Positions 1 through 45,440 of a DNA stretch of 45,440 nt are shown one piece after another (position 1 is the stretch's first letter; the number at the start of each line of letters is the position of its first letter). Both the position numbers and the translations under genes were made by a program. The notes beneath the pieces are model-generated. The model was not told the DNA's origin. It ran no database searches and was given only the letters and a program-made list of their open reading frames with translations. This DNA is from Halobellus captivus (GTDB lineage Archaea; Halobacteriota; Halobacteria; Halobacteriales; Haloferacaceae): assembly GCF_003697845.1 (NCBI RefSeq), contig NZ_RDQE01000017.1, forward strand, positions 1 to 45,440, written 5' to 3'.

Positions 1-5
1 CACAC

Positions 6-1043
6 TCACCAGCGATTCGAAGACGCGCCACGACCAGTTCCATCTGATTCATCGCCATCAGACGAGATTACGCGGCTGTCGATGTGATCGACTGATGCTG
101 GAAAGCTATTATGATACTCTTGCTTAACATCGGTATCAACTAAGTCTAGGTATTGTTGAGTTGTTGATATATCCTCATGACCAAGATGCTGACGAATAAA
201 CGATATGTCGATCCCCGACTTTAGCGAGTGAACCGCATGGCCATGTCTGATAGCATGACTAGTGATCCGGTATCGGGGATCCCCGTTAACATCCTCTCCT
301 ACCTCTTCCTGAATTCCCGCTAACTCGGCAGCCTTCCGAACTACCTTGTTGATGTTACCGGGTGCGATTCTCTCTGATTTCCGTGAGACGAATAGATAAC
401 TTGAGTTTTCGGCAGATGTGAATCTACTCCGGTATCCACCATTGATGTATTGTTCCAGTAGAATATCTAGACTAGGCTGATAGAATACTTCTCTCCAAGT
501 CCCGGTTTTCGGAGCGAATATATCGATCTTCCGTTCGTCCCAGACAATATCGTTCAATTCGATCAACGATGCTTCAGATTGACGTATGCCGGTTTGCCAC
601 ATTAGTTCGATCAGTAGCTCATTACGGAGTTTAGGATCCGGGACGTTAGCTTTCAGAAGGTCTTTTTCTTCTTTATTGATGTATTTGATTTCCTCTTTAT
701 CCTCTCGCTTCTTTCGCTCTTCGGCAGAACCGGATGAATCATTCGTATAATCGGCATTTTTGAGTTTACTGCTATTGAAAGGTGATTCATCCTCTTCGGT
801 AATGTAGTCGTAATACTTTTTGAGAGAGTAGTATCGGTTAGAAATACTTGCGTCAGAATATCCGTTCTGCCGTATCTCATTCAGATATTTGTTAATTTCA
901 TCGTATCCAGCATCAGCGGGATCTGTGCTATTATCTTGGCACCATTCTAGATAATCTTCTAAGTCCGCTCTTCTCTTGGCTACCGTCGCATCTGCCAAAC
1001 TTCCACCTTCTAACTCTTGCTGAATGAATCTCTGGATATTCAT
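6..1043 (-). CDS. Tyrosine recombinase/integrase (XerC/D-like)
   Basis: A 345-residue site-specific recombinase expected to integrate and excise a mobile element. An N-terminal SAM-like core-binding domain (about residues 5-85) is followed by a charged linker (100-125) and the catalytic domain. The catalytic set is complete: R154 in TGIRQSE, K179 in the beta-hairpin, H263-x-x-R266 in SHAIRHG, H289 in LGHED and nucleophile Y298 in TTQQYLD. The tail after 310 is acidic and polar. The start codon abuts the stop of the upstream RHH gene with no spacer, so the two form one leftward operon. The gene is rich in Lys/Ile/Asn and AT-richer than everything between 1.67 and 38 kb, which points to transfer. 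It could belong to a provirus, plasmid or integrative element; the rest of that element is off the left edge. Confidence 0.93.
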   Translation of the reverse strand: MNIQRFIQQELEGGSLADATVAKRRADLEDYLEWCQDNSTDPADAGYDEINKYLNEIRQNGYSDASISNRYYSLKKYYDYITEEDESPFNSSKLKNADYTNDSSGSAEERKKREDKEEIKYINKEEKDLLKANVPDPKLRNELLIELMWQTGIRQSEASLIELNDIVWDERKIDIFAPKTGTWREVFYQPSLDILLEQYINGGYRSRFTSAENSSYLFVSRKSERIAPGNINKVVRKAAELAGIQEEVGEDVNGDPRYRITSHAIRHGHAVHSLKSGIDISFIRQHLGHEDISTTQQYLDLVDTDVKQEYHNSFPASVDHIDSRVISSDGDESDGTGRGASSNRW

Positions 1044-1607
1044 TTACACGTCTCTCCAATACCGTTCTACTCCATTATGGTCCGTCGTTCGAACCCTTCC
1101 CGACATATCAGACGCTAGCTTCTCTAAGGCCTTTCTCATGTCCAATTCAGTTACTTCAAACACCTCTGCTAAGGCGCTCGGGGTTCCTTCCCAACCGGCT
1201 TTGAATTCTTCGGGGGATCGCTCACCCTCATTATGCTCAAGAGCCTGTATTTCTCTTCTTTTAGCTTCCCATTTTTTCGAACCCGGCTTTTCGTCCGGGA
1301 GAAGAGAGAATACATTATTTGCTAGTCGGCTAATCTCGGGATCTTCTTGAGTCGTGTGTTCTACTCTCTCAAGTCGTGAATCTAGCTTTCCGATTTCAGT
1401 CTGAATTTGCTTGAGAGTCTTACTGATATCCTCCAAGTGTTCCGATCCACTATCAGAACCTTCCCGTTGGCCGTTGATCTCCTTTTCAACGGAGAGGCGA
1501 ATAAGATCGGACATGCTGTTAACTTCCATCGATTCATCAGCGTATTCTTGCCACCGTTCTTTCGCCTCCGAAGCGACTTTGACATTGACTTGTTTTCGTT
1601 CAGGCAT
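1044..1607 (-). CDS. RHH DNA-binding protein with coiled coil and C-terminal winged-helix-like region
   Basis: A 187-residue regulator upstream of the integrase. Residues 1-45 (MPERKQVNVKVASEAKERW...) have the beta-strand plus two-helix pattern of ribbon-helix-helix proteins. Residues 60-100 form a coiled coil (LEDISKTLKQIQTEIGKLD), and the C-terminus (SALAEVFEVTELDMRKALEKL) looks like a helix-turn-helix or winged helix. I chose the ATG at 1607 rather than the upstream start at 1655, because the domain begins there and a TATA-like stretch on the minus strand (around 1636-1645) lies at leaderless distance. Small DNA-binding partners of haloarchaeal proviral integrases are known to influence recombination direction (for example in the SNJ2 pleolipovirus system), so this may be a recombination directionality or expression factor. 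That role is inference. Confidence 0.75.
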   Translation of the reverse strand: MPERKQVNVKVASEAKERWQEYADESMEVNSMSDLIRLSVEKEINGQREGSDSGSEHLEDISKTLKQIQTEIGKLDSRLERVEHTTQEDPEISRLANNVFSLLPDEKPGSKKWEAKRREIQALEHNEGERSPEEFKAGWEGTPSALAEVFEVTELDMRKALEKLASDMSGRVRTTDHNGVERYWRDV

Positions 1608-1666
1608 GGCAACACGTCGCAGTTCGGTACCGAGTAGTAAAACACTTTCTACCAATTTTGTCTAAT
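1608..1666. promoter_or_regulatory. Compact divergent promoter region at the element/chromosome boundary
   Basis: Fifty-nine bases separate the RHH gene (minus) from the first GC-rich gene (plus). An AT-rich core at 1636-1645 (AGTAAAACAC) reads as a TATA-like box at about 25-30 nt from both start codons, so both directions may use it. Base composition changes abruptly here from AT-richer to roughly two-thirds GC or more, so one end of the integrated element should lie in or near this stretch. I saw no tRNA and no obvious direct repeat that would mark the attachment site. Confidence 0.45.
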
Positions 1667-1957
1667 ATGGACCGGATCTCCGCGTTACGGAACGTCGAGG
1701 ACGCGCTCCGTGCGTTCGAGAACGGCGAGGAGGACCTGTCGGGGACCGAGCGGCGCGTCGCGGCCGTGTTGCGGACGTACGCCACGGAGTTCGACGGCGA
1801 GGACGACGTCTTTCGCGCCGTCGGCGACCCGCCGATCGACGGACGCGTCGTCGTCGCCCCCTCGAAGCCGGCGGCGCGAGAACGGGTGCTGGCGGCCGCC
1901 GGGATCGATCCCGCGACGGACGACGACCCTCCGGCGTTCGACCTCGAACGCGTCTGA
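1667..1957 (+). CDS. Small conserved-looking haloarchaeal protein, unknown function
   Basis: A 96-residue acidic protein beginning MDRISALRNVEDALRAF. It is predicted mostly helical, with a GTERRVAAVLRTYATEF segment in the middle and an acidic, Pro-rich tail. There is no signal peptide, membrane segment or recognisable catalytic motif. The ATG at 1667 is preferred to the TTG three codons upstream because it fits a leaderless transcript. Codon use is fully typical of the GC-rich chromosome. It precedes the coiled-coil and ParA-like gene set, reading the same way, but a 115-nt gap and a separate promoter lie between. I do not recognise a function. Confidence 0.7.
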   Translation: MDRISALRNVEDALRAFENGEEDLSGTERRVAAVLRTYATEFDGEDDVFRAVGDPPIDGRVVVAPSKPAARERVLAAAGIDPATDDDPPAFDLERV

Positions 1958-2044
1958 GTTCGGCGCGTTTCCGACCGATCGATGACGCCGACCGCCGACG
2001 AACACCTACTTCCGCCGCCGACCGTCGATCGCGTTCGGAACCGA

Positions 2045-2050
2045 TTTATT
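2045..2050 (+). promoter_or_regulatory. TATA box for the 2073-4857 operon
   Basis: TTTATT in a GC-rich setting, centred about 25 nt upstream of the GTG at 2073. The spacing predicts a leaderless transcript and supports that GTG as the start. Confidence 0.55.
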
Positions 2051-2072
2051 TCCCACCCGAGCACCGACGCTC

Positions 2073-2411
2073 GTGTTACTGGTCGTAACGTACTCGGAGG
2101 CTGCCCGGACCGGGCTCCGCAACGCGTGCCGCCGTCACGACGACCAGGTCGCCCGACGGTTCGGCCGCGCGGCGTTGCTCGAAGCGACGGCGTACGGCGC
2201 GTTCCTGGCGTTGCGGCTGCGCGAGACGCACGGTGACGCCGTCCAGATCGAGCGGACGGAGCCGTTCAACGAGTTCACGCTCGTCGACGACGCCGTCAGG
2301 GAGGCCGCGAGCGCCTACGCCGATCGCGAGACACGATCGACGCCGTACGCGTCGTTCGCCGCCGGAACGGACCATCCCGATCCGGAGACGATGAAGCGCC
2401 GGGAGCTGTGA
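2073..2411 (+). CDS. Uncharacterised haloarchaeal protein at the head of the ParA-like operon
   Basis: A 112-residue protein starting at GTG (MLLVVTYSEAARTGLRNACRRH). An N-terminal beta strand is followed by a helix-rich central part with two basic patches (RRHDDQVARRFGR, RLRETHG) and an acidic stretch, suggesting a nucleic-acid or protein contact surface. The family is unknown to me. Its stop overlaps the GTG of the next gene by 4 nt, so the products are probably translationally coupled and may work together. The upstream TATA box supports the start. Confidence 0.65.
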   Translation: MLLVVTYSEAARTGLRNACRRHDDQVARRFGRAALLEATAYGAFLALRLRETHGDAVQIERTEPFNEFTLVDDAVREAASAYADRETRSTPYASFAAGTDHPDPETMKRREL

Positions 2412-3250
2412 CCGCGCCCGAATCCGGTAACGTCGACGACGCACCCGTGGCGGGAGACGCAAGCACGTCGGACGCGTCGAACGGTCGCGACTCCCCCGAC
2501 CGCGAGTCGTCGTCGCTCCCCGACGACGAACCGGTACCGGACCCGGAGGACGTGCTCGGACGGCTTCCGACGGGGACGAGCCTTCGGCGGGAGCTCGCCG
2601 CCGCGGCACGCTCTCGCGGGCTGGAGTCGTCCCTCGCGGACGAGATCGCGACGGTCCACGCGGATCTGACGACGATCGAGGTTCCGGCGATCGACCTCGA
2701 GAGCGCCCGGCGGCGGCTCGCCGACGCCACCGGCGAGGAGGACCGACTGAAGGAACGCGTCGCGACGGCCCGCGGCGACGTTCGGGCTCGCCGGGCGGTC
2801 GACGCCGATCCCACGGAGGCACTCGCCGACCTCGAGGCGGCCGCGGCGGAACTGGCGGAGGCACAGACCGCACGGATCGCCGCCGAACAGGCACTCGAGC
2901 GGGAGCGCGAACGGGCGGCCGCGGCGCGCGACGTTCGCGAGCGTCGGCTCGCCCTCCGCGATCGGCTGGAGAATCGAAAGCGCGACGCACGCGAGGAGCT
3001 CGCCCTCGCGGCGTACGCCGAGTTCCGCGAGGCGCTGTCGACGGTTCCGGGAGGCGATCCCGTGGACGCCGGGACGCGTCCGAGCGAGTACGAGGGCTCC
3101 GACCTCGCCGCCTCGTTCGCGGCGATACGGATCGCGGAGATCGAGGGGCCGGTGGCCCTGGACCCGTCGGTCGTCTCCGTCCTCGAGGCGGCGGAGGGGA
3201 CGCGCCCGGAAGCGGTCCTCGACGTTCCCGTGACCCGTCCCGACCTTTAG
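2408..3250 (+). CDS. Coiled-coil protein of the ParA-like operon
   Basis: A 280-residue acidic protein. Residues 1-50 are a low-complexity Asp/Ser/Pro segment. Residues about 95-215 are a nearly continuous alpha-helical coiled coil rich in Ala, Glu and Arg (for example LADLEAAAAELAEAQTARIA, then ALERERERAAAARDVRERR). A C-terminal alpha/beta-looking end follows (SVLEAAEGTRPEAVLDVPV). There is no membrane segment or signal. Start GTG overlaps the previous stop as GTGA. Coiled-coil partners of ParA-type ATPases often act as adaptors or filament-forming scaffolds; that role here is inference from position only. Confidence 0.7.
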   Translation: MTAPESGNVDDAPVAGDASTSDASNGRDSPDRESSSLPDDEPVPDPEDVLGRLPTGTSLRRELAAAARSRGLESSLADEIATVHADLTTIEVPAIDLESARRRLADATGEEDRLKERVATARGDVRARRAVDADPTEALADLEAAAAELAEAQTARIAAEQALERERERAAAARDVRERRLALRDRLENRKRDAREELALAAYAEFREALSTVPGGDPVDAGTRPSEYEGSDLAASFAAIRIAEIEGPVALDPSVVSVLEAAEGTRPEAVLDVPVTRPDL

Positions 3251-3274
3251 ATACGATGGGGCGTCAGTCGGCGC

Positions 3275-4210
3275 ATGAGCGTGGACCTCTCCTGGAGCGT
3301 CGAACGCGAGGAGGGCGTGCGGTTCGTCGCCTGTCGCGTCCACAACGCCGCCGCCGTTCCCCGACGCGTGCGCGTTCGGAGCCGGATCGAAGAGCCGGTC
3401 CTCCCGCCGCGACGGGCCGGCGTGCCGGAGGAAGGGTGGGACTCGACGGGCGTGACTCTCCGGCTCGACCCGGACGAGCGCCGCGGCGTCGGATTTGCCG
3501 TCGTCGCGCCGGCGGACGAGCCGGTCCCCGAACCGCCGGTCGAGATCGCTGACGCGACCCCGATCGATGACTCCGACCCGGTCACCGACGCCGACTCGCC
3601 CGCCGTCACGGCCGATGAGGCGGTCCGATCCCTCGGCGATCACCGTCCGCCTCGCGACGCGCTCGTCGGTTCCGAACGGGCGGGTCCCTCCGTCGTCGAC
3701 GGTGAAGGAGTGGAGACGCGGGCGACCGGAGAACGCGGGCGGATCGAGGATGCCGATGCGTGCGTGGACGACGAGTCCGTCGAAAGGAACACAGAACCGC
3801 CGAGCGACGGGGATGCAGAATCGTCGAGCGACGAGGATGTGGCATCACCGGCCGACGACGCGTCCCCACCACCGGCCGACGACGACTCGGACGACGTGGC
3901 GGAACGTCGCGCTCTGCGATCACAATCCGGGGATCCGAACGTCGTTTCGACCGAACCGGACGCTTTCGAGGACCGGCTCGAACGGGTGGAGCGTCGTCTG
4001 GAGCGGGCGGAGCGATTGACTGACGCCGACCTCGGGACGGCCACGGAGGAAGTGCAGCGTCTCGACGGCGTGAGCGCGGCCTCGACCCTCGCGGATCGGA
4101 TCGCGGAAGACGCGACGGCGCTCCGGCGGCTGAGCGAGCGCGCGTCGTCGCTGGCGGCCCGCGCGGAGGCGACGGACGTGCCGATCGACGCGCTGGAGCG
4201 GCTCGCGTGA
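3275..4210 (+). CDS. Beta-domain protein with disordered linker and C-terminal coiled coil, coupled to the ATPase
   Basis: A 311-residue protein in three parts. Residues 1-92 look like a beta-sandwich (VDLSWSVEREEGVRFVACRV, then RVRVRSRIEEPVLPPR). Residues about 95-225 are acidic, repetitive and presumably disordered (Ser/Asp/Pro-rich). Residues 227-311 form a coiled coil (FEDRLERVERRLERAERL, then LADRIAEDATALRRLSERA). The last codons overlap the GTG of the ParA-like gene by 4 nt, so the two proteins are probably made in step and may form a complex, with the coiled coil a plausible contact. I do not recognise a named family. Confidence 0.68.
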   Translation: MSVDLSWSVEREEGVRFVACRVHNAAAVPRRVRVRSRIEEPVLPPRRAGVPEEGWDSTGVTLRLDPDERRGVGFAVVAPADEPVPEPPVEIADATPIDDSDPVTDADSPAVTADEAVRSLGDHRPPRDALVGSERAGPSVVDGEGVETRATGERGRIEDADACVDDESVERNTEPPSDGDAESSSDEDVASPADDASPPPADDDSDDVAERRALRSQSGDPNVVSTEPDAFEDRLERVERRLERAERLTDADLGTATEEVQRLDGVSAASTLADRIAEDATALRRLSERASSLAARAEATDVPIDALERLA

Positions 4211-4857
4211 TCCTCGCCGTCGCGGGCGGCAAGGGCGGCGTCGGGAAGACGACGCTCGCGTACAACGTCGCCGCCGCGCTCGACGCGGTCGTCGTCGACG
4301 CCGACCTCGGCATGGCGGACCTCCCGGCCGGCCGGGGCCCGGACCTCCACGACGTGCTCGCCGGGCGCGCGTCCGTCACGGAGACGATCCGTCCCGGTCC
4401 GGTCGACGTCGTGCCCTGCGGTCGGACGCTCGCCGGCGCACGGGCGTCGGACCTCACCCGGCTCGCCGACGCCGTCGAGGCCGTCGAACGGACGCACGGG
4501 ACGGTCGTGATCGACTGTCCCGCGGGCCGGCGCGCCGACGCGGGCGTTCCGCTGGCGGTCGCCGACGCCTGCCTCGTCGTCGTCTCCCCGCGGGCGTTCG
4601 CGCTGGCCGACGCGATCCGGACGCGGGAGCTGGCGCGCGAGCTCGACGCCGGGCTCGTCGCGTGCGCGGTCAACCGGGTCGTCGAGGAGCCGCCCGCGGA
4701 CGCCATCGCCGACGCGCTCGGCGCGCCGACGGCGGTTCTCCCCGCGGACCCCCGCGTCGGCCGCTCGGTGGTCGAGGAACGCCCCGTACTCGACGCCGCC
4801 CCCGACGGCGCTGCCGCCGACGCGATCCGGGAACTCGCGCGTCGGGTACCACGATAG
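4207..4857 (+). CDS. ParA/MinD-family P-loop ATPase
   Basis: A 216-residue ATPase of the SIMIBI class. The deviant Walker A is intact (GGKGGVGKTT, signature lysine K9 and K14), followed by the switch-I-like VVDADLGM at 30-37 and a Walker-B-like VVIDCPAG near 103. It is shorter than most MinD proteins (about 230-270 residues). I see no clear amphipathic membrane-targeting helix, nor the HTH domain of plasmid ParA. Such ATPases position or partition cell components by ATP-driven dimerisation on a surface. The cargo is unknown, but the coupled coiled-coil genes upstream are obvious candidates. The GTG start overlaps the previous stop. Confidence 0.82.
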   Translation: MILAVAGGKGGVGKTTLAYNVAAALDAVVVDADLGMADLPAGRGPDLHDVLAGRASVTETIRPGPVDVVPCGRTLAGARASDLTRLADAVEAVERTHGTVVIDCPAGRRADAGVPLAVADACLVVVSPRAFALADAIRTRELARELDAGLVACAVNRVVEEPPADAIADALGAPTAVLPADPRVGRSVVEERPVLDAAPDGAAADAIRELARRVPR

Positions 4858-4927
4858 CGGGACGGATCGCGGCGCAGCTCCGTCGAGACCGCGCCCTTTT
4901 AGCCTCGGCGCGCTCGACGACGGAGCG

Positions 4928-5614
4928 ATGCTCACGGTCGCGCTCCTCCTCGGCGTCGTCGTCCTGGCGTTCCTCGCCGTCGAGGTCGGCCCGCTCTACG
5001 CGGCCGACCGCTTTCGAGAGCTCCGCGGGCCGACCGGTCCCGAGCGTGCGGCGCTCGACGAGCTCCGCCGCGAGGCCGGCCTCGACGTCGACCGGGTCGC
5101 GATCGTGGAGTCCGCCGATCCGGACTCGGTCGACGTCGCGGTGAAGGGCCCGCCCCGCCGGCAGGTGCTCTTTCTCACCGAGGCCGTCCTCACGGACCTC
5201 GACGAGGACGTCGCGGTCGGCCTGCTCGCGGCCGAGTCCGGACGGGTCGGGACGTACTACGGCGAGTTCCGCGCGGTCGCGATCGCGGTCGTCGTCGGGC
5301 TCCTGGCCGCGATCGTGACGGCGACCGTCGCGTTCGACGCCGGGTTCCTCGCGCTCGTCACGATCGGCGTGGCCTCCTTCTGGGTCGGGCGACGCGTCCA
5401 GTACGCCGCCGACGACCGCGCCGCCGACGCGGTGGGAGCGACACGGGTCGCGGACGCCTTCGAACGCGTCGCGGAGCGGCGCGACCTCGAACCCGAGACC
5501 GGCGACTGGTCGACGTGGTTCGAGGTCCAGCCCCCGCTCGGCGACCGGATATCGGCGTTGCGGGAACGAGCGAAATCGGACGACACGGCAACTGACGGCA
5601 CTGACGGCACCTGA
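4928..5614 (+). CDS. M48 (HtpX-like) membrane protein lacking the zinc-binding motif
   Basis: A 228-residue membrane protein with the layout of HtpX-type M48 metallopeptidases: a hydrophobic segment at residues 1-20, a cytoplasmic region, and two closely spaced membrane segments at about 115-152. Where active family members have LAHExxH, this protein reads LLAAESGRVG (about residues 98-107), so the two metal-binding histidines and the catalytic arrangement are absent. The other family landmarks remain: the DEDVAVGLLA helix, YAADDRAADAVGA in place of the downstream EADxxA region, and a C-terminal QPPLGDRISAL echoing the HPPxxxRI motif. It is probably a non-catalytic homologue, perhaps a regulator or scaffold. 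It follows the ATPase gene by 70 nt. Confidence 0.72.
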   Translation: MLTVALLLGVVVLAFLAVEVGPLYAADRFRELRGPTGPERAALDELRREAGLDVDRVAIVESADPDSVDVAVKGPPRRQVLFLTEAVLTDLDEDVAVGLLAAESGRVGTYYGEFRAVAIAVVVGLLAAIVTATVAFDAGFLALVTIGVASFWVGRRVQYAADDRAADAVGATRVADAFERVAERRDLEPETGDWSTWFEVQPPLGDRISALRERAKSDDTATDGTDGT

Positions 5615-5623
5615 CGGCGAGCG

Positions 5624-5929
5624 CTACTCGGCGATTCGGGCGACGGCCTCCTCGCCGTCGACCCGGACCGCGTACCGGCCGACGGTGAACGAGAGATCGA
5701 ACTCCGCGTCGGAGCGATGAGCGACGAACGCGTCGATCGCGTCGGGATCGACGTGGTCGTACAGGACGATACCCGCCTCTTCCGCAAGGAACTCGGCGTC
5801 CGTGCCCGCGAGCCCGGAGATCGCCTCCACGACGGCGAGACTCGGCGAACGGACGCCACGGCTGTGGTCGACGCGAACCGTCTCGAGGGTCGATCTGCCG
5901 TCGAAAGCGCCCGCCGTATCACTGCTCAT
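5624..5929 (-). CDS. HalOD1-type output-domain protein
   Basis: A 101-residue acidic protein made almost entirely of the halobacterial output domain (HalOD1) pattern: PSLAVVEAISGLAGTDAEFL, then VLYDHVDPDAIDAFVAH, then a beta segment (FDLSFTVGRYAVRVDGE). These small domains occur alone or fused to sensory and signalling proteins in haloarchaea; their ligand is not known. The ATG at 5929 is preferred to the start at 5962 because the minus-strand TATA box TTTATAA at 5952-5958 is centred 26 nt upstream of it. It is convergent with the M48-like gene, 9 nt away. Confidence 0.75.
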   Translation of the reverse strand: MSSDTAGAFDGRSTLETVRVDHSRGVRSPSLAVVEAISGLAGTDAEFLAEEAGIVLYDHVDPDAIDAFVAHRSDAEFDLSFTVGRYAVRVDGEEAVARIAE

Positions 5930-5951
5930 GTCCGTTCTTTTCCGGATCTGC

Positions 5952-5958
5952 TTATAAA
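5952..5958 (-). promoter_or_regulatory. TATA box of the HalOD1 gene
   Basis: TTTATAA on the minus strand, about 26 nt before the ATG at 5929, predicts leaderless transcription. A start at 5962 would lie upstream of this box and is therefore unlikely. Confidence 0.6.
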
Positions 5959-6115
5959 CCATGACTTCCGGGTCTCATAGCCGATAATTCGGGGTTTCGA
6001 CGAACCGGAGACGGAGACCGCCGTCGGCGTGATTCCGGACGCCGACGGGCGAGGGTCCGTCTCGCCCGTCTGTCGGCTCGCACGGGGGTGTGCGGACCGA
6101 ACGGATCGAGCGAAA

Positions 6116-6125
6116 CGTATACTTA
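6116..6125 (+). promoter_or_regulatory. TATA box of the pheST leader transcript
   Basis: CGTATACTTA preceded by CGAAA (a plausible BRE), in the otherwise GC-rich 5930-6404 interval. Its centre is 27 nt before the ATG of a 24-codon ORF at 6148 and 285 nt before pheS. No comparable box stands immediately before pheS, so this is the best candidate promoter for pheS-pheT. Confidence 0.5.
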
Positions 6126-6147
6126 CTCGGAAGGTCCACGCGGGGAC

Positions 6148-6222
6148 ATGGCACCCGAACACGCCACGAACGGGACCGTTCCCAGGACCGACGGCGGCGC
6201 GTTCGGGCCGTTCTTCGCGTGA
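6148..6222 (+). CDS. Possible leaderless leader peptide of pheST (24 codons, ends FGPFFA)
   Basis: An open frame of 24 codons from ATG 6148 to TGA 6220-6222. It starts at the expected transcription start of the upstream TATA box. Three of its last six codons are TTC (Phe): 6202, 6211 and 6214, and the peptide ends FGPFFA. The stop overlaps the 5' arm of a hairpin, and the next gene encodes phenylalanyl-tRNA synthetase. Bacterial pheST is regulated by a Phe-rich leader peptide; a comparable arrangement in archaea would be unexpected. The ORF could also be chance, since GC-rich DNA gives many short open frames. Confidence 0.35.
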   Translation: MAPEHATNGTVPRTDGGAFGPFFA

Positions 6223-6273
6223 ACCGCGCGCGGTGGAGCCGTCCCGCGGCGGGGCGGTGAAACCGCGCGGTTC
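6221..6273 (+). promoter_or_regulatory. Hairpin after the pheST leader ORF
   Basis: Arms GAACCGCGCG (6221-6230) and CGCGCGGTTC (6264-6273) are perfectly complementary over 10 bp. The loop contains a smaller GCCG/CGGC stem (6238-6241 with 6247-6250). No T-tract follows, so it is not a standard terminator. A ribosome held at the Phe codons 6211-6216 would cover the 5' arm. The rest of the interval, 6274-6404, shows no gene. Confidence 0.45.
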
Positions 6274-6404
6274 GGTCGGCGGCGAGGTGGAGGGGAACCG
6301 CGATCCGCTCGGGCTGCGATCCCGTCCGCCCCCGCCGCCAGGCACTGCGCCGGCGACGTGCCGGAACCGTTACCACTCAGCCACACACGTATCCACACAA
6401 TCGA

Positions 6405-7910
6405 ATGCGACTCCCGGAACGACAGCTCGCGGTCCTCGAGGCCGCGAGCGCGACGGACGAACGGACGATGGACGAGATCGCGGCCGAGACGGACCTGAAA
6501 CCCGAGACGGTCACCGGCGCGGCCTTCGACCTCCGCGACGAGGGACTGCTCGCCGTGACGGAGACGGCGACCGAGGTCGCCGAACTCACCGACGAGGGGC
6601 GCGACTACGTCGCCGACGGCCTCCCGGAGACGCGCCTCTACCGGGCGGCGGTCGACGCCGGCGCTGCCGACGGGGCCGTCCCGATGGGCGAGGTCATCGG
6701 TCGCGCCGACCTGGCGGGGCCCGAGGTCGACATCGCGCTCGCGAACCTCCCGCGGAAGGGGTTCGGCCGGATCGATTCGGGCGAGCTCACCGTCGACCCG
6801 GACGCCGACCCGGACGCCGACCCCGAGGCGGCCGCGCTCGAGGCGCTCGCGGACGGCGAGAGCGTCGACGACGAGGCCGTTCTCGACCGGCTCGCCTCGC
6901 GCGGGCTCGTCGACCTGGCGGAGCGCACCACCCGGGCGGTCCGGCTCACCGACGACGGCGTCGACGCGCTCATGGAGGGCGTCGAGGCGGCGGAGACGGT
7001 CGGACAGGTCACGCCGGAGCTGCTCGCGAGCGGCGAGTGGGCCGACGTCGAGTTCGCCGAGTACAACGTCGAGGCGGACGCGCCGGCGGTCGAGGGCGGC
7101 CGGAAACACGTGCTCCGGCGGACCGCCGACCGCGTGAAGGACGTGCTCGTCGGCATGGGGTTCCAGGAGATGGAGGGCCCCCACGCCGACAGCGACTTCT
7201 GGATCAACGACTGCCTGTTCATGCCCCAGGACCACCCGGCGCGGACCCACTGGGACCGGTTCGCGCTCGACGTCGACCCGATGGAGGATATCCCCCCCGC
7301 GCTTCTCGATCGTGTCGAGACCGCCCACCGCGACGGATGGGGCGAGGACGGCGACGGCTACCACTCGCCGTGGTCCGAGGAGTTCGCCCGCGAGGTCGCC
7401 CTGCGGGGACACACCACCTCGCTGTCGATGCGGTACCTCTCCGGCTACGCCGGCGCGGAGCTGGAGCCGCCCCAGCGCTACTTCTCCGTCGAGAAGGTGT
7501 ACCGCAACGACACGCTCGACCCGACGCACTTACTGGAGTTCTTCCAGATCGAGGGGTGGGTGATGGCCGAGGACCTCTCGGTGCGCGACCTGATGGGCAC
7601 CTTCGAGGAGTTCTACCGGCAGTTCGGGATCACGGACATCCGCTTCAAGCCGCACTATAACCCCTACACCGAGCCCTCCTTCGAGCTGTTCGGCGACCAC
7701 CCCGAGACCGGCGAGGAGATAGAGATCGGCAACTCCGGCATCTTCCGCGAGGAGGTGACCGGCCCGCTCGGCGTCGACTGCGACGTGATGGCGTGGGGAC
7801 TCGCCCTGGAGCGGCTCGCGATGCTGACCACCGGCGCGGAGGACATCCGCGACCTCCACGGGACGCTTGCCGACATCGACTTCCTGCGGACCGCGGAGGT
7901 GAGCTACTGA
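6405..7910 (+). CDS. pheS: Phenylalanine--tRNA ligase alpha subunit
   Basis: Catalytic subunit of the alpha2-beta2 synthetase that charges tRNA-Phe. The 501-residue length and N-terminal winged-helix DNA-binding-like region (residues about 1-75, MRLPERQLAVLEAASATDE) are typical of archaeal and eukaryotic-cytosolic PheS. Class II signatures are present: motif 2 around FFQIEGWVMAEDLS and motif 3 in MAWGLALERLAML, with the Phe pocket region FELFGDHPETGEEIEIGNSG. The stop overlaps the pheT start by 1 nt (TGATG). The gene lies 182 nt after the leader ORF described above. Confidence 0.97.
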   Translation: MRLPERQLAVLEAASATDERTMDEIAAETDLKPETVTGAAFDLRDEGLLAVTETATEVAELTDEGRDYVADGLPETRLYRAAVDAGAADGAVPMGEVIGRADLAGPEVDIALANLPRKGFGRIDSGELTVDPDADPDADPEAAALEALADGESVDDEAVLDRLASRGLVDLAERTTRAVRLTDDGVDALMEGVEAAETVGQVTPELLASGEWADVEFAEYNVEADAPAVEGGRKHVLRRTADRVKDVLVGMGFQEMEGPHADSDFWINDCLFMPQDHPARTHWDRFALDVDPMEDIPPALLDRVETAHRDGWGEDGDGYHSPWSEEFAREVALRGHTTSLSMRYLSGYAGAELEPPQRYFSVEKVYRNDTLDPTHLLEFFQIEGWVMAEDLSVRDLMGTFEEFYRQFGITDIRFKPHYNPYTEPSFELFGDHPETGEEIEIGNSGIFREEVTGPLGVDCDVMAWGLALERLAMLTTGAEDIRDLHGTLADIDFLRTAEVSY

Positions 7911-9646
7911 TGCCCGTCGTGGACGTCGACCCCGACGCGCTCCGGGGGCTCACGGACCGTACGGAGAAGACGAACGAGGAGTTCAAGGAGGACCTCTTCG
8001 GACTTGGACTGGAGTTCGAGGGCGAGACAGACGACGGCGAGCTGCAGTTCGAGTTCGCGCCCGACCGCCTCGACCGGCTGAGCGTCGAGGGCGTCGCCCG
8101 GTCGCTCCGCTATCACTACGGCGACGACCGCGGGGTGTACGTCCCCGACACCAACGACGCCGAGTGGACGATCGAGGTCGACGAGTCGGTGCCCGACGAG
8201 CGCCCGTACGTCACGGGCGCGGTGGTCCGCGGCGTCGACCTCGACGAGTCGGCGCTGGAGTCGCTGATCCAGCTGCAGGAGAAGCTCCACGCCACGATGG
8301 GTCGCGGCCGCGCGAAGGGCGCGATCGGGATCCACGACCTGGCGATGGTGAAGGGCGCGCCGCTCCGGGAGGGCGCGGAGCGCTCGATCACCTACCGGGG
8401 GATCGAGCCCGACGGCGAGACGTTCGTCCCGCTGGATTCGAACGACGAGCTGACGCCCGCCGAGGTGCTGGCGGAGCACGACACCGGGCGAACGTACGCC
8501 GACCTCGTGAGCGAGTACGACCGCTACCCGGCGATCTACGACGAGCTCGGCCTGTTCTCGTTCCCGCCCGTGATCAACGGGAGGCGGACCGAGGTCGACA
8601 CCGAGTCCCGCGAACTCCTCGTCGAGCTCACCGGCACGGACCAGTGGACGATCGACAAGATGTGTACGATCGTCTGCTACGCGCTCTCCGCGCGCGGCGC
8701 GACGATAGAGGAGGTCGAGGTCGCGTACGCGGACGGGACGACTCATCCGGAGGAGTACGGCTCCGACCTCGTCCGACCGAACCTCGAGGTCGACGAGAAG
8801 TCGGTGAGCCACGACCGGATCGAGACGCTGCTCGGCGTCGACTTCGAGCCCAGGGACGTCGTCGACTGCTTCGAGCGCTCGGGACTGGACGCCAGCTACA
8901 CGCTCGACGAGGCGGTGACCTACGAGGTGGAGATCCCGCCGTACCGCGTGGACGTGCTCCACCCGCTCGACCTCGTCGACGACGTGGGACGCGCGCACGG
9001 CTTCGACGAGCTGGAGCCGCGCTATCCCGACGTGGGAACCGTCGGGGGGCGTCACGAGCGCACCCGACTCGAGGACGCCGTCCGGACGAGCCTCGTCGGA
9101 CTCGGCTTCGAGGACCTCCTCAACTTCCACATGACGAGCGGGGAGGAGAACTACGACCGCATGCGGATCGAGCCGGGGACCGACGTCCTCGGCGGGGACG
9201 AGCCCGTCCGGATCACGGAGCCGTACAGCGAGGAGTACACCCAGCTCCGGACGTGGGCGCTTCCCTCGCTTTTGCTCCTGCTCGAGGGCAACACCCACAA
9301 CGCCTATCCACAGGACGTCGCCGAGGTCGGCTTCGTCGCCGAGCGCGACGAGACGGAGAACACGAACGTGGCCGAGTCCCGCCACGTCGCCGGCGCGGTC
9401 GCGCGGCGCGACGCCTCCTACGAGGCCGCGAAGGGCCGGCTCCAGGCGGTGTGTGACGACTTCGGCGCCGAACTCGAGACGCCAAGGACCGACCACCCGA
9501 CCTTCATCGACGGTCGGACCGCGGCGGTCGTGCTCGACGGCGAGTCGGTCGGCGTGATCGGCGAGGTCCACCCGGCGGTCCTCGTCGACCACGACCTCGA
9601 GGTGCCCGTCGCCGCCTTCGAGTTCGACCTCGACGCGCTGCGGTGA
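7910..9646 (+). CDS. pheT: Phenylalanine--tRNA ligase beta subunit
   Basis: A 578-residue beta subunit of the short archaeal/eukaryotic type; bacterial PheT is about 800 residues and carries extra N-terminal tRNA-binding and C-terminal domains. A B3/B4 editing-type domain occupies roughly residues 85-270 (GAIGIHDLAMVKGAPL, then FPPVINGRRTEVDT). The B5 domain with PPYRVDVLHPLDLVDDVGRA follows at about 345-370, and the C-terminus carries the catalytic-core-like domain (FEDLLNFHMTSGEENYDRM). The start is the ATG overlapping the pheS stop. Its 3' end faces lctP, 71 nt away. Confidence 0.97.
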   Translation: MPVVDVDPDALRGLTDRTEKTNEEFKEDLFGLGLEFEGETDDGELQFEFAPDRLDRLSVEGVARSLRYHYGDDRGVYVPDTNDAEWTIEVDESVPDERPYVTGAVVRGVDLDESALESLIQLQEKLHATMGRGRAKGAIGIHDLAMVKGAPLREGAERSITYRGIEPDGETFVPLDSNDELTPAEVLAEHDTGRTYADLVSEYDRYPAIYDELGLFSFPPVINGRRTEVDTESRELLVELTGTDQWTIDKMCTIVCYALSARGATIEEVEVAYADGTTHPEEYGSDLVRPNLEVDEKSVSHDRIETLLGVDFEPRDVVDCFERSGLDASYTLDEAVTYEVEIPPYRVDVLHPLDLVDDVGRAHGFDELEPRYPDVGTVGGRHERTRLEDAVRTSLVGLGFEDLLNFHMTSGEENYDRMRIEPGTDVLGGDEPVRITEPYSEEYTQLRTWALPSLLLLLEGNTHNAYPQDVAEVGFVAERDETENTNVAESRHVAGAVARRDASYEAAKGRLQAVCDDFGAELETPRTDHPTFIDGRTAAVVLDGESVGVIGEVHPAVLVDHDLEVPVAAFEFDLDALR

Positions 9647-9717
9647 GGTGGACGGCCGCGTAGTTCGGCCTCGCTTTTCGCGATCGGTCGGGGAGCCGAA
9701 GACCGCTGACCCGGGGT

Positions 9718-11433
9718 TCAGAACAGGCCGGGAACCAGGACGTACGTCAGCAGCATGCCGAACAGGCCGGCGAACACGGCGAGGATCGCCATCGGGACGA
9801 TGGCCTTGCGCAGCAGGTCCCCCTCGCGACCGGTGATCCCGACGACGCCGCAGATGGCTGCGACGTTCAACACCGAGACCATGTTCCCGAGGCCGCCGCC
9901 GACGTTCTGGAGGCTGACGACTATCGTGCGGGAGAGCCCGACCGTTCCGGCGGCGTCGTACTGGAGCACGCTGAAGAGGATGTTCGAGGACGTGTTGCTC
10001 CCGGTCATGAAGGACCCGATCGCGCCGACCCACGGCGAGACGGCGGGGAGTAGTCCCCCGGCACCCATCGCGAGCGCTCGGCTGAGCGCCTCCATCATGC
10101 CGAGCAGGCCGGCGGCGTTCGTCTGCGACTGGATCATTATCTGCGTCATCGAGACGGCGATGACGAGCGTGAGCGCGGCGGGCGCGACCTGCTCGACCGA
10201 GCGCCGCCACGCCGCACCCATCTCGTCGACGTCCATCCCGTGGAGGAGCCCGGTGAGCACGGCGATGGGGATGAACGGCATCGTCCCCGGGAGATAGAGG
10301 TACTGGAGGGTGTAGCCGAGCTCCGTCCCCAGGATCGAGTCGAGACCGACGGTGAAGCTCTGGATCCACGCGAGGACCTCGGTGCCGGCGACGGTCAGGT
10401 CCGGCCACCGCGTGACGAGCAGTGCGAGCGCGACGAGCAGGTACGGCGTCCACGCCAGAAGCACCGACATCTCCCGTCTCGGCTGGTCCCGCGAGATCTC
10501 CTCGAGTTCGAGGCCGCCGAGCCACGTGTCGCTCCACGTCGAGTCGTCGGGGAAGTCCCACTCGTCTCGGGGGATCAGGACGTCGTTGCTCGCGAGGAGG
10601 AGCCCGAGCGCGAGCACGACGAACCCGGCGGCGATGTCCGGAAGCTCGGGCCCGACGAACCACGCGATCAGCAGCTGCGTGCCGCCGGTGACGGTACCGA
10701 GAAGCAGCGCGAACGGCGCGATCGGGAGGGTACTTCGGACGGCACGCGTGACGCTTCTGCCGTCGTCGCCGCCGTGACCGAACCAGTACGTCAGGAAGAA
10801 CACGCCGAGAAGCCCCCAGAACACGTACGTGATCCCCGTGACGACGCCGGACCACGCGGAGACCATCGAGAGGAACTCGGCGACGCCCATCGACCCGGAC
10901 AACGCCGGTTCGATGACCGCGCCGGTGCCGCCGATGACGGGCGTCCCGGCCGCGCCGAACGGCGGGTTCGGGGCGTTAAAGAAGAGACCGAACACCGCGG
11001 CGGCCAGCGGCGGGAACCCGAGACCGATGAAGAGCGGCGCGGCGAGCGCGCCCGGCGTGCCGAAGCCCGTGGCACCCTCGATGACGGTCATGAACCCCAG
11101 CCCGATGAGCAACACCTGGACTCGGCGGTCCTCCTCGATCTGCCCGAAGTACCACCTGATGGTAGCGATCGCGCCGCTTCCCTCGAGGTAGTTCATCAGG
11201 AGGATCGCGCCGAAGACGATGAGGATGATGTCGACGGCCTGAAGCGCGCCGTAGACGGCCGACGCCACCAGCCAACCGGGTTCCATCCGCCAGTACGTGA
11301 GTCCGATACCGCCCGCGAGCAGCCACCCAACCCCCATCGCGCGGGCCGCCGACCAGCGAAACCCGGCGAGAAGCACGAACGCGACGGCGATCGGGACGGC
11401 CCCGACGAGCGACAGCGTGAGTACATTCGTCAT
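9718..11433 (-). CDS. lctP: L-lactate permease (LctP family)
   Basis: A 571-residue polytopic membrane protein that imports L-lactate (often glycolate too) with a cation. At least a dozen hydrophobic segments run through the protein. Family landmarks include GFMTVIEGATGFGTPGALAAPL (about residues 113-134), NAPNPPFGAAGTPVIGG (about 153-169) and SFMTGSNTSSNILFSVLQ (about 473-490). It is divergent from lutC, with a 181-nt AT-containing intergenic region, and supplies substrate for the LutABC-type enzyme encoded next door. Confidence 0.93.
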   Translation of the reverse strand: MTNVLTLSLVGAVPIAVAFVLLAGFRWSAARAMGVGWLLAGGIGLTYWRMEPGWLVASAVYGALQAVDIILIVFGAILLMNYLEGSGAIATIRWYFGQIEEDRRVQVLLIGLGFMTVIEGATGFGTPGALAAPLFIGLGFPPLAAAVFGLFFNAPNPPFGAAGTPVIGGTGAVIEPALSGSMGVAEFLSMVSAWSGVVTGITYVFWGLLGVFFLTYWFGHGGDDGRSVTRAVRSTLPIAPFALLLGTVTGGTQLLIAWFVGPELPDIAAGFVVLALGLLLASNDVLIPRDEWDFPDDSTWSDTWLGGLELEEISRDQPRREMSVLLAWTPYLLVALALLVTRWPDLTVAGTEVLAWIQSFTVGLDSILGTELGYTLQYLYLPGTMPFIPIAVLTGLLHGMDVDEMGAAWRRSVEQVAPAALTLVIAVSMTQIMIQSQTNAAGLLGMMEALSRALAMGAGGLLPAVSPWVGAIGSFMTGSNTSSNILFSVLQYDAAGTVGLSRTIVVSLQNVGGGLGNMVSVLNVAAICGVVGITGREGDLLRKAIVPMAILAVFAGLFGMLLTYVLVPGLF

Positions 11434-11614
11434 GATCGTGGTCCTCCGGTCCGTTTCGTCGTCTCACGACCACCCATTTGTAATTTTCTTTCCGATGATA
11501 CCATCCGTCGGATGTCGTCGCAGGACCGGAGATCACGGTAATATCTAATTATGATATATCCCGCCCGTCCGGGAGGGGAAACGCCCAATAGGCCGTTCGA
11601 TGAACGTTCGGTGT
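11434..11614. promoter_or_regulatory. Divergent lctP/lutC promoter region
   Basis: An AT-rich block holds a plus-strand candidate TATA within TAATTATGATATA (11546-11558) for lutC and a minus-strand candidate around 11475-11485 for lctP. A short inverted repeat, ATATC (11541-11545) and GATAT (11553-11557) with a 7-nt spacer, overlaps the lutC box and could be an operator for a lactate-responsive regulator. No such regulator gene is adjacent. Confidence 0.4.
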
Positions 11615-12121
11615 ATGTCAACGGAACCGCTCGCGACGTTCGAGTCGTCGCTCACGGAGATCGGGGTCGAGCTCTTGCGGACGACCGCCGAGGAGTTCGA
11701 GTCGACGCTCGCCCCGCGTCTCGACGAACCCGCTGTCGGCACGCCGCTCCCGTTCGAGGGCGTCGGCCTGCCGGACGCCGTGGAGACGGACCCGACGGTG
11801 GCGGACCTCGAGGCCGCGAGGACCGGCGTCACCGCCGCCGGGTACGGCATCGCCGACTACGGCTCCGTGGTCGTTCAGGGCGGACACGCCGGCGAGGAAC
11901 CGGTGAGCCTCTACGCGGACGAACACGTCGCCGTCGTCGCCGCGAGCGACGTCCTCCCGGACATGGACGCGGCGTTCGATCGGTTGGCCGCGGACGTTCG
12001 GGAGGGAGCCGGACGGGCCGTCATCGCGACCGGGCCGAGCGCCACCGCCGACATGGGCGCGCTCGTGAAGGGGGCCCACGGGCCGATGGAGGTCACGGTC
12101 GTGCTCCTGGAGGACGCGTAG
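11615..12121 (+). CDS. lutC: LutC/LldG-type LUD-domain protein
   Basis: A 168-residue LUD-domain protein, third component of the LutABC-type iron-sulfur L-lactate oxidase that converts lactate to pyruvate. The conserved C-terminal region reads VIATGPSATADMGALVKGAHGPMEVTVVLLED, with GYGIADYGSVVV earlier (about residues 74-85). ATG 11615 (MSTEPLATF) is preferred to the ATG five codons upstream on domain grounds. It is shorter than many bacterial LutC proteins (about 220-240). The stop abuts the start of the next gene with no gap. Confidence 0.85.
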   Translation: MSTEPLATFESSLTEIGVELLRTTAEEFESTLAPRLDEPAVGTPLPFEGVGLPDAVETDPTVADLEAARTGVTAAGYGIADYGSVVVQGGHAGEEPVSLYADEHVAVVAASDVLPDMDAAFDRLAADVREGAGRAVIATGPSATADMGALVKGAHGPMEVTVVLLEDA

Positions 12122-14329
12122 ATGAGCGTCGACGACCGCCGGCGGAAGGCCGAGCGCATCCGCCACCTCCTCGACACCGAGGGCGACAGCGTCCACGAGA
12201 ACACGCGGGTGTTCAACGAGGGCCGATACGAGTCGGTCGCGAAGCTCGACGACTACGAATCCCTCAAGGACGAGGCGAGATCGATCAAGGAGGACGCGAT
12301 CGAACGGCTCCCGGAACTCCTCGACCACCTCACCGAGACGGTCGAGGCGAACGGCGGCACCGTCTACGTCGCCGACGACGCGGCCGACGCGAACCGATAC
12401 GTTTCCGAGGTCGTCGACGGCCGGAACGTGGTGAAATCGAAGTCGATGACGAGCGAGGAGATCGAGGTGAACGACGCGCTCGAGGCGAACGGCGCGGAGG
12501 TCTGGGAGACCGACCTCGCCGAGTTCGTCCTCCAGATCGCGGAGGAGGCGCCGTCACACATCGTCGCTCCGGCCATCCACAAGTCCCGCGAGGAGATCGC
12601 CGACCTGTTCAACGAGGTGTTCGACCCCGACGAGCCCCTCGAGACCGCCGAGGAGCTCACGCGGTTCGCCCGCGAGTACCTCGGCGAGAAGATCCTGGAC
12701 GCCGAGGTCGGCATGACCGGCGCGAACTTCGTCACGGCGGACACCGGCACGCTCGCGTTGGTCACGAGCGAGGGCAACGCCCGTAAGTGCGTACAGGCCA
12801 CGGACACCCACGTCGCGGTCGCTGGCGTCGAGAAGGTCGTTCCGAGCGTCGAGGACCTCCAGCCGTTCGTCGAGCTCATCGGCCGCTCGGGGACCGGACA
12901 GGACATCACCTCCTACCTCTCGCTTCTCACGCCGCCCGGCGACTCGCCGACCTTCGGCGGCGATGGGTCCGATCCCCTCGACGATCGCGACCTCGGGCCG
13001 GGCGACGACCGCGAGTTCCATCTCGTGTTGATCGACAACGGCCGGATGGAGATGCGCGAGGACGACGACCTCCGGGAGACGCTGTACTGCATCCGGTGTT
13101 CGGCGTGTGCGAACTCGTGTGCGAACTTCCAGCACGTCGGCGGACACGCCTTCGGCGGCGAGACGTACTCCGGCGGCATCGCAACCGGCTGGGAGGCGGG
13201 CGTCCACGGGCAGGACAGCGCCGCCGAGTTCAACGACCTCTGTACGGGGTGTAGCCGCTGTGTGAACCAGTGTCCGGTGAAGATCGACATCCCGTGGATC
13301 AACACCGTCGTCCGCGACCGCATCAATCGCGGGAAGGACGGCGACCTCGACTTCCTCGTCGAGGGACTCACCCCCGACGAGGAACCGGGCGGGGTCGACC
13401 TCCGGAAGCGGCTGTTCGGGAACTTCGACGCGCTCGCGAGGCTCGGGTCGGCGTTCGCACCGCTCTCGAACCGGGTCGCCCGAACCGACGTCGCCCGCTC
13501 GGTGATGGAGCGAACCCTCGGCGTCGACTCCCGTCGCGAACTCCCGGAGTTCGAGCGCGAGTCGCTCGTCGAGTGGTTCGAGACGCGCGGGTCGCGCGTG
13601 GCCCCCGAGGAGGCGCGGCGGCGGGTCGCGCTGTATCCCGACGCGTACACGAACTACGTCCGGACCGAACGCGGGAAGGCGGCCGTCCGCGTCCTGGAGG
13701 CGCTCGACGTCCACGTCGACGTTCCCGCGGCCGGCGAGAGCGGGCGCGCGCCGCTCTCACAGGGGATGGTGGCGACCGCCCGCTCCAACGCCGAGGCCGT
13801 CTACGAGGCGCTCTCGCCCGCCGTCGCCGCGGGCCGCGACGTCGTCGTGATCGAGCCGTCGGACCTCGCGATGTTCCATCGGGAGTACGAACGGCTCCTC
13901 CCCGAGGACGAGTACACGGCGCTGAAGGAGGACAGCTACGAGGTCATGGAGTACGTCTACGGGTTGCTGGAGAACGGCGCGAGCGTCGACGTGCTCGCCG
14001 ACGGGAACGGCGAGCGGATCGCCTACCACAGCCACTGCCAGCAGCGCACGCTCGACCTCGAGCCCTACACGCTGGCCGTCCTCGAGGACTGCGGGTTCGA
14101 CGTCGCGACCTCGGAGGTGGAGTGTTGTGGCATGGCCGGGAGCTTCGGCTACAAGTCGGAGTACTACGAGCTCAGCGTCGACGTCGGCGAGGCGCTCGTC
14201 GACCAGTTCACGACGGACGACACCGCGGACCGAACCGTCGTCGCCAGCGGCACGTCGTGTCTCGAACAGCTCGACGCGCTGCTGGCACGCCGACCGACAC
14301 ACCCGGTTCGGCTGCTCGACGGGCGATGA
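12122..14329 (+). CDS. LutB-LutA fusion, iron-sulfur L-lactate oxidase subunit
   Basis: A 735-residue protein joining a LutB-like LUD and ferredoxin region (residues 1 to about 430) to a LutA/GlpC-like CCG region. Two [4Fe-4S] motifs are present: CIRCSACANSC at 323-333 and CTGCSRCVNQCP at 374-385. The second CCG domain is intact (SHCQQRT near 641, VECCGMAGSFG with CCG at 668-670). The first CCG-like domain reads VPAAGESGRAPLSQGM and has no cysteines, so it cannot bind a cluster in the usual way. Fused LutB-LutA-type proteins occur in several lineages. With lutC and lctP it makes a complete lactate utilisation locus. Confidence 0.88.
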   Translation: MSVDDRRRKAERIRHLLDTEGDSVHENTRVFNEGRYESVAKLDDYESLKDEARSIKEDAIERLPELLDHLTETVEANGGTVYVADDAADANRYVSEVVDGRNVVKSKSMTSEEIEVNDALEANGAEVWETDLAEFVLQIAEEAPSHIVAPAIHKSREEIADLFNEVFDPDEPLETAEELTRFAREYLGEKILDAEVGMTGANFVTADTGTLALVTSEGNARKCVQATDTHVAVAGVEKVVPSVEDLQPFVELIGRSGTGQDITSYLSLLTPPGDSPTFGGDGSDPLDDRDLGPGDDREFHLVLIDNGRMEMREDDDLRETLYCIRCSACANSCANFQHVGGHAFGGETYSGGIATGWEAGVHGQDSAAEFNDLCTGCSRCVNQCPVKIDIPWINTVVRDRINRGKDGDLDFLVEGLTPDEEPGGVDLRKRLFGNFDALARLGSAFAPLSNRVARTDVARSVMERTLGVDSRRELPEFERESLVEWFETRGSRVAPEEARRRVALYPDAYTNYVRTERGKAAVRVLEALDVHVDVPAAGESGRAPLSQGMVATARSNAEAVYEALSPAVAAGRDVVVIEPSDLAMFHREYERLLPEDEYTALKEDSYEVMEYVYGLLENGASVDVLADGNGERIAYHSHCQQRTLDLEPYTLAVLEDCGFDVATSEVECCGMAGSFGYKSEYYELSVDVGEALVDQFTTDDTADRTVVASGTSCLEQLDALLARRPTHPVRLLDGR

Positions 14330-14363
14330 GGTGGCTTGCCGTTGCGACGTTCCCCGTCCCGCG

Positions 14364-15497
14364 TCACCCCTCGAAGCCGTCCTCCCACCGGAAGGTCCCG
14401 TCGCGCTGGACGACCTCGCCGTCGACGCTCATCGTCGACTCCGCGCTCACGTCGCTTATCATGTCGACGTGGACCGCGCTCTCGTTGCCCGATTCCCCGT
14501 CGGGCAGGCAGGCGTCGTAGGCGCGGCCGAGCGCGAGGTGGACCGTGTCCCCCATCTTCTCGTCGAAGAGGATCGAGTCGGTGAACCGGTCGATCCCGCG
14601 GTTCATCCCGATCCCCAGCTCGCCGAGTCGACTGGCTCCGGGGTCCGTCTCGAGCACGCTCGCGAGCGCGTCCTCACCCGCCTCCGCGGCGAAGTCGACC
14701 ACCTCGCCGCCCTCGAAGACGAGGCGGACGTTCCGGACGCGCGTCGACTCGATCGTCATCGGCACGTCGAAGAGGACCTCACCCTCGGCGTCGTACGGCG
14801 CGGTGAACACCTCGCCGCTCGGCAGGTTGTGTGAGTCGTACGCGACGGAGGCCGCGGAGTTGACGGCGGTCCGACCCGCGATCGACATCCGAAGGTCGGT
14901 GTCGGGCGCGTCCGCGCGCTCGGTGACGATCCGGACCTCGTCGCCGTCGTCGAGGACCTCCTTCATGTGGGCCATCTCCTCGGCGAGCGCCTCCCAGTCG
15001 CGGAGGATCGCGTCGTAGACGAAGTCCTCGTACTCCTCGTGGGCCATCCCGGCCTGCTGGGCGAGGCTCCGGGTGGGGTGGACCGTCGACACCCAGTCGG
15101 TGTCCATCCGCGCCTCCCGGACGCCCTTTCTGGCTCTGGTGTAGGCCTGACGCGTCTCGCGGTCGACGTCCGCGGTCGCGGCCGTGTTGCGGCCGCCGCC
15201 CAGCCGGAGGTAGACGTCGGCAGCCTCGAAGATCGCCAGGTCGACCGCGGAGTCCTCGTCGAAGTCGGGCGTCCCGCCCTCGGCACCCGCCTCGGCTCCC
15301 TTCAGGTAGGCGCGAGAGACCTCGTCGGAACCGTACAGCGTCGTCACGGTCGCGCCCCGTTCGCCGAGCGCCTCCGCGACCGCGACGCCGAGGTCGTGGG
15401 CGTCCTCGGCGACGCTCACGACGACGTGTTCTCCCGGGTCGACCCGCGCGCTCCAGTCGACGAGCACCTCCGCGTGTTCGCGTACGCGTTCGTCCAT
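14364..15497 (-). CDS. M29 family aminopeptidase (AmpS/PepS-like)
   Basis: A 377-residue metallo-aminopeptidase, cytoplasmic, releasing N-terminal amino acids from peptides. The N-terminal domain opens HAEVLVDWSARVDPGEHVVV. The C-terminal metal site matches the M29 set: E229 in NLPSGEVF, E293 in LGELGIGMN, H320 in GDTVHLALG, and H343/D345 in AVHVDM. The length fits the family (about 370-415). A minus-strand TATA box at 15519-15525 is centred 25 nt from the ATG, supporting this start. It is convergent with the lutB-lutA gene, 34 nt away. Confidence 0.92.
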   Translation of the reverse strand: MDERVREHAEVLVDWSARVDPGEHVVVSVAEDAHDLGVAVAEALGERGATVTTLYGSDEVSRAYLKGAEAGAEGGTPDFDEDSAVDLAIFEAADVYLRLGGGRNTAATADVDRETRQAYTRARKGVREARMDTDWVSTVHPTRSLAQQAGMAHEEYEDFVYDAILRDWEALAEEMAHMKEVLDDGDEVRIVTERADAPDTDLRMSIAGRTAVNSAASVAYDSHNLPSGEVFTAPYDAEGEVLFDVPMTIESTRVRNVRLVFEGGEVVDFAAEAGEDALASVLETDPGASRLGELGIGMNRGIDRFTDSILFDEKMGDTVHLALGRAYDACLPDGESGNESAVHVDMISDVSAESTMSVDGEVVQRDGTFRWEDGFEG

Positions 15498-15518
15498 GCG
15501 TGGGGCTCGCGTGCCGGG

Positions 15519-15525
15519 AATATAA
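15519..15525 (-). promoter_or_regulatory. TATA box of the M29 aminopeptidase gene
   Basis: TTATATT on the minus strand, centred about 25 nt before the ATG at 15497; leaderless spacing. Confidence 0.6.
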
Positions 15526-15541
15526 CGGATCGGCTCCGCCG

Positions 15542-15630
15542 CTACTCTTCGGGCAGTCCGAAGCCGAAGCCGACGCCGCCGGCGACGATCCAGTCGACCT
15601 CGGCTCCGTGAGGTGTTCGAGCGCGTCCGC
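15542..15630 (-). pseudogene. Frameshifted C-terminal remnant of an unidentified gene
   Basis: Between the giant gene and the M29 gene, the minus strand encodes a protein-like tail in two frames. One frame reads EAAADALEHLTEP. After a shift, another reads AEVDWIVAGGVGFGFGLPEE and stops at TAG 15542-15544. Joined, they look like one acidic C-terminus broken by a frameshift and cut off at the giant gene's 3' end. I do not recognise the parent family. The remainder of 15498-15645 holds only the M29 promoter. Confidence 0.35.
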
Positions 15631-15645
15631 GGCGGCCTCCCCCGC

Positions 15646-18600
15646 TCACTCCCCCGACTCGTCGGTCGTCGGCGGCAGTGGGACGTCGATGGCCGTCTCC
15701 TCCGGTTCGTCGCTTCCGTTCCGGGTACGGACGTCGTCGTCGATCGAGCGACGATACGTCAACCGCAGACGTAGCGTGCTCACGTCGTCGCCGACGTCGG
15801 GAAACAGCACCGTTCCGGTGCCGTCCGCGCTCCGGACCACCCGCACGTCTTCACACGGATCGAAGGCGTCCGCGGGCGGGACGGTTCGACGGTGTCCGAC
15901 CGTTCCCCGCGGGCCACGCAGCCTGAACGTCGTCGGCGTCGGAGGGAGCCGGCCGGCCGCGTCCCCGTTTCGCGCCCGCCCGACCACGCCTGCCGGCAGG
16001 TCGGCGTCCGTCGGCGGCTGGTCGGCGATCCGGACGCGGGTGCCCGCCGGAAGCGCCGGCTCCGACTCGAAGACGTGGTACGGCACCCAGCCGTCTCCCG
16101 GTGCGGTGACGCGGACGTCCTCGAACCGCGCGCCGACGTTGGCCCGGCAGTAGACGCCGACCCTCCCGGCGTCGATGACCGGGTCGGTGACCGCGAACAG
16201 CCGCTCACCGTCGAGGTAGCCGACGATCTCGTCGTCCACGCAGTCGATCGTGAGGAGGTACTCGCGACCGACCTCGTACGGCTCGTCGTCGGCCCACAAC
16301 ACCGTCGTCTCACCGTTCGAACGGCGGGTGAGTCGACGGTATCCGCGCTCGTGGTCCATCGAGAACCGATAGAACTCGTCGTGACCACGGTACCGGAAGA
16401 CGGCCCCGATCGCGTCGTCGTCCTCGGAGCGGAGGCGAACGGAGAGCCGGTAGTCGCTCCACGCGTCGTCGCCGGTCACCGCGTACGTCCCCGGCTGTCG
16501 GAAGCGGTTCCCGACGAAGCCGTACAGGTTGCTCGTCTGTTCGAGCGTGCCGTCGCGGGTGCGCCAGCGCGAGTGACGGGTCGTGTACGGCGGCTCGTCG
16601 ACCACCTGCCAGCCGGCGACGTCCTCCCCGCCGGAGGCGTACGGTTCCTCGGACGCGTCGCTCTCGGCGGTTCCGTCCGCTTCGACCGGGTCGTCCTCCG
16701 CGAACGCGTCCGCGAGGAGTCGTGCGTCGGCGACCGACGAGTGAACCGACAGCGACGTGAACGTCGCGTCGTCGGCGGTGGTGAACATCCCGGCTGTACC
16801 GCCGCCAGGGAACTCGTCGTCGACGCCGAACAGCGGAACGTCGTCGACGGAGACCCACAGCGTCGTGTCGTCCGCACGAACGCGGAGCGTCAGCGGACCC
16901 GCCTCCGACCCGTGCTCGAACGGCACTCGCCGAAGGGCCTCGACGCCGTCGCCGGTCCGACGCTGGAGGGCGACCTCACCGTCGCCGACGGCGACCGCGT
17001 GGTAGTGGGTCTCGTCGTGGAGGCGGAAGAGGAGCCCAGCCCGTCCGGACGCGCCCGGCGAGACCGTCGTTTCCCAGACGCTCGATGTCTCCTCGACGGG
17101 ACGAACGAGCCCGGTCCAGCCCTCGGTGCTCGCCGAGAGGCCGTCGTCGTCGACGGTCCACTCCGCGTCCGGATCGGGCGTTCGGGCGTCGCCTTCCGCC
17201 GCCGCCGCGAGCGACGCGATCTCGGACGACGTCGACGCGATCCGGACCGACCCCTCGGCGGGGTCCTCACGCGAGGGTACCCGGTTTCCGGGCGCTCGAA
17301 CCGCGGCGGCCGCCTCGATAAGCTCGTACTCCTCGTCGGTGAGGCCGACGTCGGCGACGAGGTCCGGATCGACCGCCGCCGCCTCCAGCGCGGCCAGCGG
17401 GTTCGCGGGGTCCACCTCGACGTCGGCGTTTCGACCGCGGAGCGCCCGCCCGATCCGATCGGAGACGGCCGAGAGCCGGTCGTCGTCGATCGCCGGGTCG
17501 AACGGTCGCGACGCGGATGAACCGTCGCTCGGGTCGCTGTCCGGGGCGTCCGGGTCGCTGTCCGGGGCGTCCGGGTCGCTGTCCGGGGCGTCCGGGCCGA
17601 CGTTCGGACCGTCCGGATCGACGCTCGGATCGAAAAACGGGCCGTCCGGGACGGAGCCCGGGATCGGCCCGTCCGGGTCGACGTCGGGCGGCAGGATCTC
17701 GCCCACGAACCCGTCGAACGGGTCCCCCGGCGTCGGCAGGTCACCGACGTCTCCGGGCTCCGGGGTGGGGACCCGTCGGTAGGGGGCGAGGACGCTCCGG
17801 TCGAGGAACTCGTCGTCGATCCCCTCGCCGACGGGCTCGGGGGTGAACCCCTCCTCGCCGGTCAGCCGTCGTTCGACGACGTGTCCCTCGGGAGGTTCCG
17901 TTTCGGCGAAGAGCACTTCGACGCTCTCGTCCCCGTCCGCCGTGGCTTCCCCGTCGTCCGCGCTCGACTCTGGCGCCCCGTACCGCACGTCCGTCACCTT
18001 CGTCACGTCGGGTTCGGTCTCCGGCGGGAGCGCCGTCTCGCTACAGCTCACCGCCGCGGTCGTCCGCGTCCAGTCGATCGGTTCCGGGCTGCGAACGAGG
18101 AGCGCGGTCGGCGCGTCCCCGTCGAGGAGCCACGTGGCGTCGAGCCCGTCGATCGACGGTCGATCGCCTGGCGTCAACGCGTGGAAGACGCGATCGTACG
18201 CCCGGGCCTCCGCCTCCCCCGGCGGGTCCGGATCGGCGTCCGGAAGCGGGACCGCAGCCTCGGGCGTGTCCACGGGAACCGCCTCGAGCGTGGCTTCGGA
18301 GGCGACCTCGAACGTCTCCCCCGGGAAGCTGTGGACCTGATGGACGAAGTCGGCGAAAAGCGAGGTCGTGAACGGGAACCGGTACGCGACGGGTGACCCG
18401 GTGCCGAACCCCTCGACGAGCACCTCGGGCACGACGAGGCCCTGAACGTCCGCGAGGCGGACGGCGACGCCGCCCGGCCCCAACGGGTCCGGATCGTCGA
18501 CGACGAGCCGACGTTCGTCGTCGACGAAGACGTCCACCCGACCGTCGATGACCTGTATGCGGAGGCCGACGTCCATGCCGTCCTCGATCGGCGGCGCGTC

Positions 18601-21600
18601 GGTCGACGCGAGCGTCGTCGACGCGTCACCGTCGAGACGAACGAGCCGGTAGACGTCCTCGTCCGCGTCGACCTCGAACCGATAGCCGCGGCCCGCGTCG
18701 GGTGCGTCGCGGACGACGACGCCGGCCGTGCCGCTCGCGCCGCCCGTGAACCGGAGGTTCGTCGTCACGGCGTAGTCGTCCCACGTCGCCGGCGACGAGT
18801 CGCCGGGCGCGTCCGTGAGACGCACCGTGGCGTCCGCGCCGACGGCCGACGACAGCTCCACCCGGCGTTCGGGAGCGATCCGCCAGGTGCCGTCGTCGCC
18901 CAGGTCCGGAACGCCCGCCAGCGTGACGGTCCCGTCGGTCGCGTCCACGCCGACGATCCGATAGGTTCCGTCGGGGCGCTCGCGGTCGCCGCGGAACCAC
19001 ACGGCGTCGTCGTTCGGCGAGAGGACGCCGAGGTCCGCGTCGTCGTCGAGGGCGACGGTCGCCTCGCCGTCTACCGTCGACGTCACCGTCGCGGCGTCGC
19101 CGTCGAGGCCGTCGTGGCCGTCGGTGGTCACGTCGGCGGTGCCGGTCACGGACCACCGATCGCTCCCGCCGTCGAACGTCTCACGCAGGAGCGCCGGAAC
19201 GAGCCGGGCCTCGAGCGTCGCGTCCGGGTCGAACACGAGCTGCGGGTCCCGATCCTCGAGGACGTCCTCGTGCGGAAGCGTCTCCTCGTCGACGCCGCCA
19301 CACTCCTCGGCGACCCTGGAGAGCCACGTCCGGTCGTGTCGCTTCAGCGCGCGGCTCCCCGCCTTGCCCCATCTGGCCGAGCCGAGCCGCCCGTCGACGT
19401 CCCGAACCGGCCGGTCGTCCGCGTCGTACACCTGGAGTCGAAGGTCGCGGTCGGCCATCGCGTACAGCGTCTCGACGTACGCCTCCCCGAACCTGACGCC
19501 GACGTCGTAGGCGCGGTACACCGGCCGTGGCGTCGACGGACGCTCCCCGTCGGGGGTCACGCTCTCCGGGACGCTCCCCTCGACGTATCGCGAGAGCGTG
19601 TCGAACGATCGCACCTCGTCCGCGTCGGTACCGTTCCCGCCGTTGCCGCCGGGTGTCAGGGGCGTGCTCACGTCCGCGAGCGCCGGCGGCCCGCTCGTCT
19701 CGAAGTACGCGACCTCCCGCATCGTCCCGTCGTCGGGCCAGCGGTGCTCGAAGTCGGCGAGCGGTCCGCCGGCGACGCCACGGGCCTCGACGACGGTGTC
19801 GACCACGAGCCGATACCGCTCGTTCGGCTCCAGTACGCGGGGCTCGTCGCTCCATCGATCGAGTCGGTCCCGCACGTGTGCGGCGCCTTCGACGCCGCCG
19901 GCTCCCAAGGTTCCGATCGGGACGGTCGCCTGACAGACCTCGACGATCCCGAAGGTGCCGGTCGAGGTCAACACGACCCGGTCGATCCCCGGCTCGGCGT
20001 CGAACGTGACCGTGTGTCGCTCGAAGCCGATCGGTTCGGCCTTGGCGACGTGGTCGCCCTCGTCGGGGCGGAGGTCGAAGACCTCTTGTGGAACCGAACG
20101 GATGTCCGTGTCCTCGACGACCCCGTGCCCGTACGCGGTCGCGGTGAGGTGTGTGTGATCCCGCCGGAGCACGAGCGTGACCTCGACGGACCGATGGCTC
20201 CCGTCGAGGTCGATCGTCGCCGACCGCGTCGTCCCGCCGCCGTCCTTTCGGCTGGGGCCGGCGTACGTCAGCGCCTCGAACGTACCCTCGTCCGTCGGGA
20301 GCGTCGCGACCGACGGGAGCGCGCCGGTCGTGTTCGAGACGAACGCGGGCCATCCCTCCTGCTCGTGGGTGACCGTCACCTCGTCGGCCGTCTCACGGAC
20401 CAGCTCCTCGCCCACCTCGGTGCCGGCGAGCCGGAAGCACCGGCCGTCGGCGTAACACGGGTACGTACCGAGGAGGCGGTCGGTCCCCTCCTCCCACGCG
20501 CCGCCCGTGTTCCGCCCGTAGTCGTACGGGTTGACGGACCAGAGCCGGAGTTTCGTGTTCGCGGTCGGCGGCGTGCCCGCCTCGTCCGGGGCGCCTCCCG
20601 CGCCGATCCGCGTGTCGGGCAGCGGCGCCCAGGAACCGAAGACGGGGCCGTCGTCGACCCACCCGTCGGCGTCGGCGTCCCAGCGCTCCAGCGAGACGTC
20701 CCGTAGGCCGTAGCGCGCCTCGACGGGGCCGTCGTCGGTCGGGTCGCCGACGAGCCGCCACTCGGGGCCCGCCGTCGACGCGTTGACGCCGACGTCGCCG
20801 TCGTCGATCACGGACTTCGAGAAGGTCAATTCGGGCCGCACGTCAGGGGGCACGACGGGGACGTCCTCCGGCGGGACGGTCCCGTCGTCGGGCGGCGTCG
20901 GCAGCCCCTCGTCGTAGCCGAGCAGCCGGTCGCCGTTCTCGCCGCCCTCGCCCGCCGTCGCGTAGTCGGGCGTCAGGAGCGACTCGGAGCGCGGGAGCGG
21001 CCACCGCGTCGTCACGCGTTCGTGGCCGAGCGCGACGCCGTCCAGCGGGGCGGGCACCGGCGGCGGACTCGGCACGGGCCCCCACTCGAGCGAGACGCTC
21101 GCCTCCGGATCGGGCAGCGGCCAGGGCGTCTCGAGCGCGACGCGCACGTCGCCGTGTAGGTGGAACGGATCGAGCGCCTCTGCGCCGAGCGCGGCGTCCG
21201 CGGTGATCGACGCGCCGACGCCGAACGCGGACAGCTCGACCGAGCCGTGGAGAAGCACCTCACCAGAGAAGTGGGTCGGCTGCCAGCTGAGCCGGACGTG
21301 TCCGGCGACCCACGCCTCGAAGGAGACGGCGAGCGGGCCGAACTCGAACGATTCGTCGTAGCCGGCGCGGGCACCGGTGGCGACCCGGTCGGCGTCGATC
21401 ATCAGGTACCCCTCCGCGGTGAAAAGCAACGCCTCCGCCCGCACGCGGTCCTCCCGCGGCTCGCGCCGACCGAGGTTCAGATACCAGGCGGACGGGTCGG
21501 CGAAGTCGTAGTGCGCCTCGACGCCGGCCCGCACGTCGAGGAGGGTCGCGTCCGCCGACCGCTTCGTGAACGCGGCGTCGATGCCGAAGGTCACGTTTCC

Positions 21601-23637
21601 GGCGTCGCCGTCGAGCACCGCGAGCGCGCGTAACGCGCCCTCCGCGTCGACGTCCGCACCCGAAGAGAGGACGTCGGCACGTCCCTCGAGCATGATCACG
21701 GGGCCGGGGAACGCGATGACGAGCAGCAGGTCGGAGCCGAGCGCGAAGCCGTTGTCAGCGCTCGTGCCGAGCGTGACCCCGGCGCCGAACGCGAACGCGC
21801 CGGCACTGGGTCGCCACTGGGCGTCGAAGTCGTCGACGCGGGGCTCGCCGCTCGCGTGATACCAGCTCTCGTCGGCCTCGCCGCTCAGGGCGTACCACTC
21901 GCGGTCGCCGCGGTGCGGCTCCATGTTGTGCGCGTACAGCCCGCCCATGCCGTAGATGGACAGCCCGGTCGAGAAGAGGGGAATACCCGCCGGGAGGCTC
22001 GCGTCGAGCGAGACCCCGAGGAAGGTGAACGCCTCCCCGTCCGGTCCGGTCTCGCGGCCGACGATCAGCGTCGCCGAGATCGAGGTGTCGAGGGCGAGCA
22101 GGTCGAGGTCGACGTCGCCGTAGTACCGTTCGTCCGCGGGGTCGAAGGCGATCGATCCGGAGAACGCGAGGGCGTCCGGCACCTCGAACTCGACGCCGAT
22201 GCGGTCGAAGGTCACCTCGACGCCGTCGCCGTCGGGGTTCCACGCGACCCGGAGTCCCTCGGTCGACGCGCCGGCGGGGATCCCCTCGACGATGGCGATC
22301 GACCCGCCGAACGCGACGTACCGCCAGCCGTCGTCGCGGGTGCCGAACCCGAGTTTCGTCACCTCGAGCTCGATCCCCTGGAGCTCGGTCGACCGCTGTG
22401 ACGGCAGTTCGATCCAGCTCCCCTCGAAGTCGACCTCGCCGTCGCTGTCGATCGTTATCTCCGGCACTTCGATCGTCGGGAGGTCGAGGTCGTCGACGCC
22501 GGGGTCGACGTCGGGGCCCCCCTCGCCGACGAGCGGTCGAAGGGTGCCGGCGACCGAGACGCCGACCCCCTCCGCGTCGCCCGCGACGACCAGCCCGAAC
22601 GAGTCGACGTCGAACGCGGCGACGCCGGGCACCTCGAGCGAGACGAGGTCCTCGTCCGTGACCTCGCCGACCGACTCGGCCCCAGGGTCGGGGAGACCGA
22701 CCAGCCGCGCCGTGAGCGTGCCGTCCATGTCGAACGCGAGGTCGACGACGACCCGTTCGTCGAAGTACGGGACGAACAGCTCGCCCGCGATCGAACAGGT
22801 CGACAGCGCGGTCTGGACGAACTCCACCTCGACCGCGGTGACCGCGAACGCGAGGTCGCCGAGCGACCCCGCACCCTCGCCGGTGTACGTCTCCGCGTCG
22901 GGGTCGAAGGAGACGTCGGGTTCGTACCCGATCGTCCCGCTGAGGCCGCCGGAGCCGATCGCGGTCCCGCGTAACACGACGTCTCCGGACACCGGCCAGC
23001 GATCGGGGAAGGAGACCGACGCGTCGCCGACGAAGAGCCCGACGAAGCCGTCGTCGACGGACGAGCCGTCGAAATCGTCGTGGTCTGCGATCGCCGGGGA
23101 GAGCCCCGTCGGCGAGACGTCGAGGACGACGTCGGTCGCCTCGATCACGACGCCAGTGTGTCCGATCTCCGCGGGCGGCAAGTCGACGCCCTCGAAGCCG
23201 TTCACGTCGAGCGACCACGCGTGGTCGACGACGACGTCGACGGTCGTCGTCACGTCGAGGTGCTCCGGCCTCGTGCCGTCCTCGTCCGGTGTCGGCCGGA
23301 GCACGTCGCCGTCGACCCGGGCCGTGAGTCGGACCGATTCGATCGTGAGCTCCCACTCGGCGTCGACGATCAGGGTGGCGTCGACCGTCGTCTCGCCGGT
23401 TCCCGGCTCGCCGAGAACGAACGTGACGCCGGCGCTGCCGGGGATCGAGAGGAAGGGCTCGCCGGCGACGAGCAGCGAAACGCTCGCCTCGCCGTCCTCG
23501 TAGTCGTAGTCGTCCACCAGCACCTCGCCGAGGAAGTCGGGTAGGTCGTCGGTCGAGACGCCGATGGGGTCGAACTCGTCCGCCATGAGCTCGTCGAGCG
23601 GTTCCGCGTCGGCCGTGGATGATCGTGTCGTCGGCAT
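15646..23637 (-). CDS. Giant multidomain beta-rich protein (2663 residues), second gene of the giant pair
   Basis: Unknown function. Residues about 40-430 are repeated short beta segments. Residues about 430-850 form a Gly-rich beta domain (SLPAGIPLFSTGLSIYGMGG near 555, YLNLGRREPREDRVRAEALL near 720, then GYLMIDADRV), reminiscent of DUF6603-type domains in large bacterial proteins; I could not confirm this. Residues 900-1480 are further beta-rich sequence. Three concanavalin/LamG-like modules follow at about 1595-1740, 2155-2300 and 2340-2512 (for example YRLSVRLRSEDDDAIGAVFR). The second and first are separated by a Pro/Asp linker containing PDSDPDA repeats. There is no signal peptide, membrane segment or PGF-type C-terminal anchor. 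The start lies 2 nt after the stop of the other giant gene, so they share an operon. LamG-like modules suggest binding of carbohydrate or another surface. Confidence 0.8.
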   Translation of the reverse strand: MPTTRSSTADAEPLDELMADEFDPIGVSTDDLPDFLGEVLVDDYDYEDGEASVSLLVAGEPFLSIPGSAGVTFVLGEPGTGETTVDATLIVDAEWELTIESVRLTARVDGDVLRPTPDEDGTRPEHLDVTTTVDVVVDHAWSLDVNGFEGVDLPPAEIGHTGVVIEATDVVLDVSPTGLSPAIADHDDFDGSSVDDGFVGLFVGDASVSFPDRWPVSGDVVLRGTAIGSGGLSGTIGYEPDVSFDPDAETYTGEGAGSLGDLAFAVTAVEVEFVQTALSTCSIAGELFVPYFDERVVVDLAFDMDGTLTARLVGLPDPGAESVGEVTDEDLVSLEVPGVAAFDVDSFGLVVAGDAEGVGVSVAGTLRPLVGEGGPDVDPGVDDLDLPTIEVPEITIDSDGEVDFEGSWIELPSQRSTELQGIELEVTKLGFGTRDDGWRYVAFGGSIAIVEGIPAGASTEGLRVAWNPDGDGVEVTFDRIGVEFEVPDALAFSGSIAFDPADERYYGDVDLDLLALDTSISATLIVGRETGPDGEAFTFLGVSLDASLPAGIPLFSTGLSIYGMGGLYAHNMEPHRGDREWYALSGEADESWYHASGEPRVDDFDAQWRPSAGAFAFGAGVTLGTSADNGFALGSDLLLVIAFPGPVIMLEGRADVLSSGADVDAEGALRALAVLDGDAGNVTFGIDAAFTKRSADATLLDVRAGVEAHYDFADPSAWYLNLGRREPREDRVRAEALLFTAEGYLMIDADRVATGARAGYDESFEFGPLAVSFEAWVAGHVRLSWQPTHFSGEVLLHGSVELSAFGVGASITADAALGAEALDPFHLHGDVRVALETPWPLPDPEASVSLEWGPVPSPPPVPAPLDGVALGHERVTTRWPLPRSESLLTPDYATAGEGGENGDRLLGYDEGLPTPPDDGTVPPEDVPVVPPDVRPELTFSKSVIDDGDVGVNASTAGPEWRLVGDPTDDGPVEARYGLRDVSLERWDADADGWVDDGPVFGSWAPLPDTRIGAGGAPDEAGTPPTANTKLRLWSVNPYDYGRNTGGAWEEGTDRLLGTYPCYADGRCFRLAGTEVGEELVRETADEVTVTHEQEGWPAFVSNTTGALPSVATLPTDEGTFEALTYAGPSRKDGGGTTRSATIDLDGSHRSVEVTLVLRRDHTHLTATAYGHGVVEDTDIRSVPQEVFDLRPDEGDHVAKAEPIGFERHTVTFDAEPGIDRVVLTSTGTFGIVEVCQATVPIGTLGAGGVEGAAHVRDRLDRWSDEPRVLEPNERYRLVVDTVVEARGVAGGPLADFEHRWPDDGTMREVAYFETSGPPALADVSTPLTPGGNGGNGTDADEVRSFDTLSRYVEGSVPESVTPDGERPSTPRPVYRAYDVGVRFGEAYVETLYAMADRDLRLQVYDADDRPVRDVDGRLGSARWGKAGSRALKRHDRTWLSRVAEECGGVDEETLPHEDVLEDRDPQLVFDPDATLEARLVPALLRETFDGGSDRWSVTGTADVTTDGHDGLDGDAATVTSTVDGEATVALDDDADLGVLSPNDDAVWFRGDRERPDGTYRIVGVDATDGTVTLAGVPDLGDDGTWRIAPERRVELSSAVGADATVRLTDAPGDSSPATWDDYAVTTNLRFTGGASGTAGVVVRDAPDAGRGYRFEVDADEDVYRLVRLDGDASTTLASTDAPPIEDGMDVGLRIQVIDGRVDVFVDDERRLVVDDPDPLGPGGVAVRLADVQGLVVPEVLVEGFGTGSPVAYRFPFTTSLFADFVHQVHSFPGETFEVASEATLEAVPVDTPEAAVPLPDADPDPPGEAEARAYDRVFHALTPGDRPSIDGLDATWLLDGDAPTALLVRSPEPIDWTRTTAAVSCSETALPPETEPDVTKVTDVRYGAPESSADDGEATADGDESVEVLFAETEPPEGHVVERRLTGEEGFTPEPVGEGIDDEFLDRSVLAPYRRVPTPEPGDVGDLPTPGDPFDGFVGEILPPDVDPDGPIPGSVPDGPFFDPSVDPDGPNVGPDAPDSDPDAPDSDPDAPDSDPSDGSSASRPFDPAIDDDRLSAVSDRIGRALRGRNADVEVDPANPLAALEAAAVDPDLVADVGLTDEEYELIEAAAAVRAPGNRVPSREDPAEGSVRIASTSSEIASLAAAAEGDARTPDPDAEWTVDDDGLSASTEGWTGLVRPVEETSSVWETTVSPGASGRAGLLFRLHDETHYHAVAVGDGEVALQRRTGDGVEALRRVPFEHGSEAGPLTLRVRADDTTLWVSVDDVPLFGVDDEFPGGGTAGMFTTADDATFTSLSVHSSVADARLLADAFAEDDPVEADGTAESDASEEPYASGGEDVAGWQVVDEPPYTTRHSRWRTRDGTLEQTSNLYGFVGNRFRQPGTYAVTGDDAWSDYRLSVRLRSEDDDAIGAVFRYRGHDEFYRFSMDHERGYRRLTRRSNGETTVLWADDEPYEVGREYLLTIDCVDDEIVGYLDGERLFAVTDPVIDAGRVGVYCRANVGARFEDVRVTAPGDGWVPYHVFESEPALPAGTRVRIADQPPTDADLPAGVVGRARNGDAAGRLPPTPTTFRLRGPRGTVGHRRTVPPADAFDPCEDVRVVRSADGTGTVLFPDVGDDVSTLRLRLTYRRSIDDDVRTRNGSDEPEETAIDVPLPPTTDESGE
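17531..17593 (-). repeat. Three perfect 21-bp tandem repeats in the giant gene
   Basis: A 21-bp unit (17531-17551, 17552-17572, 17573-17593) is repeated perfectly three times and encodes Asp-Pro-Asp-Ala-Pro-Asp-Ser in the linker before the second LamG-like module, at about residues 2015-2035. Being in frame and identical, the copy number could vary by slippage and lengthen or shorten the linker. Confidence 0.85.
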
Positions 23638-23639
23638 GG

Positions 23640-26600
23640 TTACACCTCCGTCAGGGTCAGATCGTCACGGCCGCCGGTCGGCCGCAGGACGAGCAGTCGG
23701 TAATCGTACGTCGTGTTCGGGTCGCGACTCCCGTCCTCGTACGTGGTCCGGTCGAGCCAGGGGCTCACGGGACGCCAGTCGTCCCCGTCGCCGCCGTGGG
23801 GGCGGCGGTGTAGCTGATAGCGGAGGTCCGACGGCGCTCCCGTGGCGGGGCTCCACGACAGCGTCACCGCGCCGTCGTCGACCGCGGGGTCCTCGTCGTC
23901 CCACGTCGGCGGATCCGGCGGCGAGCGGTCGAACGCCTCCGCGGACGCGACCGCGGTCGGCTCCGTGTACGCGCCGGACTCCCCGACCCCGACGACCCGA
24001 TAGTACGTCGTCGTGAACGGTTCGACGTCGGCGTCGACCCACGCGAGCACGCCGTCCTCGACCGCCACCGCGCCGGCGGCCGCCGAGTCCCGTGGCGCGG
24101 CGGGGTCCGCAACCACCTCGGGTTCGTCGGCCCGGCGGAGATCCGTCGCCCGCTCGCGGTCACGAGACCGATAGACGAGCAGTCTCTCGAGCGTCGGATC
24201 GTCGACGCCCGCGATCCGCAGGGTGATCGCCCGGTCGTCGGGCGCGTCCGAGTCGGCGTGGCCGGCGGCGGCCTCGACGATCCGCGGTCGTTTCGGTGCC
24301 ACTCCGCCGGCGGACCGGACCGGCATCGTCGGGTAGCTCATCGGCGGGCCGTCGGTCTCGCCGGCGTCGCTGCGGTTCCCGGCGTCGTCGACCGTGCCGA
24401 CCCGATAGCAGTAGACGTTCCGTGAGCCGCCGTCGAACCGGTCGACCCAGGCGCACAGGTCGTCGTCCTGCTCGTCGTCGGGGTCGCCGTCCGGACCGAC
24501 GCGGTCCGGGTGGTCGCTCGGCACGATCGCGTCGACGGTTCGCTGGGAGAAGGCCGCCTCGTTGCCCGGAAGCGCGGCGAGCGTGGCGAGCGTCGCCGGT
24601 CGGAGAAGCGCGGCGTCGGTGGACTCCTCGCCCGCGTCGCCTCCGTCGTCCCCGTCGCTCCCCCCGTCAGCGCCACCCGGGTCGCCCCCGTCGTCCGCGT
24701 CGGCTCCCTCGTTCGCGTCGCTTCCCTCGTCAGCGCCATCCAGGTCGCCCCCGTCGTCCAGGTCGACCGGCCTCCGGAGGCGACGATACGCCTCCATCGC
24801 CGTCTCCACGACCCCCTCGTCCGGGTCGGCCGCGTCGTTTCCATCGCCCGAAACGGCGTCCTCCGCGAGGGTCGTGAAGGCGTTCACCTCCGCGGCGATC
24901 GTTTCGCGTGCCGTCTCGGCCGCCTCGTCGTCGCCGCGGTAGGCGGGCGGGAAGAAGCGGTCGTGGGCCGGGTCGTCGGGGTCGAGCGAGCGCTCCGGGG
25001 CGTCGCCGTTGCCGGTGTTGTCGCCGTTCCCATCGCCGTCGTCCGCGGCGGCGAGCCGTCGTCCCCAGTCGGTCGCGAACAGCGTCTCGTCCAAGGCACG
25101 GAAGACGTGATAGCCGTAGTCGTCGCCGGCGTCCGCGTCGGGCTCCCACCGGACGGTGTACGCCGACTCGCCGTCGTAGTCCGGTTCGGTCGCGTGATGG
25201 AACGAGGCCGGCTCCACGGCAACCGACGGCGTCGCCGGCGTCTCGTGGAGGACCCTGGCGATCGTCGCGGTCGCGTCGACGGCGCTCTCGTGTCCGGCGT
25301 CGTCGACGGCCGTCACCGCGACGTCGGCGTAGACGGTCGGCATCGAGAGTGACGGCGCGAACGCCTCGCCCTCCCCGCTCGCGGGTGCGTCGACGAACGC
25401 CTCGTAGACGCGCGTCCCGTCGTCCGTTCCGGTGAGCCCGTCCGTGCCGGCCAGCGCGCTCGCGTCATCGTACGCGACCGTCGCAACGTTGGCGTCCCAG
25501 CTGTCGGGGTCCCGCTCGTCGTCCCACAGCGGGTGATCGATCCGGTACGGCAGGCGCTCGCCCGGCGTGGACGACGCGACCTCCCGGTCCAACACCAGTT
25601 CCGTCGGCCCATCGACGCGCGCGACGGTGTAGACGACGTCGTCGTCGACCGACCGGAACCGCTCGCCCTCCAACGCCTCGGTCCAGCCGGTGTCGTGACC
25701 GTCGACAACGGTTCCGGTCGTTCCGTCCACCGTCGCCGTCGACGCCGGGTCGACGGAGACCGTTCCGGCGTCGTAGTGGGCCGGAACCGAGACGGTACAG
25801 CGGTCCTCGACCGCCGGTTCCGATCGATCGACGTCGAGTGCTCCCCCGACCTGTGGGAACATCGCGACGACATCGGCTGCGCGGCCGCCCGTTTCGGGAA
25901 CGAGTCCGTCCGCCTCGCCTCCATCGGTTGCCGTCTCACCTCCATCGGTTGCCGTCCCGCCGACGTCCGTCTCGTCCGAACCGCCGTCGGTCGCCGCTTC
26001 GTTCCCGCCCGGAACCGGCGGCCTAACCGTGAGCGTCACGCCATCGGCCGCCGCCGTCGCCGCTCGAACCGGAAACGCGGCGTCGTCGATGAGGAGCCTC
26101 GTGCCCGCGAGCGTCCCGGGATCGGGGTCGAACGCGTCGTCGAGATCGACCGTGACCTCGTAGCCGGTCGCGGTCGGATCGACGTCGAGCACCTCCCCGA
26201 GGAAGGCGTTCGTCCGGCCGGGCGAGACGTACAGATCGAAGGCGTCGACGTCGTCGGCGAGGTCGGCGTGTCCCGCCGGCCAGGTCCACCGGACCCGAAT
26301 GCCGACCCGCTCGGGATCGTTCGCCCGCCAGGTTCGATACGCCTCGTCCCCCCTGACGTGGCGGTTCGCCGGGAGTTCGTCGGGGTCGGCGTCGACCAGT
26401 TCGCCGGGGTCGTCGTACGCGGCCGGATCGAGCGCGGCGGCCTCGACGGCGGCCGGCGACGGGGGCGAAGAGTCGTCCTCGACCCGGATCGCCAGGTCAC
26501 GATGCGTGCTCTGCGCGGGCGTCGGCGGCTCGAGCGGCGCCGACGGGTCGGTCGTGTACCACGTCGCCGGCTCGCTCGCCTCGCTGAACCGCCCGAACAC

Positions 26601-28859
26601 GTCGACGCCGACGACGCGGTAGCTGTGCCAGCCGTCGGCGAGGTCGCCGTCGGTCCCGTGTAACCGGACGTTCGGCCACCCCTCCGGCGTTCGCGGCGGG
26701 CCCGCCGGCGCGGTCGCGAGTATCGGCGTCGCGTCCGCGAGGAGATTCGCCCTCGATCTCGCCGTGATCGGGTCGTAGCCGGCGAGGTCGGAGTTCTCCT
26801 CCAGTCGCCACGGCTCGTCCCCGCTCCACCGCCAGAGGTGGTACTTGACGGGCGTCGCCACGTCCGGGGCGGTCGCGCCGAGGTCGTCCATGTCCCATCG
26901 GAGCCCGACGGCGTTCGCGGTGTCGGCCGTGACCGGCAGCTCGAACGCCATCGGTTCCTCGGGCGCCGGGAGCGGGTCGCCGTCGCTCCGGCTCACGTCG
27001 AAGGCGATGTACCGATCGAGGCCGGGGGTCGTCGGCGAGGAGGGAAGCCCCTCGAGCGCCGGCATCGCGTCCGCCCCCGTTCTCAACGGTGGGATCGCGT
27101 CGGCGTGATCGGCGACGATCATGTAGTCGTACGAGACGTCGTCGTCGATCGTGTCGTCGATCCAGTAGAGACCGAGCGCCTGTGCGGCCGCCGGGTCGGT
27201 GGCGGCCGTCAGGACGGCGTCGAGCGGGTTCTGCGTGGGAAGCAACGCCGCGGCGTCGTCGGTCGCCGCCGGGTGGATCAGGTAGCGGCGGGGCAGCGTC
27301 GCTCGGAGCCCGACCCGGCCGCGAAGGTGGAGCCGTTGGTCGGCCTCGTCGACCGACCCGATCCGGTGGGTGTGGTCCTCGTAGACCACGCAGTCGACGG
27401 GGTCGCCGTAGTACGGGCCGCTCACTGGCCGATCGAGTGTACAGATCTCGAGAGTCCGATCGCCGACCCGGAAGTGCGCAACGTCGACGATCCGATACAG
27501 CTCACGGTCGTCCTCGATGCGGATCCGGCGGCCGACCGTCGCGTCGTCCCAACCGGCGTTAGCGGTGAACACGTACGGCCGGCCATGGACCACGACCACG
27601 TCCGTGTGTGACCCCGTCGAGAGGCGGAGCCGCGATCCCACGAGGTCGGCCGTCCAGTCGGTGTTCCAGCCGTCGACCGCCGACCCGTCGGCGGTTCCAC
27701 CGAAGACGGTCGGCCCGCCGCCGTTCACGACCGCTAGGCCGTCCGGAGCGCGAAACGCCGGCAGCGTCCGGTTCGCCATCCCGCCCCCACCGCCACCGCT
27801 TCCGCCCCCACCGCCGGAGCCCCCCTCGTCGACCAGAACCGAGAGCGTGTCGTGGAGCGAGGCGAACTCGTCGGCGAGGAGGTCGTACGCCAGGTCGCTG
27901 CCGCCGGTCCCGCGGTACGGCCGGGAGAGGACGAGTCTGGTGGACCCGTCGGGCGCTTCGCCGACGTCGGTGATCCCGTACGCGGTGGAGTCGCCGTCGA
28001 TCCGCAGACAGTCACCGACGAGGTCGTCGTCGGGAGACAGATCGCTCGCGAACGCGTACGAGGAACCCGTCGAGACGGTGACCGTCCCCGCTCCGGAAGC
28101 GGACTCCTCGGCGTCGACGAGTCGATCGGGCGGGCCGTACTCGATCCGATCCCTCGCGATCGTCCGGGCCTCGTCCAGGTCGCCGATCGTCGTGCCTGCG
28201 CTGACGGGTGCGTAGTCGGGGTGAGAAAGCGGGAGACGGATCGGAGCCGGTGCGTTCGGAACGAGGCTCCACCCCCGATCGAGGGTCGAGGAGACGAAGT
28301 GTGGCGCGACTTCTGTCACGAACACGGGGGTTCGTTTCGGCTCGCCGCCGGTACAGGAGACGGCGTCGATGCGGTCGCCGGAGAGCCCGACTTGCCCGCC
28401 CGTCGTCTCCGTCTCGTCGACGACGCGGTCGTCGGTGAGCGCCCGTACGACGACCGGATCGCTCCCCTCGACGTCGACGGACACGTCGACTGCGTACGAC
28501 GGCTCCGGCAGCTCGATCGGAACCGGATCGCTTCCGACCGGCATCACCGCATCACTGCCGTCGTGCTGGACGTGAAAGACGCGCTCGTGTTCGGGGAAAC
28601 AGAACCGATGGCCCGCCTCCGTGTGTGCCTCGGTGAGGGGCTTTGCGGGGTCGTGATCCAACGCGGCGGTCAGCCGAACTCGCGGCCGCCGGGGCGCTTC
28701 CCGATGACGACGCCTGAAGAGGTAGTAGCCGCCACGGGGGAAGCCGCGGTGTGGGGGAAACGCCCATCGGAGGTGAATCCCGGGGGAAAGGTCGGGATAC
28801 TCGTCGCGGGGCTGTGCGTCGCCGTCAACGCCGAGGGGTGTCAGTGCGAGGTGTGTCAT
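23640..28859 (-). CDS. Giant FN3-like/beta-module protein (1739 residues), first gene of the giant pair
   Basis: Unknown function. It opens with MTHLALTPLGVDG and a distinctive SPGIHLRWAFPPHRGFPRGG region (about residues 25-44). A Gly-rich stretch lies near 355. A beta motif of the form W-x-x-x-L-x-G-x-x-x-R-(I/L)-x-x-D-x-x-x-Y-x-(I/V)-x-x-V occurs three times (about 256-330, 400-493 and 1043-1110). Fibronectin type III-like modules lie at about 636-755, 850-900, 1213-1260, 1470-1500, 1523-1630 and 1646-1739 (for example AVTLSWSPATGAPSDLRYQLHRR and TTTYYRVVGVGESGAYTEPT). An acidic Gly/Asp low-complexity linker falls at about 1365-1415. No signal peptide, membrane segment or anchor is visible. 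It is preceded by an operator-bearing promoter. A structural or adhesive role is likely but unproven. Confidence 0.8.
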   Translation of the reverse strand: MTHLALTPLGVDGDAQPRDEYPDLSPGIHLRWAFPPHRGFPRGGYYLFRRRHREAPRRPRVRLTAALDHDPAKPLTEAHTEAGHRFCFPEHERVFHVQHDGSDAVMPVGSDPVPIELPEPSYAVDVSVDVEGSDPVVVRALTDDRVVDETETTGGQVGLSGDRIDAVSCTGGEPKRTPVFVTEVAPHFVSSTLDRGWSLVPNAPAPIRLPLSHPDYAPVSAGTTIGDLDEARTIARDRIEYGPPDRLVDAEESASGAGTVTVSTGSSYAFASDLSPDDDLVGDCLRIDGDSTAYGITDVGEAPDGSTRLVLSRPYRGTGGSDLAYDLLADEFASLHDTLSVLVDEGGSGGGGGSGGGGGGMANRTLPAFRAPDGLAVVNGGGPTVFGGTADGSAVDGWNTDWTADLVGSRLRLSTGSHTDVVVVHGRPYVFTANAGWDDATVGRRIRIEDDRELYRIVDVAHFRVGDRTLEICTLDRPVSGPYYGDPVDCVVYEDHTHRIGSVDEADQRLHLRGRVGLRATLPRRYLIHPAATDDAAALLPTQNPLDAVLTAATDPAAAQALGLYWIDDTIDDDVSYDYMIVADHADAIPPLRTGADAMPALEGLPSSPTTPGLDRYIAFDVSRSDGDPLPAPEEPMAFELPVTADTANAVGLRWDMDDLGATAPDVATPVKYHLWRWSGDEPWRLEENSDLAGYDPITARSRANLLADATPILATAPAGPPRTPEGWPNVRLHGTDGDLADGWHSYRVVGVDVFGRFSEASEPATWYTTDPSAPLEPPTPAQSTHRDLAIRVEDDSSPPSPAAVEAAALDPAAYDDPGELVDADPDELPANRHVRGDEAYRTWRANDPERVGIRVRWTWPAGHADLADDVDAFDLYVSPGRTNAFLGEVLDVDPTATGYEVTVDLDDAFDPDPGTLAGTRLLIDDAAFPVRAATAAADGVTLTVRPPVPGGNEAATDGGSDETDVGGTATDGGETATDGGEADGLVPETGGRAADVVAMFPQVGGALDVDRSEPAVEDRCTVSVPAHYDAGTVSVDPASTATVDGTTGTVVDGHDTGWTEALEGERFRSVDDDVVYTVARVDGPTELVLDREVASSTPGERLPYRIDHPLWDDERDPDSWDANVATVAYDDASALAGTDGLTGTDDGTRVYEAFVDAPASGEGEAFAPSLSMPTVYADVAVTAVDDAGHESAVDATATIARVLHETPATPSVAVEPASFHHATEPDYDGESAYTVRWEPDADAGDDYGYHVFRALDETLFATDWGRRLAAADDGDGNGDNTGNGDAPERSLDPDDPAHDRFFPPAYRGDDEAAETARETIAAEVNAFTTLAEDAVSGDGNDAADPDEGVVETAMEAYRRLRRPVDLDDGGDLDGADEGSDANEGADADDGGDPGGADGGSDGDDGGDAGEESTDAALLRPATLATLAALPGNEAAFSQRTVDAIVPSDHPDRVGPDGDPDDEQDDDLCAWVDRFDGGSRNVYCYRVGTVDDAGNRSDAGETDGPPMSYPTMPVRSAGGVAPKRPRIVEAAAGHADSDAPDDRAITLRIAGVDDPTLERLLVYRSRDRERATDLRRADEPEVVADPAAPRDSAAAGAVAVEDGVLAWVDADVEPFTTTYYRVVGVGESGAYTEPTAVASAEAFDRSPPDPPTWDDEDPAVDDGAVTLSWSPATGAPSDLRYQLHRRPHGGDGDDWRPVSPWLDRTTYEDGSRDPNTTYDYRLLVLRPTGGRDDLTLTEV
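24625..24765 (-). repeat. Low-complexity Gly/Asp/Glu/Ala linker coding region
   Basis: Imperfect short repeats in the 1739-residue gene encode alternating GGD, GAD, GSD and ANEG units. This looks like a flexible acidic spacer between modules and probably expands and contracts between strains. Confidence 0.6.
25918..25956 (-). repeat. Direct repeat of 18 bp with 21-bp period in the 1739-residue gene
   Basis: Copies at 25918-25935 and 25939-25956 encode ATDGGET-type units in a Gly/Thr/Asp linker (about residues 970-985). A related degenerate copy lies just downstream. Confidence 0.7.
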
Positions 28860-28876
28860 GGGCCGGATCGCTCGGC

Positions 28877-28903
28877 ATCGCCCGGATACAGCGATCGGGC
28901 GAT
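28877..28903 (-). promoter_or_regulatory. Stem-loop in the 5' leader of the giant operon
   Basis: ATCGCCCG (28877-28884) and CGGGCGAT (28896-28903) are perfectly complementary with an 11-nt loop, ending 17 nt before the start codon at 28859. It lies in the predicted 110-nt untranslated leader and could affect translation initiation. Confidence 0.4.
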
Positions 28904-28966
28904 CCCCACGGGCCGAGGACCGGACGCTGGAACACGAAACGACGCCTACGTTCTTCCTTCCGAAAC

Positions 28967-28988
28967 TTTCGTGATAGTTGTCACGAAA
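28967..28988. promoter_or_regulatory. Palindromic operator candidate at the giant-operon promoter
   Basis: TTTCGTGA (28967-28974), six bases, then TCACGAAA (28981-28988): a perfect 8-bp inverted repeat. The minus-strand TATA box at 28995-29002 predicts transcription starting at about 28972, inside the palindrome, which is the classic position for a repressor site. The regulator is unknown. Confidence 0.6.
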
Positions 28989-28994
28989 CGAGGG

Positions 28995-29002
28995 TTTAAA
29001 TT
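28995..29002 (-). promoter_or_regulatory. TATA box of the giant operon
   Basis: AATTTAAA on the minus strand in the 228-nt gap between pepF and the giant genes. It gives the giant pair a promoter separate from pepF. Confidence 0.6.
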
Positions 29003-29087
29003 CTTCGGTCAGTGGGGTGGTCGTATCCGTCGGTCGTCACGGAGAGGAGGACGCCGCCGGCCGAACGGTACTCGGTCGCCGTCTCGG

Positions 29088-30887
29088 CTACGCCAACTCG
29101 AGTAACGCCGCCACCTCGTCGAGGTAGTCGTCGTAGATCCCGACGGCGGACTCGATCGGGTCCGGCGAGGCCATGTCGATGCCGGCGAGATCGACGACCT
29201 CGAGCGGGTAGTCGGAGCCGCCCGCCTCCAGCATCTCGCGGTAGTCCGCGGCGGCGGGCTCGCCCTCCTCGAGCACGCGCTCGACGATCGCGGCCGCGGC
29301 TGAGATGCCGGTCGCGTACTGGTACACGTAGAAGTCGTAGTAGAAGTGGGGGATACGCTCCCACTCGCGTTCGATCCCGCCGCCCAGTTCGGCCGGCTCG
29401 TAGTAGTCGCCCTTCAGGTCGGCGTAGAGCTCGTCGAGGACGTCCGGCGTGAGCGCCTCGCCGGCCTCGACGCGCTCGTGGATCCGCCGTTCGAACGTCG
29501 CGAACATCGTCTGGCGGAAGAGGGTGGAGCGGAAGCGCTCGAGGTACTCGTCGAGCACGTGGGTCCGGAGCTCGTCGTCCTCGACGGTCTCGAGCAGGTG
29601 GTGGGTGAGCAGGGTCTCGTTGACGGTGGAGGCGATCTCGGCGACGAAGATGTCGTAGCTCGCGTCGTGCCACGGCTGTGCGTCGCCGGCGAGCTCCGAG
29701 TGCATCGAGTGGCCGAGCTCGTGTGCCAGCGTGTACATCGAGGCCACGTCGTCCTGGTAGTTCATCAGGATGAACGGCTGGGTGTCGTAGGTGCCCGAGG
29801 AGAACGCGCCCGAGCGCTTCCCGCGGTTCTCGTAGACGTCGACCCACCGACTCTCGAGCCCCTCGGCCATCCGCTCCTGATACGCCTCGCCGAGCGGCGC
29901 GACCGCCTCGACGGTCCACTCGACCGCCTGGTCGTACTCGATATCGGGACCCTGGTCGCCAGTCAGCGACATGTAGAGGTCGTGGCTCTCCAGCGTGTCG
30001 ACGCCGAGCGCCGCCCGTTTCAACTCGGCGTGTCGGTGGAGCGTCGCCAGGTTGTCGTCGACCGTCTCCACGAGCGTGTCGTACACCTCGACGGGGACGT
30101 TCGAGCCGTCGAGGGCGGCCTCGCGGGCGGTGTCGTAGTCGCGGATCCCCGCGCTCGCGACGTGTTCGCGGACCGCCTTCTCCAGGCTCGTCCCCACGGT
30201 GTTGCGGACGTTGGCCCACTCGTCGTAGAACGTCTCGTGGACCCGGCGGCGGAAGTCGCGGTCCGGGTTCGTCTGGAGCTTCGTGAAGTTGGCCTGGGTG
30301 ATCTCCATCTCCTCGCCGTCGGGATCCTCGACGACGCCGTAGGTCATGTCCGCGTTCGTGAGCATCGAGTAGATCTCGCTCGGGGCGCTCGTGACCTCCG
30401 AGAGGTCCGCGAGCACCTCCTCGACCTCCGCCGACCGCGTGTGCGGTTTGGTCCGCAACACGTCGTCGAGATAGTGTTCGTACTCGGCGAGGCCGGGTTC
30501 GGCCTCGAGGAACGCCGCGACGTCCGCCTCGGTCAGCGACTGGAGCTCCGGCCGGAGGTACGAGATGGCGCTCGAAGCCTCCGACTGGAGCGAGGACGCC
30601 TTCGCCGACATCGCCTGATACTCCTGGTTCCGGGTGTCCTCCGCGCTCCGGAGCTGCGCGTACGCCGCCACCGCCGACAGCTCGCGGAACACCTCCTCGC
30701 GGAGCCGCAGCAGTTCGAGGAGGGTCTCGGGTTCCTCCGTGACGCGTCCCTCGTAGGCACCGAGCTCGTCGATCCGTCCCTCGACCTCCTCGTAGGCGGC
30801 CGCCCACGCCTCGTCGTCGGCGAAGACGCTCGCGAGGTCCCACTTGTACGCCTCGTCGATCTCGGACCGCTCGGGAACCGAACTCAT
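29088..30887 (-). CDS. pepF: Oligoendopeptidase F (M3B metallopeptidase)
   Basis: A 599-residue cytoplasmic zinc peptidase that degrades short peptides. The catalytic motif HELGHSMH begins at about residue 389, and the third zinc ligand lies in the downstream SYDIFVAEIASTVNETLL segment. The length matches PepF (about 600). The N-terminal helical oligopeptidase domain includes the YEEVEGRIDELGAYEGRVTE region. The start ATG at 30887 has a plausible minus-strand TATA-like box near 30912-30920. It is followed by the giant operon, which has its own promoter, so a functional link is not implied. Confidence 0.95.
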   Translation of the reverse strand: MSSVPERSEIDEAYKWDLASVFADDEAWAAAYEEVEGRIDELGAYEGRVTEEPETLLELLRLREEVFRELSAVAAYAQLRSAEDTRNQEYQAMSAKASSLQSEASSAISYLRPELQSLTEADVAAFLEAEPGLAEYEHYLDDVLRTKPHTRSAEVEEVLADLSEVTSAPSEIYSMLTNADMTYGVVEDPDGEEMEITQANFTKLQTNPDRDFRRRVHETFYDEWANVRNTVGTSLEKAVREHVASAGIRDYDTAREAALDGSNVPVEVYDTLVETVDDNLATLHRHAELKRAALGVDTLESHDLYMSLTGDQGPDIEYDQAVEWTVEAVAPLGEAYQERMAEGLESRWVDVYENRGKRSGAFSSGTYDTQPFILMNYQDDVASMYTLAHELGHSMHSELAGDAQPWHDASYDIFVAEIASTVNETLLTHHLLETVEDDELRTHVLDEYLERFRSTLFRQTMFATFERRIHERVEAGEALTPDVLDELYADLKGDYYEPAELGGGIEREWERIPHFYYDFYVYQYATGISAAAAIVERVLEEGEPAAADYREMLEAGGSDYPLEVVDLAGIDMASPDPIESAVGIYDDYLDEVAALLELA

Positions 30888-30965
30888 ACGCTCCCGTCGA
30901 TCCCCTCGGCACTAAGCCTTGTCAAGACGGAACCGACCCTTCCGGATGGACGGCGCGCCGACGGT

Positions 30966-31439
30966 TCACTCGCCTCGGACCCACTCCGCGAGATCGACCA
31001 CGAGGACGAGCGCGTCCTCGCCGTCGCGATAGTACCGGCTCGCCCGCCGGATCGGCTCGAACCCCTCGGTCGCGTACAGCGACCGGGCGGGGTCGTTTCC
31101 CTCACGGACCTCGAGTTTGGCGACCGCCGCCCCGACGGTCCGAAGTCGGGCGAGCCCGGCGCGCAACAGCGCCCGACCGATCCCCTCGCCCCGGACGTCC
31201 GGGTGGACGGCGAGGTCCTTGACGTGGCCGATGTCACGACCGGCGTTCGGGGTGACGTCCGCGACGAGGTACCCCACCACCGCCCCTTCCCGCTCGGCAA
31301 CGAGGAACGTCGGCTCGTCGACCAGCCGCTCGAAGGCGTCGTACGGCCAGGGATCGGAGAAACACTCGCGTTCGATCCGGAGCACCGCCAGGAGGTCGGC
31401 ACGCTCGACCGGTCGGATCGTCACCTCGGCGGGGGTCAC
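30966..31439 (-). CDS. rimI: RimI-type GNAT N-acetyltransferase
   Basis: A 157-residue N-terminal protein acetyltransferase of the archaeal RimI/Naa10-like group, acetylating N-termini of nascent or ribosomal proteins. Conserved elements: IRPVERADLLAVLRIERECF, PWPYDAFERL, the acetyl-CoA-binding loop VRGEGIGRALL, and LEVREGNDPARSLYATEGFEPIRRASRYY at the C-terminal side. I chose the GTG at 31439 over the ATG at 31511: the domain starts there and a minus-strand TATA box (31462-31469) is 26 nt upstream, giving a leaderless GTG start. Confidence 0.9.
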   Translation of the reverse strand: MTPAEVTIRPVERADLLAVLRIERECFSDPWPYDAFERLVDEPTFLVAEREGAVVGYLVADVTPNAGRDIGHVKDLAVHPDVRGEGIGRALLRAGLARLRTVGAAVAKLEVREGNDPARSLYATEGFEPIRRASRYYRDGEDALVLVVDLAEWVRGE

Positions 31440-31461
31440 GTGTCCGCTTCGGGAGCGCCCG

Positions 31462-31469
31462 AAATAAAC
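31462..31469 (-). promoter_or_regulatory. TATA box of rimI
   Basis: GTTTATTT on the minus strand, centred 26 nt before the GTG at 31439. It decides the start codon in favour of the shorter protein. Confidence 0.65.
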
Positions 31470-31495
31470 GCGACGGGCTGGCCGCCGCGACGGGC

Positions 31496-33103
31496 TCACC
31501 GCTCGATCCACGGCTCCGCGGCGTCGACGGTCCTCGGCGTCGGCGCGCGAACGACGAACCGAGCTCCGCTCGGGATCCGGTCCGCGACCTCCGGGTCGGC
31601 TTCGATCGCCGACTCGGGATCGACGACTGCGATCTCCCAGCCGTGTGCGACGACGATCTCCCGAACGATGTCGAGGCCGTAGCCGGTCCCGTCGGCTCGC
31701 GTGGTGAACCCCGACTCGAAGACGTCCGATCGGTGTTCCGACGGGATCCCGGGGCCGTCGTCGGCGACGACGATCCCGCGGTCGGTCGCACTCACGACCA
31801 CGGTGAGCGCGTCGGTTCCGGATTCCGGCCGGCTTTCCGTGGAACCGTGTTCCACGCTATTCCGAAACAGGTTCTCGAACGCCTGCCGGAGCCGGCCGCG
31901 ATCGCCGCGGATCCGTGCGTCGACCGGGACGACGAGCGCCGCCGTCTCGCTGCCGGCGGTTCCCCACGCGTCGCGGGCGACGCCCTCGAGTGAGAACTCG
32001 GTCGGCTCGTCGATCCCGGTGCCCTGTCGGGCGAGCGTCAGGAGTTCGCTGATCAGCTGTTCGATCCGATCCGTCGCGCGCTCGCCGCGCTCCAGCGGTT
32101 CCGTGTCCTCCTTCAGTCTCGCCATCTCCATCGACCCGCGGATCACGGAGAGGGGGTTCCGGAGGTCGTGTGAGACGATGCTCGCGAACCGGTCGAGCCG
32201 CTCGTTTCGGTCGGCGAGCCGACGCTCGCGCCGCTTCCGCTCGGAGACGTCTCGCGAGTTGATAACCAGCCGGCCGACCGCGGCGTCGTCGGGGAGCGCC
32301 CGGGCCCGCGACTCGAGCCAGACCCAGTCGCCCCCGGCGGTTCGGTACCGGTACTCCATCGCGTCCGCGCGTTCGGGGTCGGCGAGCGCCTCGTAGAACG
32401 CCGCGGTGACCCGCTCACGGTCGTCGGGATGGACGTACCCGAGCGGGGATCGCCCGACGAGCGAGCCCTGCTCGTAGCCGAGCACGTCCTCGACCGAGGG
32501 GCTCTCGTACCGCACGCGGCCGTCCGCGTCGACGACGGTGACGATGTCGGTTCCGTACTCGAGGAACTCGCGGAACCGCTCGGGAAAGGTCCGGTCCACG
32601 TCGACGCGACGGACGGTGACGACGCGTCCGCCGAACTCGGGGGCGAGGTCGTCGTCGACGACCGACTCGACCCGGGCGTATCCGCCGTTCGCGCGCCGGA
32701 TCCGATGCGTGACCCGCCGCTCGGACGCGACCGCGGAGAGGGCGTCCGAGACGTCGGTCCGATCGTTCGGGTGGACGTACTCGAGGAAGTTGCCCCCGCG
32801 GAGCGTCCCGCGATCCTCGCCGAGGAACGACGGCATCGACGGCCCCGCGAACAGCACCTCGCCGTCGACGGCGACCGCGGCGAGGAAGCGGTCCGGGTCC
32901 GAGGGGAACGCGCTCGGCGTGTCGGCGCGGACCGACGCCTCCGTTGGTGCGTCGCTCGCGGGCGTCTTCGAGGCCGTCGGATCCGGACGGTCCTCGTCCC
33001 GGCGTCGCGGGCCGTCCGCGGCGGCATCGGGGTCGACGTCGACGCTCGGCGCGGCGGCATCGGCGTCGGGAGTGGATCGTCGACCGGAGGGATACGGCTC
33101 CAT
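31496..33103 (-). CDS. PAS-PAS sensor histidine kinase
   Basis: A 535-residue soluble histidine kinase. Residues 1-68 are acidic and disordered. PAS 1 spans about 69-170 and PAS 2 about 180-290 (YGTDIVTVVDADGRVRYESPS, then GYVHPDDRERV, with a PAC-like end SRDVSERKRRE). HisKA follows with the phospho-acceptor H312 in SHDLRNPLSVIRG. The HATPase domain has FENLFRNSVEHG (N box), ADDGPGIP (G1) and GYGLDIVREI (G2). There is no membrane segment, so it senses a cytoplasmic cue, typically redox, light or a small molecule through PAS. No response regulator is adjacent, as is common for haloarchaeal kinases. Confidence 0.93.
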   Translation of the reverse strand: MEPYPSGRRSTPDADAAAPSVDVDPDAAADGPRRRDEDRPDPTASKTPASDAPTEASVRADTPSAFPSDPDRFLAAVAVDGEVLFAGPSMPSFLGEDRGTLRGGNFLEYVHPNDRTDVSDALSAVASERRVTHRIRRANGGYARVESVVDDDLAPEFGGRVVTVRRVDVDRTFPERFREFLEYGTDIVTVVDADGRVRYESPSVEDVLGYEQGSLVGRSPLGYVHPDDRERVTAAFYEALADPERADAMEYRYRTAGGDWVWLESRARALPDDAAVGRLVINSRDVSERKRRERRLADRNERLDRFASIVSHDLRNPLSVIRGSMEMARLKEDTEPLERGERATDRIEQLISELLTLARQGTGIDEPTEFSLEGVARDAWGTAGSETAALVVPVDARIRGDRGRLRQAFENLFRNSVEHGSTESRPESGTDALTVVVSATDRGIVVADDGPGIPSEHRSDVFESGFTTRADGTGYGLDIVREIVVAHGWEIAVVDPESAIEADPEVADRIPSGARFVVRAPTPRTVDAAEPWIER

Positions 33104-33182
33104 CTCTTCCTCGGGAGTTCGACCCTCGAGAAGTAAACCCGTTCGCCCCGATTATCCGATTTGATATCCAAGGGGGAGCCGG

Positions 33183-35660
33183 TCACGCCTCGACGACCGG
33201 ATCGGCCGATTCGGCGGCCGACGAACCGGACCGGACCCGGTCCCAGAGGAACAACGCGGGCGGGAGCGCGACCACGGAGATGACGAACGAGTAGAGCACG
33301 CTCAACGCGATCAGCGCACCGAAGTCGCCGAGAACGGGCGTGATCGCGAGCGCGAGCGCGCCGGTGCCGAGCGCCGTCGTGAGCATGCTTCCGGTCAACG
33401 CGCCGCCGGTACCGGTGAGCGTCGTTCGCAGCGAGGCCGCCACGTCGTCGTTCTCGCGGTACTCGTCGATGAACCGGGCGGTGATGTGGACCGAGTAGGC
33501 GATCCCGATCCCGATCGCGATGGAGAGGATCGTCGCCGTCAGCGCGTTGAGCGGATAGCCGAGAAAGCGCATCGTTCCCACGAGCGACGTGACGGCGATC
33601 GTGATCGGGAACACGTTCACGATCCCGAGCATCGGCATTCCCTCCAACACGCCGTAGGTGATCACGAGGAACACGCCGCTCAGCCCGACCGCGAGCAGGA
33701 GTCCCTGTATCGCGGAGTCGAAGATGATCGCGGTGATCGCGTCGAAGACGACGATCTGTCCCGTGGCGGTGGCCGCGTACCGGTACCGCTCGGCCTGTTC
33801 GCGGCCGTCGGCGGATATCTCGCTCTGTGTCGCCCCGCTCTCGACGGTGTACTCGACCTGCGCGCCCCGGCGGTCGTCCGTGAGGTACTGGCCCGCCCGC
33901 GATCCCGCCGGGGAGTCGAACAGCTCCGCGTAGATCCGGTCGAGATTGCGGTCGGGGATCCCGTTCCCGTCCAGGTCGTTGCGGGCGACGAGCGCGGCGA
34001 ACTCCTCGTCGCTTTCGGCGTGTGACTGGATGACCGTCACGATGCTCGTCGTCTCCGCACGCCCCCCCTCGCCGACCGCCAGCGTGTCGGGCGGGTCGTC
34101 GGTGGGTTCCGCGAGCGCCTCCAAGGCGTGGTCCTCCTCGAAGGGCCCCTCGACGTACACCGTGAGCGACGCGTCCTGGCTCGCCGCGAACTCCTCCTCG
34201 AGCAGGTTCAGCGTCGCCGTGACGGTGTAGTCGCCGGGCGCGAACGGCTCGGGAATGTACTCGACGTAGCCCGGCTCCTCCTCGGGCGGGAGGAAGTCCT
34301 CCTGTTCGAACGTGGTGTCGACGCCCGCGCCGTACGCCCCCAACCCGCCGCCGACGAGCAGCAGGAGGACGACGAACAGCGCCGGCGCGCGCTCGCCGAC
34401 GGTGACGGAGACGGCCAGGAGCCGACCGAGCGCGGAGTCTTCGGAGGCGATCGGGGTGGTACCGAACTCCGGCACGCCGTACCGCTCCCTGAGCCGGTCG
34501 AGCTCGAGTTTCGCGGCGGGCAGGAACAGCCCGAAGATGAGGAACGTGAAGACGATCCCGACCGCCGAGACGATCCCCAGGTTCCGGATCGGGTCGAGGT
34601 CGGAGGTCACGTTCGCGCCGAAGCCGAACACCGCGGTCACCGTGACGATGACGAACGCGATCGCCAGCTGGTCGGCCGCGGTCCGCATCGCGGGCACCGC
34701 GTCGTACCCCTTGACCGTCTCCTCGCGGTATCGGTTGACGAAGTGGATCCCGAAGTCGACGCCGACCGCCAGAAGCAGCACGGGGACGGCGATCTGCTGT
34801 TGGTCGAACGGGATCCCCGAGAAGCCGAGGAAGCCGAACGTCCAGATCAGCGTCATCAACAGCGCGAACAGCCCGAGCGCGAGGTCGATCGGGTCCCGGT
34901 AGGCGACGACGAGGAACCCCAACAACAACACGAGGACGATGGGCATCACGATGAGCAGCGAGTCGGCGATGATCTGACCGGTCTCGGCGTTGATCACGCC
35001 GGACCCGAACGCTCGGATGTCGGCCGGTTCGTCGCTCGCCAGCGACTGAACGTCGGTCTGGATCGACTGGAGGTCGTCGAATCCCTCCGGCACGTCGTGC
35101 GAGACGACCGTGATCGTCGTCGACGCCGACGCCTCGCTCGGGTTGAAGTCGTCGGAGACGCCCCTCGAGAACCGAGGATCGTCGCTCAGTTCCCGGACGA
35201 CCCGTCTGAACTCCGTGTCCGTCGTCCCCGCGACCGCCCGCCGCATCTCCGCGGGCGTCTCCGCGGACGGGTCGATCGACCGGGCGATCACCGTCGCGGG
35301 GCCGTTGGCCGACCCCATCCGGAGGTCCTCGCGGGCGTCGATCCGCTCCAACAGCCGCAGCATCGTCAGCGTCTCCTCGCGGGTGAGGACGTCGTTCCCG
35401 TGATGGATCAGCTGTGTCGACTCCGACTCCGCCTCGAACGGCTCGTCGAACTCGCGGTCTATCGCGTCGAGCGCCTCCTGTTCGGGGAGGTCCTCGGAGA
35501 ACCCCTCCGTCGGCTCCGTCTGCGTCTCGATGGCACTCATGCCGCCGGCGAACGCCGCGGTCACGAGGAGGAACGCGAGGACGACGGCTCGCGGCCGCGA
35601 GACGATGACCCCGTTGAGTCGCGTGGTGGCGTGCTCGACCCACCGGCCGGCTCGACTCAT
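33183..35660 (-). CDS. RND superfamily exporter (MMPL type)
   Basis: An 825-residue polytopic membrane protein driven by the proton or cation gradient. One membrane segment at residues 22-42 (PRAVVLAFLLVTAAFAGGM) is followed by a large external domain, then a cluster of five to six helices (about 215-400, including VPVLLLAVGVDFGIHFVNRYREE). A second copy of this layout follows, with an external loop and helices ending IALSVLYSFVISVVALPPALFLW. The duplicated architecture and the LLLAVGVDFGIHF / LSIAIGIGIAYSVHITARFIDE motifs are characteristic of MMPL proteins. The start abuts the stop of the upstream CARDB-like gene, so the two form one operon. The substrate is unknown; lipids, hydrophobic compounds or drugs are typical. 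Confidence 0.9.
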   Translation of the reverse strand: MSRAGRWVEHATTRLNGVIVSRPRAVVLAFLLVTAAFAGGMSAIETQTEPTEGFSEDLPEQEALDAIDREFDEPFEAESESTQLIHHGNDVLTREETLTMLRLLERIDAREDLRMGSANGPATVIARSIDPSAETPAEMRRAVAGTTDTEFRRVVRELSDDPRFSRGVSDDFNPSEASASTTITVVSHDVPEGFDDLQSIQTDVQSLASDEPADIRAFGSGVINAETGQIIADSLLIVMPIVLVLLLGFLVVAYRDPIDLALGLFALLMTLIWTFGFLGFSGIPFDQQQIAVPVLLLAVGVDFGIHFVNRYREETVKGYDAVPAMRTAADQLAIAFVIVTVTAVFGFGANVTSDLDPIRNLGIVSAVGIVFTFLIFGLFLPAAKLELDRLRERYGVPEFGTTPIASEDSALGRLLAVSVTVGERAPALFVVLLLLVGGGLGAYGAGVDTTFEQEDFLPPEEEPGYVEYIPEPFAPGDYTVTATLNLLEEEFAASQDASLTVYVEGPFEEDHALEALAEPTDDPPDTLAVGEGGRAETTSIVTVIQSHAESDEEFAALVARNDLDGNGIPDRNLDRIYAELFDSPAGSRAGQYLTDDRRGAQVEYTVESGATQSEISADGREQAERYRYAATATGQIVVFDAITAIIFDSAIQGLLLAVGLSGVFLVITYGVLEGMPMLGIVNVFPITIAVTSLVGTMRFLGYPLNALTATILSIAIGIGIAYSVHITARFIDEYRENDDVAASLRTTLTGTGGALTGSMLTTALGTGALALAITPVLGDFGALIALSVLYSFVISVVALPPALFLWDRVRSGSSAAESADPVVEA

Positions 35661-37367
35661 CTACTCCCTCTGTGTGAGGTAGATCCCCGCGCCGAGGACG
35701 GCGACGAGCGCGAGAACGCCGAGCACGAGCGGGACGGTGCCGATCCCCGAAAGCCGCGAACTCTCCTCCGCCTGGACGACGGTCACCGGCACGCGAGTCG
35801 TGTCCGACAGCTGGCTGTTACCGTCCGCATCGTCGTACCGGAAGTCGAACGAGACGGGGTACGTCTTCGCGACCCCCGACGACTCCGCGGAGAGGTCGAA
35901 CGTCATCGTCGTCGACTCGCCGGGCTCGAGCGACGCGGCGAACGCCTCGTCGTCGTCGCTCTCGAGGGGGCTGTCGGCGAACAGTCGCGCCTCGACGTCC
36001 GTGACCGTCTCGTCGAGGTTGTTCGTCACCTCGACGTCCATCTCGACGCTTCCACCGGCTTCGACCTCGCGCTCTTCGACCTCGAGACGGAACTGGTCCC
36101 GCTGTGGCTCGACCGAGTAGAGGAGCTCGACGTCCTCGTACGCGCGCGGCTCGTTCTCGTCGTTACGGTACTGGACGACGAGGTCCGACGAGCGGTCGAT
36201 CGGCTTCGCCTCGCCGTTGATCTCCAGGGGGAACCGGAACGACCCGGACTCGCCGGCCGCGAGCGTCCCGACCGCCACCGCGGACTCGCGCGGGATCACG
36301 TTCGACGACCCGCCCGCGAACCGGACGACGACGTTCCGCGCCTCGTTCGGTCCCTCGTTCGTCACGGTCCCGTACACGGTCCCCTGCTCGCCGACGTAGA
36401 GGTCGGACTCCACGTCGTCGACGCCGAACCGCTGTTCGGGTCGCGGCGTCACGCCGACGGAGGGCCCCTCGTCCGCGCGTTCGTACCCCTCCGGCGTCTC
36501 GAAGGTCACCGTCCCGTCGAGGAGGTACTCGCGCACCGACGCCCCCGGCGTGAATCCGACGTCGTACCGGACGGTCCGCGTCTCGTTCGGCGCGATCTCG
36601 TCGATCCTCGCCGTGTCGCTGGAGCCGCCGCCGATCCCGACCTGCGGGCTCGAGGACTCCAGGACCACCGTGAGGTCGCGCGCGGCGTCCGCGCCGACGT
36701 TCCGGACCTCCGCCTCGACCGTCCCCTCCCCGCCGACCGTCGCGTCGGTCGTCGCGTTCGTGATCTCGAAGCGCGCGTCGTCGTCGACCTCGACGTCGAC
36801 CTCGGTCGAGAGCGTTCGCTCGCGGTCGATGGTTACCCCGCCCGACTGCTGGTAGGTGTAGGAGTACTCGACCTCGACGTCGATCGTGTAGGTGCCCTCG
36901 TCGACGTCCTCGGGGACGCTCACGGCGATCGGGGCTTCTCCCGGCCTATCCTCGGTGACCGATCCGATCGCGAGCGTCCCGGTCTCGACCGTCAACGGCG
37001 TTTCCTCGGCGTCCGCCTCGACCCGAACGTTTCGCGCGGTCGTGACCACGGCGCGCGCCTCGGACGTCCCCAGGTCCAGATCGCCGTCGTTGGTGACCTG
37101 GAGCGGCACCGTGTTCGTTCGGCCCGGAGTGAGCGTCGGATCCGACGTGCTGACCGCCAGATCCGGAGACCCGCGGATGAGCCCGCCCGACTGCTGGGGC
37201 GTCACCGCCGAGCCGCCGGGGTTCGTGGCCTCTCCCCCCGAGCCCGCGTCGAGCGGGGCGGACGCGGTCGCGCCGCTGCCCGTTGCCGCCGCGACGGCGA
37301 GTCCCGCCGTCCCGCTCGTCAACAGCGTCACCGAAACGAGCGCGACGAGGACCGTCCGTGCGTTCAT
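35661..37367 (-). CDS. Exported CARDB/NEW3-like beta-repeat protein, partner of the RND exporter
   Basis: A 568-residue extracytoplasmic protein with a signal peptide (residues 1 to about 28, VLVALVSVTLLTSGTAGLAVAAA) and a C-terminal membrane helix (VPLVLGVLALVAVLGAGIYL) followed by a short charged tail. Between them are repeated Ig-like beta domains of the CARDB/COG1361 type, each with phrases such as TNDGDLDLGTSEARAVV, RNVGADAARDLTVVLES and TNNLDETVTDVEARLF. ATG 37367 is chosen over the start at 37532 because it begins the signal peptide. In haloarchaea such proteins are often encoded next to MMPL exporters and may act as external accessory subunits; that role is inferred. Confidence 0.88.
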   Translation of the reverse strand: MNARTVLVALVSVTLLTSGTAGLAVAAATGSGATASAPLDAGSGGEATNPGGSAVTPQQSGGLIRGSPDLAVSTSDPTLTPGRTNTVPLQVTNDGDLDLGTSEARAVVTTARNVRVEADAEETPLTVETGTLAIGSVTEDRPGEAPIAVSVPEDVDEGTYTIDVEVEYSYTYQQSGGVTIDRERTLSTEVDVEVDDDARFEITNATTDATVGGEGTVEAEVRNVGADAARDLTVVLESSSPQVGIGGGSSDTARIDEIAPNETRTVRYDVGFTPGASVREYLLDGTVTFETPEGYERADEGPSVGVTPRPEQRFGVDDVESDLYVGEQGTVYGTVTNEGPNEARNVVVRFAGGSSNVIPRESAVAVGTLAAGESGSFRFPLEINGEAKPIDRSSDLVVQYRNDENEPRAYEDVELLYSVEPQRDQFRLEVEEREVEAGGSVEMDVEVTNNLDETVTDVEARLFADSPLESDDDEAFAASLEPGESTTMTFDLSAESSGVAKTYPVSFDFRYDDADGNSQLSDTTRVPVTVVQAEESSRLSGIGTVPLVLGVLALVAVLGAGIYLTQRE

Positions 37368-37606
37368 GCGCCCCTCCGAGCGCCGGCCGCGGGCGATCGG
37401 CGGCCTCTCCCTCGATGCAGTCTGGTCCGATCGGCCGGTCGGTCCGGGCGATATCCCCGGGTTTCGGACCGAACGCCGGCGTGATACTGCGTCTGCTTCA
37501 CGGTCTAACGTGAATCCACGAATCAATAACACCTTTGTTTTTGGGTTCGTACTGCCGCCGTGATCAAACGGAAAGACGCTCCGATCGCCCGAGCGAGGAC
37601 GCGGTC
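37368..37606. promoter_or_regulatory. Divergent exporter/TetR intergenic region
   Basis: A minus-strand candidate TATA box TTATTGATT (37521-37529) predicts exporter-operon transcription from about 37499, with a leader of roughly 130 nt. The AT-rich stretch 37515-37560 is the only such block. No clear box is seen at leaderless distance from the TetR ATG at 37607. Confidence 0.45.
37497..37514. promoter_or_regulatory. Candidate TetR operator
   Basis: TTCACG, six bases (GTCTAA), then CGTGAA: a perfect 18-bp palindrome over the predicted exporter transcription start, in the region divergent from the TetR gene. An overlapping CGTG-AATC-CACG (37509-37520) adds a second dyad. Confidence 0.5.
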
Positions 37607-38215
37607 ATGAGTCGATTCTCCGAGTCCGAGCGCGACCGGATCCGCACACAGCTCGTCGAGGACGGCAGCGAGCTGTTCGCCCGGTACGGGTTCGACCGAA
37701 CCCGGATCAAGGACGTCACCGAGTCGGTCGGCATCGGCACCAGCACGTTCTACCAGTTCTTCGACTCGAAGGAGGCGCTGTACGTCGCGGTCCTCCACGC
37801 CGAGCGGGAACGGCTCGAGTCGCGCATCGACGAGGCGGTCTCCGGAGCCGACACGCCCCGCGAGGAGGTGGAGACCATGCTTCGGACCACCCTTCGGGAG
37901 GTCCGGTCCAACCCCCTCGCCTCCCGGCTGATCGTCGAGGGCGAACTCCAGCTGCTCTACGAGCAGCTCTCGGAGACGGAGCGGCAGTCGATCGGCCCCG
38001 ACGCCCGCGAGACCGAGCTCCCCTACGCCAGCCGCTGGGCGGCGATGGACGAGGTCCGGTACGACGACCCCGACCTCATAAGCGGGCTCCTCCGGTCGCT
38101 GATCTTCGTCACCCGCGCGCAGGACTCCCCGATCGGCGCCCTCGCCGTCTCCGAGTACGAGGCGGTCGAAACCGCCCTGATCGAGACGATCGTCGACGGG
38201 CTGTTCGTCGACTGA
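37607..38215 (+). CDS. TetR/AcrR-family transcriptional regulator
   Basis: A 202-residue regulator with an N-terminal TetR HTH (about residues 8-55: LVEDGSELFARYGFDRTRIKDV, then GIGTSTFYQFFDSKEALY) and an all-helical ligand-binding C-terminal domain. It is divergent from the CARDB/RND operon, the usual arrangement for a repressor that also responds to the exporter's substrate. ATG 37607 is chosen because the HTH begins soon after it. Confidence 0.92.
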   Translation: MSRFSESERDRIRTQLVEDGSELFARYGFDRTRIKDVTESVGIGTSTFYQFFDSKEALYVAVLHAERERLESRIDEAVSGADTPREEVETMLRTTLREVRSNPLASRLIVEGELQLLYEQLSETERQSIGPDARETELPYASRWAAMDEVRYDDPDLISGLLRSLIFVTRAQDSPIGALAVSEYEAVETALIETIVDGLFVD

Positions 38216-38257
38216 GCCGTCCCTCCTGGCCGCCCTCCACGACGAGAGTCAGAAGCG

Positions 38258-38263
38258 TTAAAC
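38258..38263 (+). promoter_or_regulatory. TATA-like box of tRNA-Arg
   Basis: TTAAAC, centred about 28 nt before the 5' end of the tRNA in a GC-rich surround. Confidence 0.5.
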
Positions 38264-38288
38264 GCCCGCCCGAACGACGGACTCGTGA

Positions 38289-38361
38289 GGGCGCGTAGCT
38301 CAGCGGACAGAGCACTTGGTTCCGGACCAAGATGCCGCGGGTTCAAATCCCGTCGCGCCCG
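38289..38361 (+). tRNA. tRNA-Arg (anticodon CCG)
   Basis: A 73-nt cloverleaf without intron: acceptor GGGCGCG (38289-38295) pairs with CGCGCCC (38354-38360), discriminator G 38361. The D arm is GCTC...GAGC. The anticodon arm is CTTGG / TTCCGGA / CCAAG with anticodon CCG. The T arm is GCGGG-TTCAAAT-CCCGT with one G-U pair. CCA is not encoded. Codon CGG should be frequent in this GC-rich genome. The accessory island begins immediately downstream, and tRNA 3' ends are common integration sites; no copy of the tRNA 3' end was found later in the window. Confidence 0.97.
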
Positions 38362-38588
38362 TCATAGTTTCTGACGGGGCAGATTGGCACGACGGCGGCC
38401 GGATGTATATAAGGCGAGCCCCCAGTGACGGTTTCGAGTTCGTCACGCAGCATGACGGGGGTCGTTGCCTTCGTGCGGTTCGTGAAATACACGTGACGGA
38501 GTCGAGGTAAAGTCCTTTGGGTGGTTGATGCCATCGGACTAGCCTGCCTATTTTAACTGATAATCATCGAGAAAGATATTTCACCGTA
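38362..38588 (+). promoter_or_regulatory. Post-tRNA intergenic region with strong TATA box and palindrome
   Basis: TATATAAG at 38406-38413 is the most canonical TATA box in the window. GTGACG (38425-38430) and CGTCAC (38441-38446), 10 nt apart, form a palindrome over the predicted start at about 38436. A 14-codon ORF (MTGVVAFVRFVKYT, from ATG 38452) follows; it may be chance. A second AT-rich stretch, TATTTTAACTGATAA (around 38550-38564), is a nearer promoter candidate for the gene at 38589. Confidence 0.45.
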
Positions 38589-39629
38589 GTGGATGACATC
38601 AACTTGATGTATCGGTTCACCCCGGACGAGATCGATCACGAGCGAGCCCACCACCAAGCGGTCATTCAGGGAGCCGACGACCTGGACGTGAAGCGGATCG
38701 GTAACCTCGGTGAGCTCGCGTTCGAGCAGTTCTGTCGCGAGTACCTCCCCGTCGAGATGTGGGAGTGGGAAAACGAGGAGGCGATCCGGCGGTGTAACCC
38801 CGAGAGCTTCTCCGGACACGATTTCGAGGTGTTCGGCTACACGGTCGACGTGAAGTCCTCACGGGACGTCTCTGCCTTTCTTCCAGAGTCGCTCGTCGAA
38901 CGGGACCCCGACGACGACATCGTGGTGATGGTCTGGCACCGGGACAACGAGGACAGTCTGATGCTACTCGGGTGGGAGCGCCTCGAGACGCTGAAGTCGA
39001 AGGTCGAAACGGAGGCGGCCTTCTCTGGCGACTCCCCGGAAAAGCTCGATCACCTTGCGGCGCGACCGATGAACGAACTGCTCGATCTCGGGCCCAACAC
39101 CGCCCACATGAACCAGAAGCCGGAGAATCCGTTCTCGCCGGGGGATCGGGTGGTGAAGGCAAGCGACGCGGAGCCATCGGTGGGGATCGTCATTGAGGTG
39201 TTGCCGCCGGAACAGAACACTGGGGCATTCGGGCACGAAATGGACGGGGAAGCGGTGCGGGTCGCGTTCCCGAGTTCGCTCGACGATGGACCGGGTGGAT
39301 GGCGCGACTACCATCCCGCGATCCTCGCGTCGTACTGTGACGACCAGGATGTCAAGCTCTGGACGTACAAACATGAGAACCTCGCATTCGCGGAGAATTC
39401 ATATGTGATGGGTGACAAGGTAATCAAAACCAGCCACAACGATCCGAACGTAGCCGTCGTGGTCGAAGGCTCCGAGGAGCGCAGCGATGACAACGTAACA
39501 GTCGCATTCTTAGGTGACTTCGAAGAGGAGGATGTCTCGCCGGGGGAGCTTACAAAGCACTGTGAGGAGAATGGAATCAAGTGCTACACGTACGAGTATT
39601 CGGAGCTAGATTTCTCAACCAAAGATTGA
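38589..39629 (+). CDS. PD-(D/E)XK nuclease-like protein with two C-terminal repeats
   Basis: A 346-residue protein. The N-terminal part (about 35-135) has a restriction-endonuclease-like signature: helix GNLGELAFEQFC with E42, then D78 in GHDFEV and D87-V-K89 in YTVDVKSS, followed by VVMVWHR. The C-terminal half has two related modules, about 185-268 and 275-341, each starting PGDRVVKASDAEPSVGIVIE or MGDKVIKTSHNDPNVAVVVE and ending in a WTYKHENLAF or YTYEYSELDF motif. These look like small SH3-like beta barrels. Start GTG 38589 is used; ATG 38607 is an alternative. It is the first gene after the tRNA and may be a defence or island-maintenance nuclease. GC content is intermediate. Confidence 0.68.
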   Translation: MDDINLMYRFTPDEIDHERAHHQAVIQGADDLDVKRIGNLGELAFEQFCREYLPVEMWEWENEEAIRRCNPESFSGHDFEVFGYTVDVKSSRDVSAFLPESLVERDPDDDIVVMVWHRDNEDSLMLLGWERLETLKSKVETEAAFSGDSPEKLDHLAARPMNELLDLGPNTAHMNQKPENPFSPGDRVVKASDAEPSVGIVIEVLPPEQNTGAFGHEMDGEAVRVAFPSSLDDGPGGWRDYHPAILASYCDDQDVKLWTYKHENLAFAENSYVMGDKVIKTSHNDPNVAVVVEGSEERSDDNVTVAFLGDFEEEDVSPGELTKHCEENGIKCYTYEYSELDFSTKD

Positions 39630-39668
39630 TCCAGCCGCTGTAACATACTGGTCGCTTTGGCGAGAGGA

Positions 39669-39676
39669 TTTTTATT
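39669..39676 (+). promoter_or_regulatory. TATA box of the Mrr-like gene
   Basis: TTTTTATT centred 27-28 nt before ATG 39701; leaderless spacing confirms the start. Confidence 0.6.
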
Positions 39677-39700
39677 CAGCCGTGAGAACTTCGATCCTGA

Positions 39701-40738
39701 ATGAGAGTATCGACGGCAAAAGAGGAACTGCTTGATAAGGGGTTACAGATTGACCACGAGCAGTTTGAACAGCTCTGTAAAATGGTGATCGAGCGTGCGG
39801 AGCCAACTCGTGAACTTGAGCTAACGCCATTCCGTGGCGATGGTGGAATTGATATTCACGCGGTCATCGATCGAGAACTGTTCCACGCACGGCTTGGCAT
39901 TCAAGCGAAGCAATATGCTTCTGGAAACACAGTCGGAGCCCGCACCCTCCGCGGATTTAAAGGCGCACTCTCAGAGCAACAGTATCACATCGGAACGGTG
40001 ATCACAACGTCCTCGTTCACTTCTGGCGCCGAGACAAGCGCAAACCAAGATTTCATTCGGTTGATCGACGGTGACCGGCTCACGGACATCATGATCGAGA
40101 GCAGTATCGGCGTCGTTACAGACGACGAGTCATACGAACTCGATCCCACGTTCTGGAGCGCGTTCGAGAAGCCGGAGCGCACCGATACGATTCCGTCACT
40201 AGAAGTACCACAGGCGGACAACTTTGATGTGATACGCACTGTCATCCAAGCAGTTGGAGTGGGTTCCGACACTAAACCCAATATCGCAGACTACGTCCGA
40301 AGACAGACAGATACGGACTCGTTTGATCCGAGGCAAGCGGATTATTACGGTATTGCCGCGTGGCTTCTCCAGTTTCTCCACAAAGAACAGGAGGTCGAAG
40401 TCGACAACCACACGATCCGCCGTTGGGGACTCACTCGCCTCGGTGAGGAATACCTCACGTACCTCGATCGTGGCAATCGAGAATCCGCAGATGATCTTCT
40501 CACACAACAGATCCGTGATGTCGAGATCATCTCCCGCGTATACGCTCAGCTGGAAGTAGACGATACTCTCTCCCGAAGTGATATTACGGAGATCCTCGCT
40601 GCCGAAACAGATCTCTCGGACTCAACCACTCGTCGACGTGCCCGCACCGTCGGACAGTGGCTCGTTCGCCTTCCAGAAATCACTACGAGCGGTCGAGGAG
40701 CCCAGCAACAATACGTTCTAGCCTCGACGCCACGCTGA
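39701..40738 (+). CDS. Mrr-type restriction endonuclease with C-terminal winged-helix region
   Basis: A 345-residue protein. The Mrr catalytic domain occupies about residues 18-130: FEQLCKMVIERAEPTRELEL, FRGDGGIDIHAV with catalytic D51, and the IQAKQY motif (Q68-A-K70), ending in an NTVGARTLRGFKGAL helix and VITTSSFT strand. The rest is helical, with winged-helix-like segments near 225-250 (VDNHTIRRWGLTRLGEEYL) and 290-335 (LSRSDITEILAAETDLSDST). It is convergent with a Dam-type methyltransferase 15 nt away, so it may be the restriction half of a restriction-modification pair. A stand-alone enzyme that cuts modified DNA (type IV) is the main alternative. Composition is AT-richer than the chromosome. 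Confidence 0.85.
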   Translation: MRVSTAKEELLDKGLQIDHEQFEQLCKMVIERAEPTRELELTPFRGDGGIDIHAVIDRELFHARLGIQAKQYASGNTVGARTLRGFKGALSEQQYHIGTVITTSSFTSGAETSANQDFIRLIDGDRLTDIMIESSIGVVTDDESYELDPTFWSAFEKPERTDTIPSLEVPQADNFDVIRTVIQAVGVGSDTKPNIADYVRRQTDTDSFDPRQADYYGIAAWLLQFLHKEQEVEVDNHTIRRWGLTRLGEEYLTYLDRGNRESADDLLTQQIRDVEIISRVYAQLEVDDTLSRSDITEILAAETDLSDSTTRRRARTVGQWLVRLPEITTSGRGAQQQYVLASTPR

Positions 40739-40753
40739 GGGATTTTCGACGAC

Positions 40754-41623
40754 TCATTCTGTAAAGTCGGAGAGGGTCTTTCGCCGTTGCTCATCTGGTG
40801 GAACGTTTGTAATGAGTACTTCCGAGACTTCCCCACGACTGCTGGCATCACTATTTATCGCACGAGTGGCGTCTACGTACCTGACCGAGAACGCGTCGTA
40901 GCCCTCGTATAATTCTACAACCGGCGGCGAATTAGAGAGAATCACGGAAACACCCATCTCTGTGAGCTCTATGACGACATCACGAAGCCGCCGTTGGTCC
41001 TCTCGATCGAATCCAGTCGCCTGATATGAGTTGAAATCCGCGGTTTTCGACACCGGTTCGTACGGCGGATCAAAATACACAAGATCGCCACTAGAAGCCT
41101 CATCGACGACATAGCTGAAATCCGTATTAAAAACTACTGTGTCTTGGAGGACACGTGATGCCTTCCGAATCCGCTGCTCTTGTACCCAATCTGGATTTGA
41201 ATACCGTCCGAAAGAGACGTTGAATTCGCCGTCACTGTTCTCCCGGTACAATCCGTTGAAACACGTCCGATTCAAGTATAATAGTAAGCTCGCCTCTCGA
41301 ACCCTCTCGTCCTGTGTTAGAGTCGACTGAGTAAGGAGCGTATTGAACTCCGAGCGAGCGTCGTAGTAGTATTCCTCCGTATGCTCGTGTGTTTTGTTCT
41401 CGGCAATGAGGGCGTCCGGTTGGTCTCGAACGATCTCATAAAACGTTGTTAACCGCGTGTTCAGATCGTTTATCGTCCCATCGTCAGGATCCTGATGAAA
41501 AAAGACAGCGCCACCTCCTACGAACGGTTCGTGATACGCCTCATATGAGATCGGAAACTGCGCTGTGATCTCTGAGAGAAGCTGGCGCTTCCCACCCGCC
41601 CATTTTAAGATCGGCTCCACCAT
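40754..41623 (-). CDS. dam: DNA adenine methyltransferase (D12/Dam class)
   Basis: A 289-residue N6-adenine methyltransferase of the alpha/D12 class. The SAM-binding start is ILKWAGGKRQLL (residues 5-16) with FVGGG at 34-38, and the catalytic DPPY is at 185-188. The family motif NRTCFNGLYRENSDGEFNVSFGRY lies at 118-141. The length fits Dam/DpnM/MboIA-type enzymes (about 270-300), which typically methylate GATC; the target here is inferred. The convergent Mrr-type nuclease suggests self-protection against restriction. The gene symbol is given for the class only. Confidence 0.88.
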   Translation of the reverse strand: MVEPILKWAGGKRQLLSEITAQFPISYEAYHEPFVGGGAVFFHQDPDDGTINDLNTRLTTFYEIVRDQPDALIAENKTHEHTEEYYYDARSEFNTLLTQSTLTQDERVREASLLLYLNRTCFNGLYRENSDGEFNVSFGRYSNPDWVQEQRIRKASRVLQDTVVFNTDFSYVVDEASSGDLVYFDPPYEPVSKTADFNSYQATGFDREDQRRLRDVVIELTEMGVSVILSNSPPVVELYEGYDAFSVRYVDATRAINSDASSRGEVSEVLITNVPPDEQRRKTLSDFTE

Positions 41624-42066
41624 TCAAGATAGAGTTCCTCGGTATTAGCAAAAAACTGTCTCGTTGGACTTCTCTCGTCTTCTGTCGTGCCTGGTAGAAG
41701 ACTGTGTTCTCTCGTCCCCCAAACGCCTTCCTAATGAGTCGCGCCTTTCTGAGCCGTCGCCGTCCGTATACGACGACGGCGATCTCCGCGTTCTTCAAGT
41801 CAAATGGCCGTGAAGCCGATCTAGCTTCTCTGACCGGTTCACGAAATCTCTCATAGCGCTGATTTAGAGGGTACCGAATAAAATACTCTGAATAATCATA
41901 TTCTGAAATATCATATCTCGGAGTACCAGTGATCGAGAATTCTACTAAATCAAAATTAGAATAGATCCGAGATCAACCAGATACGGCGCCAATCATATTA
42001 GAAATTCTACCTTTCGTCTCAAATCGCAAAACTGTTTTATAATCTACTTGCGTTATTTGAGACAAT
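41624..42066. other. AT-rich non-coding interval between dam and the AbiE-like pair
   Basis: No convincing gene. The first 230 bases are mixed composition; 41860-42030 is very AT-rich. ATTCTA (41939-41944) and TAGAAT (41957-41962) form a small inverted repeat. The right end carries the promoter and operator described separately. The dam promoter must lie at the left end; no clear box is visible. Confidence 0.6.
42016..42063 (+). promoter_or_regulatory. Promoter of the AbiE-like pair, flanked by an inverted repeat
   Basis: GTCTCAAAT (42016-42024) and ATTTGAGAC (42055-42063) are perfect 9-bp inverted repeats; CGCA and TGCG just inside add a further near match. Between them is TTTTATAAT (42035-42043), 27 nt from ATG 42067. 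The right arm covers the predicted transcription start, so a protein bound to both arms would block the promoter. Confidence 0.65.
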
Positions 42067-43017
42067 ATGATATCTGTGAGTCACTTGCGGGTAATCTCTC
42101 AGCTCATAGATGGGGGTGACCCGGAAGTGAGTATCAGCACACTCGCTGACCAACTCGAGTGGAGTACCAGTCACGCCTCACGGGTTATCACCGAATTAGA
42201 AGCCTACGGCTGCGTCCAAACCAAACAAAGCGGTCGAGAAAAGCTGGTTTCTCTTACTGAAATCGAACCGATAGAGCAGCTCGAAGGACTCCTCACGGAA
42301 TATCGCCATATGGACCTACCGGCGCTCATCGCTGGCTCCGGATTACAAATCCTCTATTATCTTGACCGAGGACGGACGGCTACCGAATTAGCCGAGCGAA
42401 GTGGCGTTAGTCGGGCAACAGTCTACCGCCGGTTAGATGATCTCCAGCTAGTCGGTGTCATCGGGAAATCGAAATCTCGGTACCGTCTCAACGAGCCATT
42501 TACCGTATTGGCCTCGATCGCACGAGGACTGTTCCATCAGAAGCATCGCCGTGAAACAAGAGAGCACGTTGTTGGACTCAATTTCCTCTGGGAAACACAC
42601 GACGAGTATCTCTTTGCGTGCGACAGCGACATCAGCACTGAAGAATTTCATCTGACCGGACCAGCACTGTTCGGTGAGTTCGGCGTTCCACTGCTCACCC
42701 GTGACCGCCGCCACTACTTCTGGACAGATCGACTCACAGAGGTTGACCCTGTTGAGCTAGTATGCCATACTCTCTTAATCGATGATGGCTCTCGGTACCG
42801 AACGTACTGTCTGTTACTGATACAGAAACAGGATATCGATCGAACGGAACTGCGAGAGCGCGCTGAACACTATCACCCTGAGGCGACGATCGATTTACTC
42901 ACTATCGTCGACGGTCTCATTGAATACTTGGAAACCAGCGGAGAAACGACGGCTGAGCACCTCCCCGAATGGGAAGAGTTCAAGCAAACAGCTAGGGAGT
43001 ATGAGGTCACTCTATGA
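42067..43017 (+). CDS. Two-HTH regulator, putative AbiEi-like antitoxin
   Basis: A 316-residue protein with two winged-helix regions: residues about 1-70 (ISQLIDGGDPEVSISTLADQ, then WSTSHASRVITELEAYGCV) and 103-145 (RTATELAERSGVSRATVYRR, then DDLQLVGVIGKSKSRYRLN). A C-terminal domain of about 150 residues of unclear fold follows. It overlaps the nucleotidyltransferase gene by 4 nt (ATGA), with the regulator first, as in AbiE-type type IV toxin-antitoxin systems, where the HTH antitoxin represses its own promoter through inverted repeats. The repeats around this promoter fit. It is longer than many AbiEi proteins, so kinship is by architecture rather than recognised sequence. Confidence 0.75.
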   Translation: MISVSHLRVISQLIDGGDPEVSISTLADQLEWSTSHASRVITELEAYGCVQTKQSGREKLVSLTEIEPIEQLEGLLTEYRHMDLPALIAGSGLQILYYLDRGRTATELAERSGVSRATVYRRLDDLQLVGVIGKSKSRYRLNEPFTVLASIARGLFHQKHRRETREHVVGLNFLWETHDEYLFACDSDISTEEFHLTGPALFGEFGVPLLTRDRRHYFWTDRLTEVDPVELVCHTLLIDDGSRYRTYCLLLIQKQDIDRTELRERAEHYHPEATIDLLTIVDGLIEYLETSGETTAEHLPEWEEFKQTAREYEVTL

Positions 43018-43859
43018 GCTCTCGTGAACGATTCGGCCGTGGTTATATCGAGGCCGAACTTCGGAAGATCGCGGATCACCTCCAAACAGAGGTGGAGGCG
43101 TATCTCATCGGTGGTGGCGCGATGGCACTTCACCAGCCGTCTCTCAAGGACACGACCAAGGATATCGATCTCGTTGTTGTGGATGAGACGGCTCTCAGCC
43201 GCCTGATGGGCGTACTCGACGAGCTCGGCTATGAGGAGGTCACCGATCTCGATGACGAGTACGATCGGCTGGGCGCACGCCATTGCGTACGGAACGATGC
43301 CGGTTGTCAGTTCGACGTCTTTTATCGCCAGATCGCCGATAAGCTGTTCTTCAGCGACGGGATGCAAGCACGGAGCCAACAGTTTCTCTCTTCGGAGTAC
43401 TTCTCCGTCGGCCTCGTCTCGTTCGAGGATATCTTCCTGTTCAAATCCGTGGCAGAGCGCCCAGACGACATCGGTGATATGGCTACGCTCGTCCAAACGG
43501 AACTCGACTTCGACGTCATATCAGACGAACTCGAACGCCAAGTAGAGCTCTTGGGCGGGGAGTTCTTCGTCACGGTTGTCTCTGCGTCTCTGGAGCGACT
43601 CGATGAGACCGAAGGTATCCAAACGCCACTTGATGATGTCGTTCAGGATTACTATCAGCGGTACATGGAAGGATACGAGCTCCGGATACAGTTGGACGAG
43701 GAAGAACCCAAATCCGTGAGCGAACTAGCCGCTGAGTTGGGCGTTTCAGAAGAGGAGATCGAACGTCGATACGAGTATCTCCATCAGTACGGATTCGCCG
43801 AGCGAACTTCTGAGGGAATTCGGGATACGGGCAAGCACGACGAATTTACGCGATCGTAA
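43014..43859 (+). CDS. Nucleotidyltransferase-fold protein, putative AbiEii-like toxin
   Basis: A 281-residue protein with a Pol-beta-type nucleotidyltransferase core: YLIGGGAMALHQPSLKDTTK (residues 30-49), metal ligands D50 and D52 in KDIDLVV, and a third aspartate D101 in CQFDVFYR. The following helices include LVSFEDIFLFKSVAERPDDI, where the FLFKxxAxR-type motif is common to AbiEii/DUF6036-like enzymes. Unusually, the C-terminus (about 235-270, SVSELAAELGVSEEEIERRY) forms an HTH. Related toxins modify tRNA or other targets by nucleotide addition; the target is unknown. Start ATG 43014 overlaps the regulator stop. Confidence 0.78.
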   Translation: MSSRERFGRGYIEAELRKIADHLQTEVEAYLIGGGAMALHQPSLKDTTKDIDLVVVDETALSRLMGVLDELGYEEVTDLDDEYDRLGARHCVRNDAGCQFDVFYRQIADKLFFSDGMQARSQQFLSSEYFSVGLVSFEDIFLFKSVAERPDDIGDMATLVQTELDFDVISDELERQVELLGGEFFVTVVSASLERLDETEGIQTPLDDVVQDYYQRYMEGYELRIQLDEEEPKSVSELAAELGVSEEEIERRYEYLHQYGFAERTSEGIRDTGKHDEFTRS

Positions 43860-44010
43860 GTAGATCCATTTTACCAACCCTACATCGACCAGATCTATCA
43901 ATAATTTCCAACAGAAAATACACTACAAGTCCTGCTCAACCCCTACAAGTGTATTCTACGGGGTGTTATTACACTTATCTGCGTTCGGAACGTGTTTAAT
44001 TGTAATGATC
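43860..44010. other. AT-rich spacer between the AbiE-like pair and the IS110 element
   Basis: No gene. AATACACT (43917-43924) and AGTGTATT (43948-43955) are 8-bp inverted repeats with a 23-nt loop, a possible transcript end for the upstream pair. TTTAATTGTAAT (43995-44006) is a TATA-like candidate for an RNA entering the IS110 leader. The left boundary of the IS probably lies in or just after this stretch. Confidence 0.4.
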
Positions 44011-44280
44011 CACTCTGTCTTTGGTTCAACAGAGTGCTTCAGTTGAACGTCTTCGCTGGCTCTGTTGACTCGATGGAAACGCTGCTACGCCATGAGAGCG
44101 TGAAACAAGACATGGGGCGCAAGAGACCGACGGATTTCACGTGCCACAGAGCACGTTCTGTTGACTGGTCCGTGTGCGAAAGAAGTCGAGTCATGGGCGC
44201 TACAGCCCGGATGCCGCGCCCCGCGGCATCCGGGAAAGCCCGAATAGGTGAATCTCTGCTTCACGCACTGGCGTCCCGGG
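44011..44280 (+). ncRNA. Putative bridge-RNA region of the IS110 element
   Basis: The non-coding left end is highly structured. CACTCTGT (44011-44018) pairs with ACAGAGTG (44029-44036); an overlapping alternative pairs GTTCAAC (44024-44030) with GTTGAAC (44042-44048). A very strong 13-bp hairpin has arms CCCGGATGCCGCG (44206-44218) and CGCGGCATCCGGG (44222-44234). IS110-group elements are known to encode a bridge RNA with target- and donor-binding loops upstream of the recombinase gene; this region has the right place and size. The loop guide sequences cannot be assigned without the IS ends. Confidence 0.45.
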
Positions 44281-44290
44281 TGAACGAACC

Positions 44291-45289
44291 ATGTACCTCG
44301 GAATCGACGTCCACAAACGGTACGCACAGGTGGCAGTGATGGATGAGGCTGGGACGATCGTCGAAGAGGTTCGCGTCGAAAACGCGAACCTCGACGAGCT
44401 CGCCCAGCGGTACGCCGGCGCACAAGCCGTGCTTGAGGCGACCTCCAACTACTACCACATCCACGATACGCTGTCCGAGCACTTGGATGTGACCGTCGCT
44501 CATCCCAAAAAGATCACCCAGATCGCAGACTCCGACAAGAAAACCGACCGCGTGGATGCGAAAGAACTCGCGCGGATGCTCCGATTGAATTCGGTGCCTG
44601 AAAGCTACGTACCGACCGAGGAGGTCAGGGAAGCCCGCGCACTCGTGCGCGGGCGACAGACCTTGGTCGAAAACCGTACCAAGTACGCCAACAAGATCCA
44701 TGGACTCCTCTCTGATCACGGCATCACTGACGACGTGAAACCACTGAACCTAAAGGGGCGAGAGTCCCTGCGGGAACTCTCGCTCCCGGTCCCATGGGAC
44801 ACGTTACTTGAGTCGTATCTCGACCTGATCGAGTCACTCACCGAAGAGATTCAGAAGCTCGATAAGACGATCGAAGAGCGCGCTGGGTCTCTGAAGGAGA
44901 CCCAGCTGCTGATGACGATTCCCGGTGTGAGTTACTACACCGCGCTGACGATCTACGCAGAGCTAGGCGGGATCGACCGGTTTGACGGTGACAAGGAGGT
45001 CGTCAGTTACGTCGGATTGAACCCGGTGATCCGCGAGTCAGGCGACTCGCGGATCGAAGGGAGCATCTCGAAACGTGGATCAGGTCGTGTGCGATGGCTG
45101 CTCGTCCAAGCAGCAAACACCGCAGTTCATACCAGTAACGACGAGTATCTGAGCCGGTTCTACGACCGGTTAGCAAGCCGGAAGAACTCACAAAAAGCGA
45201 TCGTGGCAGCAGCTCGGAAGATGCTGGTATCGATCTACCACATGCTTGATCGGAGAGAAGTGTACGATCCACCTGGTGTGACCGCGTAG
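44291..45289 (+). CDS. IS110-family DEDD transposase
   Basis: A 332-residue recombinase of normal family length. The N-terminal RuvC-like domain has the DEDD residues D6 (GIDVHK), E49 (VLEATSNYY), D86 and D89 (KTDRVDAKELARML). A coiled-coil region (about 172-200) follows. The C-terminal Tnp_20-like domain has IPGVSYYTALTIYAELG, then YVGLNPVIRESGDSRIEGSI with the presumed catalytic serine S250, then SKRGSGRVRWLLVQAA. All key residues are present, so the element is potentially active. ATG 44291 is the natural start. Confidence 0.95.
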   Translation: MYLGIDVHKRYAQVAVMDEAGTIVEEVRVENANLDELAQRYAGAQAVLEATSNYYHIHDTLSEHLDVTVAHPKKITQIADSDKKTDRVDAKELARMLRLNSVPESYVPTEEVREARALVRGRQTLVENRTKYANKIHGLLSDHGITDDVKPLNLKGRESLRELSLPVPWDTLLESYLDLIESLTEEIQKLDKTIEERAGSLKETQLLMTIPGVSYYTALTIYAELGGIDRFDGDKEVVSYVGLNPVIRESGDSRIEGSISKRGSGRVRWLLVQAANTAVHTSNDEYLSRFYDRLASRKNSQKAIVAAARKMLVSIYHMLDRREVYDPPGVTA

Positions 45290-45357
45290 ACGACGGATCT
45301 GAGGGCCGCCGGCTAGTGATAGTCATAACTTTTGAATAGATAGAAAGCGATCTATCC

Positions 45358-45440
45358 ATGACTTTGCGAAGCTTATCCGATCGGCGTAGTCGTGAAAGAT
45401 CGAACAGATCAGTTCTCGATACGTTTCAAGATCTGACGCG
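45358..45440 (+). CDS. Possible partial gene running off the right edge
   Basis: An open frame from ATG 45358 (MTLRSLSDRRSRERSNRSVL...) stays open to the last base. An AT-rich block (45320-45345) precedes it at promoter distance. Only 27 codons are visible and no family can be recognised; it may be chance. Confidence 0.25.
   Translation, partial: MTLRSLSDRRSRERSNRSVLDTFQDLT

Follow-up and report, generated by a model that had tools for sequence, protein, structure and literature searches.

Positions 6148-6222 of the window, by which we mean the whole 45,440-nucleotide stretch of Halobellus captivus DNA analyzed here, probably encode a translated leader ORF at the very start of a leaderless transcript, with Phe codons that would sense the charging of tRNA-Phe in cis for the phenylalanyl-tRNA synthetase genes pheST. 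We put the probability of this reading at roughly 0.8. The original prediction of a Phe-responsive leader peptide for pheST was partly supported, as regards a Phe-codon leader ORF tied to pheST. The Phe-codon ORF is found across the haloarchaeal class in a leaderless position, always upstream of pheS, together with a covarying hairpin that keeps its distance from the Phe codons, and parallel leaders occur at Trp, Val and Thr synthetase genes. The predicted action of the hairpin has to be revised, as described below.

Organization of the pheST upstream region

Approximately 475 bp separate pheS (start at 6405) from a divergent HalOD1 gene on the minus strand, which starts at about 5929. The leader ORF in this interval is preceded by the promoter P1, and its stop codon is followed in order by the hairpin, a second promoter-like element (P2), pheS and pheT (Table 1). 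P1, the ORF with its TTC codons and stop, and a 10-bp complementarity beyond the ORF were all found where the original prediction had placed them; P2 had no counterpart in it. The leader contains only three Phe codons, all of them TTC (6202-6204, 6211-6213 and 6214-6216). Its ATG (6148) lies exactly 30 nt 3' of the first base of the P1 TATA element, within the spacing of ~26-30 nt between TATA and start codon that marks leaderless genes, and P1 is thereby predicted to give a leaderless transcript that starts at ~6148. P2 lies 31-43 nt 5' of pheS. We found no tRNA and no Rfam RNA, T-box included, at the locus (no meaningful Rfam match in 5600-6600). Judged by PheS, the nearest public relatives of the window (95-96% identity) are H. 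cibi, H. aquaticum, H. halodurans, H. rubrum and Halorubrum sp. 48-1-W, which places the window in Halorubrum.

Table 1. Features of the pheST locus, in window coordinates.
Feature	Position	Strand	Basis or remark
P1, BRE/TATA CGAAACG-TATACTTA	6111-6125	+	Sequence; leader promoter
Leader ORF, 24 codons, MAPEHATNGTVPRTDGGAFGPFFA, TGA stop at 6220-6222	6148-6222	+	Sequence; counterparts in relatives
Phe codon cluster F-G-P-F-F, three TTC (cognate codons)	6202-6216	+	Sequence
Outer stem, 5' arm (pairs with 6263-6269)	6227-6233	+	Covariance model, conserved register
GGA, 5' side of internal loop	6235-6237	+	Covariance model
Inner stem, 5' arm (pairs with 6250-6257)	6239-6246	+	Covariance model
Inner stem, 3' arm	6250-6257	+	Covariance model
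GAAA, 3' side of internal loop	6259-6262	+	Covariance model, alignment
Outer stem, 3' arm	6263-6269	+	Covariance model
P2, CGGAACCGTTACC, promoter-like element proximal to pheS	6362-6374	+	Sequence, relatives
pheS, phenylalanyl-tRNA synthetase alpha subunit	6405-7910	+	Pfam tRNA-synt_2d
pheT, phenylalanyl-tRNA synthetase beta subunit	7910-9646	+	Pfam tRNA_synthFbeta, B5

The Phe-codon leader ORF is conserved among haloarchaea

We searched 141 pheS upstream regions (80 named haloarchaeal loci, the window and 60 further loci from 20 or more genera) for ORFs that start with ATG, span 10-45 codons and have three or more Phe among the last nine residues. Such an ORF was present in 94 of the 141 regions, compared with 0/141 on the reverse complement, 0.03/141 in shuffled sequence and 0/584 in 500-nt blocks of pheT plus downstream sequence. 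The leader observation is real and far exceeds chance. The comparison with relatives that the original prediction had proposed recovered the short ORF with terminal Phe codons, and it also recovered compensatory changes in the stem, which are described in the next section.

Some species were represented in both locus sets, and 84 non-identical leaders with the hairpin were kept. All but four of these are 24-28 codons long. The usual C-terminus is GFGFFFAR followed by the stop, and most relatives carry G-F-G-F-F-F; representative peptides are MASEPCDRRVVRQSATAQGFGFFFAR and MPSEPQTDGSVRQPRQQSAGFGFFFAS. All three stop codons are used, and TTT/TTC swaps occur. In 69 of the 84 leaders a T[AT]3 element starts 29-30 nt upstream of the ATG, and in 76 it starts 28-31 nt upstream, a spacing that puts the leader ORF at the expected 5' end of a leaderless haloarchaeal mRNA.

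The middle of the peptide behaves differently from its ends. In Halorubrum, mid-peptide changes at third codon positions were not in excess (798, 1047 and 864 at positions 1, 2 and 3), so that, apart from the Phe end, these leaders lack a classical coding signal. What is conserved is the start, the frame, the terminal Phe codons and the stop, as would be expected of a leader peptide and not of a functional protein. The Phe leader was not found in 19 non-haloarchaeal genomes of the phylum or in one divergent haloarchaeon. As a genome-wide search for leaders, the pattern GGNTTYGGNTTYTTY alone was insufficiently specific. Within the G-F-G-F motif, the first Gly codon was always GGR (26 GGG, 6 GGA) and was followed by TTC in 32/32 cases; pheS favors GGC. 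This bias looks like a nucleotide-level constraint, for which we have no explanation.

A covarying hairpin follows the leader ORF

The hairpin was originally drawn as a perfect 10-bp pairing, and GAACCGCGCG (6221-6230) is indeed the perfect reverse complement of CGCGCGGTTC (6264-6273). However, this pairing is an alternative register that is not kept in relatives, and the conserved register is shifted, with 6227-6233 pairing with 6263-6269. In the conserved architecture, a GGA/GAAA internal loop separates an outer stem of 7 bp from an inner stem, whose loop is variable. The outer stem of one relative, CGCACGG/CCGTGCG, shows a compensatory change that fits the conserved register. The window hairpin scored 38.7 bits against the covariance model (E = 2.4e-7). 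The single-sequence fold energy of the window was unremarkable (z = -1.2); the evidence for the hairpin is comparative.

GAAA was invariant and GGA nearly so in a MAFFT alignment. In the hairpin alignment, 83.8% of cells were paired, compared with 60.6 ± 1.6% after shuffling. Across 39 loci, two-sided changes were found at all 13 pairs, and the covariation score was 0.580, compared with 0.192 ± 0.020 for shuffled and no more than 0.18 for slid alignments. A second alignment was anchored on motifs only, so that pairing could not choose the alignment. With these anchors, 81% of cells were paired in 45 non-redundant loci; the same loci gave 59% when the 3' arms were dealt among species (maximum 65% in 1000) and 40-46% when the arms were slid. 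The covariance model has a single match in the genome of the window, at the locus upstream of pheS, and nearly all strong matches in 59 genomes lie directly upstream of pheS. The exceptions that were examined, among them L374 (in a HEAT-repeat gene) and L391, fall within coding sequence and look like chance matches.

Spacing between the Phe codons and the hairpin

The median distance from the stop codon to GGA in the 84 leaders was 12, 9 and 7 nt when one, two or three residues followed the last Phe, whereas GGA lay nearly equally far from the last Phe codon in the same three classes (21, 21 and 22 nt). The corresponding correlation over the 84 leaders is r = -0.68, which is no test since the sequences are related. 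Because the Phe-to-hairpin distance is constant and the stop-to-hairpin distance varies, it is from the Phe codons, and not from the stop, that the hairpin takes its register.

In the conserved register, the base of the stem lies ~13 nt beyond the first nucleotide of the last Phe codon. In bacterial ribosomes, ~15 nt separate the first P-site base from the front edge. By these bacterial distances, which carry an uncertainty of a few nucleotides, a ribosome whose A site holds the last Phe codon should end at the base of the outer stem, and a ribosome at the stop codon would cover most of the outer stem and melt it. Together, the two positions suggest that the hairpin is placed to distinguish these states, in the opposite sense to the original account. 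There, a ribosome stalled at the Phe codons covered the 5' arm and so prevented the hairpin from closing; with the register that is conserved, such a ribosome would reach only up to the stem and leave it uncovered.

Promoters and termination signals upstream of pheS

P2 is present at most loci with a leader and is the sole promoter candidate in relatives without one. The leader, P1 and hairpin are intact in four related species in which P2 was not found, so that pheST would have to be transcribed through the leader in these species. Elsewhere, P2 may make P1 dispensable. A start site immediately 5' of 6405 had been named as evidence against the leader; such a site may well exist at P2, and it does not refute the leader. 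At 15 Halorubrum loci the leader has been lost and only the P2 element CCCGGAACCGTTACCAACCAGCC is kept; the immediate upstream neighbor of pheS at these loci is either the divergent HalOD1 gene or some other gene. Three Halorubrum assemblies have pheS split by a frame break or contig end (G001:C1:935395-936896, G040:C109 and G046:C35/C36), which are probably assembly errors.

The absence of a T-tract after the hairpin, observed initially in the window, holds across the 84 loci. The 11.6 kb between leader stops and pheS contain no T4 run at all and only 3 T3 runs, compared with 12.2 expected, as if intrinsic termination were avoided between leader and pheS. A T-tract terminator downstream of the hairpin was rejected on these counts. 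A search for a competing helix, which took in the Phe codons, the two arms of the hairpin and the 3' flanking sequence, found covariation in the hairpin only.

Proposed mechanism and alternatives

In the mechanism we propose, transcripts from P1 would begin with the leader ATG. A shortage of Phe-tRNA would hold the leading ribosome at the Phe codons, its front edge resting against the hairpin base. An ample supply would let this ribosome advance the remaining one to three codons to the stop, melt the lower stem in passing and depart. These two ribosome states would set whether the P1 transcript extends productively into pheST, and P2 would provide basal expression in most species. The ORF, its Phe motif, the promoter spacing, the covarying hairpin, the Phe-to-hairpin spacing and the link to pheST are all visible in the sequence, and from them we infer translation, stalling and a response to Phe. 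The direction of the effect, with more pheST made when Phe-tRNA is short, is assumed from physiology.

The decision would most likely fall at transcript elongation or termination near the hairpin. In a Haloferax volcanii reporter, 59% of transcripts stopped at a hairpin that lacks a T-tract (PMC7237163), and FttA/aCPSF1, which acts in archaeal termination, binds U-tracts and cleaves downstream (PMC8716108). Transcript extension is therefore our first choice for the level of control. Termination as such is favored only tentatively, at somewhat under even odds; transcript processing or stability comes second and is unlikely, and translation, or some other level, is in each case quite unlikely.

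In a classical attenuator of the bacterial type, a terminator and an antiterminator would compete, and a ribosome stalled at the Phe codons would hold the terminator open. The order of a cognate leader ORF and then a strong hairpin is that of the bacterial pheST and trp leaders, and the H. volcanii reporter shows that a T-less hairpin is able to terminate (PMC7237163). Nevertheless, it is improbable that the locus mirrors the bacterial pheST attenuator in mechanism, as first proposed. There is one covarying helix and no conserved antiterminator, alternative pairings being at background; no T4 run occurs between stop and pheS in any of the 84 loci; and the stalled ribosome would reach the stem base without entering the stem. 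With a single covarying helix and no T-tract, the bacterial two-structure attenuator and its T-tract terminator are unsupported, and the hairpin's mode of action is not visible in the sequence.

We are equally doubtful that the Phe codons themselves form a U-rich termination site, at which FttA/aCPSF1 would bind exposed UUC/UUU unless a stalled ribosome covered it. aCPSF1 does bind U-tracts (PMC8716108), and TTT is four times commoner among leader Phe codons (61/299) than in pheS (83/1544), with a T4 or longer run at this position in 48 of the 84 leaders and none downstream. On the other hand, the remaining 36 leaders, the window included, lack a T4 run, Methanococcus aCPSF1 requires two U4 tracts, and TTT may merely be the slower codon. 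This explanation would also leave the hairpin without a role.

The hairpin could instead be an operator bound by a protein, for example PheRS or a ribosomal protein at the GGA/GAAA loop, with the ORF merely positioning ribosomes. The loop is invariant in 39/39 aligned hairpins, which were selected for containing the motif, and a motif search alone found it in 79 of the 84 leaders. We consider an operator rather improbable, because it would account neither for the Phe codons and the spacing between them and the hairpin nor for the cognate codons at other synthetase genes, and the loop also fits an ordinary stable tandem G-A motif. Least credible is an independent small gene (a micro-protein or sRNA) that lies before pheS by chance: the ORF is closed at 24-29 codons and has a strong promoter of its own, and pheS has P2 in most species, but every leader found adjoins pheS, the covariance model matches nowhere else in the genome of the window, the peptide is conserved at its ends only, the Phe-to-hairpin spacing is preserved, P2 is missing in four species, and cognate counterparts exist at Trp, Val and Thr synthetase genes.

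Relation to known systems

The bacterial pheST, pheA, trp and his attenuators (pheM, pheL, trpL) share with the haloarchaeal locus a short, cognate-rich leader ORF followed by a hairpin, placed before the gene that charges or makes the amino acid, and cognate codons clustered in a short ORF upstream of a structural gene are found here as in those systems. In contrast to them, the haloarchaeal leader is leaderless, has neither a T-tract terminator nor an antiterminator helix, carries its hairpin right after the stop at a set spacing from the Phe codons, and is accompanied by P2 in most species. To judge from these features, the locus would work like leader-peptide control yet fails to show two defining features of a bacterial attenuator. 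T-box riboswitches of bacterial synthetase genes sense tRNA charging, as is proposed for this leader, but the codons here lie in an ORF that is predicted to be translated, and no T-box or other Rfam family matches the locus. The hairpin-linked termination sites of H. volcanii share a T-tract-less hairpin in a haloarchaeal transcript and have no known tie to leader peptides or regulation (PMC7237163). FttA/aCPSF1-dependent termination (PMC7515710, PMC8716108, PMC11616081) would be the likely machinery if the decision falls at termination, and we found no regulated leader of this type in the literature on it.

Our literature search found no description of a haloarchaeal pheS leader, although its coverage was incomplete and an earlier report is possible; an H. 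volcanii translation paper (PMC12482152) contains nothing on a pheS leader. According to a 2021 paper, no transcription attenuation or antitermination was known in archaea (PMC8448881), and functional coupling of ribosome and RNA polymerase in archaea is an open question (PMC8116511).

Parallel leaders at other synthetase genes

Three more types of cognate leader with the same promoter spacing were found at genes for an accessory TrpRS, one type of ValRS, and ThrRS. Among 30 accessory TrpRS loci, 24 passed a filter for TATA and two Trp. A 5' arm, the Trp codons and GAGCGGACAGT follow one another in 29 of the 30, and one locus has a single TGG before Arg-Pro codons. The Trp codons lie in the loop of a conserved hairpin, the arms of which code for S-A-P and G-A-D-S; for the last locus, one of two runs gave an ambiguous anchor. 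Examples of the peptides are MQSAPIGWRWRAPGADSLAAAA and MTAALEWQWRWPPSSRADSIVAAGDAA. A conserved T/C-rich element, GCTCMCTCCGTTTTC, lies downstream of the hairpin. Pairing of GAGCGGAC with this element as a 2:3 antiterminator was rejected, as its energy (-12.46) was close to that of shuffled sequence (-12.36).

Leaders of ValRS type A end in V-V-R or a close variant at 24/24 loci (for example MRVVAVVRE, MSVGIAVVRV and MGLMSSVVR) and read GTA-GTA in all 24, although GTA makes up only 9/1333 (0.7%) of the Val codons in ValRS genes. The leaders at ThrRS genes of two families have the pattern M(V/A)GVxFTG...ARF and use ACA in 15/15 examined, compared with 4/309 Thr codons in ThrRS genes. In both the Val and the Thr leaders, the codon chosen is the rarest one for its amino acid. 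Such consistent use of rare cognate codons is what sensing of isoacceptor charging would require, though nucleotide constraints on these short motifs could contribute as well; the use of GTA and ACA suggests that haloarchaea may sense the charging of rare isoacceptors. In the loci examined, the Trp, Val and Thr leaders were not found in the genome of the window, and a sample of Tyr, Ile, Leu and other synthetase genes in 12 genomes showed no leaders under a strict TATA filter.

Taken across these loci, leaderless cognate leaders probably form a general and ancient haloarchaeal means of controlling synthetase genes, for Phe, Trp, Val and Thr at least, through ribosome position and without terminator/antiterminator pairs; such a system would be the first translation-dependent attenuation in archaea. 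Cognate-codon leaders at four or more synthetase genes in tractable haloarchaea would make the questions of attenuation and coupling directly testable, and would explain a set of conserved, unannotated micro-ORFs. In the Thr leaders, the region of the start codon, GGTAGGTG, is often complementary to CACCTACC just past the stop.

Follow-up and report, generated by a model that had tools for sequence, protein, structure and literature searches.

We have found that a gene of Halobellus captivus, located in a stretch of 45 440 nucleotides analysed here as a whole (the window), encodes a protein in which a putative PD-(D/E)XK-like nuclease domain is followed by two predicted Tudor/SH3-like barrels (Table 1). 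Both halves resemble known folds, but none of the searched libraries names a family that combines them. Relatives of the gene occur recurrently beside defence genes as well as within archaeal virus genomes; thus, its product is probably a weapon against rival mobile DNA. We consider it best explained as a stand-alone restriction-type anti-element nuclease, used by hosts and proviruses, in which the barrels would recognise a target and the nuclease domain would cut; we put the probability of this reading at about 0.55. The family is real and conserved but as yet uncharacterised, and a role in defence is plausible for it. Were it to have this role, a widespread haloarchaeal gene so far listed without function would encode an antiviral nuclease that acts as a single gene in cells and in non-lytic viruses and senses its target through a fold like that of chromatin readers. 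Defence in archaea is described as poorly mapped in the available part of PMC12988326.

Table 1. Features of the window around the nuclease-like gene
Feature	Position	Strand	Remarks
tRNA-Arg(CCG)	38289..38361	+	Halorubrum hotspot; gene on its 3' side
TATA-like box	38575..38581	+	~26 bases upstream of ATG; read by eye
Nuclease-like gene	38607..39629	+	340 aa; ATG conserved among homologues
N-terminal PD-(D/E)XK-like domain (putative nuclease)	38607..39116	+	residues 1-170; from alignments, AlphaFold model and fold searches
Barrel 1 (Tudor/SH3-like)	39117..39395	+	residues ~171-263; in long and short forms
Barrel 2 (Tudor/SH3-like)	39387..39626	+	residues ~261-340; not in short forms; more variable
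Mrr-type restriction endonuclease, DUF7226 C-terminus	39701..40738	+	Mrr_cat 1.3e-22, DUF7226 2e-9; not a constant partner
Dam-family adenine methyltransferase	40754..41623	-	3.3e-61; TIGR00571 1.9e-81

The earlier note described an open reading frame at 38589-39629 of the forward strand, with GTG 38589 as its first codon. This frame is present in the window and evolves under purifying selection, with dN/dS of 0.05-0.13 in 15 sequence pairs from Halorubrum, the genus with the nearest copies of the gene; its start has to be moved, as GTG 38589 is, judging by sequence comparison, probably too early. Homologues begin at the equivalent of ATG 38607, so that six has to be subtracted from the residue numbers given then (E42, D78, D87 and K89 become E36, D72, D81 and K83). 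Given the conservation, with these four residues invariant, and the low dN/dS, we characterized the gene as a working one. The spacing of the TATA-like box suggests a leaderless transcript; Halorubrum homologues carry comparable A/T-rich boxes before the gene.

The four residues, which had been proposed to form a PD-(D/E)XK-like set, turned out to be invariant in all 101 distinct copies spanning that part (distinct sequences at E 1e-20, close relatives included; the divergent L040 and L041 were judged from alignment A4 instead). They are likewise invariant in 53/53 sequences of alignment A2 and in 12/12 rows of A4, the two divergent relatives among them. A2 contains 53 sequences, with 52 loci used; it was made without the intact L065, L066 and L068 (close Halorubrum relatives) and without 10 partial or broken loci (L098, L113, L116, L117, L118 and L120-L124), of which A3 restores L118. 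Enzymes of the PD-(D/E)XK type have an acidic residue in the first helix, an aspartate at a beta hairpin and a (D/E)-x-K motif on the next strand. In the AlphaFold model of the N-domain (54 aligned sequences, mean pLDDT 75.3) E36 lies in helix 26-46, D72 before strand 73-75, and both D81 and K83 in strand 78-85, a placement that we take to be that of PD-(D/E)XK enzymes.

Fold searches with this model returned weak matches, nucleases in the majority. The influenza PA endonuclease alone accounted for 42 of the 50 VIA rows, all with Z of 4.9-5.8; the other rows included I-Ssp6803I (Z 5.8, rmsd 5.2, 110 aligned), SPARDA (Z 5.2, rmsd 3.3, 104 aligned), D212 of a fusellovirus (Z 5.0, rmsd 4.4, 106 aligned) and the restriction enzyme 3ndh (Z 5.0, rmsd 5.1, 123 aligned). 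Foldseek gave NaeI, HincII and SSO0001 as weak matches, with a best E of 0.12. The N-domain is, as modelled, probably a weak PD-(D/E)XK-like fold and a putative nuclease. A nuclease fold gone inactive and retained for regulation, RNA binding or as a decoy would agree with the similarity of the barrels to KOW and Tudor domains, whose ligands are RNA or proteins; the invariance of all four catalytic-type residues makes this very unlikely. Mean column identity across families reaches 84% in the N-domain; such conservation is unusual for an arms-race gene and counts against the defence reading.

In the full-length AlphaFold model (53 aligned sequences, mean pLDDT 78.7) residues 171-340 are folded into two small barrels similar to Tudor, Agenet, KOW and SH3-like folds. 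The VIA matches, which concern a common small fold, have Z up to 6.9 over 53-58 aligned residues with rmsd of 2.1-2.9 (R67 DHFR, Spt5 KOW) and include the Tudor structure 8h43 (Z 6.8, rmsd 2.2, 54 aligned); among the high-ranking Foldseek matches were proteins with tandem Agenet and Tudor domains (6ie5, E 3.1e-3). The Tudor fold is best known from eukaryotic chromatin readers. Sequence hits to ferlin, coatomer and Spt5 were at chance level and were dismissed.

A repeated barrel-like module at the C-terminus had been noticed from the letters, and the repeat is a true internal duplication: barrel 1 aligned with barrel 2 at a score of 107, while 500 shuffles gave a mean of 24.1 (sd 4.3) and a maximum of 46, and hhalign gave a probability of 99.6 with E 1.4e-23. 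In the copy of Natrinema gari (L119, 10001-11023) the same comparison scored 259 against a shuffled maximum of 49; barrels so much more alike suggest a second, later and independent duplication there. The barrels of L055 are likewise much closer to each other than usual. Mean column identity is 79% in barrel 1 (13 rows) and 54% in barrel 2 (12 rows), and barrel 2 evolves faster between Halorubrum strains. For some pairs dS in barrel 2 is 1.0-1.5 versus 0.4-0.5 in the N-domain (few sites), a hint that 3' ends may have been exchanged between strains.

The long form with both barrels was seen in 41/52 A2 loci, while the proteins of the other 11 are short (260-266 aa) and stop behind barrel 1; the smallest unit kept is thus the nuclease-like domain with barrel 1. 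We hold it possible, though doubtful, that the family is a haloarchaea-specific single-gene immune nuclease common to hosts and pleolipoviruses, with Tudor-like barrels recognising the target and barrel 2 as a replaceable specificity module, since barrel 2 is absent from the short forms near pleolipovirus genes, appears re-duplicated in Natrinema gari and may have been exchanged between Halorubrum strains.

No family match to the protein was found in Pfam, NCBIfam or PADLOC, in line with the earlier note, which knew of no named defence protein with this layout. In PADLOC none of the 5027 models was matched at E up to 1; Pfam gave no match to Mrr_cat or Mrr_cat_2 and a chance-level match (E 0.049) to another family. 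In PHROGs there is a full-length match to phrog_18072 (E 1.6e-181), an entry listed without function, fold or defence link, which the protein of the pleolipovirus Halfgib1 also matches. PDB sequence searches gave no useful match and IMG/VR scans no relative. A literature search, with lookups of accessions and locus tags (Hlac tags guessed), found no paper naming the family, which does not prove that none exists; the available parts of PMC11078007 and PMC10599561 gave no information about it.

Relatives were detected in 87/293 genomes of the order (one genome per species, E 1e-3, fragments included), and a contig scan found 65 loci, none of them outside Halobacteria; the spread is patchy and, as far as relatives were found, confined to this class. 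The N-domain tree is incongruent with host families: the Halorubrum group to which the window copy belongs stands beside Natrialbaceae copies (95/91) and apart from copies of Haloferax, Halogeometricum and Halobellus, which points to transfer between host families. Patchy presence, together with gain and loss of the gene alone (see below), led us to reject a housekeeping gene.

Two divergent haloarchaeal proteins (L040, 4956-6020, and L041, 905-1882) share the nuclease-like N-domain but continue into another type of C-terminus; the former matches phrog_18072 at 3.5e-15. Each half also has weak relatives that differ by lacking the other half. Standalone haloarchaeal barrel proteins of ~170-190 aa (L234, L235, L237 and L238) match barrel 1 at E 3e-4 to 9e-3, are without a nuclease domain and belong to no Pfam family; relatives of L235 are present in 15/79 genomes. 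PD-(D/E)XK-like proteins of ~190 aa from the same phylum (G404, G482, G343 and G411; perhaps Archaeoglobi) have weak profile matches (E 8e-6 to 7e-4) and share with the gene product the pattern GE...DDF...(E/D)VK...LLGW; they are without barrels. Among PD-(D/E)XK-like proteins of ~190 aa at four loci of the same phylum (L170, L171, L172 and L174) some adjoin, as read by eye, PCNA-like or exonuclease-like genes; the L170 and L172 proteins, when scanned, gave no Pfam family.

Genes of recognised defence systems are recurrent neighbours, as had been suspected from the position of the gene. We observed an AAA_5 (McrB-type) ATPase with a 450-aa partner at five loci (L067, L068, L070, L073 and L078), an SNF2 helicase with a DUF1156 protein (L069), a type IIG-like enzyme (L097), Cas10d of a type I-D CRISPR system (L066), BREX with PDC-S11 (L034), PDC-S37 (L060) and ThiF with E2 proteins (L039); at one locus a remnant of the gene adjoins DUF1156 and a helicase. 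The 450-aa partner has no Pfam or PADLOC match; an EVK motif can be read in it by eye. At a threshold of 1e-8, 125 neighbour proteins from 46 loci matched 167 PADLOC models and 125 control proteins from 20 regions matched 43, in a comparison that counts models rather than proteins, contains shared-domain models, counts near-identical Halorubrum loci repeatedly, had provirus-like and broken loci taken out before the 125 neighbours were drawn, and uses ordinary chromosome regions of related genomes, not other accessory regions, as controls. At many loci no recognised defence gene was seen; for example, an AI-2E transporter adjoins at L083 and a chemotaxis receptor at L099.

Across 70 loci we saw no constant partner gene; with the gene left aside, no neighbour cluster is more widespread than that of an integrase (21/70 loci), with the limitation that partners shorter than 70 aa would be missed. 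Neighbour genes were taken from a home-made ORF picker, and defence genes among them were counted in targeted scans that covered part of these genes.

The gene, Mrr and Dam follow in that order at five loci (L060-L063 and L065), in the window, where 71 bases separate the gene from Mrr, and in pHLAC01; such an arrangement would be expected if the gene encoded a third component of an Mrr+Dam restriction-modification system. Still, this explanation is largely refuted and we regard it as highly improbable: in L275, L282 and L276 the tRNA site has Mrr and Dam without the gene, although in L276 both are broken, relatives of Mrr were found in 25/293 genomes (E 1e-30) versus 87/293 for the gene at E 1e-3, and most copies have other neighbours.

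This site, the region of tRNA-Arg(CCG), was matched in 39/39 Halorubrum genomes. What stands behind the gene there is Mrr with Dam, an AAA_5 system or an SNF2 system. Comparison of L065 with L275 showed that the first 156 bases from the tRNA are 96% identical, that similarity resumes before Mrr, and that L065 has ~1.27 kb including the gene between the stretches common to both; thus, the gene behaves at this defence hotspot like a module that consists of a single gene. The tRNA-linked position stressed in the earlier note is genuine in the window and weak as a general argument: in 56 loci scanned for tRNAs, tRNA-Arg(CCG) is upstream of the gene at seven, six from Halorubrum and one from Halorarius, which makes the link mainly a Halorubrum feature. 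A tRNA-integrated element was rejected, as we saw no second tRNA end in the window or, with up to 1 mismatch allowed, in the whole assembly, with the limitation that the contig ends ~7 kb downstream and that the assembly is in 37 contigs.

Pleolipovirus-like proviruses, defined by two or more gene clusters of pleolipovirus type, make up 12/65 loci, and all 11 intact short forms are situated within 10 kb of a VP8-type ATPase cluster; on the tree, the short form had no significant association with provirus habitat (3 independent pairs, starred branches). In Halfgib1, which according to the available part of PMC7911831 was discovered by induction of a provirus that Haloferax gibbonsii carries close to a tRNA-Arg, a short form of 265 aa adjoins a cytosine methyltransferase (Dcm). 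This short form and the long form next to the tRNA in Halorubrum offer a natural comparison of one barrel with two.

These loci, along with the PCNA-like gene adjoined by weak PD-(D/E)XK-like relatives of the same phylum, are what one would expect of a gene with which a virus or element processes its genome (in replication, recombination, integration or packaging) and which host islands later acquired. However, among 24 pleolipovirus records matching the VP8-type ATPase only one has the gene, which is an optional extra in these viruses and not a core gene; most loci were not recognised as proviruses, and next to the tRNA in Halorubrum it is gained or lost while other genes stay as they are. 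We therefore judge such an origin decidedly unlikely. The element-maintenance role offered earlier as an alternative to defence is not supported, given the same virus count, the missing constant partner and the missing second tRNA end; for the defence side of that proposal, neither outcome named as refuting it came about, as no housekeeping family was matched and relatives do adjoin defence genes.

We infer the following course of action for a stand-alone anti-element nuclease, from catalysis and substrate to barrel ligand and antiviral outcome. The PD-(D/E)XK-like domain would cut nucleic acid, for which E36, D72 and D81 would bind a metal and K83 would serve as catalytic lysine; one or two barrels would recognise the target or trigger, which may be a protein of virus or host, DNA as such or a mark on it. 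GATC-m6A is unlikely to be the required mark where Dam adjoins, because host DNA would be exposed. No obligatory partner would be needed, so that host islands and proviruses alike could carry the gene: hosts would keep it in defence islands, and pleolipovirus-like proviruses would carry it to exclude competitors.

The same layout of nuclease and sensor could serve an abortive-infection effector, the barrels sensing infection and the nuclease cutting host DNA or RNA until the cell stops. Single-gene occurrence agrees with this, and the many broken copies (10/65 loci are partial or broken, with fragments and stops) are as expected of genes costly to carry. On the other hand, we saw no constant antidote gene among the neighbours, and pleolipoviruses are non-lytic (available parts of PMC5867852 and PMC10919331), and a virus carrying the gene would pay dearly for the death of its host; we find this explanation unlikely.

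The stand-alone anti-element reading has a precedent among the pleolipoviruses. HHPV4I, an m6A-dependent enzyme of the pleolipovirus HHPV4, is likewise an optional restriction-type nuclease with haloarchaeal relatives, and its authors suggest possible inhibition of other viruses; it is built of SRA, winged-helix and HNH domains, in contrast to the PD-(D/E)XK-like domain and barrels found here (PMC10101028, as far as available). Haloarchaeal proviruses also carry CRISPR-Cas, according to the accessible part of PMC12596717. Type IV or Mrr-like enzymes (PF04471) share with the gene product a PD-(D/E)XK-type nuclease (putative here), a separate recognition part and the lack of a constant methyltransferase; they differ in that here there is no Mrr_cat match, the nuclease is N-terminal and Tudor-like barrels replace the usual readers. 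Unlike the R subunit of a type II restriction-modification system, the gene has no constant cognate methyltransferase (Dam at some loci, Dcm in Halfgib1, and none among identified neighbours at most loci), and unlike type II toxin-antitoxin genes it has no constant small partner of at least 70 aa among the 70 loci.

Further along the window, beyond Dam, at 42067-43859 (+), a two-winged-helix protein ending in HVO_2833_C overlaps by 4 bases a DUF6036-type nucleotidyltransferase; this looks like a toxin-antitoxin-like pair, and it follows Mrr and Dam in L276 too (94-96% identity). An IS110-type transposase (44291-45289, +) is situated close to the contig end. Elsewhere in the same genome a remnant of the nuclease-like gene, its first ~30 codons at 87% identity, is found on contig C6 (9441-9530; L031, 1501-1590), ~100 bases downstream of what appears by eye to be a TnpB-type transposon gene.
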